From assembly GCF_003033925.1 (NCBI RefSeq), contig NZ_CP028365.1, positions 620,001 through 684,000 of the forward strand: a stretch of 64,000 nucleotides of DNA, given 5' to 3'. The translations under genes and the position numbers were made by a program. This stretch comes from Tannerella serpentiformis (lineage in GTDB: Bacteria > Bacteroidota > Bacteroidia > Bacteroidales > Tannerellaceae). The notes beneath the pieces were generated by a model. That model was not told the DNA's origin, made no database searches, and saw nothing but the letters and a program-made list of their open reading frames with translations. The stretch's first letter is position 1. Each line of letters begins with the position of its first letter. Positions 1 through 64,000 of this stretch are shown here, piece by piece.

Positions 1-2
1 AC

Positions 3-74
3 TACATCCGCGCGGCGGTACGTGACGAGTCGGGCGCCTGGGTGCCCATCCCCTTAAGCATGACGGACGTATGA
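3..74 (+). CDS. 3' end of an upstream phage gene (partial)
   Basis: An open frame enters from the left edge and ends at a TGA overlapping the next start codon (ATGA at 71-74), so the two genes are translationally coupled. The 23 visible residues end in PIPLSMTDV. This faintly recalls the C-termini of DUF3164-type proteins of Mu-like phages, but too little is visible to name it. Confidence 0.5.
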   Translation, partial: YIRAAVRDESGAWVPIPLSMTDV

Positions 75-529
75 TCATCGCAGTAGACTTTGATGGAACG
101 ATCCACGACGGCCAGTGGCCGAGGATCGGCGAGGCGATGCCTGGGGCGCGTGAGGCGATCAACGCTCTGCGCGCCGAAGGGCACTATATCATTATCTGGA
201 CATGCCGCGAAGGGCGCCAGCAAACGGAGATGGTGAACTGGCTGCTTGAAAAGGGCATCGGCTTCGATCGCATCAATGATCATCAGCCGGATCAGGTGGT
301 GGCCTATGGTAGCGACGCGCGCAAGGTGTATGCGCATTGCTACGTGGATGATAAAAACGTAGGCGGGATGCTCCCGTGGAAAGATATTGCCGCGTGGATC
401 CGAAGCCGGGAAGCGACTTACCAGGGGCGTCTGCGGACGCCGGCGAAGTTTGGCCGGGTACATGCCGGCGAAGTTTGCCGGGCGCATGCCGCTGGGAATA
501 ACACATCGGAAACGGACGACGAGGTGTAA
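71..529 (+). CDS. HAD-like hydrolase family protein of the prophage
   Basis: 152 residues. The N-terminus carries the HAD motif I DFDGT (residues 6-10), followed by a Rossmann-like pattern with IIIWTCR near 40 and a YVDDKN motif near 91-96 resembling HAD motif IV. Such small HAD proteins are common in Bacteroidetes phages and may act on nucleotides or phosphorylated ends; the substrate is unknown. The last 35 or so residues are encoded by copies of the palindromic intergenic repeat also found at 576-676, so the original C-terminus has probably been replaced. The gene is coupled to the upstream gene by an ATGA overlap. Confidence 0.7.
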   Translation: MIIAVDFDGTIHDGQWPRIGEAMPGAREAINALRAEGHYIIIWTCREGRQQTEMVNWLLEKGIGFDRINDHQPDQVVAYGSDARKVYAHCYVDDKNVGGMLPWKDIAAWIRSREATYQGRLRTPAKFGRVHAGEVCRAHAAGNNTSETDDEV

Positions 530-575
530 AACAGGATGGCAGCGGGGATGATTCATATCGGGGCGGCTGCGGCCG

Positions 576-676
576 CCTGCGAAGTTTGGCCGGGTACATG
601 AATCCCGCGGGAGTCTTTTGTCTCAAGGGTAGAGACACTGGTACCCGGCAGACTTCGCCGGCGCCCGCAGGCGCCC
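576..676. repeat. Palindromic dispersed repeat element
   Basis: The two ends are inverted: GCGAAGTTTGGCCGGGTAC at the left, and GGTACCCGG followed by ACTTCGCCGG at the right. A second complete copy lies at 53276-53350, half copies at 450-485 and 58124-58150, and related segments in the array at 62561-63385. It sits between the HAD gene and a truncated methyltransferase fragment. It looks like a REP/BIME-like or MITE-like element with no coding capacity. Confidence 0.6.
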
Positions 677-679
677 CAC

Positions 680-829
680 CGAGCCGATAAACGATTCAAC
701 GAAGAAGCCCTAAGAGCGGCCGGCAACGCGATTGTCCCGCAAGTGGCTTATGAGATTATACGGGGGATCATAGAGATAGAGCGGGGGGAGCATTTTCCTG
801 ACGTCAGGAAAGAAGCAGACAAGGTATAA
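680..829 (+). pseudogene. C-terminal fragment of a C5-cytosine DNA methyltransferase
   Basis: The frame ending at TAA 827-829 encodes GNAIVPQVAYEI, the C-terminal conserved block (motif X region) of Dcm-type cytosine-5 methyltransferases, followed by about 20 charged residues. The frame runs upstream into the palindromic repeat and reaches a TGA at 599-601 without a start codon. Only about 50 residues of a normally 300-400-residue enzyme remain. The 5' part was evidently lost together with the arrival of the repeat. Confidence 0.65.
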
Positions 830-860
830 GAGTAAGATGCTATAAATTTCTTTTGATAGG

Positions 861-894
861 GGCGGCCGGAGTCCGGGATGGATAGGCCGCCTTT
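861..894 (+). terminator. Putative weak terminator hairpin
   Basis: GGCGGCC (861-867) pairs with GGCCGCC (885-891) around a 17-base loop and is followed by three T. It lies downstream of the methyltransferase fragment. The run of T is short, so termination is uncertain. Confidence 0.35.
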
Positions 895-1049
895 GCTGTA
901 TATAGGCAGATGACATTGTGTCTATCTTTTCACCTGCTCTGAATCGTCGCTCTTTCCCTACGCTTTTGCTTTCTTTGCAAAAGCAAGAACAAGCAATCAA
1001 GGTAATGGCCGGACAGCATCAGACCAAAGAGACGGAGGGGGTACCCCCG

Positions 1050-1313
1050 ATGTGTATGACACGCGAGGAACGAATCGATGCACGCAACCAGCTGATGGCT
1101 GCGCGTTTCTATTATTGGACAGAGGTACGCCGGCGCCGCTTCGATGATGTGATGCACATACTTTCTGAGTCTGAATTTTTCATGTCTGAGCGAACGATCA
1201 CGGATGTGCTGCGCGATGCGGGCCAGCTCCTATCCGACCTGCATACCCGCCGCGAAACGCCCGCTGCCCTTCGACGTGCCTACCCTTCGTGGAGTTGGGA
1301 GGCGGCCGGCTAA
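1050..1313 (+). CDS. Small conserved phage protein of unknown function
   Basis: From ATG 1050 the protein has 87 residues, is rich in Arg and Glu, and begins MCMTREERIDARN with no membrane segment. I prefer this start over the in-frame upstream ones because the purine-rich GGAGGGGG lies just before it. The protein looks helical, with a pattern of the kind seen in small accessory proteins of Bacteroidetes transposable phages, but I do not recognise a domain. It converges on the terminase genes, with only about 54 bases between the two stop codons. Confidence 0.55.
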   Translation: MCMTREERIDARNQLMAARFYYWTEVRRRRFDDVMHILSESEFFMSERTITDVLRDAGQLLSDLHTRRETPAALRRAYPSWSWEAAG

Positions 1314-1367
1314 TGAGCAATTCTTAATTATCCGGATCAACTTCGCCAGCGGCCGTAGCTGTCCCCC

Positions 1368-2981
1368 TTAATATCTCTTCTTATTCACTGGCCGCGTGCC
1401 AATCGACCACGCCGTGGGGGTGATGGCGGCAACCTTACGCTGAGCCACGAAGTAACCCCCTTCCACAGCATCCGGGCCGTCGGCTGGGGCGGGGAGTCCA
1501 TCATCGAAGAGCTTAAACTGTTCCTCGAGTCGCTGCATGTGGGGATTCTCTTTTTCGGCAATGTTGAAAATCAGATTGCCCGCCCGATTGAGCGGCTCGA
1601 GGTTGCCTTCAATTCGGGCGAACTTATCCGGTTTGGCTCGCTCGTCGGGTGCGATAGAGATGATGAATTTCCGTTCGACGGCCTTTTGCAGAAAAAGCGG
1701 CTTGAAAACCTGTTCGTAGAAGGGATCCTGTAACTTGTTATTCTCGATGTAGTTGTAGATCGTCGTACGGTCACGGACGTAATCCTTTTGGTAGTAATAC
1801 CAATTGACGAACTCATCATTGGTGACATGATCGAGGAAGGCCGTAATGACATACAGGCGGCCATCCAAAATACCCAAAAGCACATTCGACTTAAACGATC
1901 CGAGCGCTTTCACGCCCTTGCGGTGCGTCGTGCGATTGGAGGGCGCCGGGTCGCCATAACTAATGAGGAAAGGAAACTTATTAAGCGGGGGCACGGCGCC
2001 CCATGTGATCTCTTTGAAGTACGTCCCTTCAACCACCGGGTTGTTGAAGCATTCCTTTTGCGCCGAGGCGGCCGACACCTGAGCGAGTACTTCGTCGATC
2101 ATCGCCTCCGTATTCTTTTCCGGCCAGACCGAAACGCCCTCAGCAAAGTCCCGCTTGGGATCGGGTCGGCGGATGTCTACCATTCGGATATTAATGATGT
2201 CCCAATTCCCCAGCGGCTTATTCCGCCCGGCCAGCTCACGGGCACGCGCACCAGCACGGGCAATGCAACAATCACGGGCGATGATGTTGCCACACCAAAT
2301 AACCAACAGGGGCTCGCTGAAAGAGCGTGTAAAGTAGAGGGCTTGCTCGAACCAGTTCCATTTGTCAGCGATGATTTCAGGATTGCGGCATTCTTCATCC
2401 GTGTCGAAATCGTCGGGCAGGATGACGTCTGGGCGCACCTCGTCGAGCTTGAAACCACGGGGCGACTGCCGGGCACCCACGGCAAAGAAGGAAACGCCGC
2501 GGGCGGTGATGAAATGTTCCTCCGTCCACTTCGTGCCCCGCTGATTGCCGTAGTAAAAGGCGATTCGTTTGTTGGCCTCGAGCTGCGCCCGGTAGACGCG
2601 CAGCAGGCGTTCGGCATTGTCGCTGCTGTTGGAGGTCAAAAGGATGTTCCGCTTGCGGCCAGTAAGCGCTAAATACATCACAACGAACATCACCGTGGTA
2701 CTCTTTGCCAGCTCACGCGCCCATGAGAGCACCTCGTACCAGTTGCCCTCCGTGGCCTGCCGAATGATGCGGGCGATAGCCTTCTTTTGGAAGCCTGCAA
2801 AGTCATATTTGGCGAACCGTGGGAACAGCTCTTTGATCCATTCGAGGGGATGCGCCTCGAGCCATTGGCGGCGCTTTTCGCGTTCGGCCACGGGCATGGC
2901 ACGATCGATGGCCGTTTCTTCGCGGATGGATTGCAGGTATTGCTCCCATTCCTGTAAAGCCTGTTTGTCCGTCAGCTTCAT
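1368..2981 (-). CDS. Terminase large subunit
   Basis: 537 residues, the usual size for phage large terminases. The ATPase half has a degenerate Walker A, WARELAKSTT (about 87-96), and a Walker B, VILPDDFD (about 187-194). The nuclease half has ISYGDPAPS (about 340) and acidic residues in the region 410-460, as in RNase H-like terminase nucleases. It packages phage DNA into proheads at the portal. The start overlaps the stop of the small subunit by four bases. Unlike most of the structural genes this pair is transcribed leftward. Confidence 0.9.
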   Translation of the reverse strand: MKLTDKQALQEWEQYLQSIREETAIDRAMPVAEREKRRQWLEAHPLEWIKELFPRFAKYDFAGFQKKAIARIIRQATEGNWYEVLSWARELAKSTTVMFVVMYLALTGRKRNILLTSNSSDNAERLLRVYRAQLEANKRIAFYYGNQRGTKWTEEHFITARGVSFFAVGARQSPRGFKLDEVRPDVILPDDFDTDEECRNPEIIADKWNWFEQALYFTRSFSEPLLVIWCGNIIARDCCIARAGARARELAGRNKPLGNWDIINIRMVDIRRPDPKRDFAEGVSVWPEKNTEAMIDEVLAQVSAASAQKECFNNPVVEGTYFKEITWGAVPPLNKFPFLISYGDPAPSNRTTHRKGVKALGSFKSNVLLGILDGRLYVITAFLDHVTNDEFVNWYYYQKDYVRDRTTIYNYIENNKLQDPFYEQVFKPLFLQKAVERKFIISIAPDERAKPDKFARIEGNLEPLNRAGNLIFNIAEKENPHMQRLEEQFKLFDDGLPAPADGPDAVEGGYFVAQRKVAAITPTAWSIGTRPVNKKRY

Positions 2982-3448
2982 CGGAGCATCTCTTTAATGT
3001 ATTGATCGAATAGGGCGCTGACTTCGATGGCCTTTGTGGGATCGAAGGCGCGCAGCCAATTCAGTAAGGCCTGCGATACATTGATCACATCGCGGACGCC
3101 GCTACCGGCTTCCATTTCCATAATGTCGCGGCGTAGGTCACGGCGGGCGAGGCGCTCATCTCTGGTAGCAAATCGCTCGCCCTCGGGGCGCCCGTCGATG
3201 TTGGCATCGATCTCGCCCAGTTGCTTATACGCGGCCATCAGAGCCTGCTCGCGGCTTTGAGTGAGGGATCGTTTTTCATCTTTCCACCCGTCATCCTTTG
3301 CCCATTTCCCAATGGTGTTTTCAGACACGCCGAGCCACCCGGAAATTTCCTTGAACGTCCAATGCTGATAAAAGAATTTGAGCCGTGCCAGCTCACGCTG
3401 TTGCTGGCGGGCGGCCTTTGTCCCGCCTTTGGGGGTTTGTTTATCCAT
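2978..3448 (-). CDS. Terminase small subunit-like DNA-binding protein
   Basis: 156 residues from ATG 3448 (MDKQTPKGG); longer upstream frames would overlap the promoter region. Residues about 15-50 form a helix-turn-helix (FKEISGWLGVSENTIGKWAK), the usual DNA-recognition element of small terminases. The C-terminal part is helical and probably oligomerises. It directly precedes and overlaps the large terminase (ATGA), which supports the call. Confidence 0.75.
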   Translation of the reverse strand: MDKQTPKGGTKAARQQQRELARLKFFYQHWTFKEISGWLGVSENTIGKWAKDDGWKDEKRSLTQSREQALMAAYKQLGEIDANIDGRPEGERFATRDERLARRDLRRDIMEMEAGSGVRDVINVSQALLNWLRAFDPTKAIEVSALFDQYIKEMLR

Positions 3449-3478
3449 CTTACTGCAACTAAGTCTGTTTGTATGTGA

Positions 3479-3486
3479 CAAAATTA
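3479..3486 (-). promoter_or_regulatory. -7 box for the terminase operon
   Basis: Read leftward this is TAATTTTG, matching the Bacteroidetes -7 consensus TAnnTTTG, about 30 bases upstream of the small-terminase ATG. No clear -33 box is seen. Confidence 0.45.
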
Positions 3487-3578
3487 CAGCCTGTAAGGTC
3501 TTCCCCTGAAAAGATCGTGAAATGAAGCGCTGATTTTTACGTGTGAAGCGCAGGATTTTACGTCCCATTTCCGGCCGA

Positions 3579-3610
3579 TTTGTAGGTCGTTCGATGGGCT
3601 GACACTTTTG
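3579..3610 (+). promoter_or_regulatory. Putative promoter of the head gene operon
   Basis: TTTG at 3579-3582 and CACTTTTG at 3603-3610 are 20 bases apart. This fits the spacing of the Bacteroidetes -33 and -7 elements, with one deviation in the -7 box. It lies 20 bases before the prohead protease start, in the divergent gap with the terminase genes. Confidence 0.45.
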
Positions 3611-3630
3611 CAGTCGACAACAAGATCACA

Positions 3631-4629
3631 ATGGCTGTAAAGACTTTCATATTACACGATGAGACGGTGAACACGTATGGGATCCGTATGCTGACCGCGG
3701 GGGCGAACTTGAATGAGTTCCGCCGTAACCCGGTGATGCTGCTCAATCATAACGACTGGGAGCTGCCCATCGGCCGGTGGGAGAATATCCGCATCGAAGG
3801 GACACAGATTCTGGCCGATGCCGTATTCGATGAAACGGATGCCCGCGCCAAAGAGGTAGCCGGGAAAGTGGAACGTGACTTTCTGCGCATGGCCTCTATT
3901 TCTGCGTGGGTAGACGAGGCATCGGAGGATCCGGTGTATCGCATGCCGGGACAGACTGGGCCGACCATTGTGCGTTGGACAGCGCGCGAAGCGTCAATTT
4001 GCCCCATTGGAGCCAACCACAACGCGCTGGCGCTCTATGACCGTGCCACGGGTGCGCGGGTAGACCTCAATGACCGTGCACAGGTGATCCGCCTATTTGC
4101 TGGGAGCCCCAATACCGCAATTTCAAATGATACATATATGACACTGAAGGAACTTTTGAAACTCAATGATGCCGCTGGTGAAGCGGCTGTAACGGAGGCG
4201 GTCGAGGCTATCATCCGCAACCGCGACGAGCTGCAAACGGAGACCGTCCGTCTCCGAGATGAAAACAAACAACTGACTGAGCGGCTCGAGTCGATCAATA
4301 AGGCAAAGAAAGAAGCGGAACAGGCTGAGGCCGTGCGTCTGGTGGACGGAGCCATACGCGAAGCCCGCATCAATGCAGACGGTCGCGAAGCGTGGCTGAA
4401 AGACTTTGAGACGGACTTTGCGCAGGCTTCCGTCCGGCTGGCATCCATCCCCAAGCGCCCGAGCATTGCCGAGCAAGTCGCACCCGCAGGAACGTCCGGC
4501 GGCATGGTACAGCTGGCTGACATGTCATTTGCCGACATTCTGAAGGCCGACAGATTGAAAGAGCTGAAAAAGGATCGCGAGCTCTATGTGCAGAAATTCC
4601 GTGAAGCCTACGGCCATGATCCGTCCTGA
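3631..4629 (+). CDS. Prohead protease and scaffold (S78-type)
   Basis: 332 residues. The N-terminal half resembles HK97-type prohead serine proteases: NPVMLLNHNDWELPIGRW supplies the catalytic-type His near residue 37, and RMASISAW supplies the Ser near 90. From residue about 167 the protein becomes a coiled-coil scaffold rich in Glu and Lys, and an internal ATG at 4138 (MTLKELLKLND) could start a separate scaffold product, as in Mu and lambda. It would assemble and then clear the prohead interior. It lies immediately upstream of the major capsid gene. Confidence 0.8.
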   Translation: MAVKTFILHDETVNTYGIRMLTAGANLNEFRRNPVMLLNHNDWELPIGRWENIRIEGTQILADAVFDETDARAKEVAGKVERDFLRMASISAWVDEASEDPVYRMPGQTGPTIVRWTAREASICPIGANHNALALYDRATGARVDLNDRAQVIRLFAGSPNTAISNDTYMTLKELLKLNDAAGEAAVTEAVEAIIRNRDELQTETVRLRDENKQLTERLESINKAKKEAEQAEAVRLVDGAIREARINADGREAWLKDFETDFAQASVRLASIPKRPSIAEQVAPAGTSGGMVQLADMSFADILKADRLKELKKDRELYVQKFREAYGHDPS

Positions 4630-4663
4630 AACAGCATTGCAATAACAATTAAACAGTATAGAA

Positions 4664-5524
4664 ATGGGATTGAATAAAGAGATCTGGATTCCGGAAATCA
4701 TTGAAAAGTTTTATCCGAGCAACGCCCTGTTGTCCTACTGCAAAAACCTCGACGCGTGGGTGGATAACAACGCACTGAATCTGCAAGAGGCCGGCGTCGA
4801 TCCGAAGGTTTACATGGATAATACCGTGTGGCCGATTCCGGTAGTTACCCGCACGGATGTGCCTCACCAGCTACCCTTGCACCGCTTCGACACGGAAAAC
4901 ACGGTTTACCGCGATGCCATTGAGGTGGAAGAATCATCGGAGAAACGTCAAAGTGTCATCGAGGGGCACAAGAAGGCGCTGCTGAAGCAATTTACTGCAC
5001 AAGCCGCCTACAACTGGGCGCCGCAGAAAGATACCCCGACGACTCCCGTGACGATCGCCAGTGGAACGGCTACCAACAAGCGGGGATATAAGATGCTGAC
5101 CTTCGAGGACATCCTCGAAATGGAGCTTCGATTCAACGAGCTGGAGGTGCCCGAGGATGAGCGCATTTTGGCGTTGAACCACGTGCATGCCTCGGATTTG
5201 ATGCTGCAAGACCTCAAAGCGTACAAAAACATCTGGAATGAGAATCGCCTGTTTTCATTCCGCGTTGTGCGTTGCTCACTGACGCCGGGATACCTCAATA
5301 CGACGCACGAGAAGAAGGCGTGGGGCGCAGCGGCCACTACGGGCGATGTGCCTGCCTCACTGGCCTACCACGAGGATTCCGTAGGTCGTTGTCAGGGTGA
5401 TTTTGACATGTATTCCGCGCTCAAAGACCCGCAACACCGCGGCGACATCATCGGCTTCAACATGCGCGGCATGGCGCTGCCGATCACGGGTAAATACATC
5501 GGCGCACTGCTTTCTGCTAAATAA
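4664..5524 (+). CDS. Major capsid protein
   Basis: 286 residues, directly after the protease/scaffold gene, which is the usual place for the capsid subunit. It has the mixed alpha/beta composition expected of an HK97-fold protein, including a long central segment with LTFEDILEMELRFNE and a C-terminal beta-rich GDIIGFNMRGM. No signal peptide is present. The name rests on position, size and composition; a structure search would settle it. Confidence 0.75.
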   Translation: MGLNKEIWIPEIIEKFYPSNALLSYCKNLDAWVDNNALNLQEAGVDPKVYMDNTVWPIPVVTRTDVPHQLPLHRFDTENTVYRDAIEVEESSEKRQSVIEGHKKALLKQFTAQAAYNWAPQKDTPTTPVTIASGTATNKRGYKMLTFEDILEMELRFNELEVPEDERILALNHVHASDLMLQDLKAYKNIWNENRLFSFRVVRCSLTPGYLNTTHEKKAWGAAATTGDVPASLAYHEDSVGRCQGDFDMYSALKDPQHRGDIIGFNMRGMALPITGKYIGALLSAK

Positions 5525-5532
5525 GTGTAGAA

Positions 5533-6057
5533 GTGGCGATGTACAGAAATGAGACCACGGGGCGGCGGTACACGTTCGTTGCCCCGGACAGTTTAGACGG
5601 GCCGGATGTGGTCATGGTACCTTTCCCGGCCGCGGCGCTGCGCCGGCCTACGGCGGACGGCATCATCGGTCACGATTGCAATCCTTGCATCGTACCAGTG
5701 ACTGCCAATGATCCCAAGGCCGAGCTGCGCGCCTTCCCGCAGGGTATTCAGCCGGCCTCCATGCTGATCGTGGAAAACGAGACCGATAAACCGGTGACCG
5801 TTTCGGGCATTCCGTGCTACCCCGGAGATACGGTGATGATGTACACCGGTGGCGCGGATAGGTACGTCCGTCTGGGCGGCTCGACCCCGTGGGTGAACCC
5901 CACGGAAGCGGCGCCAAAGCCGGAAGAATCCGCGGCGGTGGAACCTTCCGAGGCTACGAAGGCGCCCGAGACGGTGAAACCTTCCGAGGCCGCAAAGGAG
6001 GAACCATCCACGGAAGCAAAGGCCCCAAAGGCCGACCCCACAAAAACGAATAAGTAA
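5533..6057 (+). CDS. Capsid-associated protein with a Pro/Ala/Glu-rich tail
   Basis: 174 residues from GTG 5533, or 172 from ATG 5539. The first 120 residues form a beta-rich domain. The last 55 are low complexity, with repeated KPSEAAK- and EPSEATK-like blocks ending in KTNK. It lies nine bases after the capsid gene, so a head decoration or head-fibre role is plausible. No family recognised. Confidence 0.6.
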   Translation: MAMYRNETTGRRYTFVAPDSLDGPDVVMVPFPAAALRRPTADGIIGHDCNPCIVPVTANDPKAELRAFPQGIQPASMLIVENETDKPVTVSGIPCYPGDTVMMYTGGADRYVRLGGSTPWVNPTEAAPKPEESAAVEPSEATKAPETVKPSEAAKEEPSTEAKAPKADPTKTNK

Positions 6058-6067
6058 CCCTGCCAAG

Positions 6068-6673
6068 GTGTTTCCCCTCACTTTTTTGTTCGTTCCGAGG
6101 CTGCGCGCACTGGCCGACCTCTCTCCCGACCGTGCGCGCGCCTTCTTTCGGCGCCTATGGCTTACGGCGGTGGCTGCCCTCACACTCTTTGCGACGACCG
6201 GTTGCCGCCTGTTGCGCATGCCGTACACGGAGCGAGAGATGACGCAAAGGGAAGTCGTCGAGACGGTGCGCGATACGCTCGTGGTCATCGAACCCGACTC
6301 GGCCTTGATCCGTGCTTACCTGGAATGCCAGTCGGGCAGGGTGGCGCTCTCGCGGCTGATCGCCGTGCCCGGCGCGCGCATCGTGCCGAATGTGACGCTG
6401 ACGGACGTCCTGACCGATACGGGCTACCGTGGTGCCCTGCTCGATGTGCAATGCCACGAAGACAGCCTCCGCCGGGTGATCGCCCTGCGCGACCGCACGA
6501 TCCGCGAGCTGACCGACCGTGTACGCACGGAGTATGTCACCGTGGAGCGCCCCTTCCGGTGGCATCACCGGGCGCTGATGGGCGGCGGATACGCCTTCCT
6601 GGCCCTCGTGCTCGGCATGGCCGCGTGGCTCATCGTGCGGCTCTACATCAGAGGTCGCGGGGGTATCCCCTAA
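6068..6673 (+). CDS. Membrane protein with N-terminal lipobox-like and C-terminal TM segments (u-spanin candidate)
   Basis: 201 residues from GTG 6068. An N-terminal hydrophobic stretch (about 31-43) ends in ATTGC, a weak lipobox. The middle is a charged helical region, and residues about 168-192 form a strong transmembrane segment followed by a basic tail. A lipid anchor at one end and a membrane helix at the other is the topology of unimolecular spanins, which fuse inner and outer membranes at lysis. The gene lies among head genes rather than beside the holin, and the lipobox is imperfect, so the role is tentative. Confidence 0.55.
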   Translation: MFPLTFLFVPRLRALADLSPDRARAFFRRLWLTAVAALTLFATTGCRLLRMPYTEREMTQREVVETVRDTLVVIEPDSALIRAYLECQSGRVALSRLIAVPGARIVPNVTLTDVLTDTGYRGALLDVQCHEDSLRRVIALRDRTIRELTDRVRTEYVTVERPFRWHHRALMGGGYAFLALVLGMAAWLIVRLYIRGRGGIP

Positions 6674-6712
6674 TTATTACAACCAACAACCATTAACAAT
6701 TAAAGAAAGAAC

Positions 6713-7267
6713 ATGGCATTAGGAAAGAAAATCCGATCTGTCGGACTGAGCGCCATCCTGTTCGGCGACGTGACAGACGGCGGCGCTAAGATGCCGGAAG
6801 AGATGAAGCAGCTGGCCCGCACCCTGAAGGGCACGGCCACCTTTACCACCGAACAGGATCAGACACAAGAGTTCTTTTGCGAGGAAGAGCCGGATGCCCC
6901 GGTGGAATCCGTGATCTCGGAAAAGGGATTGAAGAACCTCACGTTTAACATTCTCGAATGGGATAACGCAGTGCTGCAAACCCTGTTTGGTGGCAAAGAG
7001 GTAGATGGCAAAATCAAGGATCTGTCTGGCACGGAGCGTAACGTGAAAAAGTTCATCCCCCCGAAGGACTACGTGGAAGTGGAAAAGGCGCTTCGTGTGC
7101 TTACGCCTTACAAGGTGGGCTTCGACATTCCCCGCGCAAAGATCCTCGCCCGCTTCCAGTGGAACCTGACCCGTACGGAGATCGCGCAGATCGAAGTTAC
7201 GGGGCGCTGCATGGCTCCCGATGGGGACGATAGCGGTACCTACGAGGTATTCAGCTGGACGGCATAA
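6713..7267 (+). CDS. Major tail tube protein
   Basis: 184 residues, beta-rich, with no signal peptide. It sits just before the chaperone and tape-measure genes, which is the conserved position of tail tube subunits. Its many acidic residues and alternating hydrophobic strands fit the tube fold. Its TAA overlaps the ATG of the next gene by one base. Confidence 0.7.
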   Translation: MALGKKIRSVGLSAILFGDVTDGGAKMPEEMKQLARTLKGTATFTTEQDQTQEFFCEEEPDAPVESVISEKGLKNLTFNILEWDNAVLQTLFGGKEVDGKIKDLSGTERNVKKFIPPKDYVEVEKALRVLTPYKVGFDIPRAKILARFQWNLTRTEIAQIEVTGRCMAPDGDDSGTYEVFSWTA

Positions 7268-7761
7268 TGGAAGAGACGGAAAACAAGCGGGCGGTGGAAA
7301 TCGACGTCGCCGATGCGCTGTTGGATACGGGGCTGCTGGTCAAGGTGCCGGCGCCCCGCCCACTGCGCATGTTGGGGATAAAGGTGTTCCCGATGCGCTT
7401 TCGGCGCCCCGTCTATGCCCAGCTGCTGCGCATTAGTCGGATGTATGTGCGTATGCACGTCGACCTCGAAACGCTCGAAACGGGCGAGGCCGCCGCAGTG
7501 CTCACCTCAGCGGCCAAAAACGGCGTCCGTGCCAGTCGGCTGATCGCCCTCGGGCTGATCCGTTCGGGGCTGATGAGTGCGCTGTTTCATCGTGCCGTGG
7601 CGGCCTACCTACGCCGACGGATGGATGCCCAAACGATGGCAGAGCTGGCCAAAGTGATCGTCCTGCTGAGTGGCGCGGGCCATTTTACGACTATTATCAG
7701 ATCGATTGCTCATCTACAGGTGACGACTCCGAATCTGAGCCGGGAAGCGACGGGGAGTTAA
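7267..7761 (+). CDS. Tail assembly chaperone (G-like), frame-0 product
   Basis: 164 residues and mainly helical, between tail tube and tape measure. This is the position of lambda G-like chaperones, which coat the tape-measure protein during tail assembly. Frame 0 ends at TAA 7759-7761. A second coding segment in the -1 frame continues to 7970 and is best explained as a frameshift extension (next entry). The start is fixed by the TAATG overlap with the tail tube stop. Confidence 0.7.
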   Translation: MEETENKRAVEIDVADALLDTGLLVKVPAPRPLRMLGIKVFPMRFRRPVYAQLLRISRMYVRMHVDLETLETGEAAAVLTSAAKNGVRASRLIALGLIRSGLMSALFHRAVAAYLRRRMDAQTMAELAKVIVLLSGAGHFTTIIRSIAHLQVTTPNLSREATGS

Positions 7762-7970
7762 GGGACGAAGGCCCCCATAGCCCTTTCGGCGCACTGTTCC
7801 AGATCGCCTCGCAAGGCGTTTGGACGTGGCGCGAACTGATGTATAAAGTGCCGTGGAGCGTTGTGCTGGCGGCCATCAATGACCAACCCAAATACGGAAA
7901 GAAGAAACCGGCTGACGAGGGCGAAATCACCTCCGAAGCTGAAGCCAAAAAGTTTTTCAATCTGGCTTAA
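7686..7970 (+). CDS. Tail chaperone -1 frameshift extension (GT-like)
   Basis: The -1 frame from TAC 7686 to TAA 7968-7970 encodes 94 residues of natural-looking protein starting YDYYQIDCSS and ending AKKFFNLA. No suitable start codon lies near its beginning. Frame 0 reads CAT TTT ACG at 7681-7689, and slipping back one base on the run of four T joins the frames as HFYDYYQ. A fusion of about 234 residues matches the G/GT organisation of tailed phages. The slip position is inferred. Confidence 0.6.
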   Translation, partial: YDYYQIDCSSTGDDSESEPGSDGELRDEGPHSPFGALFQIASQGVWTWRELMYKVPWSVVLAAINDQPKYGKKKPADEGEITSEAEAKKFFNLA

Positions 7971-8025
7971 AACGGCGGGACAGCCTCCGCCCCCATAACC
8001 CACCAACAACTAACGAGAAAAGGCC

Positions 8026-11000
8026 GTGGCCGACGAAAAAACGATATACGTAACATTCGAGTTTCAGGGCAATCTGGATAAGGATGTCGACGGCGTGACG
8101 AACAGTCTCGACCGATTAGAGATAGAGGCCTCCAAAGTCCTAAAAAAGATGGCTGAGGGGAGCAATCTCGTGTCGCGGGGCTTTCGTGTACAGGCCGATG
8201 CCATCAATAAGCTGCCTGGGCCACTGAATACAGCCGCCTCGGGAGTGGGATCCCTCTCTAAAGCCTTTGGGGCTCTCAAAGCCTCTGGGATTGTTTTTCT
8301 CCTCGACGCCATCGTCGTTGCCCTGCGATCCTTGGTGATGTGGTTCAACTCGTCTGTTGAGGGACAGATGGAGTTTGCCCGTACCTCTGGCTATCTTTCT
8401 GGTGTGATGGGGCAGCTTAGGGAATCGCTCATTAAGCTCGGCGAAACGATCTATAACGCCGTCCGTGATCCGATAAAGGCTGTAAACGATGTGTGTGGAG
8501 CCATTTTGTCGAATCTCGCCAACCGCTTATTGGCTTTGGGGGATATGTTCAAAGGGCTGAGCAAGATCATTTTCTCGGGCTTTACGGAGGGTTTTGACGA
8601 GCTTAGTGCAGGTTTTTCAAAATTCTACTGGGGAATAGATCGTGCCAATGAGCGCGTGTCTGATTATCTCACGTCTATACATGAAGCAGCCAAAAAAACG
8701 GCTGAGTTGGGTGTAGCTGGGGAAAAGCTGTCGCGTGACCGTAGCGAATGGCGGGTGGAAGAAGCGGAAAAAGAGGCCAAAGCGGAAAAGCTGCGCGAGC
8801 AGATGGAAAGCGCCAAAGGCAAAAGGCGGATCCAATTAGCCAACGAATACAAGGCCGTCGTCAATGAGATTTATGACGAGCGGAAGCGACAACTTACTGA
8901 GGAACTGCGCATACAGGAAGGCCAAAACAAACTAACGACGAACAGTCTGGAAGACATCGACAAGGTGAACCAGCTGAAGGCCTCTCTGATCAAATTGGAC
9001 ACGGATCGGGAAAAGGAACTGGGCGCTATAGACAAGGCGGCGCGTTCCGGCTCCGGAAGAGGGAACAAGGATGCAGAAAAGGCACTTCGCGAACAGCAGG
9101 AGCGGCTCAAACTGCAAAAGGCCTACCAGCGGGAATGGGAGAATAACCAACTCGAGTTCGCCCAAAAGCAGATCGACCTGCTGAATGACAGCTACTACAA
9201 ACAACGCCAGCAGGCCGAACTGAATAAGAAGAAGGAACTGGCTGCCATCAAACAGCAGGAGGAGGATATGCTGAAGGCCAAACGAGAGGCCTATGGCAAA
9301 AATGCCACCCTATCGAAGGAAGAAACGACCTACTTCAAAAACCTCGTCGATCTGGCCGAAAAGTCTTATAAGAAGTCCGCGGCTGAGATTGATGAAGCCG
9401 TCAACGGCGCATTCAAGGAAGGGCGCTTGCGCTTTGCCGATGAGCTGGCCGTGCAGCTGGATGACATCGAAAACTACTACAAAGAGCGGCTGCGGATGGC
9501 GGAAAACAATGAGAAACTGATCGCCGAACTCACCGTTGCCAAAGAGAAAGAGATCATGCTGGCCAAAAATAGCTATACCGCGGAGATGCTCAATTATGAC
9601 ATTGAGATCACCCGTAAGCAGATGGCCAATGCGGAATCTTTCTATCGCTGGGAAGCGGATCGTCGCAAAAAGCAACTCGAGGAAGAGCGCCGGGTGCAAA
9701 AGGAACGTATCCGGCTGATGGAAGAGCGATACAAGCTCGCCCCGACGGACAAGCTGGCTAAGGAAATCGCCCTTGCCCGCGAGGAACTCGAAGCCCTGAA
9801 TAAGGAACTCGGACGTATCCCGACGCAAAAGCTGTCCGAGGTGCTCGGCGCCTTCGGGCAGATGGCCGCGGCGCTGGGCGGACTGAGCGGCAGCGTGGGT
9901 CAGGCCTTCGCGGCAATCGGTTCGAGCCTCGCCGCCGCCAGTGAGATGCTTTCCCGCGACATGGATACGACACGGGGCAAGGTGGGCGCCATCAGCACGG
10001 CCATCTCGGGCACAGCCACGCTGATCAATATGATCACCGCGGCGGCCGAAAAACGCCGCGCCGTGGAAAAAGAGTTCTACAAAAACGCCATCGCCTTTGC
10101 CCATGAATATGCCCTGTCGCTGAATGAGCAATTGCGCCTGCAAAGCAAGTCGGGCGCCTTTGTGCGCAACTACGCCGGTGAGATCAAAGACAGCTTCAAA
10201 GCGCTGAATAAGGCAATGGATGGTTACTCCGATGCCATCGGCAAGCTGCATAAGGGGCAGGCCAACGTCGACCTGCGCAACGTAGTCGACGGCAACAACG
10301 TAGTCAAAGGGGCGGCCACGGGGGCACTGGCCGGCGCGGCCGTGGGCTCGATCATTCCGGGCATAGGAACGGCCATCGGCGCCGTGGTGGGGACGATCGG
10401 CGGACTGCTTGCGGGCATATTCAGCAAGAAAAAAAACAAGGTCACGGATGATCTGATGAAGGTTTTCCCGGGGCTTGTGGACGAGGCCGGCAACCTGAAT
10501 AAAGAGCTGGCGAAAACACTGATCAACACCGATCAGGTAGACGATAAGACGAAGCAGCTGCTTCAAAACGCCCTCGATTGGCAGGATGCCGTCAAAAAGG
10601 CGGAGGAAAGCCTCGGCGAGATCGCCACAAGCCTGGCCGGCGACATTGGTAACAACCTGCGCAACGCCATCGTGGGAGCGTGGAAGGCGGGCGAGGATGC
10701 CAGTAAGGCCATGTTTGCCACGGCGTCCGACTCGCTCGAGGACTTTATCACGCAACTACTGTATTCGGCCATCTTTTCGGACGTGTTCGAGGATTTCAAG
10801 AAGAACCTTGTCGAATCGCTGAAGCCCGGCGGCGATCAGGATGTACTCGACGACTTCGATAAGCTGATGGAAGAGATGACCAAGCGCGACGACCGATACA
10901 TCGAGCTGCTGAATAAGGTCAAAAAGCGCGCGAAGGAGCGCGGCTACACCAAGTTCGGCGAGAAAGATGATAAGGCGAAGGACGGCCGCACGGGCACAAC

Positions 11001-11262
11001 GAAGAGTATCCAAAGCATTACGCAGGACACGGCTACGGCCATCGAGGGCCGTCTGACGGCGCTGCTGATCTATCAAGACGCCATCAAACTGTCCGTAGGG
11101 GGGATCAATCAGACCCTTGTGGCGGGTGTGGCCATACTGACAGAGATACGAGATAACACATCGCACTGCCGGCGCCTCGAGCAGATCGAAAGCGGTATCG
11201 GCAGCATGAAACGCGAACTGGAAACAATCAATTCCCGCGGGGTGACCCTGCGAACAGCATAA
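8026..11262 (+). CDS. Tail tape-measure protein
   Basis: 1078 residues from GTG 8026. Residues about 200-600 are long coiled coil rich in Lys, Glu and Arg. Near residues 760-800 there is a glycine-zipper hydrophobic stretch (AAVGSIIPGIGTAIGAVVG), typical of tape-measure proteins that insert into the host membrane. The C-terminal 300 residues are helical. It sets tail length and takes part in DNA ejection. Its length predicts a tail of roughly 160 nm by the usual residue-to-length relation. Confidence 0.9.
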   Translation: MADEKTIYVTFEFQGNLDKDVDGVTNSLDRLEIEASKVLKKMAEGSNLVSRGFRVQADAINKLPGPLNTAASGVGSLSKAFGALKASGIVFLLDAIVVALRSLVMWFNSSVEGQMEFARTSGYLSGVMGQLRESLIKLGETIYNAVRDPIKAVNDVCGAILSNLANRLLALGDMFKGLSKIIFSGFTEGFDELSAGFSKFYWGIDRANERVSDYLTSIHEAAKKTAELGVAGEKLSRDRSEWRVEEAEKEAKAEKLREQMESAKGKRRIQLANEYKAVVNEIYDERKRQLTEELRIQEGQNKLTTNSLEDIDKVNQLKASLIKLDTDREKELGAIDKAARSGSGRGNKDAEKALREQQERLKLQKAYQREWENNQLEFAQKQIDLLNDSYYKQRQQAELNKKKELAAIKQQEEDMLKAKREAYGKNATLSKEETTYFKNLVDLAEKSYKKSAAEIDEAVNGAFKEGRLRFADELAVQLDDIENYYKERLRMAENNEKLIAELTVAKEKEIMLAKNSYTAEMLNYDIEITRKQMANAESFYRWEADRRKKQLEEERRVQKERIRLMEERYKLAPTDKLAKEIALAREELEALNKELGRIPTQKLSEVLGAFGQMAAALGGLSGSVGQAFAAIGSSLAAASEMLSRDMDTTRGKVGAISTAISGTATLINMITAAAEKRRAVEKEFYKNAIAFAHEYALSLNEQLRLQSKSGAFVRNYAGEIKDSFKALNKAMDGYSDAIGKLHKGQANVDLRNVVDGNNVVKGAATGALAGAAVGSIIPGIGTAIGAVVGTIGGLLAGIFSKKKNKVTDDLMKVFPGLVDEAGNLNKELAKTLINTDQVDDKTKQLLQNALDWQDAVKKAEESLGEIATSLAGDIGNNLRNAIVGAWKAGEDASKAMFATASDSLEDFITQLLYSAIFSDVFEDFKKNLVESLKPGGDQDVLDDFDKLMEEMTKRDDRYIELLNKVKKRAKERGYTKFGEKDDKAKDGRTGTTKSIQSITQDTATAIEGRLTALLIYQDAIKLSVGGINQTLVAGVAILTEIRDNTSHCRRLEQIESGIGSMKRELETINSRGVTLRTA

Positions 11263-11276
11263 CGGATAAGACGGAA

Positions 11277-12101
11277 ATGAAAGCGAATATCTACATCGAT
11301 GGCGTGGACGCCCGGGCGGCCTTTGGCGTGTGGGTGGTACGGGGCGGATACAACGACCTGCTGGCCTACCCGGCTATGAAAGAGCCGGCTGCCAATGATT
11401 GGCCGGAACACGACGGGCTCGAGGTGGATCTGAAGGCGCCCAAGCTGCAACCCCTTACGGTGGGCATCGACTGCGTGGCCTCCGGTCCCAAGGCCGACGT
11501 CCGCGGGTTTGTGGCGGCGTTAGCTGTGCCGGGCTATCGGTCTATCCTTTTCCCCTCCCTCGGGCGAACATTCCGCCTGCGCCTGACCAACTTCGACGAG
11601 CTGCGCGATTACGGGCCGCTGCAATCATTCCGCCCGCTGTTCGAGCTCGACGAACCTGAGCGCACTGACGCGGCCGTCTGGCAATCGCCGGGCACGCACG
11701 TCATCCGTTCGGCCTACACCCTCGACGGCATCAATCTGGCCGATTTCGGTGTGTTCGTTCAAAAAGGGCGTGACAGCCTACTGCGCCCGGCTGAGGTAAA
11801 ACAGAATCTCACCCGGGAGATCGCCACCCGCGACGGCCGCATCTACGACACTGGCATCGTGCGTTTCAATGCCAAAGAAATAGCGTTGAAATGCTGCTTA
11901 AAAGCCGTTTCAACGGCGGCCATGTGGAGCTGCCGCGACGCCCTGTTCGGCCGACTTACGGCGCCGGGTGAGCACACATTGAACTACCGGGGAAAGGATT
12001 ACCCCGTGTTTTATCGCGAATGTACGGGCACGCGGCTTATCGCCCTCCGGCCCGGTTTCATCCTGTATGAGTTTGAACTGAATTTGACGGTGATCCGATG
12101 A
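11277..12101 (+). CDS. Distal tail protein
   Basis: 274 residues and beta-rich, placed between tape measure and the tail hub protein as in many siphoviruses. Two similar halves can be seen (blocks around residues 1-100 and 145-270), in keeping with a galectin-like/Dit architecture, but the family call rests mainly on position. The stop overlaps the next start as ATGA at 12098-12101. Confidence 0.6.
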   Translation: MKANIYIDGVDARAAFGVWVVRGGYNDLLAYPAMKEPAANDWPEHDGLEVDLKAPKLQPLTVGIDCVASGPKADVRGFVAALAVPGYRSILFPSLGRTFRLRLTNFDELRDYGPLQSFRPLFELDEPERTDAAVWQSPGTHVIRSAYTLDGINLADFGVFVQKGRDSLLRPAEVKQNLTREIATRDGRIYDTGIVRFNAKEIALKCCLKAVSTAAMWSCRDALFGRLTAPGEHTLNYRGKDYPVFYRECTGTRLIALRPGFILYEFELNLTVIR

Positions 12102-15100
12102 AAATCTACGATAAAAAGGATGCGCTGATCCTCGATGTCGAGCCGGACGACGGCAGCTACCTCGAGGATCGGATCCATCAGACAAAGCTGCTGACGCTCT
12201 ACTATTCCCTGCCTGAATATGTGGAGATCCCGGAAGGGGCCTACACCGATTTCCGAGGTACGCGCTACCGGCTGGAAAGCGCGCAAAAATTCATCTGCCA
12301 CGGCGACCGCAACTTCGAATACACCGTGACGATGGAAGGCCCAGAGGCTGCCCTGCGTAAGTACAAAGTGCGCGACACGACGATTCAAAACCTGCTGAAG
12401 TTTGCCTACACGGCCAAACCGCGGGCACACTTGGAGCTGATCGTGAAGGCACTTAATCGCAGGGATAGCGGCTGGACGGTGGGCGGCTGCATTGAGGCGA
12501 CGGAAAAGACGCTTTCATACAGCCACACCTCCTGCGCCGATGCCCTGCAAATGCTGGCCGATGAGTTCAAAACGGAATGGGAGATCCGGGGCAAAGCCAT
12601 CTACCTGCGCCGCGTGGAATACAACAAAGCCAACCCGCTGCGCCTGCGTTACGGGCGAGATTGCGGGCTGAAGCCGGGCGTGTCGCGTGACAATTTCGGG
12701 GCAAAGAAGCCTTGCGAGATCCTGCTTGTACAGGGCGGGCGGAAGAATATCGACGCCTCGACCTATGGCAGTGTGGAACTGTTGCTTCCAAAGTCGCAAA
12801 CGATCGCTTTCGATGGGACGAAGTTCGCCGATGAAGCGGGCTTCAACGCCGCCACGGCGCGCAGCTACAAAACGGATGCGACAGGTACGGAGATCACCCG
12901 TGCCGACCGGCCGCTCCTGACCTTTGTCGAGGATAGCATCGACCTGTCGCAGATCTACCCCAAGCGCGTGGGCACGGTCTCGTCCGTCGAGATGATCGCC
13001 GGTAAAGATGGCCATGTGAATTACGACATCATCGACAGTTCCATCCCTGAGGCCCTCGACTACAATAAGGCGCTGATCGCGGGGCAGACGATGAAAGTCA
13101 TTTTCCAAAGTGGAAACCTCACCGGCCGGGAGTTCGATCTGAAATATAAGCACGACGGGCGCCGCTTCGAGCTCGTGCAAACTACGTACGACGGCATCGC
13201 CATGCCCGGCGGCACGGTCTACATCCCCAAGGTGGGTGACACCTACGCCGTATTCGGTTGCTCGCTGCCCGACGCTTATGTGTGTGACAATGCCACACGG
13301 ACGGGCGCTTCGTGGGAGATGTTCCGGGAGGCCGTGCGGGTGAAATATGAAAACGAAGTAGAGCGATACACCTTTTCCGCCGAGCTGGATGAGCTGTATG
13401 CCGACCGTCACTGGATAGAGATCGGCAGCCGCGTCGTCAAAGGTGGATTCGTGTTGCTCGAGTCAGATAAGTACGCCCCCACGGATGGCCTGCTGATCCG
13501 CATCACTGGGGTACGCACGCCGGTGAACACCCCGCGCCGCCCCCAGTTCGAGCTCTCGAATGTGGCATCGCCGGGCAGCGTGTCGGGGCAGCTGGGTAAG
13601 ATCGATCGCAACGAGGTAACAACGGAAGAGGGCTTCCGGCAGCTGCGTCACGAGACGGCGCGCACCTATGAGCATGCCAAAGAGGCGCAGGATATGCTGG
13701 AAAAGGCGTTGGACAATTTTTCGGCTGGCGTCAATCCCATCTGGGTGCGCACGATGTCCGTATTGGTGGGCAACGAGTATCAGCAATTCATGTTCGTCGA
13801 CAACCGGACGGAGACGCAGCGCGAAATCATCCCGCTGTTCGAGATGAATAATGAGACGAAGGTGTTCACGGCTCCGGCTGCCATCCTGAAGCATATGACG
13901 ATGGGCATCAATAAGACCTCATCAGCACACAAAGCGACGGATTATAAGTATTGGGACGTGGTGGGCTACACCTCGCCCTTCCTTGGAGGTGAAAAGTCGG
14001 CCTTTTACCTCGTGGCCAAATGCGCCAAAGGGGGCACGTCGGGCGAGTTCCTGTTGCAAGAGACATACAAGTATGACCCGGGCGATGGCTTTTATTACTT
14101 CCTCGTGGGGCTGCTTTCGTCTGAATCGGGCGGGGAACGCAGCTTTGCCACGGCCTATGGCTACACGGAAATCCTGCCCGGGCAAATGCGCATCCGCAAC
14201 ATCATCAGCCCCGACGGCCGGACGTATTTCAACGTGGCCGAGGGGGTGATCGGCGGGAATATTCGCATTGAATCGGGCTCCGTGGGATACAGCAACCTGA
14301 CGGACAAACCGGATCTCTCGATCTATGAGACCCGTTCGGAGTTCAAGGTCTTTGCCGATCAGATCCGTGGTGAGGTGGGGCGTATCAATGTCACGGCCGG
14401 GGGAACAAAGGATCAGCTCGCGGCGCTGCAAACGTGGTCGCAAAATCAGGTGAACAGCCTGCTGAATCGGCAAGCAACGTCCGAGGATAAGATCTTCCGA
14501 CTGCAAACGGCGGGCTTTATAACCACCGCACAAGGCAATGCACTATACGCCTCCGCGCAGCTGGCTAATGGCGACACGATCGCCTCGTACATCACCCAAA
14601 GCCCGACGGCGATTAATATGATCTCGAAGAATATCAATATGGATGCCGTCGTCTCCTTTGGTTCGTATAAAGACGGTCTAAAGACTACAAGAGACTTGGC
14701 CGACAGTGCACACACCCGTTTAGACGCGGAGGAAAGGTTTACGTCCAATCTGCAAAAACAAGTCAATTCCGGCGACATTGACCTTAACCGCGTGAAGTAT
14801 GGCAACCGCACCATCATTGACAAAGGCAAGATCATTACCTCGCTACTTGACGCGGACTTGATTCTATCGAAGGCTGCGAAGATTGGAGGATTTGTTATAG
14901 AAGACAAAAACATCTCATCAGCTGGAACATCTTGGGCGTCCGTCAAAAATAGCTTTAACCATCAAATGTCTATGTCTCCGACTGGAGGCATTAGAATAGC
15001 AACAGCTTTAGAAAACAATAAGATGAACATGGAACTCAGCGGCTTCGGTCTAAAAGGAGAATTTAATCCAACCTATGGAAGCAGTTCAAATACAAGTCTG

Positions 15101-15298
15101 AACGGTCGAGAGTTGAGCATCCAGAGCGGAGGGGGGGGGATCGAACTCCGAGTTGGGAGATTGGACTCTGATTGGCATAGTTACGCTCAAATAAGAATGG
15201 ATCTACCGCATAAGAACCACACCACTCAGCCCATAGGAGGGAATGACTACCATGTAGTTGTATGGGACTCCAAGACGAGGCTGCTATGCTGGCAATAA
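12098..15298 (+). CDS. Baseplate hub and tail-tip (receptor-binding) protein
   Basis: 1066 residues. The first 500 or so resemble tail-associated hub proteins, with an RYRLESAQKF-type beta domain. The middle (about 500-800) is helical and links to a fibre-like region. From about residue 910 base composition turns AT-rich and the sequence becomes Gly/Ser/Asn-rich, as expected for an exchangeable receptor-binding tip ending in TRLLCWQ. A run of nine G at 15131-15139 lies in this tip. It probably contacts the host surface. Confidence 0.7.
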   Translation: MKIYDKKDALILDVEPDDGSYLEDRIHQTKLLTLYYSLPEYVEIPEGAYTDFRGTRYRLESAQKFICHGDRNFEYTVTMEGPEAALRKYKVRDTTIQNLLKFAYTAKPRAHLELIVKALNRRDSGWTVGGCIEATEKTLSYSHTSCADALQMLADEFKTEWEIRGKAIYLRRVEYNKANPLRLRYGRDCGLKPGVSRDNFGAKKPCEILLVQGGRKNIDASTYGSVELLLPKSQTIAFDGTKFADEAGFNAATARSYKTDATGTEITRADRPLLTFVEDSIDLSQIYPKRVGTVSSVEMIAGKDGHVNYDIIDSSIPEALDYNKALIAGQTMKVIFQSGNLTGREFDLKYKHDGRRFELVQTTYDGIAMPGGTVYIPKVGDTYAVFGCSLPDAYVCDNATRTGASWEMFREAVRVKYENEVERYTFSAELDELYADRHWIEIGSRVVKGGFVLLESDKYAPTDGLLIRITGVRTPVNTPRRPQFELSNVASPGSVSGQLGKIDRNEVTTEEGFRQLRHETARTYEHAKEAQDMLEKALDNFSAGVNPIWVRTMSVLVGNEYQQFMFVDNRTETQREIIPLFEMNNETKVFTAPAAILKHMTMGINKTSSAHKATDYKYWDVVGYTSPFLGGEKSAFYLVAKCAKGGTSGEFLLQETYKYDPGDGFYYFLVGLLSSESGGERSFATAYGYTEILPGQMRIRNIISPDGRTYFNVAEGVIGGNIRIESGSVGYSNLTDKPDLSIYETRSEFKVFADQIRGEVGRINVTAGGTKDQLAALQTWSQNQVNSLLNRQATSEDKIFRLQTAGFITTAQGNALYASAQLANGDTIASYITQSPTAINMISKNINMDAVVSFGSYKDGLKTTRDLADSAHTRLDAEERFTSNLQKQVNSGDIDLNRVKYGNRTIIDKGKIITSLLDADLILSKAAKIGGFVIEDKNISSAGTSWASVKNSFNHQMSMSPTGGIRIATALENNKMNMELSGFGLKGEFNPTYGSSSNTSLNGRELSIQSGGGGIELRVGRLDSDWHSYAQIRMDLPHKNHTTQPIGGNDYHVVVWDSKTRLLCWQ
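15131..15139 (+). repeat. Homopolymeric G9 tract inside the tail-tip gene
   Basis: Nine consecutive G within the coding sequence, encoding part of SGGGGIEL about 54 residues from the C-terminus. Tracts of this length are prone to slippage and would change the last residues of the tip. Confidence 0.8.
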
Positions 15299-15320
15299 CA
15301 ACAATCAAACAATAGACAAT

Positions 15321-15599
15321 ATGAAAAGAATAGATTTCAGTAGGATCAAATTAGAAGTAGAGCCGGGGCGCTTCGAGGTGCTCGACCAGCGGCGGGCGTT
15401 CGGCAATGCCATCTATGGGCGTTCGTTAACGCTCGAGCTCGACACGCTGGCGCGCAAGGTTTACAACGCTCCCGAGGGGGAGGAAACAGAGTTTTCTGAC
15501 GATGAGTTTGCACTGCTTATTCAGACCCTCACCGGGCAATTTATTCACTCAGTTATCCGCGACGTCAAAGCGGCGGCCGTGGACGTGAAAGGGGAATAA
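15321..15599 (+). CDS. Small phage protein, hypothetical
   Basis: 92 residues from ATG 15321 (MKRIDFSRIKLEVEPG); the upstream in-frame region belongs to the tail-tip gene. It is acidic and partly helical with no membrane segment. It is the first of four small genes after the tail-tip gene; such sets often hold fibre chaperones, but I do not recognise a domain. Confidence 0.55.
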   Translation: MKRIDFSRIKLEVEPGRFEVLDQRRAFGNAIYGRSLTLELDTLARKVYNAPEGEETEFSDDEFALLIQTLTGQFIHSVIRDVKAAAVDVKGE

Positions 15600-15604
15600 T
15601 AGAA

Positions 15605-15913
15605 ATGGAACTGCAACGAATTATCAGACAGGGCGTGACAAAGATCGACGAGGCGGGCACGCTGTCGATCCGGTACAACATCACGGAAGAAGGCGGAAGA
15701 ACGATGGAATTGAACGCCTCGATCGAACGTGAGGATCGGAACCTCGGCAGTGTTTCGGCCTTTCCGGATGGGCGGATCAGCTTTTACCTCGATAAAGGGA
15801 GCAACCTGACAGAGGCGGAAAAGAAGGCCGCGTTTGCCGCTATTGTGGACGAGGTGGCCAGTGCGTTCCGGTCTATGGGTGGCGGTACGCCTGAAAAGAA
15901 GGCGAAAGCATGA
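15605..15913 (+). CDS. Small phage protein, hypothetical
   Basis: 102 residues with a beta-rich first half and a helical C-terminal part ending in a Lys-rich tail. It starts five bases after the previous stop and overlaps the next gene by four bases (ATGA), so it is part of one operon. No family recognised. Confidence 0.55.
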   Translation: MELQRIIRQGVTKIDEAGTLSIRYNITEEGGRTMELNASIEREDRNLGSVSAFPDGRISFYLDKGSNLTEAEKKAAFAAIVDEVASAFRSMGGGTPEKKAKA

Positions 15914-16239
15914 AAGTGATCTACAACGGCCTCGTGCCTTTCCGTGGCTTTACGGCCATCAATCTGCTGGGCGTCGTATTCGCTCGGCGGGAGTATCGGC
16001 CGCTATCCGAAGCCGTCCTGCGGCATGAGGCCATCCACACGGCGCAGATGCGCGAAACGGGTTTCCTCGGATTCTACCTCATCTATATGCTGGAATGGCT
16101 ATGGGGAATGCTGCGTCTCCGCGACGCTCACACTGCTTACCGGGCTATCCGATTCGAGCGTGAGGCATACCGCAATATGGCCGATCCGAACTACCTCACT
16201 CAGCGCCGCCCCTATGCGTGGACGCGGCCGGAAGTATAG
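15910..16239 (+). CDS. Putative zinc metallopeptidase-like phage protein (HEAIH motif)
   Basis: 109 residues. HEAIHTAQM at about residues 39-47 matches the HExxH zinc-binding signature of gluzincin-type peptidases, and a hydrophobic segment (about 52-66) follows. Similar short proteins starting MKVIYN occur widely in Bacteroidetes, usually without assigned function. A downstream Glu (FEREAYRN, about 90) could be the third ligand. A structural or lysis-related role is possible. Confidence 0.6.
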   Translation: MKVIYNGLVPFRGFTAINLLGVVFARREYRPLSEAVLRHEAIHTAQMRETGFLGFYLIYMLEWLWGMLRLRDAHTAYRAIRFEREAYRNMADPNYLTQRRPYAWTRPEV

Positions 16240-16268
16240 ACAACGAACCATTAACGATTATACGAAGT

Positions 16269-16613
16269 ATGGACAGACAGTATTTGCAAAAGCAATCGGA
16301 TGCAAAGTTTCGCATCGACATTACGGACCGAATGGGCAACCCCGTCGATCCAACGAAGTGCGATCTGCTATTTGAGTTTTACACGTCGCGGTCGCGGCGT
16401 ATCGTCGTCGGGCGAAAGCTCGGCGAAGCGTTCCCCCCGGGATTGAAGGTGGATAATGGGCAGGTGGTCGTAGGCCTCGACAACCCCCGATTCACCGAAG
16501 GCCCCCTCTTTGCACGTTTCCGGACGCGCATCTATGATGCCACCTTCCCGGATGGATTCTATGACATCGCCTCGGGCGAAGTGAACACAGGTATTGAAGT
16601 AGTAGACAATTAA
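16269..16613 (+). CDS. Phage structural accessory protein, hypothetical
   Basis: 114 residues from ATG 16269 (MDRQYLQKQSDAKF). Beta-rich with no signal peptide. It immediately precedes the repeat-bearing fibre gene, and its length and strand pattern would fit a fibre-attachment or baseplate domain. No family recognised. Confidence 0.55.
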   Translation: MDRQYLQKQSDAKFRIDITDRMGNPVDPTKCDLLFEFYTSRSRRIVVGRKLGEAFPPGLKVDNGQVVVGLDNPRFTEGPLFARFRTRIYDATFPDGFYDIASGEVNTGIEVVDN

Positions 16614-16625
16614 ACAACGTAAGAC

Positions 16626-18008
16626 ATGGAAGGAAAAGAGTTTAACGTAACAGTAGCGCTCGACCAGCGGCTCGGGCAGGATGGCAAATCGGCCTATGAG
16701 CTTTGGAAAGAGCAGGGCAACGAAGGCAGCGTGGCCGACTTTCTGGCTAAGCTGAAAGGCGAACCGGGAAAGGCTGGCAAAAGTGCCTACGAGCTTTGGG
16801 TAGAGCAGGGCAACACGGGTAGCGTGGCTGACTATCTGGCTAAGCAGAAAGGCGAACAGGGCGACGCCGGTAAATCGACGTACGACCTTTGGAAAGAGGT
16901 AGGCAACGAGGGCAGCATGTCCGACTTCCTGGCTAAGCAAAAAGGCGAACAGGGCGACGCCGGTAAATCGACGTACGACCTTTGGAAAGAGGCAGGCAAC
17001 GAGGGCAGCATGTCCGACTTCCTGGCTAAGCAGAAAGGCGAACAGGGCGACGCCGGTAAATCGGCGTACGACCTTTGGAAAGAGGCAGGCAACGAGGGCA
17101 GCATGTCCGACTTCCTTGCTTCATTGAAAGGCGCAGCCGGCAAGGATATTTATACGCTTTGGAAAGAGCAAGGCAACGAAGGCAGCGAGGCTGACTTCCT
17201 TGCTTCATTGAAAGGCGCAGCCGGCAAGGATATTTATACGCTTTGGAAAGAGCAAGGCAACGAAGGCAGCGAGGCTGACTTCCTTGCTTCATTGAAAGGC
17301 GCAGCCGGTAAGGATATTTATACGCTTTGGAAAGAGCAAGGCAACGAAGGCAGCGAGGCTGACTTCCTTGCTTCATTGAAGGGCGCCGCCGGCAAAAGCA
17401 CGTACGACCTTTGGAAAGAGGCGGGAAACGAAGGCAGCCTGGATGACTTCCTCACTAAGCAGAAAGGTGAACCGGGCAACACTGGTAAATCGACGTACGA
17501 CCTTTGGAAAGAGGCAGGCAACGAGGGCAGTATGTCCGACTTTCTGGCTAAGCAGAAAGGCGAGCGGGGGGACGCCGGTAAATCGACTTACGACCTTTGG
17601 AAAGAGGCAGGCAACGAGGGCAGCATGTCTGACTTCCTTGCTGCCCAGAAAGGTGAAAAGGGTGACGCCGGCGAAAGCACGTACGACCTTTGGAAAGAGG
17701 CCGGCAATGAAGGCAGCAAGTCTGATTTCCTTGCTTCGTTGAAGGGCGAAAAGGGGGAGGCTGCCAAGGTTGTTACGCAAACGGTCACGCTTGAGGTCTC
17801 AGCTTGGAATACCGATACAAAGCAGCTGATGGCGGCTGTGGAAGGCGTGACGGCTGAAAATACACTTATCGTAAGCCCCGCGCCGGCTTCGATTGTAGTT
17901 TATGGGAGATGCGGCGTTTATGCGGCCGCACAGGAAGAGGGCCGCTTGACGTTTGCGTGCGCCAAGCAGCCAGAAGAGTCGCTAACCGTTAACGTGGTGA
18001 TCTTATGA
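16626..18008 (+). CDS. Repeat-rich tail fibre protein
   Basis: 460 residues. After an 18-residue lead, twelve tandem repeats of 28-31 residues follow, each of the form YDLWKEAGNEGS then a DFL block and a short collagen-like KGEQGDAG linker. The C-terminal 75 residues are beta-rich without repeats. Three central repeats (KDIYTLW type) are almost identical at DNA level over 84-bp units, so copy number may vary. Such modules build long, flexible trimeric fibres. The stop overlaps the next gene (ATGA at 18005-18008). Confidence 0.75.
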   Translation: MEGKEFNVTVALDQRLGQDGKSAYELWKEQGNEGSVADFLAKLKGEPGKAGKSAYELWVEQGNTGSVADYLAKQKGEQGDAGKSTYDLWKEVGNEGSMSDFLAKQKGEQGDAGKSTYDLWKEAGNEGSMSDFLAKQKGEQGDAGKSAYDLWKEAGNEGSMSDFLASLKGAAGKDIYTLWKEQGNEGSEADFLASLKGAAGKDIYTLWKEQGNEGSEADFLASLKGAAGKDIYTLWKEQGNEGSEADFLASLKGAAGKSTYDLWKEAGNEGSLDDFLTKQKGEPGNTGKSTYDLWKEAGNEGSMSDFLAKQKGERGDAGKSTYDLWKEAGNEGSMSDFLAAQKGEKGDAGESTYDLWKEAGNEGSKSDFLASLKGEKGEAAKVVTQTVTLEVSAWNTDTKQLMAAVEGVTAENTLIVSPAPASIVVYGRCGVYAAAQEEGRLTFACAKQPEESLTVNVVIL

Positions 18009-18358
18009 TACTGAATACATCCATCACAAGCCATCAGCCTGAGGCGCCTGCCTTCACCGGCATCGTCCACAAATACAACGTGAAGAACAACAGTGCGCGT
18101 GGGTCCATTGAAGTCACTACAGGCACGGGGGATGCTCCAACGGTGAATGGTGTCTCTGTTCCGCTCTCTGCGAATATCGCAGCAGGTGCATCGGCGACAA
18201 TCTTTTCACCTGTCGCCAAGTTTGAGCTGAACGCCCCGCTCGGTGGAGGAGGTTTCAGAATGAATTTCTACAGACCCTCTTTCGGTGAAGCGGTCACGCT
18301 TTCCCGTACCACTGAGGGGTATTTGCTGATCGAACGCGAGGTGGTGGTTATGGCGTAG
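18005..18358 (+). CDS. Small fibre-associated protein, hypothetical
   Basis: 117 residues, beta-rich and Gly/Ala/Ser-rich, with no signal peptide. Coupled by ATGA to the fibre gene and followed by a strong terminator, so it ends this transcription unit. It could be a fibre tip or chaperone; no domain recognised. Confidence 0.55.
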   Translation: MILNTSITSHQPEAPAFTGIVHKYNVKNNSARGSIEVTTGTGDAPTVNGVSVPLSANIAAGASATIFSPVAKFELNAPLGGGGFRMNFYRPSFGEAVTLSRTTEGYLLIEREVVVMA

Positions 18359-18369
18359 CCACTGCCTTG

Positions 18370-18416
18370 AGGGTGTCCCACCCTGACCATAACCGGGGCG
18401 GGGCACCCTGTTTTTC
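18370..18416 (+). terminator. Rho-independent terminator after the tail genes
   Basis: AGGGTGTCCC (18370-18379) pairs with GGGGCACCCT (18400-18409) with one G-T pair, followed by GTTTTTCT. It separates the tail genes from the lysis genes. Confidence 0.7.
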
Positions 18417-18445
18417 TAACACCTACAACAACTAACAACAAACAA

Positions 18446-18931
18446 ATGGAAGTACTCTTTGAGGGCACTGGAGCCATGTTTCCCGTGGCAACCGCGTGTT
18501 TCGTATTCGTTTTAATCGCCATCATCGCAGACCTCATCAGCGGCATACGGAAGGCCAAAGAGAGCAAGCAAGAGATCCGCTCGAACCCGCTCAGCCGTAG
18601 CGTTACGAAGTTCGTCATCTATGAGAGCGCCGTAATCATTGCAGCCATGATCGACCACATGCTGCATTTCTCGCATCTGTTTGTATTGATGAAGCTGTAC
18701 CCCATCGTAGGGTTGCCCGTCATTACCTGTCTGATAAGTGTCTGTCTCTGCATTATCGAGATTCTCAGCATACGCGAAAAGGCCGACGAAAAGACCCGCC
18801 GCCGCTCTGAGGCTATCGTGCAAGCCGTGATTGAAGCCCTTGGGACGGATAACCTCGCCGAGATTCTACGGAAGAAGGCAGATGACACCTTGCATGGCCA
18901 CCAACCGCCCCCTCAACAACCCAACAAATAA
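18446..18931 (+). CDS. Phage holin
   Basis: 161 residues with three or four hydrophobic segments (about 11-32, 53-68, 74-90 and 92-112) and a charged C-terminal tail ending in PPPQQPNK. Size, topology and location just before an endolysin candidate fit Bacteroidetes phage holins, which form inner-membrane lesions to start lysis. Confidence 0.75.
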   Translation: MEVLFEGTGAMFPVATACFVFVLIAIIADLISGIRKAKESKQEIRSNPLSRSVTKFVIYESAVIIAAMIDHMLHFSHLFVLMKLYPIVGLPVITCLISVCLCIIEILSIREKADEKTRRRSEAIVQAVIEALGTDNLAEILRKKADDTLHGHQPPPQQPNK

Positions 18932-18945
18932 ACGATTCAACAACA

Positions 18946-19944
18946 ATGAACACTCCAACCAAAACCACCATCCCGCCGGAGTTTACCCCGACCTATGTCC
19001 CCTACAGCTACCTGGGGCAACCCGTCAAGGGCGCCTTTGGAGCCAATACCCGGCCTGCATTCATCAAAGCCAGCGACCGCGCCTACTTCGAGGCAGACGA
19101 CACGCTCAGCGACGCCATGCGCCAGCTGTTGATCTCGATGGATGTGCTGGACACCGGCGCAGGCATGAGACCCGTAGGCGACTACAATTACTGCAACATC
19201 AAGGCCCGCCGCGGGCAAAGCGGCCGATTGGGAGATGACAAAGTAGAGGGAAGTCTCGATCCGTATGCCAACTACGCCAGCCATATAGACTTCGCCCGGG
19301 CTAAATTGCAGCTCATTCAAAAACCGCTTTGGCGCGTGAACCTCAAGACGGACACCCCCTCGGAGGTGATCGACAAAATCGAGGGCACGCCTGTCGTTTG
19401 GGGTACCCTCTTCAGCCCCGCCGCGAAGCGTGCGCTCGAGACCGGCGAAGGCATTGACGACTTGAAGCTCGACTATGAGAAGGCCACCGTAAAGCGTTAC
19501 CGCGCCCTCGGGATCACGGACATCCACAGCGCCCGCAAGAAGTATTATTGCGAAAAGATGACTGCCATCGCCCGGCAGGTAGCCCTTTACATGGCCGGTG
19601 GCGATCCGAACGTGACCTACACGCCCGACTTCGAGCGCAAAGCCGTGCCCGTTCCGCCGCAGAACCCCATGCCGATCGAGCCGCCGGTTATTCCATCTAT
19701 TCGGCCAGCCGCGCCGGGTACCCCGGAGGTTAAGCCGCAGCCTACGCTGGTGCAAGGCCCCACCCCGATCACCCCCGAAGCGTTCGACGCTCTCGCTTTC
19801 ACGCGAAAGACCAAGGCGCGGCTGATAGATGGGCGGACAGTCTACGTGACAGCCGTCGACTTCGAGCGCCGACAAGTGAAGTTTTACAACGAGAAAGACG
19901 TCCCCTACTGGGTGAATCTGGACAAGATCACGGCCATCGTGTGA
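18946..19944 (+). CDS. Endolysin candidate with glucosaminidase-like N-terminus
   Basis: 332 residues. The N-terminal half has a pattern like glucosaminidase (GH73) enzymes, with DYNYCNIKA at about 80-88 resembling their NYFGIK block, and helices on either side. A Pro-rich linker (about 228-265) is followed by an 60-residue C-terminal domain. It follows the holin by 14 bases. The family match is weak and made by eye; amidase or structural alternatives remain. Confidence 0.5.
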   Translation: MNTPTKTTIPPEFTPTYVPYSYLGQPVKGAFGANTRPAFIKASDRAYFEADDTLSDAMRQLLISMDVLDTGAGMRPVGDYNYCNIKARRGQSGRLGDDKVEGSLDPYANYASHIDFARAKLQLIQKPLWRVNLKTDTPSEVIDKIEGTPVVWGTLFSPAAKRALETGEGIDDLKLDYEKATVKRYRALGITDIHSARKKYYCEKMTAIARQVALYMAGGDPNVTYTPDFERKAVPVPPQNPMPIEPPVIPSIRPAAPGTPEVKPQPTLVQGPTPITPEAFDALAFTRKTKARLIDGRTVYVTAVDFERRQVKFYNEKDVPYWVNLDKITAIV

Positions 19945-19956
19945 GAGGGGGGGCAG

Positions 19957-20742
19957 ATGAAAAAGAGGCAAGACGATTACGAGGCCTTCGTGGCCAAATT
20001 CGAGCGCAAACGTACCTCTGACGACTGCTACACACCGCCCGAGGTGTACGACATCGTGCACGGCTGGCTCAGCGAACAGGTCGACCTCCGCGGCGCCCAG
20101 ATCGTACGCCCCTTTTGGCCGGATACGGATTATCGCCGAGTGGAATATCCCGACGGGTGCGTCGTGGTGGACAATCCGCCGTTTTCAAAGTTTGCCGAGA
20201 TCATACGCTGGTACTTGGAGCGCGGCGTACGCTTCTTCCTGTTTGCTCAGCATAAAACAATTTTCAACCTCGATGCGCCCTACACACGCCTCGTTTGTGG
20301 CGCGGATGTGATTTATGAGAACGGCGCCGCGGTGCGCACCTCTTTTGCCAGCAACCTGTTCGGGGACACGCTGGCCATGTCCGTGCCCGATCTTTATGAG
20401 CGCCTCACGACGGCTATGCGTAGCAAAGATCCTTTGCCGCGCTATAGCTACCCCTCGCATTTGCTGACATTCTCCGATCTGTCCCGCTGCGCCAGCCACG
20501 GCGTAGCGCTCTCGATCCCTCGCAGTGGGGCCACGTTTGTCCGCCGTTTGGACAGCCAACAGGCAGTGAAGAAGTACATCTATGGCGGTGGCTTTTTGCT
20601 GTCTGACCAACAAGCCGCTCGCATGGAAGAAGCCCTTCGTGAGGCCGACCGCCTCAAGGCGGAAAAGGTAGCCAGCGTGGCATGGGCAATCTCCGACCGT
20701 GAGCGTGAAATCATCGCCCAGCTGAGCGCCGGGCAGGCTTAG
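19957..20742 (+). CDS. Phage adenine-specific DNA methyltransferase (DNPPF motif)
   Basis: 261 residues. DCYTPPEVYD (about 23-32) and RPFWPDTDYRR (about 50-60) are followed by VVVDNPPFSKF (about 69-79), the NPPF catalytic motif IV of N6-adenine methyltransferases in the arrangement seen in phage Dam-like proteins. The classical SAM-binding FxGxG is not obvious, so activity is uncertain. It would modify phage DNA, perhaps against restriction. Confidence 0.65.
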   Translation: MKKRQDDYEAFVAKFERKRTSDDCYTPPEVYDIVHGWLSEQVDLRGAQIVRPFWPDTDYRRVEYPDGCVVVDNPPFSKFAEIIRWYLERGVRFFLFAQHKTIFNLDAPYTRLVCGADVIYENGAAVRTSFASNLFGDTLAMSVPDLYERLTTAMRSKDPLPRYSYPSHLLTFSDLSRCASHGVALSIPRSGATFVRRLDSQQAVKKYIYGGGFLLSDQQAARMEEALREADRLKAEKVASVAWAISDREREIIAQLSAGQA

Positions 20743-20773
20743 TTTTTCACTTTTCGTTTTCACTTCTTTCCCC

Positions 20774-21193
20774 ATGTTTCTGACCGTCGACGAACTTTAT
20801 ACCCACCTGCATGACGAGACGGTGGCCGTCATTAGCCGCGACACAGAGGCCATACCCGTGGCCGCCATCGATGCTGCCATTGCCGAGGCCAAAAGCTACT
20901 TGCATGACTTCGACACGGCTGCCATTTTCTCGGCTGAGGGTGAGGCGCGCAATGCGCTGTTGCTGCTATTTGTCAAAGACATTGCCGTGTGGCACTTTGT
21001 GAACCTCGGCAATGCCTGTATCGATATGGAACTACGCGAAAAGCGTTACGACAGCGCTATCGCGTGGCTGCGGCTTGTGCAAAAGGGCGATCTCTCGCCA
21101 GACCTACCCCCACGCACCACTGAGCCCGGCAATGAGTCGCCGATCGGAAAGATCCACTTTGGCAGCAATCCCAAACGCGGCCAGCATTATTAA
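20774..21193 (+). CDS. Mu gp36-like (DUF1320) protein
   Basis: 139 residues. The N-terminus MFLTVDELYTHLHDE and the helical core with AIAEAKSYL and KDIAVWHFV match the pattern of Mu gp36/DUF1320 proteins, which connect head and tail genes. It lies 32 bases before the portal gene. Confidence 0.65.
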   Translation: MFLTVDELYTHLHDETVAVISRDTEAIPVAAIDAAIAEAKSYLHDFDTAAIFSAEGEARNALLLLFVKDIAVWHFVNLGNACIDMELREKRYDSAIAWLRLVQKGDLSPDLPPRTTEPGNESPIGKIHFGSNPKRGQHY

Positions 21194-21225
21194 GCACTGA
21201 TTAAACACCGATTAAACGCCATTTA

Positions 21226-23850
21226 ATGAGCAATAAAACGAAGCATAAACAGGCCGCCGCTGGCCCCATCTCTACGCAGATCATCGTGCAGCCTGTGGTG
21301 CGCACCGTCCACGATGTGGCCGCATGGCGCTCCGCACTGCGTATGGCCGACAATGGCAACCGTACAAAGCTTTACGACCTGTATAGTGACATCCTGCTGG
21401 ATGGCGTGCTTGCCGACGCCATCGATAAACGTATCGACGCCGTCAAAGACGCCGATCTGTCGTTCACGATCGACAACAAAGACGTGGATGTGATGTATGA
21501 TCTGATGGATACGGTCGAGTTCGAGGAACTGATCGGCGAGATTATGATGGCCAAATTCTGGGGTATCTCCGTCGATGAGTTCGATTTTGATGAGGATCGA
21601 GCCTTCCGCTTTACGTCTATCAATCGGAAGCACATCCGCCCGAAGTTGAAAGAGATTGTAAGGCAGCAGACGGATGATCGCGGTATCTCCTACGCCGGTG
21701 ATGATCGGATCATTCAGTGGGGCAAAGACGACGATCTCGGGCTATTGCTGAAGGTCTCGCCACTGGTCATCTACAAACGCGGCGGATTTGGCGACTGGGC
21801 GCAGTTTGTCGAGTTGTTCGGCATGCCCCTGCGCATCGGCAAATACAGTGCAATGGACGAGGCCAGCCGCCGCGAATTGATCCGCGCCTTCGAGACGGCC
21901 GGATCGGCGCCTTATCTCGTTATCCCCAAAGAGACAGAGGCCACGCAGGAAGCCAACGCAGCGTCTGGCAATGGGCTTCTATATAAAGAGTTCCGACAGG
22001 CTTGTACGGAGGAAATCCTGATCACCATTTTGGGGCAGACGATGACCACCGTAGACGGCAGTTCGCTGGCGCAAGGGCAGGTGCACATGGCTGTTCAAGA
22101 AAAGAAGCACCGCGCCGATAGGCGGTTCGTGGAGCGTATGCTCAATCGCTATTTTGTGCCCATGCTCATCCGTCGCGGCTATCCGATCACTGGCGGGAAG
22201 TTCCGCTACATGGATGCCAAACGTGAGCTCGAGGTGCCCGAAATCGTTCAACTCTCGGACATCCTACCCATCCCGCAGAGCTACCTGCATGAAAAGTACA
22301 ACATCCCCCTGCCCGAGCCTGGCGAGCCTATCGCCCGCCGACAGGCGCAGCCGCTGTTTGGCGTGCCCGAGGGGGACAGTGAGGAAGAAGAAACGGACGA
22401 AGAAACCGCCCCCGACAAGGGCAAAGCAGACGCCACCGTGCCTGACAAAAAGGCATCGGAGGATGATGCGCCGACAAGTCGCAAAGTGAAACATGCGGAT
22501 CGCGACCGCGGCAACTTCTTTACCCGGTTGTTCGATTTTTTCGTCCCCGCCCGGTCATACGGCCGGGCGACATCCGACATCCTCACACTCTCGGAAGCCA
22601 CGCTTGCGGATGCCCTGATCCGACAGACGATTGAGACAAAGGGCCACGCTTATTTCAGCGCCGAACTATTCGCCTACACCCACACGGAGCTCATCCGCGG
22701 ACTGCGAAAGGGCTATCGCCGCGCGGACGTCCGTCTGGCTGATAGTGGCTTTGTCTACAATGCCAACGATGATGCTTACATCACCGCCTTGGAGCAAAAC
22801 CTGTTTCATTTCTCAGCCGCCAAAACACTGGCCGAAGTGAGTGAATTAAACCGTCTGTTCCGCGAGAGCAAGGGCTACAGCGATTTCAGAAAGAAAGCCA
22901 GAGCGCTGCTAAAGGTCTACAATGAGCAATGGCTGCGCACGGAGTACAATACGGCCGTATCCGTGGCCGAATCGGCAAGCACCTACCGGCGCCTTATGGC
23001 GCAAACGAACGTGTTCCCCTTTTGGGAATACCGTACCGTGGGAGATAACCGTGTAAGGCAGGAGCACCAAGTCTTAGAGGGGCTAATCCTGCCGGTCAAT
23101 GATCCGCGCTGGCAAAAGATTATGCCACCCAACGGGTGGAACTGCCGTTGCTACATTACCCCCAGAATGAGGCATGAGGCGGTCGAATTAGATATAGAGG
23201 GCATGCGTGCGCAATGCGACGAATACCTTGAATCGCCCGAATGGAAACGGTGCGAGACACAGGGATTCGGCATCAATCGAGCTAATGAGGCCGCGGTGTT
23301 CACGGAGAATCAGATGTATATCCGCAACTTTACGGATATGCCCAGCAAGACGATCGAGCAGATCACCCCAGACGAATGGGGCGTTGAGGGATCGATCGAT
23401 GTGCTAAAAGAGGAAGCAAAAAAAGAGGTACCCAAATACAAGGGATCACCGGAAGAATGGTTTGATGCGAATAAAGTCATTGAGGCCGGCATGGAACTAT
23501 TGAAGGTGAAAGACTATGTCGGCCGTGTGTGGCAGATGACAAAGAAGGCGTTTACTGCGCACTCTACAGATATAGTAAAGAAACGGGCTTTCCGTACTGA
23601 GTTTTTGAATGCCATCCGGGAAGTAGCTGATGCGCCTGATGAAGTGTGGCTTGGTCGAGATCGAAAAGATAGGAACACCCATGTGAGGGCAGTCAACAAT
23701 TACATAATGATCAAATACTACAAAGATGAGGCGATCGCCGTGATTGGAAAAGTTGAACGAGCGAAGCTGATGCTAAAATCGTGGTATGTACTAAGGGATA
23801 AGAATGTGCGTCGCGGGTTGCTGATTAAGAAAGCCCCGAAAACAAAATAA
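21226..23850 (+). CDS. Portal (gp29/DUF935) fused to F-like head protein and a nuclease-like C-terminal domain
   Basis: 874 residues. Residues about 1-365 form a Mu gp29-type portal (GKDDDLGLLLKVSPLVIYKR near 165). A charged linker follows at about 370-430. Residues about 440-690 are a Mu F/SPP1 gp7-like minor head protein, with KIMPPNGWNCRC near 635-645 as the typical Cys-rich signature. Residues about 740-874 contain PDEVWLGRD, IMIKYYKDEAIAVIG, SWY and a basic end, matching PBECR-type nuclease-like domains known from phage polyvalent proteins. Two normally separate head genes and a possible injected effector are thus joined. Confidence 0.8.
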   Translation: MSNKTKHKQAAAGPISTQIIVQPVVRTVHDVAAWRSALRMADNGNRTKLYDLYSDILLDGVLADAIDKRIDAVKDADLSFTIDNKDVDVMYDLMDTVEFEELIGEIMMAKFWGISVDEFDFDEDRAFRFTSINRKHIRPKLKEIVRQQTDDRGISYAGDDRIIQWGKDDDLGLLLKVSPLVIYKRGGFGDWAQFVELFGMPLRIGKYSAMDEASRRELIRAFETAGSAPYLVIPKETEATQEANAASGNGLLYKEFRQACTEEILITILGQTMTTVDGSSLAQGQVHMAVQEKKHRADRRFVERMLNRYFVPMLIRRGYPITGGKFRYMDAKRELEVPEIVQLSDILPIPQSYLHEKYNIPLPEPGEPIARRQAQPLFGVPEGDSEEEETDEETAPDKGKADATVPDKKASEDDAPTSRKVKHADRDRGNFFTRLFDFFVPARSYGRATSDILTLSEATLADALIRQTIETKGHAYFSAELFAYTHTELIRGLRKGYRRADVRLADSGFVYNANDDAYITALEQNLFHFSAAKTLAEVSELNRLFRESKGYSDFRKKARALLKVYNEQWLRTEYNTAVSVAESASTYRRLMAQTNVFPFWEYRTVGDNRVRQEHQVLEGLILPVNDPRWQKIMPPNGWNCRCYITPRMRHEAVELDIEGMRAQCDEYLESPEWKRCETQGFGINRANEAAVFTENQMYIRNFTDMPSKTIEQITPDEWGVEGSIDVLKEEAKKEVPKYKGSPEEWFDANKVIEAGMELLKVKDYVGRVWQMTKKAFTAHSTDIVKKRAFRTEFLNAIREVADAPDEVWLGRDRKDRNTHVRAVNNYIMIKYYKDEAIAVIGKVERAKLMLKSWYVLRDKNVRRGLLIKKAPKTK

Positions 23851-23872
23851 GCCGGATGGACTCCGGCTTATT
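23846..23872 (+). terminator. Hairpin at the end of the portal gene
   Basis: AATAAGCCGGA pairs perfectly with TCCGGCTTATT around a five-base loop and includes the stop codon. No strong T run follows, so it may attenuate or act in both directions. Confidence 0.5.
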
Positions 23873-24008
23873 GGGGGATTGATTTGCATCTCACGCTGTA
23901 GCTGTTACAGTCGGCTGGAGTCCCCATACATCCCCGAGGTGTTGGCCATCAGCCTTAACCGTGGCTGCAAACTTCAATGCAAATATACAACGAAACAGGG
24001 AACAGAAT

Positions 24009-24509
24009 ATGGATATAGATGAGTTCAAGAATTATTTGAAGGCGTTACCGGAAAAGATTTTGAGCACTGCGCCTGCCATTGTGTCAGAGACAGCCGTAGA
24101 GTATTACAAAGAGCGCTTTGCGGTGAAAGGGTTCGATGGATCTCCGTGGATACCAGGCAGACCGAAAAAGAGCGGCTCCCTATTGGTGCAAAGCGGTAAT
24201 CTGATGAATAGTATCCGTCCCGCCTACGTGGGGCCGGATAAGGTCGTCATCTCAGCCGGTAATGCCCAAGTGCCCTACGCACAAGTGCACAATGAGGGGT
24301 TCGAGGGGGATGTGGCTATACAGTCCTACGTGCGCAGCACGAAGGGCAAAGCGAATAAGAAAAAGGTGGATGCCGGCGACGCCCCGGGCACGGTAAAGGC
24401 GCACACGCGTCACATGAATATCCCCAAGCGGCAATTCATGGGCTATTCTCGAGACATGGCCGACCGCATCAAAAAGCGTCTCGATGAGGCCATCGATGGC
24501 ATACTGTAA
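24009..24509 (+). CDS. Mu gpG-like virion morphogenesis protein
   Basis: 166 residues from ATG 24009 (MDIDEFKNYLKALPEKI). FDGSPWIPGRPKKSG and LVQSGNLMNSIRP are typical of the gpG/gp31 virion morphogenesis family, as is the C-terminal PKRQFMGYSRDM. It functions in head or neck completion and follows the portal/F gene as in Mu. Confidence 0.75.
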   Translation: MDIDEFKNYLKALPEKILSTAPAIVSETAVEYYKERFAVKGFDGSPWIPGRPKKSGSLLVQSGNLMNSIRPAYVGPDKVVISAGNAQVPYAQVHNEGFEGDVAIQSYVRSTKGKANKKKVDAGDAPGTVKAHTRHMNIPKRQFMGYSRDMADRIKKRLDEAIDGIL

Positions 24510-24527
24510 TCAAATAGAATAGAGGCA

Positions 24528-24974
24528 ATGAATAAGGAACTGTTTATCGCTTTATGCGACCGAATCGGGCAGTGTGTGCCCGAGATTCGTTTTATAGACT
24601 TCGACCGCGGGCAGCTGAGCGCATCCAGCGAACGCCCGCCCGTGGAATGGCCTTGCTGTCTGCTGAGCATCGACTACACGAATTGCCGTGACCTTGCCGT
24701 GGAGGTGAATACGCAATTGGTAATGGCTGACATCACCCTACGCGTGGCCTTTCCACCGGCTGGCGAAACGCACAACCACGCCCCTGAAAAGGTGCGCGAC
24801 ATGGCCCTGCAAATGCTCGATACGGTGGAAAAGCTACATGATGCCCTCCAAGGTGAGACGCTGGGCGATACGGTTTCCGCCCTCAGCCGCAGCCGTGCCA
24901 CAATGCAGACGCGCAGCAATAAGATCGTCGTGTTCAATCTGATCTACTCGACAACCTTCCAAGAAGTAAAGTAG
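24528..24974 (+). CDS. Mu gp37-like tail terminator/neck protein
   Basis: 148 residues with the pattern of Mu gp37-type proteins (CVPEIRFIDFDRGQL, then PCCLLSIDY near 45 and a conserved central beta strand set). It follows the gpG-like gene by 18 bases and is the last complete phage gene before the right end. Confidence 0.65.
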   Translation: MNKELFIALCDRIGQCVPEIRFIDFDRGQLSASSERPPVEWPCCLLSIDYTNCRDLAVEVNTQLVMADITLRVAFPPAGETHNHAPEKVRDMALQMLDTVEKLHDALQGETLGDTVSALSRSRATMQTRSNKIVVFNLIYSTTFQEVK

Positions 24975-24980
24975 ACGATC

Positions 24981-25005
24981 AAAAGGGGCGAAAATGCCCC
25001 CTTTC
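24981..25005 (+). terminator. Terminator after gp37-like gene
   Basis: GGGGC pairs with GCCCC, extended by AAA/TTT across a single bulged C, with loop GAAAAT, six bases downstream of the stop. Confidence 0.5.
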
Positions 25006-25022
25006 GAGGTGTGAAAGGGATA

Positions 25023-25059
25023 CAAAAAACGGGGCGCGAAAAACACGTCCCGTTTTTGT
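25023..25059. terminator. Strong bidirectional terminator near the phage right end
   Basis: CAAAAAACGGG pairs with CCCGTTTTTG around a GC-rich loop. With A on one side and T on the other it would insulate phage and host transcription in both directions. Confidence 0.6.
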
Positions 25060-25094
25060 ACTTTTTGATTGGAAACCTTGTACTTTTTGATTGG
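25056..25094. repeat. Two 17-bp direct repeats at the prophage right end (transposase-site candidates)
   Basis: TTGTACTTTTTGATTGG occurs at 25056-25072 and again at 25078-25094, a spacing of exactly 22 bp or two helical turns, ending nine bases from the host junction. Repeated subterminal sites like these bind the transposase in Mu-like phages. Confidence 0.6.
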
Positions 25095-25103
25095 CGGATT
25101 ATA

Positions 25104-25841
25104 TTTGAGGATTTCCGCTTCTATCTCAAGAAGAAGCGGTTTGCAGCGAAGACGGTTAATCGGCACCTCTGCTGGCTGAGCCGATTGATGTATCGTGCGG
25201 TCAGTAAAAGGATCATTCGCTACAACCCTTTTGAGGATGCCATCTATGAAAAGGATGAGAGGAAGATTCGCTTCTTGCAAAAGAGCGATGTGGCCAAGTT
25301 CATGGCGCTGAAAGTGAACGATAGAGAAGCAGAGCAAGCCCGGCAAATGTTTCTCTTCTCTTGCTTCACCGGACTGGCCATTGCGGATATGGAGCGCCTG
25401 AAGTTCTCTCATATCCAAACGTCGGCCGACGGTAGGAGGTATATCCGCAAGGAAAGGCAGAAGACGGAAGTGGAGTCTATCGTGCCGTTACATCCGATTG
25501 CGGAGGCGATCCTTAGCAGATGCCAAGAAAGAAAGGGTCAGACGATGAAAGAAAAAGGCGAGTGCCTTGTCTTTCCACGCGATTGCAGCCGCAGTACGAT
25601 GAATAACAAACTGAGCACTGTGGGGCTGGCGTGTGGCATCAGACAACGCCTGTCTTTCCACATGGCTCGTCATACGTTCGGGACGTTGTCGCTCAGCGCA
25701 GGCATCCCGATAGAGAGCATCGCCAAGATGATGGGGCACGCGTCCATATCCAGCACTCAGATCTATGCGCAGGTGACGGACAAAAAGATCTCAGAAGACA
25801 TGGACAAGCTGATCCGGAAGCAACAAGCGGCGTCAGAGTGA
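25104..25841 (+). pseudogene. Tyrosine recombinase, 5' half removed by prophage insertion
   Basis: The 245 remaining residues from EDFRFYLKKKRF to the end are nearly identical to residues about 163-404 of the intact recombinase at 44226-45440. The catalytic parts are still present (HMARHTFGTL and the nucleophile Tyr in STQIYAQV), but the core-binding and arm-binding domains are gone. An open frame of 276 codons runs from 25011 in the phage across the junction, so a chimeric product could be made, but it should be inactive as an integrase. Confidence 0.8.
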
Positions 25842-26099
25842 TTCCTGTATGGCTGGCTTAAGGTGAGAATGTAGACTTTTTTCCTTTCATCGATTAGATC
25901 TTACTACATGACTACAACAGGTATAAAGCGATGAAAGAAGCGTGACTGGGGGGGAGTTAGGTGTAGTCAAAAAGCCATACCTTTTCTTGATAAGTGTATT
26001 AAAGTTTTTACACGCACAACTGCTTGATAATGAGTGGTATATTAGGAGCTCTACTATGAGGATTCAATGTTGAATACTGAAAAGAACTTCTAAAAATCA

Positions 26100-26234
26100 G
26101 ACTCTTATATTGATGCAGTTGCTATGGGTAAGAAGATCAAAGGAAGGAAAGAATATATTGTTGTAGATACACTTGAACTTCCCCATAAAACAAAAGAGTT
26201 AGAGCTCAAGTATCTGTCAATGAGTAGACACTGA
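26100..26234 (+). pseudogene. IS5-family transposase remnant
   Basis: A 44-residue frame with GKKIKGRKEYIVVDTLEL, the conserved DDE-region motif of IS5-type transposases, starts without a start codon and ends at TGA. An inverted counterpart lies at 43864-43975. Confidence 0.6.
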
Positions 26235-26340
26235 TCGCTCTACTCACCCAAAGGGAACGAATAGGAAACGAGCGAGATTCTCCTGCTTTCGTTACTTTGC
26301 AGTAGTCGTAAGACATCTCATTTCTCGCCCGCAAAGGACG

Positions 26341-26849
26341 CCAAAATCTTCGACAAACGTCACAGCAAAAGTTTTGAAGCCTGCGAAACTTCCGCAACGG
26401 CTACGGAGGCCTACCCTTCGATGATTACGTAGCTTCCTTTTATCGAAATGCTGTCGATGGCGGAGGGTGTTTCCTTCGCGCTCATATCGGACTTGACAAG
26501 TAACTGACGAATGATCACTTGTCAGAAAGTTTTCCCTCTCTGTAAGTTCTATAGGATACGAGAAGCGGGAATCAGGGGAGAGCGAAGTTTTTCATCGAAT
26601 AAAAAGTTTGATTTGTAGGAAAAAGAGATCTTTTGAGAGTAAAACGCCAAGAATTATGGAAAATAACCTTCGTATTACAACTATATATGCTATATTTGTG
26701 TCGAATATTCAACGGGTTATTTATATGAAAACCATAGATAATACTCCGCCAGACTTATCAGGGCGCCCTTAGGAACCGCACCCCGGAGGCGCAGCGAGAT
26801 AAATCGATCCGAATGCGGAGTTTGTGATTAACGGAAAACATGATGAGAA
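26341..26849. other. Intergenic region before the lipoprotein/protease operon
   Basis: Holds three things: a leftward 30-codon frame ending VIIEG-stop at about 26422-26520 that looks like the end of a degraded gene; a strong -7 box at 26692; and a 15-codon reading frame at 26725-26772. The rest shows no recognisable feature. Confidence 0.4.
26692..26699 (+). promoter_or_regulatory. -7 box upstream of the lipoprotein/protease pair
   Basis: TATATTTG, close to the TAnnTTTG consensus. It lies about 150 bases before the lipoprotein start, leaving a long leader that contains a 15-codon frame (MKTIDNTPPDLSGRP, 26725-26772). Confidence 0.5.
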
Positions 26850-35583: not shown

Positions 35584-36168
35584 ATGACGATAGAAGAACT
35601 ACGGCGCGCCAGATTGGCAGCTAAACAGGAAGCGATGGGCGGCAATGCCGAAACCAAGCGCAAGGCGGAAGTGGAGGCGGAGGCCAAGGTGGAAGAATCG
35701 CTATTCTTTGATCCGCCCGCAGACGGTAAGATGACAGCAGAACAACGGCAGGCCGTCTTGACCGCCAAACTGAAAGAACTGGGCGACTATGGTGTCAAAC
35801 GTCGCACAGTAGAAGAGTCACCCTTCTTTGATCCGCCCGCAGAGATCGAGCTGGAAAGAAGCCCGCTTGATCCTCCTCCGGCGGATGAGCCTAAGGAAGA
35901 AGTCATCTCAGCCGCTCCCGCTTCGGTCCCTCGAAAAGCCAAGAGTCACAAGGAGGATTTAGCCGCATTTCGAGAGACATACCTCCAACCCGCACGCATC
36001 AGTCACCGCAAGGCGGTCTACGTCTCTGACGAGACCCAGCAGAGATTAGACTTCGTTGTCCGCAGGATCGGTCTGCGAGGCGCCAGCATCTCGGGCTATG
36101 TCGAGCGCGTGCTTCGGGAGCATCTCGACGGGTACAAGGACAGCATCGAACTATGGCGGAAGCTCTGA
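35584..36168 (+). CDS. DUF3408 conjugal-transfer-type protein (right-arm copy)
   Basis: 194 residues, nearly identical to 29983-30585 apart from a few substitutions and the loss of two short segments (including one GMG block) in the low-complexity N-terminal region. The C-terminal DUF3408 domain is unchanged. Confidence 0.7.
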   Translation: MTIEELRRARLAAKQEAMGGNAETKRKAEVEAEAKVEESLFFDPPADGKMTAEQRQAVLTAKLKELGDYGVKRRTVEESPFFDPPAEIELERSPLDPPPADEPKEEVISAAPASVPRKAKSHKEDLAAFRETYLQPARISHRKAVYVSDETQQRLDFVVRRIGLRGASISGYVERVLREHLDGYKDSIELWRKL

Positions 36169-36386
36169 ACACATGTACGCTTAGCGTGCAATGCCCTCCC
36201 GAACACTTGCATGTATTGAGTGCAAGTGTTCAGGGTACGGGCACCTCCTATTCTGGGGCCCGGCAAGGTGTATTTTTGTGCCACAAAAACCGTTTTGTGC
36301 TACAAAACGCCTTGCCCCCGGAGCCTTCACTCCGCGGCGGTTCGGCTCCAAAGTCGCCACCTAATCTTATATGAAAAACCAACCCC

Positions 36387-37077
36387 ATGAATCGACCCAA
36401 GAAAACACCTGTTCGCTCCTCGAAATTGGATGCCTTCCACTTCTACTCGGCCGCCCTCAAACCTGTAGGACTCACGTATTGTGAGGCTGATCAACAAGAA
36501 ATAGCTCAAAAACTCGGTCGTCATCGACGAGCTATCGACGATCTATGTCCACGGTTCGACGACCTGATCACCACGGCACGCAGCAATAAACTGGCTGTTC
36601 GCCTCGGTTTCCAAGACTTTTCACAGCCTACGTGCGACTACAGTGAAAAGGAAAGTTCGGTAATTCGGAACACGGTCGGGAATATACTTTCGGGGTAGGT
36701 TATTGGCGAGACCACCAAGACACTCTCCAAACGGTTCGGCAGAGTCCTGCAAAACGTCAGGACGTATCCACCTCGATCAATATGCAAATGGACAGTATGA
36801 TTCCGGTAAACAAGATCTCCGATCTCAGGCAAGGTACGTTTGTCGGCGCCGCGTCCGACAACTTCGACGCGCACATCAAGTAGAAGATTTTCCATGCGGA
36901 GATTGTGGCCGATACAGCCAAAGTGTCAGCTAATGCTATAAGACTTACGGGCCTATCTCTATCATAACAGAGTTCATATGCGAAGATGGCTCCAACAATC
37001 TCAATGAGATCATTGGAACTAATTATAAGCGCATCAAACAAGAGGTGTTATGCATTGTAAGTGCCGAAAATGGGTAG
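36387..37077 (+). pseudogene. Degraded TraG/VirD4-type coupling protein fragment
   Basis: From about 36550 the sequence encodes the C-terminal part of Bacteroidetes TraG-type coupling proteins: ARSNKLAVRLGFQDFSQ, VIRNTVGNILSG, an amber stop at 36696-36698, VIGETTKTLSKRFG, then after a frameshift SINMQMDSMIPVNKISDL and GTFVGAASDNF, another amber, KIFHAEIV, and NYKRIKQEV. Both ambers sit where Gln is usual. The first 55 codons (from ATG 36387) are unrelated and unrecognised. Coupling proteins deliver the relaxosome to the conjugation channel, so the element's ancestor was probably larger. Confidence 0.7.
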
Positions 37078-37104
37078 ATTAAAACAATCAAAAATGAATA
37101 GGTG

Positions 37105-37539
37105 TTAAAGATTTTGCTTTTGCTCTTCAAAAATCTTCTCTTCGATATCGTCATTCAGTTTTCGGATATAAAAGAAAGCTCGGGTTAAACTGACCAAAGA
37201 AACAACAATAGCACCAATAAAACAATGAATAGGTCCAACAAAACCACTAGGCAGTCTTTCGATATAAATGCTCAAATAAAACAATACGGGTATAAAGAAA
37301 TCTACTGTGGTTAGCGAGATTTTTTTGTTGATTAGTTTTTTTATCACCTTTCTATATTCGGCATTCTTTATACCAGATGTAGAGAAGGTGATAAGTAGAC
37401 TCATAACAATAGAATATACTATCCCGAGTACCGTAAAAAGCGTATCCGAAATACTCCCTTTTGGAGTATCACTAGCAAAAGCAATACATGCCCCGACAAG
37501 TAAAGATAGCACTATTCTATATATTATACTACGAGTCAT
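37105..37539 (-). CDS. Four-TM membrane protein, RexB-like in size and topology
   Basis: 144 residues with four hydrophobic segments (about 5-22, 33-52, 78-97, 101-122), a basic loop between the second and third, and an acidic C-terminal tail. The start overlaps the stop of the preceding 315-residue gene by four bases. Lambda RexB is also 144 residues with four membrane helices and acts as an ion channel in phage exclusion. The resemblance is in length, topology and gene order with only scattered identities, so this is a hypothesis. AT-rich, unlike the chromosome. Confidence 0.55.
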   Translation of the reverse strand: MTRSIIYRIVLSLLVGACIAFASDTPKGSISDTLFTVLGIVYSIVMSLLITFSTSGIKNAEYRKVIKKLINKKISLTTVDFFIPVLFYLSIYIERLPSGFVGPIHCFIGAIVVSLVSLTRAFFYIRKLNDDIEEKIFEEQKQNL

Positions 37540-38483
37540 TCTCTTACTAATTCAGTAATAAAGCGTTCCATTTCATGCATCAGGTTGATTTCATTATATC
37601 TACCAGTTTCAGTCGTATCTACTACTACTTGTTTTTCTCGACGAATTTCTTCTCCTGTTATCTTTCTACCTTGTTTCGTCTCTATATAAAATTCTTTATC
37701 GTCTGATAGCGGATGTGCTATCTGCCCAAGTAGTCGTTCATACTCCTCCTTAGTCATCTCTGCGGGCCTTTTTCGAAATTTAATAATCAAACTCGCTTGT
37801 ATTATATCGTTTTTCATCAACTCTGTAAGGTCGGGATTTTCTCCTAGCAGATGGGAAAGAACATCTTTTGACAATGATTTTATCGTACTCCCAATTCCTC
37901 CTGTTGATGTTCGCAATGAAATTCCATCTCCAATTGATATTTTTTTAATTTTATACAGCGGAAATCCTTCTGGAATCGTCATAACTGGTGTAAAGCTATA
38001 AATTACCCGTCGTTGTTCTTTGACAAGAAAATTAAGGTACGCCTCCACTCTATTCACAGGTAGATTTCCTCTAAGATTGGTAATAAGAAAATCCTTATTA
38101 AGCGCTATGTAATAAAAACTTTTGCAAGTATCAATTCCTTCCGTTCCATCTATGTCCGAGATAGAAAAAGAATCTCTATTATAGAATTCGCTTGGTATCC
38201 CTTGCGTGATATCATTTTTTAGAACCCTCATCACCAAGCCAAACACAAAGCTCTTTTCTGAATTCCATTTAAAGAAAGGCATAACATCTTCTTCGTTCTC
38301 ATTCTGATTAAGTCGCATACTTCGATCTTGAACAATCGATCTTGAGGTTAACACTTGCTGCAATAGGGATATCAGTGCGCTGTCATCTGAAGTTAATTCG
38401 CTAGTCTGACTGATTCTAAATGCTCTTAATTTGACTGATTTTGTATTCATTTTTATGATTTTATCCAATTTGGGATCGTTCAT
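37536..38483 (-). CDS. Cytoplasmic protein of a putative RexAB-like defence pair
   Basis: 315 residues with no signal or membrane segment; alternative start at ATG 38450. By eye it shares the pattern of lambda RexA: an N-terminal domain with KSFVFGL, a strand pair SFYYIALNKDFLI, a FTPVM motif, then DVLSHLLG and a basic SLIIKFRKRPAEM segment aligning with RexA's DILKVLGATD and DIVIKPKFKRD. It follows a restriction-modification gene and overlaps a four-TM protein gene. A DUF4747-like or Kiwa-type protein is an alternative reading. AT-rich, so probably acquired. Confidence 0.5.
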   Translation of the reverse strand: MNDPKLDKIIKMNTKSVKLRAFRISQTSELTSDDSALISLLQQVLTSRSIVQDRSMRLNQNENEEDVMPFFKWNSEKSFVFGLVMRVLKNDITQGIPSEFYNRDSFSISDIDGTEGIDTCKSFYYIALNKDFLITNLRGNLPVNRVEAYLNFLVKEQRRVIYSFTPVMTIPEGFPLYKIKKISIGDGISLRTSTGGIGSTIKSLSKDVLSHLLGENPDLTELMKNDIIQASLIIKFRKRPAEMTKEEYERLLGQIAHPLSDDKEFYIETKQGRKITGEEIRREKQVVVDTTETGRYNEINLMHEMERFITELVRE

Positions 38484-38503
38484 CTTATTTGTCGCCTTTT
38501 TAT

Positions 38504-40246
38504 TTAGAAATTCAACTTAGGCAGAGTTTTCACAATCTTCTGCGTCTCAAGGCTCACGTAGATGATGGAAAGCAATAGATCGAGTATGTTACGTGGCTTG
38601 CCATGTTCACGAGACCAGAGATTGGGATCGTTTTTAATACCGCTCTTTTTATCGGTTGTAATGGCGTAGCGCTCCATTACCCATTCGATGGCGCTCTTCC
38701 CATTGACTACGTATTCATAGGCTGCATCGGGAACGCCTTCGATGGTGATACGGGCATTGTAGATAATCGTGCCACGCATGCCCTTGCTAGGAAAACGCAT
38801 CTTCTCCACCGCGTAGTAAGCGTAATCATCCATAGTATCACGCTCTCGCTCTTTCACCTCCACGTCTGCTTCGCAGGCATAGTCTTCATACTTCAAATGC
38901 AAATCAGCTAAGGCACGCCCTGCCTTGCTAAATGCTATAAAGTCTTCCACGCGTTCTATAATCGGGATACGGGGCAATGACTTGCGGAGGTCATCGGCAA
39001 AGCGTTCTCTGTAATCGGGGCTGTGCAGCAATCCGTAAACATAATAGAAGATGTCCTCCCTCGTCAGGTTCTTTGCTCCCGAGAAGCGGCTACGCACCTC
39101 TTTCAAGAACCAATCTGTGATGCCATCTCGCTTTATCCAGCGTTCAGAGCTCTCTTCCCCAAAAAAGTCTTGAGATTGCATCCCCTTGTTTGCTTCATAC
39201 CAATAGAGAGGGAAACATTGGGTATTATATTGGGACTGGTAATCTGCAATTTTGTCTGTTATTAGGCACGAAAAACCTTTTGAACTACCTACACCACTTA
39301 ATGTGATGATCAGGTTGGCTTTGCCTTGTGGATACAGTGAAGAGAAGGTGCCTGGACTTTCGATAAAAGGACGATGATAGTAGAGCTGTTGTTTACAGAA
39401 AGGACGATAGGAGCTCTGTACAAAAGCAGTGGCATCGAAAGAATGCTTTAATTCTTTTCCCAAGTCTCTTTTAAGTGCTCTTGTCCAGCTGATCCTTGTC
39501 TCATCTTCAGAGAATACATTCTTGCCCAGCTGTTCATTATAGAATGCAATCATAGACTGCATATTCTCAGCTACCTGCTCTTTAGAAAAACCAATAACCC
39601 AAGCATCTCGGCTAGATAATACCCCTGTGGCATAAGTTGAGAACACACTCTGTGCGTTTGCGTCAAACTTCTTTGCCGGCGCAAGGGACAGGAGAGTATC
39701 GAAGAGTCCATCACGTTGGTTGATCCAGTCGTTCTTCTCATTGGGTGTTATCGTTGTCCACTCTAAGTATTTATATGACCCTGCTTGACGAATGATGCGC
39801 AGTTTATCCTCACGGCTGAGGTAGTCGCCTATGTCGTGGTAATGTATTTGGCATGCATTTAATCGTTTGCCATCGGGATAGCGTACCAAGATGGTAATGG
39901 CAATAGGCGTGCGGCTACCACTACCAAAGATCTTGCCACCCTCTCTACGAGACAGCTCGCCACTTGTGCGTTGGTTGCCTCGGAGATTGAAGACATAAAT
40001 CTTATCAAACTCCTTTTGCAGGGAGGCACGGAACCCATCGTGGCTGTTGCCGTCTATCCACGCTCCGTTGCTGATGAAAGCGATAACGCTACCCTCTTCG
40101 GGTGAAAGACGGTCGGTAGCCCAGCGAAAGGCTTTGATGTAGCTATCGTAAAGGCCTTTGGAGAGACCTGCCGTTGAGCCATGCTGCATAGGTGTTGGAA
40201 ATGCGTTGGTCGAGAATAGGATAACTTTGGTTTTGGGCATTATCAT
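38504..40246 (-). CDS. Type ISP restriction-modification enzyme, C-terminal part after a frameshift
   Basis: 580 codons that continue the enzyme of 40143-43397 in another frame. Real homology starts at STAGLSKGLYDSYIKAFRW (about residue 24), the segment that directly follows the NPPY motif in type ISP enzymes. It covers the rest of the methyltransferase and the target-recognition region. Removing one C near 40179 restores a single frame of about 1630 codons. The ATG at its start is fortuitous, so this half alone is unlikely to work. Confidence 0.7.
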   Translation of the reverse strand: MIMPKTKVILFSTNAFPTPMQHGSTAGLSKGLYDSYIKAFRWATDRLSPEEGSVIAFISNGAWIDGNSHDGFRASLQKEFDKIYVFNLRGNQRTSGELSRREGGKIFGSGSRTPIAITILVRYPDGKRLNACQIHYHDIGDYLSREDKLRIIRQAGSYKYLEWTTITPNEKNDWINQRDGLFDTLLSLAPAKKFDANAQSVFSTYATGVLSSRDAWVIGFSKEQVAENMQSMIAFYNEQLGKNVFSEDETRISWTRALKRDLGKELKHSFDATAFVQSSYRPFCKQQLYYHRPFIESPGTFSSLYPQGKANLIITLSGVGSSKGFSCLITDKIADYQSQYNTQCFPLYWYEANKGMQSQDFFGEESSERWIKRDGITDWFLKEVRSRFSGAKNLTREDIFYYVYGLLHSPDYRERFADDLRKSLPRIPIIERVEDFIAFSKAGRALADLHLKYEDYACEADVEVKERERDTMDDYAYYAVEKMRFPSKGMRGTIIYNARITIEGVPDAAYEYVVNGKSAIEWVMERYAITTDKKSGIKNDPNLWSREHGKPRNILDLLLSIIYVSLETQKIVKTLPKLNF

Positions 40247-43200
40247 TAGCCGACTTCTGCCCGATAGAATAGGGCGGATTCCCGATAATGACCCGTATTG
40301 GTGTGCTTCGTTGGGACTCTACTGCCTCAGAATTTTCTCGGAAGAACTCTTTGAAGAGGTCACGGTCGTTGTTTTCGCCCAGTTGAAAGGTATCGGTGAG
40401 GCAGAGTCCATCGAAGGGGAGATAGGTTGTCTGAGGGCATTGTTCTTGAAATACGCTTTCGATATTGACATCGGCGATATAGTAAGCCAAGAGGACTATC
40501 TCATTGGCGTGAATCTCAGACGTGTATTTACGCACCATATCCTCAGGGCGAATAAGCCCCGATTGCAAAAGGCGTGTGATGAATGTGCCCGTACCAATAA
40601 AGGGGTCAAGTATGTGCACATGCTCATTTGTTAGGGCAGATCCAAACTCACTCTTCAATACATCGCCAACCGAGTGGATGATAAAGTCAACACATTCAAC
40701 TGGGGTGTACACCGTCCCCAACTTCTCAACCGTTAAAGGGAAGGCTCGCTTAAAGAACTTCTCATAGAGGTTTTTAATGATGGTCTGCTTGCCCTCCAGA
40801 TTATCAATCTTGCCCACATTGATGCGTACCGATTCGTAAAACTTATCAAGCTCTACGAGGTCTTTGTCCACCGCTTCGGTCTCGAGCAGCTCTATCATCC
40901 TCTGCATAGAGGAAGAGATAGAATTGTTACTAACAAATTGATAGTCGGTAAACAAAGCATCGAAGACGGGGCGCGTGATAAGGTGCTGCGCCAACATCTC
41001 GATACATTGCTCCGCATTGACGCCTGGATTGAGGTTCTTCTGAAGAGTCTTCACGAATATCTCAAATTCAGAGGAGAACTTGTCATTGTTACCCAATACA
41101 AGTCGAGAGATACGAGCGATGTACTTCTTGGCAATCTCGCCCACCTCTGCCGCCCAATTCTCCCAATAGAGGCGTTCGCCACACTTCTCTACGAGCTTAG
41201 CATAGATCTGTTCTCGGATCGAGCCAAATTGCAGTTCCAATTGCTTGGCAATCTCTTGGTGAGAAAGTTGTTGTGCGTCTTGATTGTCGTTACCGTCGCC
41301 GGCAAAAGAATGTTGTCCAATACCGATTTGCCCTAAGCCGGGTAGCCCCACAGTCACTTTAGACCCTTTATCTTTGTTTAGAGCGATGGTATTGACATGG
41401 GCATTAAAGTGGTCGTCATGCGAACGGAGGGCATTAAGAATATCCCAGACAGCAGAAAAAGAGGTGCTTTCGTTCAATGCCTCTTCAGGGCTGGTGCCCT
41501 CAGGGACAATAACGGGAATGATGATATAGCCATACTTCTTTTCGTCAACTTGTCCTCGATGAAAAGAACGCATCACACGCCCTACACTTTGCACCACGTC
41601 TACCTGCGAGTTGCGTGCGGAGAGAAAGAGCACGGCATCCAGAGCCGGGACGTCTACACCCTCGGATAGACAGCGCACATTGGTCACAACACGGCACTCT
41701 TGAGGATCATCTGTATCCTCTGCTAACCATGCTAAAGCAGCGTTTCGTTCTATTGCCCCCATACTACCATCTACATGGCGAGCCGAGATATGCACAACGC
41801 CCGTTTGCTCCTCATGTGGCAGACTGTCATTATAGATATCGGAAATCTTTGGCAGTACGGTTGCGATGTTTTTAGAAGTTCCTGGCTCGTTAACACGTCC
41901 TATCTTGTACGTGAAAGCAATGGCGCGGCGCATTAAGCGAGGGTCAGCATCCCAAGTAATTCCCTTATCGCCTAAGATCTTTTTCGATAAGCCGTTGATG
42001 ACTCCGATCAATCGCCCCGTGTCATCGTAGTTCAGCTCTTTGACATGCCGATCTTTGACCTGCTCCATCAGCTTTTCTGGAATCATATCTTCCGAGACCG
42101 TAAGTACCAGCACCTTGTAATCGGTCAAAATACCATTCTGAACAGCGTAGGAGAAATTAACCCGATAGAATTCTTTGCCATAGATAGTTTCGTCATCCAT
42201 AGAGCAAAGGATGCAATCGTTCTTGCTCGCTTTGATCTTGGCATTTTCACCATAGAGGCGAGGCGTAGCCGTCATATACAGGCGCTTCTTACCTTGAATA
42301 AATTCATTGCTGTGAATCTTGGTAAAGTCGCTTTCATCCTTCGTGGAGATTTTCACGCCTGTGGTGCGATGTGCTTCGTCGCAAACGATAAAGTCAAACA
42401 CGCCAAACTCACCGTTCGTATCTTTCAATATGGCGGCCTGTGCTTCGGCCACGATGTCGATACTTTGATAGGTAGAGAATACCACCGTTATGCCATCGTG
42501 TATTTGGTACGCTATGAGTTGTTTGGTGATGAAGCTGGTATTTGTAGAGGCAGGGAGAGCTAGGTCTACGATTGAGTTATCGGATTCATCGTCGTCGTTG
42601 TTACGCTTTATCTTGCGTGAAGCACGACTGTCGGAACAGATGCAAATTGCTTTGATAGGATAAGCGGCATCTGCCATCCAATCATTCAGCGATTGCCCCA
42701 AGAGAGCAATGCTTGGAACGAGGAACAGCACAAGCCCCTTGCCGGAAAGTTCATGCTCGACCATTTTTAGCGACGTAAAAGTCTTCCCTGTACCACAGGC
42801 CATGACCAGCTTTCCACGATCACTACTTTGATAGTGTTCATGGGCCGCTTTTAAGGCTTCCCGCTGATGTTCTCTGAGTTGCTTTTTAGCTGATAAAGCC
42901 TCCCTGCCCTCGATTCCTTGGAACAGTTTCTCCCAATCTACAGAAGAGTGGTCAAGGTCATATAGGTTGACGCGAGATACAGGGGGATTCTGATTCTGAA
43001 TAGCTTCTTCTGCATTACTACCCCAATGATTGGTTGTTGCAATCCACAGGCGATGGGCAAAAGCTGTTTGATGGTGGTTGAAAGTCCGACTCGAGGTTGC
43101 CAAGAAGGAGTCCACGGACGATTTGTCGATTACCGTATCTTCAGCATAACATTTGCACTGGATAGCCCAATAGTCGCCCGAATAAGTTCTTGCGACAAGA

Positions 43201-43397
43201 TCAATTCCAGTATCTGTCCCTCCCAACTCATCGCGAAAAGGAAATTCCTCCCACAGCCAGACGGTCTCAAATAGGCCCGTATATCTCGGGTCTGTTTTGA
43301 GCCATGCACGCATCAAACGCTCGAACCGTATCCCCTTATACTTTTCCGAAAAGGATTCATCTCTGAACTCTTTGAGAATATCATAGATCGTTTTCAT
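40143..43397 (-). CDS. Type ISP restriction-modification enzyme, nuclease/helicase/methyltransferase part (frameshifted)
   Basis: 1084 codons from ATG 43397. Order: Mrr-like nuclease domain (GTDTGIDLVARTYSG then WAIQCKCY, the D-QxK pattern), superfamily 2 helicase with Walker A MACGTGKTF, DEAH box and a late motif QSVGRVMRSFHRG, then the N6-adenine methyltransferase with DPFIGTGTF (SAM motif) and IIGNPPYS (catalytic). The frame breaks just after NTYAAW. Type ISP enzymes are single-chain motors that translocate DNA and cut foreign DNA. A one-base insertion makes the enzyme presumably inactive unless slippage or sequencing error is involved. Confidence 0.8.
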   Translation of the reverse strand: MKTIYDILKEFRDESFSEKYKGIRFERLMRAWLKTDPRYTGLFETVWLWEEFPFRDELGGTDTGIDLVARTYSGDYWAIQCKCYAEDTVIDKSSVDSFLATSSRTFNHHQTAFAHRLWIATTNHWGSNAEEAIQNQNPPVSRVNLYDLDHSSVDWEKLFQGIEGREALSAKKQLREHQREALKAAHEHYQSSDRGKLVMACGTGKTFTSLKMVEHELSGKGLVLFLVPSIALLGQSLNDWMADAAYPIKAICICSDSRASRKIKRNNDDDESDNSIVDLALPASTNTSFITKQLIAYQIHDGITVVFSTYQSIDIVAEAQAAILKDTNGEFGVFDFIVCDEAHRTTGVKISTKDESDFTKIHSNEFIQGKKRLYMTATPRLYGENAKIKASKNDCILCSMDDETIYGKEFYRVNFSYAVQNGILTDYKVLVLTVSEDMIPEKLMEQVKDRHVKELNYDDTGRLIGVINGLSKKILGDKGITWDADPRLMRRAIAFTYKIGRVNEPGTSKNIATVLPKISDIYNDSLPHEEQTGVVHISARHVDGSMGAIERNAALAWLAEDTDDPQECRVVTNVRCLSEGVDVPALDAVLFLSARNSQVDVVQSVGRVMRSFHRGQVDEKKYGYIIIPVIVPEGTSPEEALNESTSFSAVWDILNALRSHDDHFNAHVNTIALNKDKGSKVTVGLPGLGQIGIGQHSFAGDGNDNQDAQQLSHQEIAKQLELQFGSIREQIYAKLVEKCGERLYWENWAAEVGEIAKKYIARISRLVLGNNDKFSSEFEIFVKTLQKNLNPGVNAEQCIEMLAQHLITRPVFDALFTDYQFVSNNSISSSMQRMIELLETEAVDKDLVELDKFYESVRINVGKIDNLEGKQTIIKNLYEKFFKRAFPLTVEKLGTVYTPVECVDFIIHSVGDVLKSEFGSALTNEHVHILDPFIGTGTFITRLLQSGLIRPEDMVRKYTSEIHANEIVLLAYYIADVNIESVFQEQCPQTTYLPFDGLCLTDTFQLGENNDRDLFKEFFRENSEAVESQRSTPIRVIIGNPPYSIGQKSANDNAQNQSYPILDQRISNTYAAWLNGRSLQRPLR

Positions 43398-43407
43398 ATG
43401 CTGTAGA

Positions 43408-43605
43408 CTATCTGGTTGGAACAATCAATCCGTGCATGTTGAGACCTAATATTTCGGCCGCATTCGTAAGACTCCCCAACTGAGATTGTACTTCGTTATA
43501 GCACTGCTTAGAAAGGGTTATCTCAGCTTTCTCCAATCGTTCGGCTGGCCTCTTATTCCGTTGTTTGTTTGCCAACACAGCTTTGCGCCTGTCTATTATT
43601 GACAT
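43408..43605 (-). CDS. Small protein upstream of the type ISP gene
   Basis: 65 residues from ATG 43605 (MSIIDRRKAVLANKQR), basic at the N-terminus with a hydrophobic C-terminal stretch (ILGLNMHGLIVPTR). It ends ten bases before the type ISP start, so it is in the same operon. It could be a controller or adaptor for the RM system; I recognise no family. Confidence 0.45.
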   Translation of the reverse strand: MSIIDRRKAVLANKQRNKRPAERLEKAEITLSKQCYNEVQSQLGSLTNAAEILGLNMHGLIVPTR

Positions 43606-44225
43606 ATGATGTTCCTTCGTTCTAATGATTACATGAGTTCGATGACAAAGATACTTATCTCCAAAATGAGGCGAGATGTGTTTGGCAAAACTGCTTGATG
43701 AGAAAGTAGCACATGCCGAAGATTTAGGCACCTTTGCGGGCGAGAAATGAGATGTCTTATGACTACAGCAAAGAGACGAAAGCAGGAGAATCTCGCTCGT
43801 TTCCTATTCGTTCCCTTTGGGTGAGTAGAGCTATCAGCATCCACTCACTGACAAGCACTTAAATCCTATTCTTTTGTTTTATGGGGAAGTTCAAGTGTAT
43901 CTACAACAATATATTCTTTCCTTCCTTTGATCTTCTTACCCAGAGCAACCGCATCAATATAAGAGCCTGATTTTTAGAGATGCTTTTCAGTATTTAACAT
44001 TGAATTCTTATAGTAGAGTTTCTAGTATTCCGCTCATTATTAGACAGTTGCGTGTGTGAAAACTTTAATACACTTATCAAGAAAAGGTGTGGCTTTTTGA
44101 CTACACCTAACTACTCCCCAGTCACGCTTCTTTCATCGCTTTATACCTGTTGTAGTCATGTAGTAAGATCTATTCGATGAAAGGAAAAAAGTCTACATTC
44201 TCACCTTAAGCCAGCCATACAGGAA
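43606..44225. other. Noncoding part of the right outer arm with IS5 remnant
   Basis: Largely the inverted copy of 25842-26340. A minus-strand frame at about 43864-43975 encodes the same IS5-type transposase piece (GKKIKGRKEYIVVDTLEL) as 26100-26234. No intact gene. Confidence 0.55.
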
Positions 44226-44990
44226 TCACTCTGACGCAGCTTGTTGCTTCTGGATCAGCCTGTCCATGTCTTCCGAAATCTTTTTGTCTGTCACCTGCGC
44301 ATAGATCTGCGTGCTTGTAATGGACGTGTGTCCCATCATCTTAGCGATGCTCTCTATCGGTATGCCTGCACTGAGTGACAACGTCCCGAACGTATGACGA
44401 GCCATGTGGAAAGACAGGCGTTGTCTGATGCCACAGGCCAGCCCCACGGTGCTCAGTTTGTTATTCATTACACTGCGGCTGCAATCGCGTGGAAAGACAA
44501 GGTCGCCATCTTTTTCTTTCACCGCCTGTTCCTCTTCTTCTCGGAGTCTGTTGAGGATAGTCTCCGCGATCGGATGTAACGGCACGACGGATTCTACTTT
44601 CGTCTTCTGCCGTTCTTTTCGGATATACCTCCGGCCATCTGCCGCCGTTTGAATATGCGAAAATTTCAGACGTTCCATATCCGCAATGGCCAAACCTGTG
44701 AAGCAGGAGAAGATGAACATCTGCCGAGCCTGCTCTGCTTCCTTGTCGTTTACTTTCAGCGCCATGAGCTTGGCCACATCACTCTTTTGCAAGAAGCGAA
44801 TCTTCCTCTCTTCCTTTTCATAGATGGCATCCTCAAAAGGGTTGTAGCGAATGATCCTTTTACTGGCCGCACGATACATCAATCGGCTCAGCCAGCAGAG
44901 GTGTCGATTAACCGTCTTCGCTGCAAACCGCTTCTTCTTGAGATAGAAGCGGAACTCCTCAAACATCCCATCTGTAACAGAGCCAATGGG
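43734..44990. repeat. Outer inverted repeat, right arm
   Basis: Inverted counterpart of 25104-26340. In this copy the recombinase gene is complete and continues to 45440. Confidence 0.75.
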
Positions 44991-45440
44991 TATATCCTTT
45001 CGCCCTTTGTCTTCTATCCACTGGCGAAGCATCTTGTCTGAATAGGTGTGATTGCGATAGGTACCCGCAGATCTTGACTTGCCTACGTATGCCTTAACAG
45101 ATTGCAGTTCTGCCTCGCTCATGGTCAAAAGGGTAGTCGGTGCCGCGGCGACACCCTGCAAGCGGTTCTTGAGTAGTTCTGCGCTGACCACGCCGTCCTT
45201 CGTAAGCATTTCCGCGTAAGTCTTTTCCACAAGCTCCCTGAATGCAGCGAGGCGTTGATTGATTTTCTTTTCGCCGGTTATACCCTGTCTGCTGTTCCAT
45301 TCGGCCGGCAGACATTCTTCTCCGGTTGTCATGACTATGCTTCTGCCATCGATGGTGACGCGGCAAAAGATGGCTGTCTTGCCGTCTGTCTTCGTCTTCT
45401 GTCTGTTGATGTAAAACAGGATCTTGAATGTACTTCTCAT
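44226..45440 (-). CDS. Tyrosine recombinase (integrase)
   Basis: 404 residues with the Bacteroidetes integrase layout: an N-terminal arm-binding region beginning MRSTFKILFYINRQK, a core-binding SAM-like domain (about 105-195) and a catalytic domain. HMARHTFGTL gives the His-x-x-Arg, GHTSITSTQIY the second His and nucleophile Tyr. The first catalytic Arg position reads GLAIAD, without Arg, as in several CTnDOT-type integrases. It lies 16 bases downstream of a second integrase; paired integrases are usual for Bacteroidetes mobilizable elements. Confidence 0.85.
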   Translation of the reverse strand: MRSTFKILFYINRQKTKTDGKTAIFCRVTIDGRSIVMTTGEECLPAEWNSRQGITGEKKINQRLAAFRELVEKTYAEMLTKDGVVSAELLKNRLQGVAAAPTTLLTMSEAELQSVKAYVGKSRSAGTYRNHTYSDKMLRQWIEDKGRKDIPIGSVTDGMFEEFRFYLKKKRFAAKTVNRHLCWLSRLMYRAASKRIIRYNPFEDAIYEKEERKIRFLQKSDVAKLMALKVNDKEAEQARQMFIFSCFTGLAIADMERLKFSHIQTAADGRRYIRKERQKTKVESVVPLHPIAETILNRLREEEEQAVKEKDGDLVFPRDCSRSVMNNKLSTVGLACGIRQRLSFHMARHTFGTLSLSAGIPIESIAKMMGHTSITSTQIYAQVTDKKISEDMDRLIQKQQAASE

Positions 45441-45456
45441 ATCGGTTTCAGTTAAG

Positions 45457-46686
45457 TTAAATGGTCAGGTGTAAATCTTCGGTGAAGGCGATCAAGCGAT
45501 CGAACTCTTCAAATAGCTTTTGGGGAGTGACTTTCGCATATCGCTCGGTCATGCGCACCGTGCTATGTCCAAGCATCTTGCTTACGGTTTCGATGGGCAC
45601 GCCCTGTTCCAAGGTGACGAGTGTAGCAAAGGTGTGTCGGGCCGTGTGCGTGGTGATCGGCAAAGACAGCCCAGCCCTTAACGAGATTGCTTTCAGGCAA
45701 GACAAATAGGTGGCATAATTCATATAAGGGAGCAGTGTCTCTCTTGCATCGCTGTGTAGCTGTTCCAGCAATCTAAGGGCTTCGGGCAACAGTTTTACAC
45801 GGCAGAGGACGCCCGTTTTCTGTCTGTTGAACTTCAGCCAAAGAGCGCCCTCGTCGTCGCGAATAAGATGCTTATGGTTCAGCGTCATCAGATCGCAATA
45901 GGCGGCACCGGTGTAACAGGCGAAAAGAAACACATCGCGGGAGGTTTTCATATCCTCGTCCAAACCGTCAAAACGCAGCGTCTTCAACTTGTCTAATGCA
46001 TCCTTATCAAGCGCCTTGGGTAATCGGCGGTCTCCCTTGTCCACATGTACATTGTCAAATAGCAAGGAGTCTGCCGCTCCTTCGCGATAAGCCAGCTTGC
46101 AGACCTTCTTGATAAGGACGATCATGTTATAGCAAGTGCTTTGTTTCAGCCCCACTTCTCCTATTACATACTGCTCGAATTGTTTGATAAAGTCTTCCGT
46201 GAGCTGCGAAAAGGTCAAGTCGGAGACTTTGTGCTTCGCCCGAATGAACCGCTGTAATTGCACTCTTGTCTGACGGTACGCGGCCAAAGAATTTTCCTTG
46301 ATGTCTACACCGACGTGATCTTTCATTTCCTCGATCAGGCCATCAAACCGCTCCAATAGCATAGTTCGACTCTGTATCCTACCTTGGAAATGTTCCTTGA
46401 TGTCGATTGCATCAAACGGCGATCCTTTGGCAAGCAAGGATTGATAGGAGGCCTGAACGGCGAGAAGGAGGTTGTCCAACTTGGCATTGACCTCAACGGC
46501 CTCGCGACTCTTCCCGTCCATCCGACTTTCGCGCGGGTTCCACAAATCGGGATTACAGAACAGCTTGCAACTGAACTGTGCGATGGAACGTCCCAGCGTG
46601 ATGCGTCCCATGATCGGCGCCTTGCCTGACCTATCGAGAGAGCTCTTTTTGAGGTAGAGCAACACCTTCATTTTCATGTCATCCAT
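45457..46686 (-). CDS. Tyrosine recombinase (second integrase)
   Basis: 409 residues (MDDMKMKVLLYLKKSS; ATG 46677 is also possible). The catalytic domain has TARHTFATL, MLGHSTVRMTERYAKV with the nucleophile Tyr, and TGAAYCDL at the first box. The protein differs strongly from the downstream recombinase, so the two are not a recent duplication. Upstream lie repeated GTTACC sites and the island's right end. Together they presumably catalyse integration and excision. Confidence 0.85.
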   Translation of the reverse strand: MDDMKMKVLLYLKKSSLDRSGKAPIMGRITLGRSIAQFSCKLFCNPDLWNPRESRMDGKSREAVEVNAKLDNLLLAVQASYQSLLAKGSPFDAIDIKEHFQGRIQSRTMLLERFDGLIEEMKDHVGVDIKENSLAAYRQTRVQLQRFIRAKHKVSDLTFSQLTEDFIKQFEQYVIGEVGLKQSTCYNMIVLIKKVCKLAYREGAADSLLFDNVHVDKGDRRLPKALDKDALDKLKTLRFDGLDEDMKTSRDVFLFACYTGAAYCDLMTLNHKHLIRDDEGALWLKFNRQKTGVLCRVKLLPEALRLLEQLHSDARETLLPYMNYATYLSCLKAISLRAGLSLPITTHTARHTFATLVTLEQGVPIETVSKMLGHSTVRMTERYAKVTPQKLFEEFDRLIAFTEDLHLTI

Positions 46687-46730
46687 ACGCTTTGAAAACT
46701 GTGGGCAAAATTACCCGGTTCAAAGCACCC

Positions 46731-46847
46731 GTTACCTGTGCAGATCCCTGTATATCAATGCAAAAGAACCATGTGCAAGATATATCCAGTTACCGGCTTT
46801 TGCACCATCGTTACCTGTTGCAGAGCGGGGTAATGGTTTGGTAACTG
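46731..46847. repeat. GTTACC-type repeats upstream of the integrases
   Basis: GTTACCTGTGCAGA (46731-46744), CAGTTACC (46787-46794), GTTACCTGTTGCAGA (46810-46824) and the inverted GGTAACTG (46840-46847). Such clusters next to an integrase are typical of arm-type binding sites around the attachment site. Confidence 0.5.
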
Positions 46848-46988
46848 AACTCTTGCTCGGATCCGCACTTTTCTGCCTTTTCCGCTCGACGCAACCGAAA
46901 GCATCTCCACCCCTTTCCGCCTAACAATCAGTCCGCTTGCTTCGACATCGGGACTTCTGCTTTTGAGAGGAATAGTTGCTCTCGAGTC

Positions 46989-47050
46989 ATCGAATTTTGA
47001 TCACGTGAGATGTTCTGAAGCTCTCGCATCATCAAAATTTGTTCGCACGC
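46989..47050. repeat. 42-bp repeats at the right end of the island
   Basis: One full unit (46989-47030) and one partial unit (from 47031) of the sequence found at the island's centre (33586-33710), including TTGATCACGTGAGA. Marks the boundary with the chromosome; manC begins 190 bases further on. Confidence 0.65.
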
Positions 47051-47241
47051 ACCTCATTTTTAGTCGCACACCAAGGGATCGACCCCGACGGTGAGCCCGA
47101 CAATCTCTTTGCAGCCTTCGGAAACGCCGCCGGACAGCCTCCGCACCCCTCCCGACCGTCTCCCGATCGCAGGCGTGGACAGTGTCCGATCGATCTCCAT
47201 TTCTTTACGTTCCTTTGTCGCACAGAATCAAACCCTACCCT
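47051..47241. other. Leader region of manC
   Basis: No gene seen. TTCCTTTG at 47210-47217 is close to the -7 consensus and lies 25 bases before the manC start. Confidence 0.35.
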
Positions 47242-48321
47242 ATGGATAATAACTATTGTGTCATCATGGGCGGCGGAATTGGCAGCCGCTTCTGGCCATT
47301 CAGCCGCGAAAACAGGCCGAAACAGTTTCTCGACTTCTTCGGAACGGGGCGATCACTCCTGCAAATGACGGTCGACCGCTTTGCGAAAATCATCCCCAAG
47401 GAACACATCTACATTGTCACCAATCGGCGCTACGTCGGGATGGTGCACGAGCAACTGCCCTTCCTGGCCGACGACCAAATCCTGGCCGAACCCGCCCGGC
47501 GCAACACCGCGCCCTGCATCGCCTACGCCTCCTACCGCATCAAAGCCCGCTGCCCGCAGGCTAACATCGTCGTGGCCCCCTCGGACCACCTCATCCTCAA
47601 GGAAAACGAGTTCCTCGACGACGTTCGCAAGTCGCTCGACTTCGTGGCCAAGCATCGTGCTCTGGTCACCCTCGGCGTCAAACCCTCCCGACCCGAGACG
47701 GGCTACGGCTACATCCAAAGCAGCGACGAACGTCAGGGCGACTTCTTCAAAGTCAAGACCTTCACCGAAAAGCCGAACCGCGAACTGGCGCAGGTCTTCA
47801 TGGAGAGCGGCGAATTCTTCTGGAACTCCGGTCTCTTCGTCTGGAATGTCGACACGATTCTGGGGGCTATCCGCCAATATCTGCCTGACATTTCGGCACG
47901 CTTCGACATCGGCCCCGAGAAGTTCAACACCCCCGCCGAGGCCGCCTTCATCGAGGAGCACTTCCCCTTCTGCCCCAGCATTTCGATCGACTACGGGGTG
48001 ATGGAAAAGGCCGACAATGTCTACATGCGTTGCGTCGATTTCGGCTGGGCCGACCTCGGCACTTGGGGCTCCATCTTCGACATCGCCTCTCGCGATGAGG
48101 CCAACAATGCCGTGCTGAAGACTCGTGCCATGCTCTATGAGTCGGAAGACAACATCGTCGCCATCGAAGATCGCAACCGCCTGGCCGTCATTCAGGGACT
48201 CAAGGATTACATCGTTGTGGAGTCGGGTAACGTCCTGCTGATCTGTCGTAAGACGGACGAGCAGCGCATCAAGCAATACATGGCCGACGCCCAAATCCGC
48301 TACGGGGACGAGTTCAATTGA
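47242..48321 (+). CDS. manC: Mannose-1-phosphate guanylyltransferase
   Basis: 359 residues from ATG 47242; the upstream in-frame part is not conserved in kind. The N-terminal nucleotidyltransferase signature GGGIGSRFWPFSRENRPKQF (about 9-28) and FTEKPNRELA with the downstream FFWNSGLFVWN are diagnostic for GDP-mannose pyrophosphorylases. It makes GDP-mannose from mannose-1-phosphate and GTP for surface glycans and fucose synthesis. It lacks the isomerase domain of bifunctional forms. Confidence 0.92.
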   Translation: MDNNYCVIMGGGIGSRFWPFSRENRPKQFLDFFGTGRSLLQMTVDRFAKIIPKEHIYIVTNRRYVGMVHEQLPFLADDQILAEPARRNTAPCIAYASYRIKARCPQANIVVAPSDHLILKENEFLDDVRKSLDFVAKHRALVTLGVKPSRPETGYGYIQSSDERQGDFFKVKTFTEKPNRELAQVFMESGEFFWNSGLFVWNVDTILGAIRQYLPDISARFDIGPEKFNTPAEAAFIEEHFPFCPSISIDYGVMEKADNVYMRCVDFGWADLGTWGSIFDIASRDEANNAVLKTRAMLYESEDNIVAIEDRNRLAVIQGLKDYIVVESGNVLLICRKTDEQRIKQYMADAQIRYGDEFN

Positions 48322-48373
48322 TTCCGCAAACACGAACTGACTGCCTTTTTGGCACACTATCTCTGAGTCCGGC

Positions 48374-49606
48374 ATGACGCTTAACTACATCTGGGTTGCC
48401 TTTATCGTGATCGCCTTTGCGGTCGCTACATGCCGGCTCATCTTTTTTCATGATACGGACGTCTTCACCGAGATCGTCACGTCCACCTTTAGCGCTGCCC
48501 GCGCCGGCTTCGATGTCTCGATCGGCCTGACGGGCATCCTCTCGCTGTGGCTGGGGCTGATGAAGATCGGCGAACGCGCGGGGCTGGTCGGTGCCTTTGC
48601 CCGACTGGCCGCGCCCGTCTTCGGCCGACTCTTTCCAGGCGTACCCGCCGGTCATCCGGCTGCGGGGTCCATCTTCATGAACATCTCGGCCAACATGCTC
48701 GGTCTCGACAACGCCGCCACGCCCATCGGCCTGCGCGCCATGCAGCAACTCCAAGAGCTGAACCCGCGCAAGGACACGGCCAGCGACGCCATGATCATGT
48801 TCCTCAACCTGAACGCTTCGGGCCTGACCGTGGTGCCGATCACGATTATGATGTACCGTGCGCAGTACGGCGCTGCGAACCCCGCCGACGTCTTCCTGCC
48901 CATCCTGCTGACCACCACCGTGGCCACGCTGACGGCCATCATCGCCGTGGCACTCATGCAACGCATCAACCTGATGCACCGCAGCCTGATCGGCTTCTTC
49001 GCGGGCACCGCAGCCTTCATCGGCGGACTCGTGTGGCTCTTCCGCACGCTGCCGTCGGAGCAGGTCTCGCTCTGCTCCACGGTCGCCGCCAACGTGCTGC
49101 TGTTTACCATCATCTGCGGCTTCATCGTGGCCGGCGTGCGCAAGCGGCTGAACGTCTACGAGACCTTCATCGAAGGCGCCAAAGAGGGTTTCGGCACCGC
49201 CATACGGATCGTGCCCTACCTCGTGGCCATTCTCGTGGCCGTGGGCGTCTTTCGTGCCTCGGGTGCGATGGGTCTGCTGATCGACGGGCTGCGCTGGACG
49301 GTCGACGCCATCGGGTGGGACACGTCGTTCGTCGAGGGTTTGCCAACGCTGCTCATGAAACCCCTCAGCGGGAGCGGCTCACGCGGCATGATGCTCGACG
49401 CGATGGGCACCTACGGCGCCGACTCCTTCGTCGGCCGACTCGCATGCGTGGCCCAAGGCTCTACGGACACGGCGTTTTACATCGTGGCCGTTTACTACGG
49501 TAGCGTGGCCATCCGCCGCACGCGCTACACCATTCCCTGCGCCCTTATTGCCGACCTGGCAGGCGCTATCACCGCCATTCTTATGACATACTTATTCTTT
49601 AGATAA
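48374..49606 (+). CDS. SpmA/SpmB-type fused membrane protein (nucleoside-recognition domains)
   Basis: 410 residues with ten or so membrane segments. Two nucleoside-recognition (Gate) domains are visible: the first with NISANMLGLDNAATPIGL (about 110-127), the second with SGSGSRGMMLDAM and QGSTDTAFYIVAVY (about 335-380). These correspond to SpmA and SpmB, fused as in many Bacteroidetes. Transport or sensing of an unknown small molecule is likely; no sporulation role is expected. The TAA overlaps the ybeY start by one base. Confidence 0.85.
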   Translation: MTLNYIWVAFIVIAFAVATCRLIFFHDTDVFTEIVTSTFSAARAGFDVSIGLTGILSLWLGLMKIGERAGLVGAFARLAAPVFGRLFPGVPAGHPAAGSIFMNISANMLGLDNAATPIGLRAMQQLQELNPRKDTASDAMIMFLNLNASGLTVVPITIMMYRAQYGAANPADVFLPILLTTTVATLTAIIAVALMQRINLMHRSLIGFFAGTAAFIGGLVWLFRTLPSEQVSLCSTVAANVLLFTIICGFIVAGVRKRLNVYETFIEGAKEGFGTAIRIVPYLVAILVAVGVFRASGAMGLLIDGLRWTVDAIGWDTSFVEGLPTLLMKPLSGSGSRGMMLDAMGTYGADSFVGRLACVAQGSTDTAFYIVAVYYGSVAIRRTRYTIPCALIADLAGAITAILMTYLFFR

Positions 49607-50070
49607 TGATCACGTACAACTTCGAAGGCATCAAACGCCCCGAATTCCTCCGCCGCCTCACCTCCGCTTGGATCCGCCTCGTGGCCGCACGTCACGGCAA
49701 AAAGGTGGGCGACATCACTTACCTCTTCTGCTCCGAAGAGAAGATGCTCGAAACGAACCAAAAGTTCTTGCAGCACGATTACTATACGGACATCATCACC
49801 TTCGACAACTCCGAGGGCGACACCATCTCCGGCGACATCATCATCGCCCCCGACACCGTCCGCTCCAACGCCGCGAAGTATGGCACACATTTCCGCGACG
49901 AGTTCCGCCGCGTCATCATCCACGGCATCCTGCACCTCTGCGGCATCGACGACAAAGCGCCCGGAGCGCGCGAGATCATGGAGCGCCACGAAAACGAGGC
50001 CCTCGCCCTCTTCCGCAAGATGACCGACAGGGAGCCGAAGAAGCCCAAGGAGCCGAAGGAGTCGAAGTAA
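49606..50070 (+). CDS. ybeY: Endoribonuclease YbeY (16S rRNA maturation)
   Basis: 154 residues. HGILHLCGIDDK (about 105-116) and the later HE (MERHENEAL) form the conserved zinc site of YbeY (HGxLHLxGxD). YbeY matures the 3' end of 16S rRNA and takes part in ribosome quality control. The last 20 residues are a Lys/Pro/Glu-rich tail not needed for the fold. Translationally coupled to the SpmAB-type gene (TAATG). Confidence 0.93.
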   Translation: MITYNFEGIKRPEFLRRLTSAWIRLVAARHGKKVGDITYLFCSEEKMLETNQKFLQHDYYTDIITFDNSEGDTISGDIIIAPDTVRSNAAKYGTHFRDEFRRVIIHGILHLCGIDDKAPGAREIMERHENEALALFRKMTDREPKKPKEPKESK

Positions 50071-50081
50071 GCCCGCCCCCA

Positions 50082-50134
50082 AGAAGTCAAGTGCCGGACG
50101 GAACCATCTCCGGGGCCGCCCGTACTTGACTTCT
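50082..50134. terminator. Long hairpin between ybeY and the araC remnant
   Basis: AGAAGTCAAGT (50082-50092) pairs with ACTTGACTTCT (50124-50134), with further pairing inside. It could terminate from either side of these convergent genes. Confidence 0.5.
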
Positions 50135-50560
50135 ACGACTCCTTGTATTCCCGTGGGGAGAGGCCCGTCTTGTGCTTGAAATACTTACCGAAGACTGACT
50201 GCGTGGAGAAATTCAGGTAGTCAGCGATCTCTTGTATCGTCAGGTTAGAGTATCACTTTCGAGACATGTTTGGGCGTGAGGAAGAGGTGGTCAGCATAGA
50301 AAGCCACGTTGCGCTCCGAGACATGATGCTCCTCAAGCAGCTGCATGAAACGTTCGAAGAGGGCCTCCCGGCGATTGTTCGTCGGGCGATTGTTGCCTGT
50401 CTTGACTTTGCTGAAAAAGATGGCGCCGATGCGATAGATCGCCGCCGCGATCAGGCACCTGAAGGCCTCCGTCCTAAAAGGCGCCTCGGGGCAAGCCAGG
50501 GTCGAAAGAATAAGGCGTAATACTCGTCCAGCTCGCGGATTTGCTCGTCGGTGAACGAGA
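50133..50560 (-). pseudogene. AraC-family regulator remnant
   Basis: Read leftward, the C-terminal segment gives NLTIQEIADYLNFSTQSVFG then KYFKHKTGLSPREYK, a classical AraC helix-turn-helix ending. Upstream pieces in other frames (FERFMQLLEEHHVSERNVAF, YADHLFLTPKHVSKVI, FTDEQIRELDEYY) belong to the same family, so at least two frameshifts break the gene. It probably controlled the adjacent efflux operon, also decayed. Confidence 0.7.
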
Positions 50561-51152
50561 TGCAGCAGTCGCCTCGCTGCATCAGGCCGAAGACGCTTAC
50601 GCCCGCATGAAACAACTCTACGACAAGAAGAGCCTACCGGAAATGCAAATGGTGGAGGTCGAGACGCGCCTGCAACAGGCTCGGTCGATGTACGAACTAT
50701 CGAAGAAGAACATGAACGACTGCGCCCTGCATGCGCCCTTTGCCGGTGTCGTGGGGCGTCGCACGGCCGAGGTGGGGGTAACGTCCATGTTCGGCTTCAT
50801 CTCGCTCTTAGGCATGATCATGAAAAACGTCATCCTCATGTATCAGCATGCCGAAGACGAGCGCCACCTGGCCCACCGATCGGCACGCGATGCGGCTTAC
50901 GACGCCGGCGCCCGACGCATGACGCCCATCTTCCTGACCACCGCCACGACGGCCGTGGGTGTGATCCCCATGATCATCGAGGGCAGCTCGTTTTGGAGCC
51001 CCGTGGGCGTCTCCATCTTCGCTGGTGGCATCGGTGCGCTGATCGCCGTAGTCACCGTCCTGCCCGTGCTTTACTGGAAACTCTACGGCAAAGAGGATCA
51101 GAAAAGGCAGACGCGCGGGGCGGGCGCTCCTCCAGAAACGCACACGGCGTAG
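50541..51152 (+). pseudogene. Membrane-fusion protein fused in frame to the end of an RND pump (deletion remnant)
   Basis: 203 codons. The first 90 are the hairpin region of an HlyD/AcrA-type membrane-fusion protein (KKSLPEMQMVEVETRLQQA, then LHAPFAGVVGRR). The rest is the C-terminal end of an AcrB-type RND transporter (FGFISLLGMIMKNVILM, MTPIFLTTATTAVGVIPM). About 4 kb of a normal efflux operon has been deleted, joining the two genes in frame at about codon 80. No function is expected. Confidence 0.75.
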
Positions 51153-51180
51153 ACGTCTCAACGTAAGCCACCCCCTTCGC

Positions 51181-51660
51181 CGAGCCTCGGAAATGGATCC
51201 AACCTTCGGGAGAGGCCACTTCCGAGCCTCGGAAATGGGTCCAACCTTCGGGAGAGGCCATTTCCCGAGTCAGGAAATGGGCCCAACCTTCGGGAGAGGT
51301 CATTTCCCGAGTCAGGAAATGAGCCCAACCTTCGGGAGAGGCCATTTCCCGAGTCAGGAAATGGGCCCAACCTTCGGGAGAGGCCATTTCCCGAGTCAGG
51401 AAATGGGCCCAACCTTCGGGAGAGGTCATTTCCCGAGTCAGGAAATGGGTCCAACCTTCGGGAGAGGGCATTTCTCGAGTCAGGAAATGGGCCCAACCTT
51501 CGGGAGAGGCCATTTCCCGAGTCAGGAAATGGGCCCAACCTTCGGGAGAGGGCATTTCCCGAGTCAGGAAATGGGTCTAACCTTCGGGAGAGGGCATTTC
51601 CCGAGTCAGGAAATGGGCCCAACCTTCGGGAGAGGCCATTTCCCGAGCCTCGGGAGGCCT
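51181..51660. repeat. 42-bp tandem array, about 11 units
   Basis: Units of 42 bp built from CAACCTTCGGGAGAGG and the hairpin GGCCATTTCC / GGAAATGGGCC around CGAGTCA. The first, second and last units carry GAGCCTCGG instead of GAGTCAGG. As 42 is a multiple of three, several frames on both strands stay open and would encode 14-residue repeats, but these are not genes. The array lies between the RND and TolC remnants. Confidence 0.85.
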
Positions 51661-51725
51661 ACTCCCTTCTACTTCTTACTACTTACTACTTCTTACTACT
51701 TATCACTCCACCCTACCTACTATAT

Positions 51726-52232
51726 ATGTACACCCAACGCAGCGCCCTCCGATGGAAGGGCATACTCTCCATCCTTTGCCTCACGGCCACCCTCAGCGCT
51801 TCGGCGCAACGCACCTATACGCTTGACGAATGCCTCCGCTTAGGGGCCGAAAACAATCTCACGCTCCGCAATAGTCAGCTCGACGAGCTACATCGCACGG
51901 TGAAGGCCTCCGTAGATGCCAGCGTGACCCTGCCCAACGCCCTGATGAAGGTGGAGCAACCTCAGCGAGGCCTACTTGCAGATCGATCTGGCCCGCCGCT
52001 CCGTCGCCTCGGCCACGGAGAACCTCCGCCTCAATCGCGATAGTTACGAGGCGGGCACCGTCCCCATGACCGACCTGCTCGACGCCAGACCCAGCTGCGC
52101 CTCGCCCGCGACCGCTACACCGAGGCCTGCACCGCCTATTGCAACGCCCGGACGGCTTACCGGCAGGCCGTCGGGGAGCAGGGCGCCCGCATCGTTCCCG
52201 AATTATCTCAGTTCCTTTGCCGCCGTATTTAA
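51726..52232 (+). pseudogene. TolC-family outer membrane efflux protein remnant
   Basis: It starts with a signal peptide and YTLDECLRLGAENNLTLRN, the usual TolC N-terminus. Soon after, the sequence jumps (with a frame change near 51957) to YLQIDLARRSVASATENLR and a typical TolC C-terminal half, with another frame change near 52087. About 170 codons remain of some 450. It completes the decayed AraC/MFP/RND/OMF operon. Confidence 0.75.
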
Positions 52233-52238
52233 TTCCGT

Positions 52239-53183
52239 ATGTATATGAATCGAATCGCTTCTTTGTTTGATATCGAATACCCCGTCATTCAGGGCGGGAT
52301 GGTGTGGTGCAGTGGCTGGCGACTGGCCGCGGCCGTGAGCAACGCCGGCGGACTCGGACTGCTCGGCGCCGGATCGATGCACCCCGAGACCCTCCGCGAG
52401 CATATTCGCAAATGCCGCGCCGCCACCGATCGGCCTTTCGGCGTAAACGTGCCGCTGATGTACCCGCAGATCGAAGAAATCATGCAGATCATCATGGACG
52501 AAGGCGTGAAGATCGTCTTCACCTCCGCCGGCAACCCCAAAACGTGGACGGCGCGCCTCAAGGACCACGGCATCACCGTGGCGCACGTCGTTTCCTCCTC
52601 ACGCTTTGCCGCCAAATGCGAGGCCGCGGGCGTCGACGCCATCGTGGCCGAGGGCTTCGAGGCGGGCGGACATAACGGTCGCGAGGAGACCACCACGCTC
52701 TGCCTCATCCCCGCCGTGCGACGCGTCACCGACCTGCCGCTCATGGCCGCCGGTGGCATTGCCACGGGCGAAGGCATGCTCGCCGCGATGGCACTCGGTG
52801 CCGACGGCGTGCAGATCGGCACCCTCTTCGCCTTGGCCGAAGAAAGCTCCGCGCACGAGGCCTTCAAGCTCCACTGCCTGGCCCTGGACGAGGGCGACAC
52901 GAAGCTGCTGCTCAAGAAGCTCTCCCCCACCCGACTGGCTGCCGGCGCCTTCCGCACGGCTGTCGAGGAGGCCGAAGCCGCCGGTGCCGACGCCGAAACG
53001 ATGAGCCGACTGCTCGGCAAGGGGCGCGCCAAGAAGGGCATCTTCGAGGGCGACCTCGAAGAGGGTGAGTTGGAGATCGGCCAAGCCTCCGCACTGCTGT
53101 CCGACATCCGGCCCGTCGCCGAGATCATGGACGACCTGATCCGCGGCTATCGTCGTGCCGCTGACAAGTCCTACAAGCTCTAA
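52239..53183 (+). CDS. fabK: Enoyl-ACP reductase II (FabK-type, FMN-dependent)
   Basis: 314 residues. PVIQGGMVWCSGWRLAAAVS and AEGFEAGGHNGREE match the FMN-binding TIM-barrel of FabK/nitronate monooxygenases; AAGGIATGEGM and GADGVQIGTLFALAEES complete the phosphate-binding part. FabK carries out the last reduction of fatty-acid elongation. 2-nitropropane dioxygenase activity is the alternative within the family. A terminator follows at 53210. Confidence 0.85.
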   Translation: MYMNRIASLFDIEYPVIQGGMVWCSGWRLAAAVSNAGGLGLLGAGSMHPETLREHIRKCRAATDRPFGVNVPLMYPQIEEIMQIIMDEGVKIVFTSAGNPKTWTARLKDHGITVAHVVSSSRFAAKCEAAGVDAIVAEGFEAGGHNGREETTTLCLIPAVRRVTDLPLMAAGGIATGEGMLAAMALGADGVQIGTLFALAEESSAHEAFKLHCLALDEGDTKLLLKKLSPTRLAAGAFRTAVEEAEAAGADAETMSRLLGKGRAKKGIFEGDLEEGELEIGQASALLSDIRPVAEIMDDLIRGYRRAADKSYKL

Positions 53184-53209
53184 TCGGCGACTGACATTCA
53201 TCAGCTCCC

Positions 53210-53245
53210 ACGGGGTGCATCGGTCAACGGTGCATCCCGTTTTTC
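53210..53245 (+). terminator. Terminator after fabK
   Basis: ACGGGGTGCA pairs with TGCATCCCGT (53231-53240) with one G-T pair, followed by a T run. Confidence 0.75.
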
Positions 53246-53275
53246 TTTCATGGCAGGCCTCTGCCGAGGTCTGGG

Positions 53276-53350
53276 AAGTTTGCCTGGTACAAGATGAGGG
53301 GGAATTTATCTCGGGGGGGTACCCGGTCAACCTTCGCCGGAGGCCGCACC
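53276..53350. repeat. Second copy of the palindromic dispersed repeat
   Basis: GGAAGTTTGCCTGGTAC at the left end and GGTACCCGGTCAACCTTCGCC at the right, the same inverted arrangement as 576-676. Confidence 0.55.
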
Positions 53351-53365
53351 CGCCCAATGCGCAAC

Positions 53366-53407
53366 AAAAAAATCCCATCCACTCTCGAGGCCGAGAAAGG
53401 ATGGGAT
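53366..53407 (-). terminator. Terminator of the OmpH-family operon
   Basis: ATCCCATCC (53372-53380) pairs with GGATGGGAT (53399-53407), with a run of A before it, that is T on the minus strand after the hairpin. Confidence 0.75.
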
Positions 53408-53429
53408 GTATAGGATCACGCCCGACAGG

Positions 53430-54044
53430 TTACTTCGTTCCGGCGTATCGCTTATTCAAGAACTCAATGATTTCACCCGTGATATTGTAGACGTCGTCAG
53501 CTAAGAAGATGGGGCTACCGGCCGTATTGCTAAAGATGATCTGATAGCCCTTGTCCTTATTGTAGAGCTTCAGGCAACGCACCACGGTGTCGCGCAACTG
53601 CTCGTTCATGGCCTGCGTCTGCTCCATCAATTCCTTCGTCAGACGGGCGTCCAGCTCCTGCAACTCTTGCTCCTTTTTCATCAGCCGTTGCTGCTCCTGT
53701 TCAGCGCGTTCACGCGTGGCGAAAGCCCCGTTCTGCATCTTGTATTGGAAGTCCTTGACCTCCGCCTGCAGGCTGCGTGCCTTCTGGGTATAACTGGCGC
53801 GTGCGTTCTCTTGTTTCTTCAGGATCTGCTCGTTCAGGTCGATGGAGAAATTGTATTTCTGCAACAAGGAGTCCACGTTGATATAAGCAACAGGGAAAGC
53901 TTTGAGGGGCGCTCCGGTGGAATCCGTCTCCATCTTCGCCACCGCGACGCTGCCCCCTTTATGGCCGGACAGTTGCATGACGAACAGGCAGACAATTGCA
54001 GCCGCAAGAATCCCCTCGATCACATAGTGTAGATTACTTTTCAT
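53430..54044 (-). CDS. OmpH/Skp-family periplasmic chaperone-like protein
   Basis: 204 residues. An N-terminal membrane anchor or signal (about 8-24), a short linker with VAYINVDSLLQKYNFS, then a long coiled coil (about 72-150) and a C-terminal YQIIFSNTAGSPIFLADD with the NITGEIIEFLN end, the Skp/OmpH pattern. It helps outer-membrane proteins cross the periplasm. The uncleaved-looking anchor is common in Bacteroidales members. Gene order with the small membrane protein upstream suggests a two-gene operon. Confidence 0.85.
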   Translation of the reverse strand: MKSNLHYVIEGILAAAIVCLFVMQLSGHKGGSVAVAKMETDSTGAPLKAFPVAYINVDSLLQKYNFSIDLNEQILKKQENARASYTQKARSLQAEVKDFQYKMQNGAFATRERAEQEQQRLMKKEQELQELDARLTKELMEQTQAMNEQLRDTVVRCLKLYNKDKGYQIIFSNTAGSPIFLADDVYNITGEIIEFLNKRYAGTK

Positions 54045-54055
54045 ATAAACGGAAT

Positions 54056-54277
54056 TTAATTACTCATCATTTCACCCATCCGATCGGCCAGATTCTTCTG
54101 GTGCGAAGCCTGCCGATCCTGCGTGCGAGCGCACGCTATGCCCTTTTTGCGTAGGGCGGGGCTGCTATCGACATGCGTGTTCGGAAAACGTCCGTTTTTC
54201 TCCAGTAAAATCCTCACGCAAAGCAGCGCCATGCAAATAATCAGTATAATAATAGTTGCCAGAGAGACGATAAACAT
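54056..54277 (-). CDS. Small single-pass membrane protein
   Basis: 73 residues: one membrane helix (about 4-25) and a basic tail with RKKGIACARTQDRQASHQKN. It lies 11 bases before the OmpH-family gene and behind a good promoter. Small proteins like this are conserved in Bacteroidales next to outer-membrane biogenesis genes; the function is unknown. Confidence 0.65.
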   Translation of the reverse strand: MFIVSLATIIILIICMALLCVRILLEKNGRFPNTHVDSSPALRKKGIACARTQDRQASHQKNLADRMGEMMSN

Positions 54278-54298
54278 TTTACTTTACCTTTGTGGACG

Positions 54299-54306
54299 CA
54301 AAGATA
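54299..54306 (-). promoter_or_regulatory. -7 box of the small-membrane-protein/OmpH operon
   Basis: TATCTTTG on the minus strand, exact TAnnTTTG consensus, about 22 bases before the ATG at 54277. Confidence 0.6.
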
Positions 54307-54416
54307 GACGATTCGATAAACAGCCATTCGGGGCTTCCTCCCATTTCCGTTTTTTTGTCATTCGCCGCGCCTATCTTTTTTCACTCAGCGATTTAAGTCA
54401 TTTATATACGTAGAAA

Positions 54417-55871
54417 ATGAAGACTATATTGGATCTCCAGCCGGCTATTGTGTGGAAGTATTTTCACGAAATCACACAAGTGCCTCGTCCTTCTAAAAAG
54501 GAAGGAAAAATCATCCGCTATTTAGAGCAATTCGCTGCCGACCATCATCTCCCGATTAAGAAAGATGAGGCCGGCAATATTCTCATCTCAAAACCCGCAA
54601 CGAAGGGCTACGAGAAGCTGCCAACCATCATCCTGCAATCGCATATGGATATGGTTTGCGAGAAGAACAACGACGTCACCCACGACTTCGACAACGACCC
54701 GATCGAGACCGTTGTCGACGGTGAGTGGCTGCGCGCCAAGGGCACCACACTCGGCGCTGATAACGGTATCGGCGTAGCTGCATCGCTGGCCATCTTGGCC
54801 TCCGACGACATCGAGCACGGCCCCATCGAATGCTTCGTCACCGTCGACGAAGAAACGGGTATGACAGGTGCTTTTGAGGTAAAAGAAGGCTTCCTCAGCG
54901 GGAAGATTCTCATCAACCTCGACAGCGAAGACGAAGGCCAGATCTTCATCGGATGTGCCGGCGGAAAGAATACCCTCGCCACGTTCAGCTTCACGCCCGA
55001 AGCGGCTCCTGCCCGGTCGTATTTCAAGATCGTTGTCACGGGTCTCAACGGCGGACACTCTGGCGGCGACATTCACAAAGGCCTCGGCAACGCCAACAAG
55101 TTGCTGGCTCGTTTCCTCTATTCACTGCGCGAGAAGTATGACTACACGCTGGCGGCTATCGAAGGTGGTAACCTGCACAACGCCATTCCACGTGAGGCTT
55201 CGGCTGTGATCGGACTTAAGGACGACGACCGCGAACCGGTGCGCGTGCTGCTGAACCACTTCCAAGCCGACGTGGAGAACGAGCTAAAGCGCATCGATCC
55301 GAACGTACGCCTGACGATGGAGACGGTCGACACGCCGAAGACTGTCCTGCCGAAGGACGTTGCTGCTCGACTCGTCGAGTCGCTGATTGCCTGTCCGCAC
55401 GGTGTGTTGGGCATGAGCCACGAGGTGGAAGGATTGGTGGAGACGTCGACCAACTTGGCGTCGGTGAAGATGCCTGAAGCAGGCAAGGTGATCGTTGAGA
55501 CCAGCCAACGCAGCTCGGTAGACTCGCTGAAGGATGCTGCGGCCGATCAGGTAGCTGCCGTCTTCCGTCTGGCTGGAGCCGAGGTGAAGCATGGCGACGG
55601 CTATCCCGGCTGGGCACCTAACCCGGACTCGAAGATCCTGAAGGTGGCTGAGGATACGTACCGCAAGATTTTCGGCAAGGATGCGCTGGTGCTGGCCATC
55701 CACGCGGGATTGGAGTGCGGACTCTTCCTCGAGAAGTACCCCTACCTCGACATGATCTCTTTCGGCCCGACCATGCGCGACGTTCACTCGCCTAACGAGC
55801 GGATCGAAATTGCCACCGTAGACCTCTGGTGGCGCCACCTGCTGGAGATACTGAAGAATATCCCCGCGTAA
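54417..55871 (+). CDS. pepD: Aminoacyl-histidine dipeptidase (Xaa-His dipeptidase)
   Basis: 484 residues, the standard size. Zinc ligands lie in SHMDMVCEKN (about 77-86), ADNGIGVA (about 118) and VDEETGMTGA (about 143-152); GLNGGHSGGDIHKG (about 210) and FGPTMRDVHSPNER (about 447) complete the M20-type metallopeptidase signature. It splits dipeptides such as Xaa-His in the cytoplasm, fitting an amino-acid-fermenting asaccharolytic lifestyle. Confidence 0.93.
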   Translation: MKTILDLQPAIVWKYFHEITQVPRPSKKEGKIIRYLEQFAADHHLPIKKDEAGNILISKPATKGYEKLPTIILQSHMDMVCEKNNDVTHDFDNDPIETVVDGEWLRAKGTTLGADNGIGVAASLAILASDDIEHGPIECFVTVDEETGMTGAFEVKEGFLSGKILINLDSEDEGQIFIGCAGGKNTLATFSFTPEAAPARSYFKIVVTGLNGGHSGGDIHKGLGNANKLLARFLYSLREKYDYTLAAIEGGNLHNAIPREASAVIGLKDDDREPVRVLLNHFQADVENELKRIDPNVRLTMETVDTPKTVLPKDVAARLVESLIACPHGVLGMSHEVEGLVETSTNLASVKMPEAGKVIVETSQRSSVDSLKDAAADQVAAVFRLAGAEVKHGDGYPGWAPNPDSKILKVAEDTYRKIFGKDALVLAIHAGLECGLFLEKYPYLDMISFGPTMRDVHSPNERIEIATVDLWWRHLLEILKNIPA

Positions 55872-55927
55872 ACAAAATATCGCACGCGTAGCGGCGTTTC
55901 TTCATTCGTAATCAAACCCCAGAGACG

Positions 55928-57457
55928 ATGAAGATGAAGAAACAAACAGCCGGCCTCGGCCTGCTCCTCGCCACGCTACTCTACCTCGCAGCCGGATGCG
56001 AACGGGTCGACCATTATGCCACCGACCCTTCGCTCCGGCTCGATTTTTCTACGGACACCCTCACGTTCGACACCCTTTTTACCACCATCGGGTCCGTCAC
56101 GAAGCAGTTCATGGTCTATAACCCGCACGGCGAGAACCTCCGTATCGAGTCCGTCACACTGGCCAGCGGAGGGCGCAGCGGCTTCCGCCTCAATGTGGAC
56201 GGTCGAAAGGGCGACTCCTTCAGCGGCATCGATCTTTGGAAACGCGACAGCCTGCGCGTGCTCGTCGAAGTGACTGCCAGCGCTAATAATGCCGACCGCC
56301 CGCTGCTGATCCAAGATTCCATCCTTTTCTACACCAATGGCGTCCGCCAATTTGTCCTGCTGCAAGCCGTCGGGCAAGACGTTCACATCATCCGAGGCGG
56401 CCGGACGTACACCGAAAACACAACCCTCCCGGCTGACCGGCCTTACCTCATCTTCGATAGCCTCACCGTCGGCCCCGGCGTCACCCTCACCCTCACACCC
56501 GGAGCCACGCTCTGCTTTCACCATCAGGCCAAACTCATCGTCGCCGGCACACTCAAGGCCATCGGTACCCAAGCCCAACCCATCACACTGCGCGGCGACC
56601 GCCTCGACAGCATCTACGCCAACGTCACCCTGCCCTACGACCGCGTCCCCGGCCAATGGGGCGGCATCCGCTTCGAATCCACCAGCTTCGAAAACGAGCT
56701 TGAATACACCGACGTCCGCAACACCTCCTTCGGCCTCGACTTCCAACCCTCTACCCCCGATCGGCTTAAGATCCGCATCCACAACTCTCGCGTCACGAAC
56801 AGCAGTGGCGACCTACTGACGGCTGTCAACTGTCACATCGAGGCCTCTGGCAGCGAGTTCACAAACGCTGCAGGAAATACCGTCTGCCTCATCGGTGGGC
56901 GCCACCGCTTCGCCCACTGCACGCTGGCCAACTTCATCGTCCTCACCACGCGTCAAGGTTCCCCTACCCTCATCCTGGCCGACACCGCCCGCATCGACAA
57001 CACGCCGCACCACTACCCACTCACCGAAGCGCGCTTCGACAACTGCCTCATCGACGGCAGCATCTCGGGCGACACCACACGCACGTACCGCGGCGAAATC
57101 TCCCTCATCTCCCGCAACGGCGACACGGCCGGCAGCGACGCCTTCAACTACCGATTCACGGCCTGCTACATCCTCACCAAAGCCATCACCAACAATCCCC
57201 GCTTCGACCGCTGCCTCTTCGGCTTCAGCCAGAAGCCCATCTACCTCAAGTCAGGCACCCGCAAACAGGCTTACGCCTACGACTTCCGTTTGGCCAACAA
57301 ATCCGTCGGGATCGGTGCCGCTGACCGCACCGTCGCCGCCGAGTTCCCCACCGACCGCTATGGCGTGAGTCGCCTCACCGGCAGCACCGCTCCGACCATT
57401 GGTGCGTACGAACACGTACACCTGCCGGAGGAGAAGAAGTCTTCGGCACGCCGTTAA
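55928..57457 (+). CDS. Beta-helix repeat lipoprotein
   Basis: 509 residues with signal peptide and lipobox YLAAGC (Cys about 24). Residues about 40-150 form an Ig-like domain. After GGRTYTENTTLPA a right-handed beta-helix begins (VGPGVTLTLTPGATL, then WGGIRFEST, LEYTDVRNTSFGL), ending near PTIGAYEH. Similar lipoproteins are conserved in Bacteroidales and are probably surface exposed; a polysaccharide-binding role is a guess. No catalytic motif seen. Confidence 0.75.
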   Translation: MKMKKQTAGLGLLLATLLYLAAGCERVDHYATDPSLRLDFSTDTLTFDTLFTTIGSVTKQFMVYNPHGENLRIESVTLASGGRSGFRLNVDGRKGDSFSGIDLWKRDSLRVLVEVTASANNADRPLLIQDSILFYTNGVRQFVLLQAVGQDVHIIRGGRTYTENTTLPADRPYLIFDSLTVGPGVTLTLTPGATLCFHHQAKLIVAGTLKAIGTQAQPITLRGDRLDSIYANVTLPYDRVPGQWGGIRFESTSFENELEYTDVRNTSFGLDFQPSTPDRLKIRIHNSRVTNSSGDLLTAVNCHIEASGSEFTNAAGNTVCLIGGRHRFAHCTLANFIVLTTRQGSPTLILADTARIDNTPHHYPLTEARFDNCLIDGSISGDTTRTYRGEISLISRNGDTAGSDAFNYRFTACYILTKAITNNPRFDRCLFGFSQKPIYLKSGTRKQAYAYDFRLANKSVGIGAADRTVAAEFPTDRYGVSRLTGSTAPTIGAYEHVHLPEEKKSSARR

Positions 57458-57579
57458 AAGGAAGATTAGCCCTGAGGAAGGCGGGTTGACGAGCCGCCTG
57501 TGCTTGTATCGGGCCCATAAGCGCTGAGACGCGTCTACTCATGCCTCCGAAGAGGGCAAATCGTTTTTGGAAATGCTTG

Positions 57580-58060
57580 CCTTGTAACGGTGTTGCAAAC
57601 GCCAAAGCATTTCCCGAGGCACTTGCGGGACTTCCGCAAGCATCAAAATGGGGAAAATGGCACTTGCGGAACTTCCGCAAGCGTCAAAATGGGGAAAATG
57701 GCGTTTGCGGGACTTCCGCAAGCATCAAAATGGAGAAAATGGCTCTTGCGGGACTTCCGCAAGCATCAAAATGGGAAAAATGGCCTTTGCGGAGTTCCCG
57801 CAAACGCCAAAAAGTTTTTCGAGGCACTTGCGGAGTTCCCGCAAACACCAAAAAATTTTTCGTGACACTTGCGGGACTCCCGCAAACGCCAAAAGGTTTT
57901 CCGAGGCACTTGCGGAGTTCCCGCAAATACCAAAAAGTTTTTTGAGGCACTTGCGGGGCTCCCGCAAACGCCAAAAAGTTCTCCGGAGCACTTGCGGGGC
58001 TCCCGCAAACGCCAAAAAGTTTTTCGAAGCCCTTGCGGGGCTCCCGCAAACGCTTACCCT
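57580..58060. repeat. 41-bp tandem array, about 11-12 units, two unit types
   Basis: All units share a palindrome like CTTGCGGGACTTCCGCAAG. In four units (57622-57785) it alternates with CATCAAAATGGGGAAAATGG. From 57786 on it alternates with CGCCAAAAAGTTTTTCGAGG, itself palindromic around AAAAAGTTTTT. As 41 is not a multiple of three, open frames through it cycle and encode no gene. It fills the gap between two convergent genes. Confidence 0.85.
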
Positions 58061-58123
58061 TTTTTTGAGAGCATGGCGAGGAATGGTACAACGAAAACGG
58101 CCGGATACCGGAGGGTTTGCGCC

Positions 58124-58150
58124 CCACTGGTACCCGGCCGAATTTGTTGG
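58124..58150. repeat. Half copy of the palindromic dispersed repeat
   Basis: CTGGTACCCGGCCGAATTTG then TTGGCGG, matching the right half of the element at 576-676. Confidence 0.45.
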
Positions 58151-58160
58151 CGGACCCTAC

Positions 58161-59447
58161 TTATTCCGTCGGTATGTCGCGGTTGACATTCTTCGAGCCG
58201 ACGAGGGCGTAGAAGAGCAGGTAGCAGAGGCCGGCAATGATCACCCAGTAGCTGCTGATGAAGCCCACCTTATCGGCCACCAGGTTTTGGATGAACGAGA
58301 TGACGCCGCCACCGCAGACGAGGGCCATGAAGATGCCCGACGCCAAGGGGGTGTATTTGCCCAGCCCCTCGGCGGCCAAATTGTAGATGGCGCCCCACAT
58401 GACGGACGTGCAGAGGCCGCAGAGGAACATGAAGACCATGCCCAGCGGCACCTCAGCGCCGATGACGGGGATCGAGAAGCGCACATCCTCGGGGATGAAG
58501 ATGAGGCAGAGCAGGAAGACGGTGGCAAGCAGGCTGACGGTCGTCAGCATCGTCTTGCTCGAGACGCGGCCACCCACGGCGCCGCCCACGAGGCGTCCGC
58601 ACATCATCAGGAACCAGTAGAAGCCGACGAGTGTCCCAGCCACCACGGGGCCGACCCACTCGAGGTTCGACATGTAGAGGTTGGCCGTGTTCGGGATGCC
58701 CACCTCGATGCCGACGTAGAAGAAGATGGCTATGGCGCCCAGCACAAAGTGGCGGAACGACATCGGGCCGTGCGGGTCTTTCTTCGTGTTGCCAGAGAGG
58801 CGCGCGGCGCGCTCGTCGGCCGTCTCCATGTGCGGCTCGGGGATGCGTGCCAGCAGGATGATGAGGAAGGCCAGGGCGAAGATGGCCATCGCAATGATCA
58901 TGGCCGGGGCCGCGTCGTTCACCTTAGCCGTCTGCACCGAGCCGCCGATGAGGTAGCCCAGAAGGATGGGGGCGATCGTTCCGCCGATGGAGTTGCACGA
59001 GCCGCCGAACTGGATGAGCTGATTGCCACGGTTTCCGCCGCCGCCCAGGGTGTTCAGCATGGGGTTGACGGTCGTGTTGAGCAGACACATCGATATGCCG
59101 GCCACGAAGGCGCCGAGTACATAGATGCCGAACGCGATGGAGGGATCCACATAGCCCGATGCGAACTGGATGCCCACGCCCACAAAGCCCACAATGGTGG
59201 CCAGTAGGGAGGTGAACTTGTATCCGCGGCGTTTGAGGATGAGGCCCACGGGGATGCCAAAGCAGGCGTAGGCGATGAAGTTGGCCAGTGTGCCCAGCTG
59301 TGAGAGGGCGTTGCTGGCGCCGAACTGCGTCTTGACGATGACGCCCATCGATCCGGCGAAGTTGGTGACGAACGCAATCATGAAAAAGAGCAGGAACATG
59401 ACGGCGATGACTAAGACATTGCTTTTCTCTTGTTTTACGGTGTCCAT
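58161..59447 (-). CDS. Sugar MFS transporter, FucP family
   Basis: 428 residues with twelve membrane segments. FVTNFAGSMGV in the first helix, the loop GIPVGLILKRRGYK and NTTVNPMLNTLGGGGNRGNQ after helix 4 are typical of the FHS/FucP group of proton-coupled sugar symporters. The substrate may be fucose, glucose/galactose or an amino sugar and cannot be told from sequence alone. It lies head-on to the array at 57.6 kb and downstream of the symporter operon on the same strand. Confidence 0.85.
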   Translation of the reverse strand: MDTVKQEKSNVLVIAVMFLLFFMIAFVTNFAGSMGVIVKTQFGASNALSQLGTLANFIAYACFGIPVGLILKRRGYKFTSLLATIVGFVGVGIQFASGYVDPSIAFGIYVLGAFVAGISMCLLNTTVNPMLNTLGGGGNRGNQLIQFGGSCNSIGGTIAPILLGYLIGGSVQTAKVNDAAPAMIIAMAIFALAFLIILLARIPEPHMETADERAARLSGNTKKDPHGPMSFRHFVLGAIAIFFYVGIEVGIPNTANLYMSNLEWVGPVVAGTLVGFYWFLMMCGRLVGGAVGGRVSSKTMLTTVSLLATVFLLCLIFIPEDVRFSIPVIGAEVPLGMVFMFLCGLCTSVMWGAIYNLAAEGLGKYTPLASGIFMALVCGGGVISFIQNLVADKVGFISSYWVIIAGLCYLLFYALVGSKNVNRDIPTE

Positions 59448-59588
59448 TTTTGTTTGGGTTTTTGAGTGGTGTATGGGTTGATAATTAATGACTGCTACGC
59501 TTTTGGCTGCGGCGGGCGTAAAAGTACACCCAAAGTTTGGCCCCGGGTGGAAACTGATCTTGTGTATGTGTTTAGCAGGACGTCAGCG

Positions 59589-61085
59589 TTACGCTCCGAC
59601 ACGGGTATGTGCATCCTCACGGACGTTTTTCAGCATCCTCACGGACGCGATCCACAGCCCGACGAACGTCAGGGCGCCGTTGATCATCAGCATCTCGTAG
59701 CCGAAGCGATAGCCGGTGTAATGCAGCGTGAGGCGTTCGAGGGCGTAGCAGATGAGGGGCGAGGCGAGGCAGATGTAGGGCACAGCGCTGTCAGCGGGCC
59801 GTAGGCGCGTGAAGAGGCCGAAGGCAAAGAGGCCCAGCAACGGGCCGTAGGTATAGGAGGCGATCACATAGATGGCGTCGATCACACTGCGATCGTTCAC
59901 GGCTTTGAACACCATGATGATCGCCGCAAAGAGCGCCGAGATAAGGATGTGCACCCGCATGCGTATGCGGCGAGCACGCGCCGCTTGGTCGCGTTCGATG
60001 CCGAGGATGTCGACACAGAAGGACGTCGTGAGCGCCGTCAGTGCCGAGTCGGCACTGCTGAAGGCGGCCGCGATGATCCCGATGGTGAAGAAGACGACGA
60101 TCGTCTGCCCCAATACGCCCGAGGTGCAGAACATCGGCAGGATGTCGTCGCCCGCGTCGGGCAGGGCGATGCCGAGCTGTCCGGCCAGCGTGATGAGCAG
60201 GATGCCCAGCGAGAGGAAGAGGAAGTTGATCGGCGTAAAGGCCAAGCCGTAGGAGTACATGTTCTTCTGTGCGTCGCGCAGGCTACGGCAGGAGAGGTTC
60301 TTCTGCATCATGTCTTGATCCAGTCCGGTCATGACGATCGTGATAAAGATGCCGCTCAAGAACTGCTTCACGAAGTGCTGCTTGCTCGACCAATCGCTCC
60401 ACTCGAAGAGGCGGAAGTGCGGGCTTTCGGCCACCGTGCGGCAGAGGCCGTCGAAGTCCAGCCCCATGCGATCCTTCACCTGCCAGATGATCACGACGAG
60501 CGTGCCCACAAGGCAGAGGGCCTGAAGCGTGTCTGTCCAGATGATTGTCTTGACGCCGCTCTTGTAGGTGTAGAGCCATACGAGCAGGATACTCAGGATA
60601 ACGGTCACGCCGAAGGGGATCTGCCACGTCGAGAAGACGTACGTCTGGAGGATGAGCACCACGAGATAGAGCCGCGCGGCCGCACCGATGATCTTGGAGA
60701 GGAGGAAGAAGGAGGCGCCCGTCTTGTAAGCCCGCCGACCGATGCGTGTCTCGAGGTAGGTGTAGATGGACGTGAGCTGAAGGCGGTAGTAGAGCGGCAG
60801 GAGCACGTGCGCGATGATGACGTAACCGAAGAAGAAGCCGAAGACGGTCTGCATGTACGTCATGTCGATCTGCCGCACCCAGCCGGGGACGGATACGAAC
60901 GTCACGCCTGAGAGTGAGGAGCCAATCATACCGATGGCCACGATGTACCACGGCGAGCGACGGTTGCCGAGGAAGAAGGCGTCGTTGTCTGCAGCCGATG
61001 CGCCGCCTCGCCCAGTGATCCAAGCGATGAGCAGCAGCAGGCCGAAGTAGGCCGCGATGATGAAGAGGATGGTAGAGCTGCTCAT
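59589..61085 (-). CDS. Sodium:solute symporter (SSS family)
   Basis: 498 residues with thirteen or so membrane segments. FFLGNRRSPWYIVAIGMIGS and SGVTFVSVPGW near the N-terminus, GLDQDMMQKNLSCRS in the middle and SSADSALTALTTSF (about 345-358, sodium site) are diagnostic for the SSS family. The substrate is unknown. The gene overlaps the stop of the upstream SpoIID-domain gene (ATGA at 61082-61085), so the two are made together, which hints at cell-wall sugar uptake. Confidence 0.88.
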   Translation of the reverse strand: MSSSTILFIIAAYFGLLLLIAWITGRGGASAADNDAFFLGNRRSPWYIVAIGMIGSSLSGVTFVSVPGWVRQIDMTYMQTVFGFFFGYVIIAHVLLPLYYRLQLTSIYTYLETRIGRRAYKTGASFFLLSKIIGAAARLYLVVLILQTYVFSTWQIPFGVTVILSILLVWLYTYKSGVKTIIWTDTLQALCLVGTLVVIIWQVKDRMGLDFDGLCRTVAESPHFRLFEWSDWSSKQHFVKQFLSGIFITIVMTGLDQDMMQKNLSCRSLRDAQKNMYSYGLAFTPINFLFLSLGILLITLAGQLGIALPDAGDDILPMFCTSGVLGQTIVVFFTIGIIAAAFSSADSALTALTTSFCVDILGIERDQAARARRIRMRVHILISALFAAIIMVFKAVNDRSVIDAIYVIASYTYGPLLGLFAFGLFTRLRPADSAVPYICLASPLICYALERLTLHYTGYRFGYEMLMINGALTFVGLWIASVRMLKNVREDAHTRVGA

Positions 61086-62419
61086 CGGACGTACCGTATT
61101 TCCGACCGGCTGCCGGGATAGTAATGCGACAGGATGGCGCGATAGGAATGCCCCTCGGCTCCCATCACGGCGGCGCCGATCTGGCAGAGACCCACGCCGT
61201 GTCCCCAGCCTGCGCCGGTGAGGCGGAAGCGTCGCGGGACGCCGTGATGCAGATCGAGCGCGTCGACCACGAAGGCCGAGCTATAGAGATGCGTCTCGGA
61301 GAGCGTGCGGCGGATCTCCAGCTCCTTACCGATGATATATGTGCGCCGACTGCCGACGATCCGGAGCCGCACGATGCGCCCCGATCGGCCGCGCTCGACG
61401 GCTTGCAGGTTGAGGATAGCGCCGAAGTCGATGCCGCTCTTGCGGCGGATCAGGTCGGCAAGCTCGTCTTGCGTGTACTCCACCGTCCAGCGATAGAAGT
61501 CGGGCGTCTCGAGGTCGTAGTTGTTGAGCACTTGGCTGAGGATGCCCTCGTCCGTGGTGTGACAGAAAGCCTCGGGTGCGGAGCGGATCCAGCGATCGGC
61601 TTCGGCCTCGTTCGTCAGGTCGGGCACCGGGGTGTCTGGCGTGCGACTGTCGCGCAGGGCGACGAGATAACGGTGATGAATAGGCTCCCAGCAGTACTCG
61701 AAGCACTCCGTGACGCCGCCGCACGACTTCGAGAAGCGTGTGTCGCAAAGCCGGCCCTCGTCCGTGAGCACCTCGCCACAGGTGGCCCGGACGGCCTCCT
61801 CCACGGCCGGTGTCGTGGCGCGTGTGATGCCCTGATAACGCTGGCAATGGTCGTCGGCGCAGACGTCGAAGCGCGTGTGATCCTCGCGGTCGTACCATCG
61901 GACGAGACCCTCGTCGTCTTGGCTGCAGCTCTCCGCCTTGGCGTCGACCGACGCCTGTCGCTTCTCGATCTGGGCCAGCAGCCAGCTGCGCGAGATGACG
62001 GCGTGCGCGCGGAGTAACTCGGGCGACGAGGTGGCGCTCATCTCAGACGAGATGACGCTCTCGAGATACGACTCGACGTCAATACGGTTCACCACCAGGA
62101 CGCCGTCGCTCGAGGGCGTGAGGATCAACGCTCCGCGGAAGCGTTGGTCTTCGCGGCGCTCCCAGTGGAAGTGTACGCCGATGGTGACGCCCCGCAGGTC
62201 GAACGAGTCCGAGGGGTCGGTGGGCTCGAAGTGCAGCGTGTCGAACGTGTGACTCTCGAAGGCGATGCGCCCGTCTTGCAGCGTAGCGTGTTGTTGGCCT
62301 GTGTGCGTGCGGCCCGTCTCCAGGCAGCGGTAGGCGCCGTTGAAATGAAATGAAACGTCTCTCTCCGTCAAGATCCCGACGTCTACGTTGGGTATACCGA
62401 TCATGATCTGTGTATGCAT
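61082..62419 (-). CDS. SpoIID/LytB-domain protein
   Basis: 445 residues from ATG 62419; the promoter at 62469-62497 rules out earlier starts. VVNRIDVESYLESVISSEMS (about 112-131), then LRAHAVISRSWLL and FSKSCGGVTE, the C-terminal LTGAGWGHGVGLCQIGA, are the hallmarks of the SpoIID family, lytic transglycosylases acting on denuded peptidoglycan. No signal peptide is seen. In Bacteroidetes the family is linked to cell-wall turnover; it is co-transcribed with the symporter. Confidence 0.85.
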   Translation of the reverse strand: MHTQIMIGIPNVDVGILTERDVSFHFNGAYRCLETGRTHTGQQHATLQDGRIAFESHTFDTLHFEPTDPSDSFDLRGVTIGVHFHWERREDQRFRGALILTPSSDGVLVVNRIDVESYLESVISSEMSATSSPELLRAHAVISRSWLLAQIEKRQASVDAKAESCSQDDEGLVRWYDREDHTRFDVCADDHCQRYQGITRATTPAVEEAVRATCGEVLTDEGRLCDTRFSKSCGGVTECFEYCWEPIHHRYLVALRDSRTPDTPVPDLTNEAEADRWIRSAPEAFCHTTDEGILSQVLNNYDLETPDFYRWTVEYTQDELADLIRRKSGIDFGAILNLQAVERGRSGRIVRLRIVGSRRTYIIGKELEIRRTLSETHLYSSAFVVDALDLHHGVPRRFRLTGAGWGHGVGLCQIGAAVMGAEGHSYRAILSHYYPGSRSEIRYVR

Positions 62420-62468
62420 TAATGTAAATAGGTGTGGTTCTATTTCTCCCGCTTGTTCAGCGAGCGGA

Positions 62469-62497
62469 CAAAAGTAGAAGGCTTGTGTAATTGTCAA
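62469..62497 (-). promoter_or_regulatory. Promoter of the SpoIID/symporter operon
   Basis: On the minus strand TTG (62495-62497) and TACTTTTG (62469-62476) have their starts 21 bases apart, matching the Bacteroidetes -33/-7 consensus. The expected transcript start is about 40 bases before the ATG at 62419. Confidence 0.7.
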
Positions 62498-62560
62498 TGG
62501 CTAAAGGTCAAGGATGACGGAGAGGAGGAAGACCACACATGAGGGAATAACCCACCCTCG

Positions 62561-63385
62561 TATTGCTACTCGCACGGCGTGCAAGCCCGAAAGGCGCCAG
62601 GGGCGCCGGCCAAGTTTTCCGGATACAGGATAACAAATCCGGGTTTTGCTACTCGCACGGCATGCAAGGCTCAAAATGACCCTCATTTTGCTATTCGCAC
62701 GGTGTGCAAGGTCTGAAATGACCCTCATTTTGCTACTCGCACGGCGTGCAAGGCCCGAAATGACCCTCATTTTGCTACTCGCACGGCATGCAAGGCCCGA
62801 AATGACCCTCATTTTGCTACTCGCACGGCATGCAAGGTCTGAAATGACCCTCATTTTGCTACTCGCACGGCGTGCAAGGTCTGAAATGACCCTCATTTTG
62901 CTACTCGCACGGCGTGCAAGGCCCAAAATGACCCTCATTTTGCTACTCGCACGGCATGCAAGCCCCGAAACCCGCCGGGTTTTGCTATTCGCACGGCGTG
63001 CAAGCCCTGAAACCCGCCGGGTTTTGCTATTCGCACGGCGTGCAAGCCCTGAAACCCGCCGAGTTTTGCTATTCGCACGGCGTGCAAGGCCCGAAACCCG
63101 CCGGGTTTTGCTATTCGCACGCCGTGCAAGCCCTGAAAGGCGCCAGGGGCGCCGGCCAAGTTTGCGGGCGACATAGGATAACTCACCCGAGTATGCTACT
63201 TGCACAGCGTGCAAGCCTCGAAAGGCGCCAGGGGCGCCGGCCAAGTTTGCAGGCGACATAGGATAACTCACCCGAGTATGCTACTTGCACAGCGTGCAAG
63301 CCTCGAAAGGCGCCAGGGGCGCCGGCCAAGTTTGCAGGCGACATAGGATAACTCACCCGAGTATGCTACCCGCACGGAGTGTAAG
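62561..63385. repeat. Modular hairpin array, three unit types, about 16 core copies
   Basis: A core of about 22 bp, TGCTACTCGCACGGCGTGCAAG (palindromic in part), alternates with one of three fillers. Type A (seven 42-bp units, 62644-62937) has AAATGACCCTCATTT. Type B (four 42-bp units, 62938-63105) has AAACCCGCCGGGTTT. Type C (85-bp units at 62561, 63106, 63191, 63276) has GGCGCCAGGGGCGCC followed by a piece of the dispersed repeat. Each filler is itself a palindrome. No cas genes; fillers repeat exactly. Confidence 0.85.
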
Positions 63386-63408
63386 CACAGAAAACCAAGC
63401 CACCCCGC

Positions 63409-64000
63409 TTACTGCTGCTCGTAGAACTCGAGAATTTTCTTGCGGAGCAGGAACTCGTACTTGGCTTGGGTGCGGTCGGAGAGGGCTTTGATGAGGTTCG
63501 TCTTGGCCTCGTTGTATTCGTAGGTCGTGGCGCGGCCATTCTCGAAGCGGTCGCCGGTGAAGGTGAAGGCTTTCTCGGCCGACTGCCACGCGGCGGTGGC
63601 CGACCGGTATCGCTCGGCGGCTGAAAGGGCGCTGTAGTAGGCCTGCTGGATGTCTTTGTAGAGTGCCTTCTTGGTGTTCTCCAGCTGCAGCTCTTGGTTG
63701 CGCAGGCCGAGGCGAGCGCTGCGGATGCTGTTGCGTGTGGCGAAACGGTTGAAGATGGGGATGCGGAGGTTGAAGCCGAGGCCGAGGCCGCGGTTGTCGC
63801 GAATCTGGTTGGCGAAGGGCGTGTTGGGCTTGTTGTAGATGTGATAAAAGGCATTGTTGTAGCTGGCGCCGAAGGAGAGGCTGGGGTAGAGGGCGCTCTG
63901 GGCCACGCGCACTTGCTTCTCGCTGCTCTGGAGGCGAAGCTCCTCGGCGCGGACGGCGGCGCGCGTGGTGAGGGCGGTGCGATAGATGTCGTCGGGGCGG
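63409..64000 (-). CDS. TolC-family outer membrane protein, 3' part (partial)
   Basis: The frame enters from the right edge and ends at TAA 63409-63411, giving about 196 residues. EELRLQSSEKQVRVAQSALYP and LNLRIPIFNRFATRN-type strands, the later KDIQQAYYSALSA and FENGRATTYEYNEAKTNL, are typical of the C-terminal half of TolC-type efflux outer-membrane proteins. The start and partner pump genes lie beyond the window. Unlike the TolC remnant at 51726, this part is intact. Confidence 0.85.
   Translation of the reverse strand, partial: RPDDIYRTALTTRAAVRAEELRLQSSEKQVRVAQSALYPSLSFGASYNNAFYHIYNKPNTPFANQIRDNRGLGLGFNLRIPIFNRFATRNSIRSARLGLRNQELQLENTKKALYKDIQQAYYSALSAAERYRSATAAWQSAEKAFTFTGDRFENGRATTYEYNEAKTNLIKALSDRTQAKYEFLLRKKILEFYEQQ

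Follow-up and report, generated by a model that had tools for sequence, protein, structure and literature searches.

Two overlapping genes on the minus strand, here called A and B, follow a type ISP restriction-modification (RM) gene in the window, the 64,000-nucleotide stretch of Tannerella serpentiformis DNA (NZ_CP028365.1, positions 620,001 to 684,000) that was analyzed (Table 1). Their reading frames share 4 bases. Coordinates, strand, and hydropathy all agree with the original prediction of a 315-residue soluble protein followed by a 144-residue protein with four membrane helices; by the Kyte-Doolittle scale, with 19-residue windows and a mean of at least 1.4, no helix is predicted in A and four are predicted in B. 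M12 is an alternative start of A and would coincide with the start of the A protein in Alloprevotella. The pair is AT-rich, as had been claimed, with 34-36% GC (A, 35.7%; B, 33.8%) against 47% in the adjoining restriction gene and 54% in the window. Relatives in Alloprevotella share 71% (A) and 67% (B) identity with the window proteins, and comparison of the two sets of genes gives pN/pS values of 0.156/0.641 for A and 0.204/0.644 for B, which indicate that both genes are under purifying selection. The existence of these relatives, together with the pN/pS values, argues that A and B are not chance open reading frames (ORFs).

Table 1. Positions in the window of the A/B pair and the genes around it
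Feature	Position	Strand	Basis
A, 315-aa soluble protein, candidate sensor	38483-37536	minus	ORF, ATG start, hydropathy
B, 144-aa four-helix membrane protein, candidate effector	37539-37105	minus	ORF, ATG start, hydropathy
Type ISP RM gene, two ORFs by frameshift near 40181	43424-40143, 40246-38504	minus	ORFs, domain matches
Conserved RM-A-B cassette	37105..43367	minus	blastn against Alloprevotella L005
Two tyrosine integrase genes, context only, belonging to the mobile element around the pair	45440-44226, 46686-45457	minus	domain matches

A gap of 20 bp separates the RM gene from A. The two halves of the RM product are 78.6% and 62.0% identical to the intact Alloprevotella protein, and the frameshift that separates them may be an error of the sequencing, a sign of decay, or a product of phase variation. 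Both genes of the pair are intact beside it. The original prediction had placed the pair behind a type ISP RM gene on a mobile island. The RM neighbor and the mobile setting stand, with two tyrosine integrases, a relaxase, and NikA-like genes all within 9 kb of the pair, and the RM gene itself proves to be split. In Alloprevotella sp. oral taxon 473 (locus L005), an intact 1641-aa type ISP RM protein is encoded 40 bases ahead of A and B, which overlap by 4 bases as in the window. Alignment of the window with L005 by blastn yields two pieces, 37105-39221 and 39450-43367, at 71-72% identity. The homology runs from near the start of the RM gene to the last base of the B stop codon, with an unaligned stretch within the RM gene. 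Because it stops at the B stop codon, RM-A-B is the conserved unit, and a terminator scan detected none between the RM gene and A in either genome. What surrounds the cassette differs between the two genomes. By eye, and without a domain search, no integrase was noticed among the ORFs of at least 120 aa in 32 kb around L005.

In a third genome (locus L041), which belongs to the class of the window organism, the pair lies 0.3 kb away from divergently oriented, clustered genes for a UvrD-type helicase, DarT, and ADP-ribosylglycohydrolase; an 85-aa XRE-like ORF, recognized by eye only, lies convergently just past B. On three chromosomes assigned to Bacteroidota, the pair is found downstream of a type ISP RM gene (two loci) or beside other defense-type genes (DarT and ADP-ribosylglycohydrolase, one locus). 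Por secretion tail, DUF3408, and Arm-DNA-bind_5 domains encoded in the window, along with the 71% identity of A to its Alloprevotella relative, accord with this assignment of the window. In a tree of A sequences, the window and Alloprevotella proteins cluster with those of three viral contigs (99/95). Integrases with Arm-DNA-bind_5, a domain typical of Bacteroidota elements, are encoded on two of the three contigs. This grouping and the integrases point to a phage or element of Bacteroidota as the likely, if unproven, donor of the window and Alloprevotella pair.

Several further features of the window were recorded. Two inverted duplications, with copies in opposite orientation, lie around the island. 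One involves an integrase region (25101-26337 and 43731-44966, 90%), and the other a mobilization block (the 29770-33920 region and 33579-36381, 88-99% in pieces), at the center of which are imperfect 42-base tandem repeats (33582-33722). A subtilase with a Por secretion tail (type IX cargo-like) is encoded at 27204-29564, in a low-GC stretch beside the mobilization block, and a Phage_tail_S (phage virion morphogenesis) gene at 23961-24509 suggests a prophage in the first 25 kb.

Curated families leave A and B unexplained. Neither window protein has a meaningful match in Pfam (E up to 1) or NCBIfam. Window A matches PHROG 3482 (E 7e-10); among 33 members of the A family, nine match this PHROG (best E 6.9e-10) and two match PHROG 33638 (5.5e-6), and both PHROGs are without annotated function. 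In PADLOC, at E up to 5, window A matches JetA3 alone (E 0.0014) and window B matches nothing; eight proteins of relatives (five A, three B) have no match at E up to 1, JetA3 included. An identity of A as JetA3 was rejected because the match spans 86 residues and is absent from the eight relatives' proteins. Two candidates named in the original prediction were also dropped. For Kiwa (KwaAB), no Kwa match was obtained for window A and B or for the eight relatives' proteins in PADLOC, a library that we take to include Kwa models. For DUF4747, whose model Pfam presumably includes, none of 21 A proteins gave a match to the family (E up to 0.1).

A tblastn search of 50,697 phage records with A gave two matches, in Escherichia phage PhiR68_2 and Acinetobacter phage TCUAN1, each with 31% identity over 95-96% of window A; B alone retrieved PhiR68_2 from the phage records, at a position adjoining A. 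Profile-guided scans with A yielded three loci in genome contigs and 32, then 48 (overlapping) loci in IMG/VR, with 18 contigs of the second viral scan new relative to the first. A viral scan with the single window A gave no match, and matches were obtained with a three-row alignment as the query. The resulting 55 A loci comprise 53 distinct loci from the profile scans (some of them same-genome duplicates) and the two phage records; clustering at 92% identity leaves 32 non-redundant loci, excluding the window and the phage records. Besides viral contigs, the named relatives come from E. coli, Acinetobacter, Aggregatibacter, Leminorella, and Alloprevotella, so the family is not specific to Bacteroidetes.

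A and B are strictly paired, and no A locus of the 55 was shown to be without B. At 53 of them an adjacent B ORF is present, for which three or four helices are predicted and whose script-chosen start lies between 32 bases before and 1 base after the A stop. At the other two, the contig stops 206 bases past A (L014) or A is broken (L108), and a separate B scan recovered B regions on both contigs (L128, partial, and L123, respectively). The same scan returned 39 loci in total. Eight of these are on contigs not met with A (three nearly identical), and A is directly upstream of B in all eight. Homologues unlinked to the membrane protein, which by the original prediction would refute the Rex-type reading, were thus looked for in both directions and did not appear. 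The profile of the B family has four hydropathy peaks (33 sequences), and the single-sequence hydropathy rule calls only three helices in many B proteins. The loop between TM2 and TM3 carries a mean of 5.5 K+R (33 sequences), as expected for cytosolic ends. At L108 (667-1686, viral contig), A is split into two ORFs and the B region is still present.

The family is rare in genome samples. The window genome itself is the one positive among 100 near relatives and among 295 genomes sampled from its order; two of 392 genomes are positive in the phylum sample, the window genome included, and one of 369, the seed genome, in a class sample around Leminorella. A copy of the pair with at least 99% identity is carried by 42 of 5426 complete E. 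coli genomes. A plasmid search for relatives gave no match.

The phage relatives provide insight into the genetic setting of the pair. PhiR68_2 has the order integrase-exo-bet-gam-B-A-cI-cro-cII-O-P-ren, in which the pair comes directly after cI, the place of rexA-rexB in lambda, and a terminator hairpin starts at the B stop codon. TCUAN1 has a similar layout, in which one small gene separates A from the repressor and several genes separate B from bet. A search model based on eight CI-type repressors detects, no more than 1.5 kb upstream and codirectional with the pair, a cI-like ORF at 19 of the 32 non-redundant loci; for four of these 19, the locus's own repressor, or an apparent duplicate, is in the model. 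Where at least 1 kb of upstream sequence is available, the count is 18 of 27, and the loci without such an ORF are L005, L009, L017, L021, L035, L064, L069, L073, and L074. Pfam analysis of 24 upstream ORFs (of 45) identifies HTH_3 in 15 and Peptidase_S24 in 13, and at L022 an S24/HTH repressor overlaps A.

Intrinsic terminators occur within 120 bases after B at 16 of 32 loci, against 0.04 expected from shuffles of two-base blocks; none was detected at the remaining 16, in the window, or at the Alloprevotella locus. In the interval from the cI-like gene to A, a terminator is found at one of 18 scanned loci, against 0.14 expected, L022 being left out because its genes overlap. The scan detected the lambda terminator after rexB as a control. 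The cI-A-B-terminator arrangement in many phage relatives is that of lambda cI-rexA-rexB. The phage locus looks like a repressor operon carrying two extra genes, and this operon-like place after cI suggests that A and B are expressed during lysogeny, while the lytic genes are silent. The immunity-operon position is not found in the window, where the gene upstream of A encodes the type ISP RM protein.

RexAB has been known for some 70 years, to our knowledge without an established trigger. Lambda RexA and RexB (PF15969, PF15968; 8TWQ) resemble A and B in gene order, codirection, a four-helix partner with a similar hydropathy pattern, and size (279/144 aa, correctly quoted in the original prediction, versus 315/144 aa). 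In phage relatives of A/B, they also resemble them in position between cI and a terminator. They differ in having no reliable sequence similarity to A and B and in spacing: rexA and rexB are 15 bp apart, but at 51 of 53 loci A and B share 4-32 bases, given script-chosen B starts. The same design is reported as defense in lambda, CarolAnn, Sbash, and P. putida (PMC12894663, PMC6426606, PMC6426596). P. putida RexAB (PP_5643/PP_5644, compared by description) is a cytosolic and four-helix membrane pair on a prophage, near a cI-like gene, with a membrane protein that differs in having at least 181 residues (Y181H; PMC12894663). Gordonia phage CarolAnn gp44/gp43 is a pair with a reported four-helix membrane partner, encoded after the repressor; its proteins, of 370 and 178 aa, have no hhalign similarity to A and B. 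Sbash gp30/gp31, compared by description, likewise has a reported four-helix membrane partner. In the described systems, the membrane protein usually acts as effector and its soluble partner as trigger (PMC12894663, PMC11077077, PMC6426606, PMC6426596), and by extension the same roles are inferred for B and A.

Sequence comparison with RexA and RexB yields no reliable similarity. BLAST detects no similarity of RexA/RexB to A/B, and PDB sequence searches give no RexA/RexB signal. The Pfam RexA family, PF15969, matches neither window A (E up to 1) nor any of 21 A members (E up to 0.1), and the RexB family, PF15968, does not match window B, the only B protein scanned (E up to 1). In hhalign, probabilities are 0.1-0.4% for A against RexA and 0.1-0.2% for B against RexB; the same method gives 0.2% for CarolAnn gp44, which is treated as a RexA homologue (PMC11077077), against lambda RexA, and so misses an accepted relative as well. 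Profile tests are mixed. When the A profile is run against 13 RexA ORFs, the divergent RexA L059 scores above 103 unrelated proteins (z 5.5 local, 4.5 glocal) and the other 12 do not. In the reverse direction, the RexA profile places seven of 53 A-family ORFs above all 103 unrelated proteins in local mode and none in glocal mode. Profile-profile comparison of A with RexA gives z -0.4 to 1.5, and comparison of B with RexB against shuffles gives z 1.5 and 0.8 local and -1.4 glocal. A search for lambda-type RexA in 198 genomes from the phylum of the window found no match, and its control was also without a match anywhere, so this negative carries no weight.

The RexA-like pattern followed by eye in the original prediction (FTPVM, DVLSHLLG, SLIIKFRKRP) is not reliably above background. 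A colinear likeness of A to RexA, also drawn by eye from these motifs and a few more, failed shuffle tests and was rejected. At the level of sequence, such motifs are a lead, not evidence. With PF15969 absent from 21 A proteins and hhalign probabilities below 1%, the proposed homology of A to RexA is not supported; what survives of the Rex-type assignment is the two-gene RexAB design beside defense genes. The best reading is that A/B is RexAB-type by architecture (order, sizes, topology, and immunity-operon location in many phage relatives) and not by proven descent.

On this basis, A/B is assigned a probability of about 0.62 of being a RexAB-type abortive-infection pair. That several phages keep the pair right behind a repressor gene, as lambda keeps rexA/rexB, suggests that it is probably a self-sacrifice alarm against other viruses, here attached to a restriction enzyme gene. 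A would be a cytosolic sensor of incoming phage, responding to a phage protein or to a replication/recombination DNA complex. Once triggered, it would contact B, perhaps at the basic loop between helices 2 and 3. B would then open the membrane to ions, and the infecting phage would fail to multiply after the ensuing collapse of energy, an abortive outcome. In the window organism, the pair might, more speculatively, form a second line behind restriction, a fallback for phage DNA that escapes cutting; with the RM gene split in this assembly, A and B may by now operate without it. A more elaborate and unlikely version has a phage exclusion pair captured by a restriction operon as a two-layer "cut, else depolarize" unit, with A tuned to the failure or the DNA products of the enzyme, and with A/B an independently evolved counterpart of RexAB instead of its descendant. 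No phage challenge, depolarization, or toxicity data for any member of the family were found in the open-access literature, and the family is named in no title or abstract among the matches listed from open-access text.

Genes beside cI may serve other functions. Likely co-expression with cI and a small membrane product are features of exclusion genes too, and these features, like the presence of the pair at the viral-contig loci of both IMG/VR scans (32 and 48, overlapping), are compatible with B, alone or with A, blocking DNA entry of related phages instead of aborting infection. Such superinfection exclusion is considered rather improbable, as B is not seen without A, whereas known exclusion proteins usually act singly, and a location behind a host-type RM gene points to an advantage against phages that are unrelated. 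Control of lysogeny, with A as a DNA-binding modulator of the cI/cro switch, B as its membrane anchor, and defense as a side effect, draws on the ability of RexA to bias the lambda switch and on its non-specific DNA binding (PMC11077077). The three chromosomal loci keep the pair beside defense-type genes without a cI-type gene upstream (the XRE-like ORF of L041 lying past B), and this explanation has poor odds.

A reversal of roles, with A as a toxic effector that B keeps at the membrane until a phage infects, is compatible with the two-gene layout and is described for mycobacteriophage Butters gp30/gp31; it stands as one case against four in which the membrane protein is the effector (PMC12894663), and for A/B it ranks between exclusion and lysogeny control in plausibility. 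Least credible, and indeed very improbable, is a toxin-antitoxin stabilizer of the mobile element with B as a holin-like toxin. Two overlapping genes on a mobile island would suit it, as would the weak holin matches of window B in PHROGs (E 0.06-0.08). These matches are within chance, no single PHROG matches more than one of 21 B proteins, and A, at 315 aa, is larger than usual antitoxins.

Five described RexAB-type systems are counted in PMC12894663, and to these the family adds more than 30 non-redundant loci. Given the 42 E. coli genomes with a copy, the Rex mechanism could be studied in a laboratory host side by side with a pair whose sequence shows no recognizable relation to it. Overlapping starts may lead gene callers to skip B, which is open and unannotated in one E. 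coli region (L154, 5007-5456; NZ_AP025214.2, RefSeq) and in TCUAN1 (L003, 5914-6369); its absence from these annotations may explain why the pair was overlooked. In E. coli strain CH4794 (NZ_CM166349.1, 2782993-2785224), the pair is matched as two separate segments, and the annotation places an IS1-like transposase in the gap.
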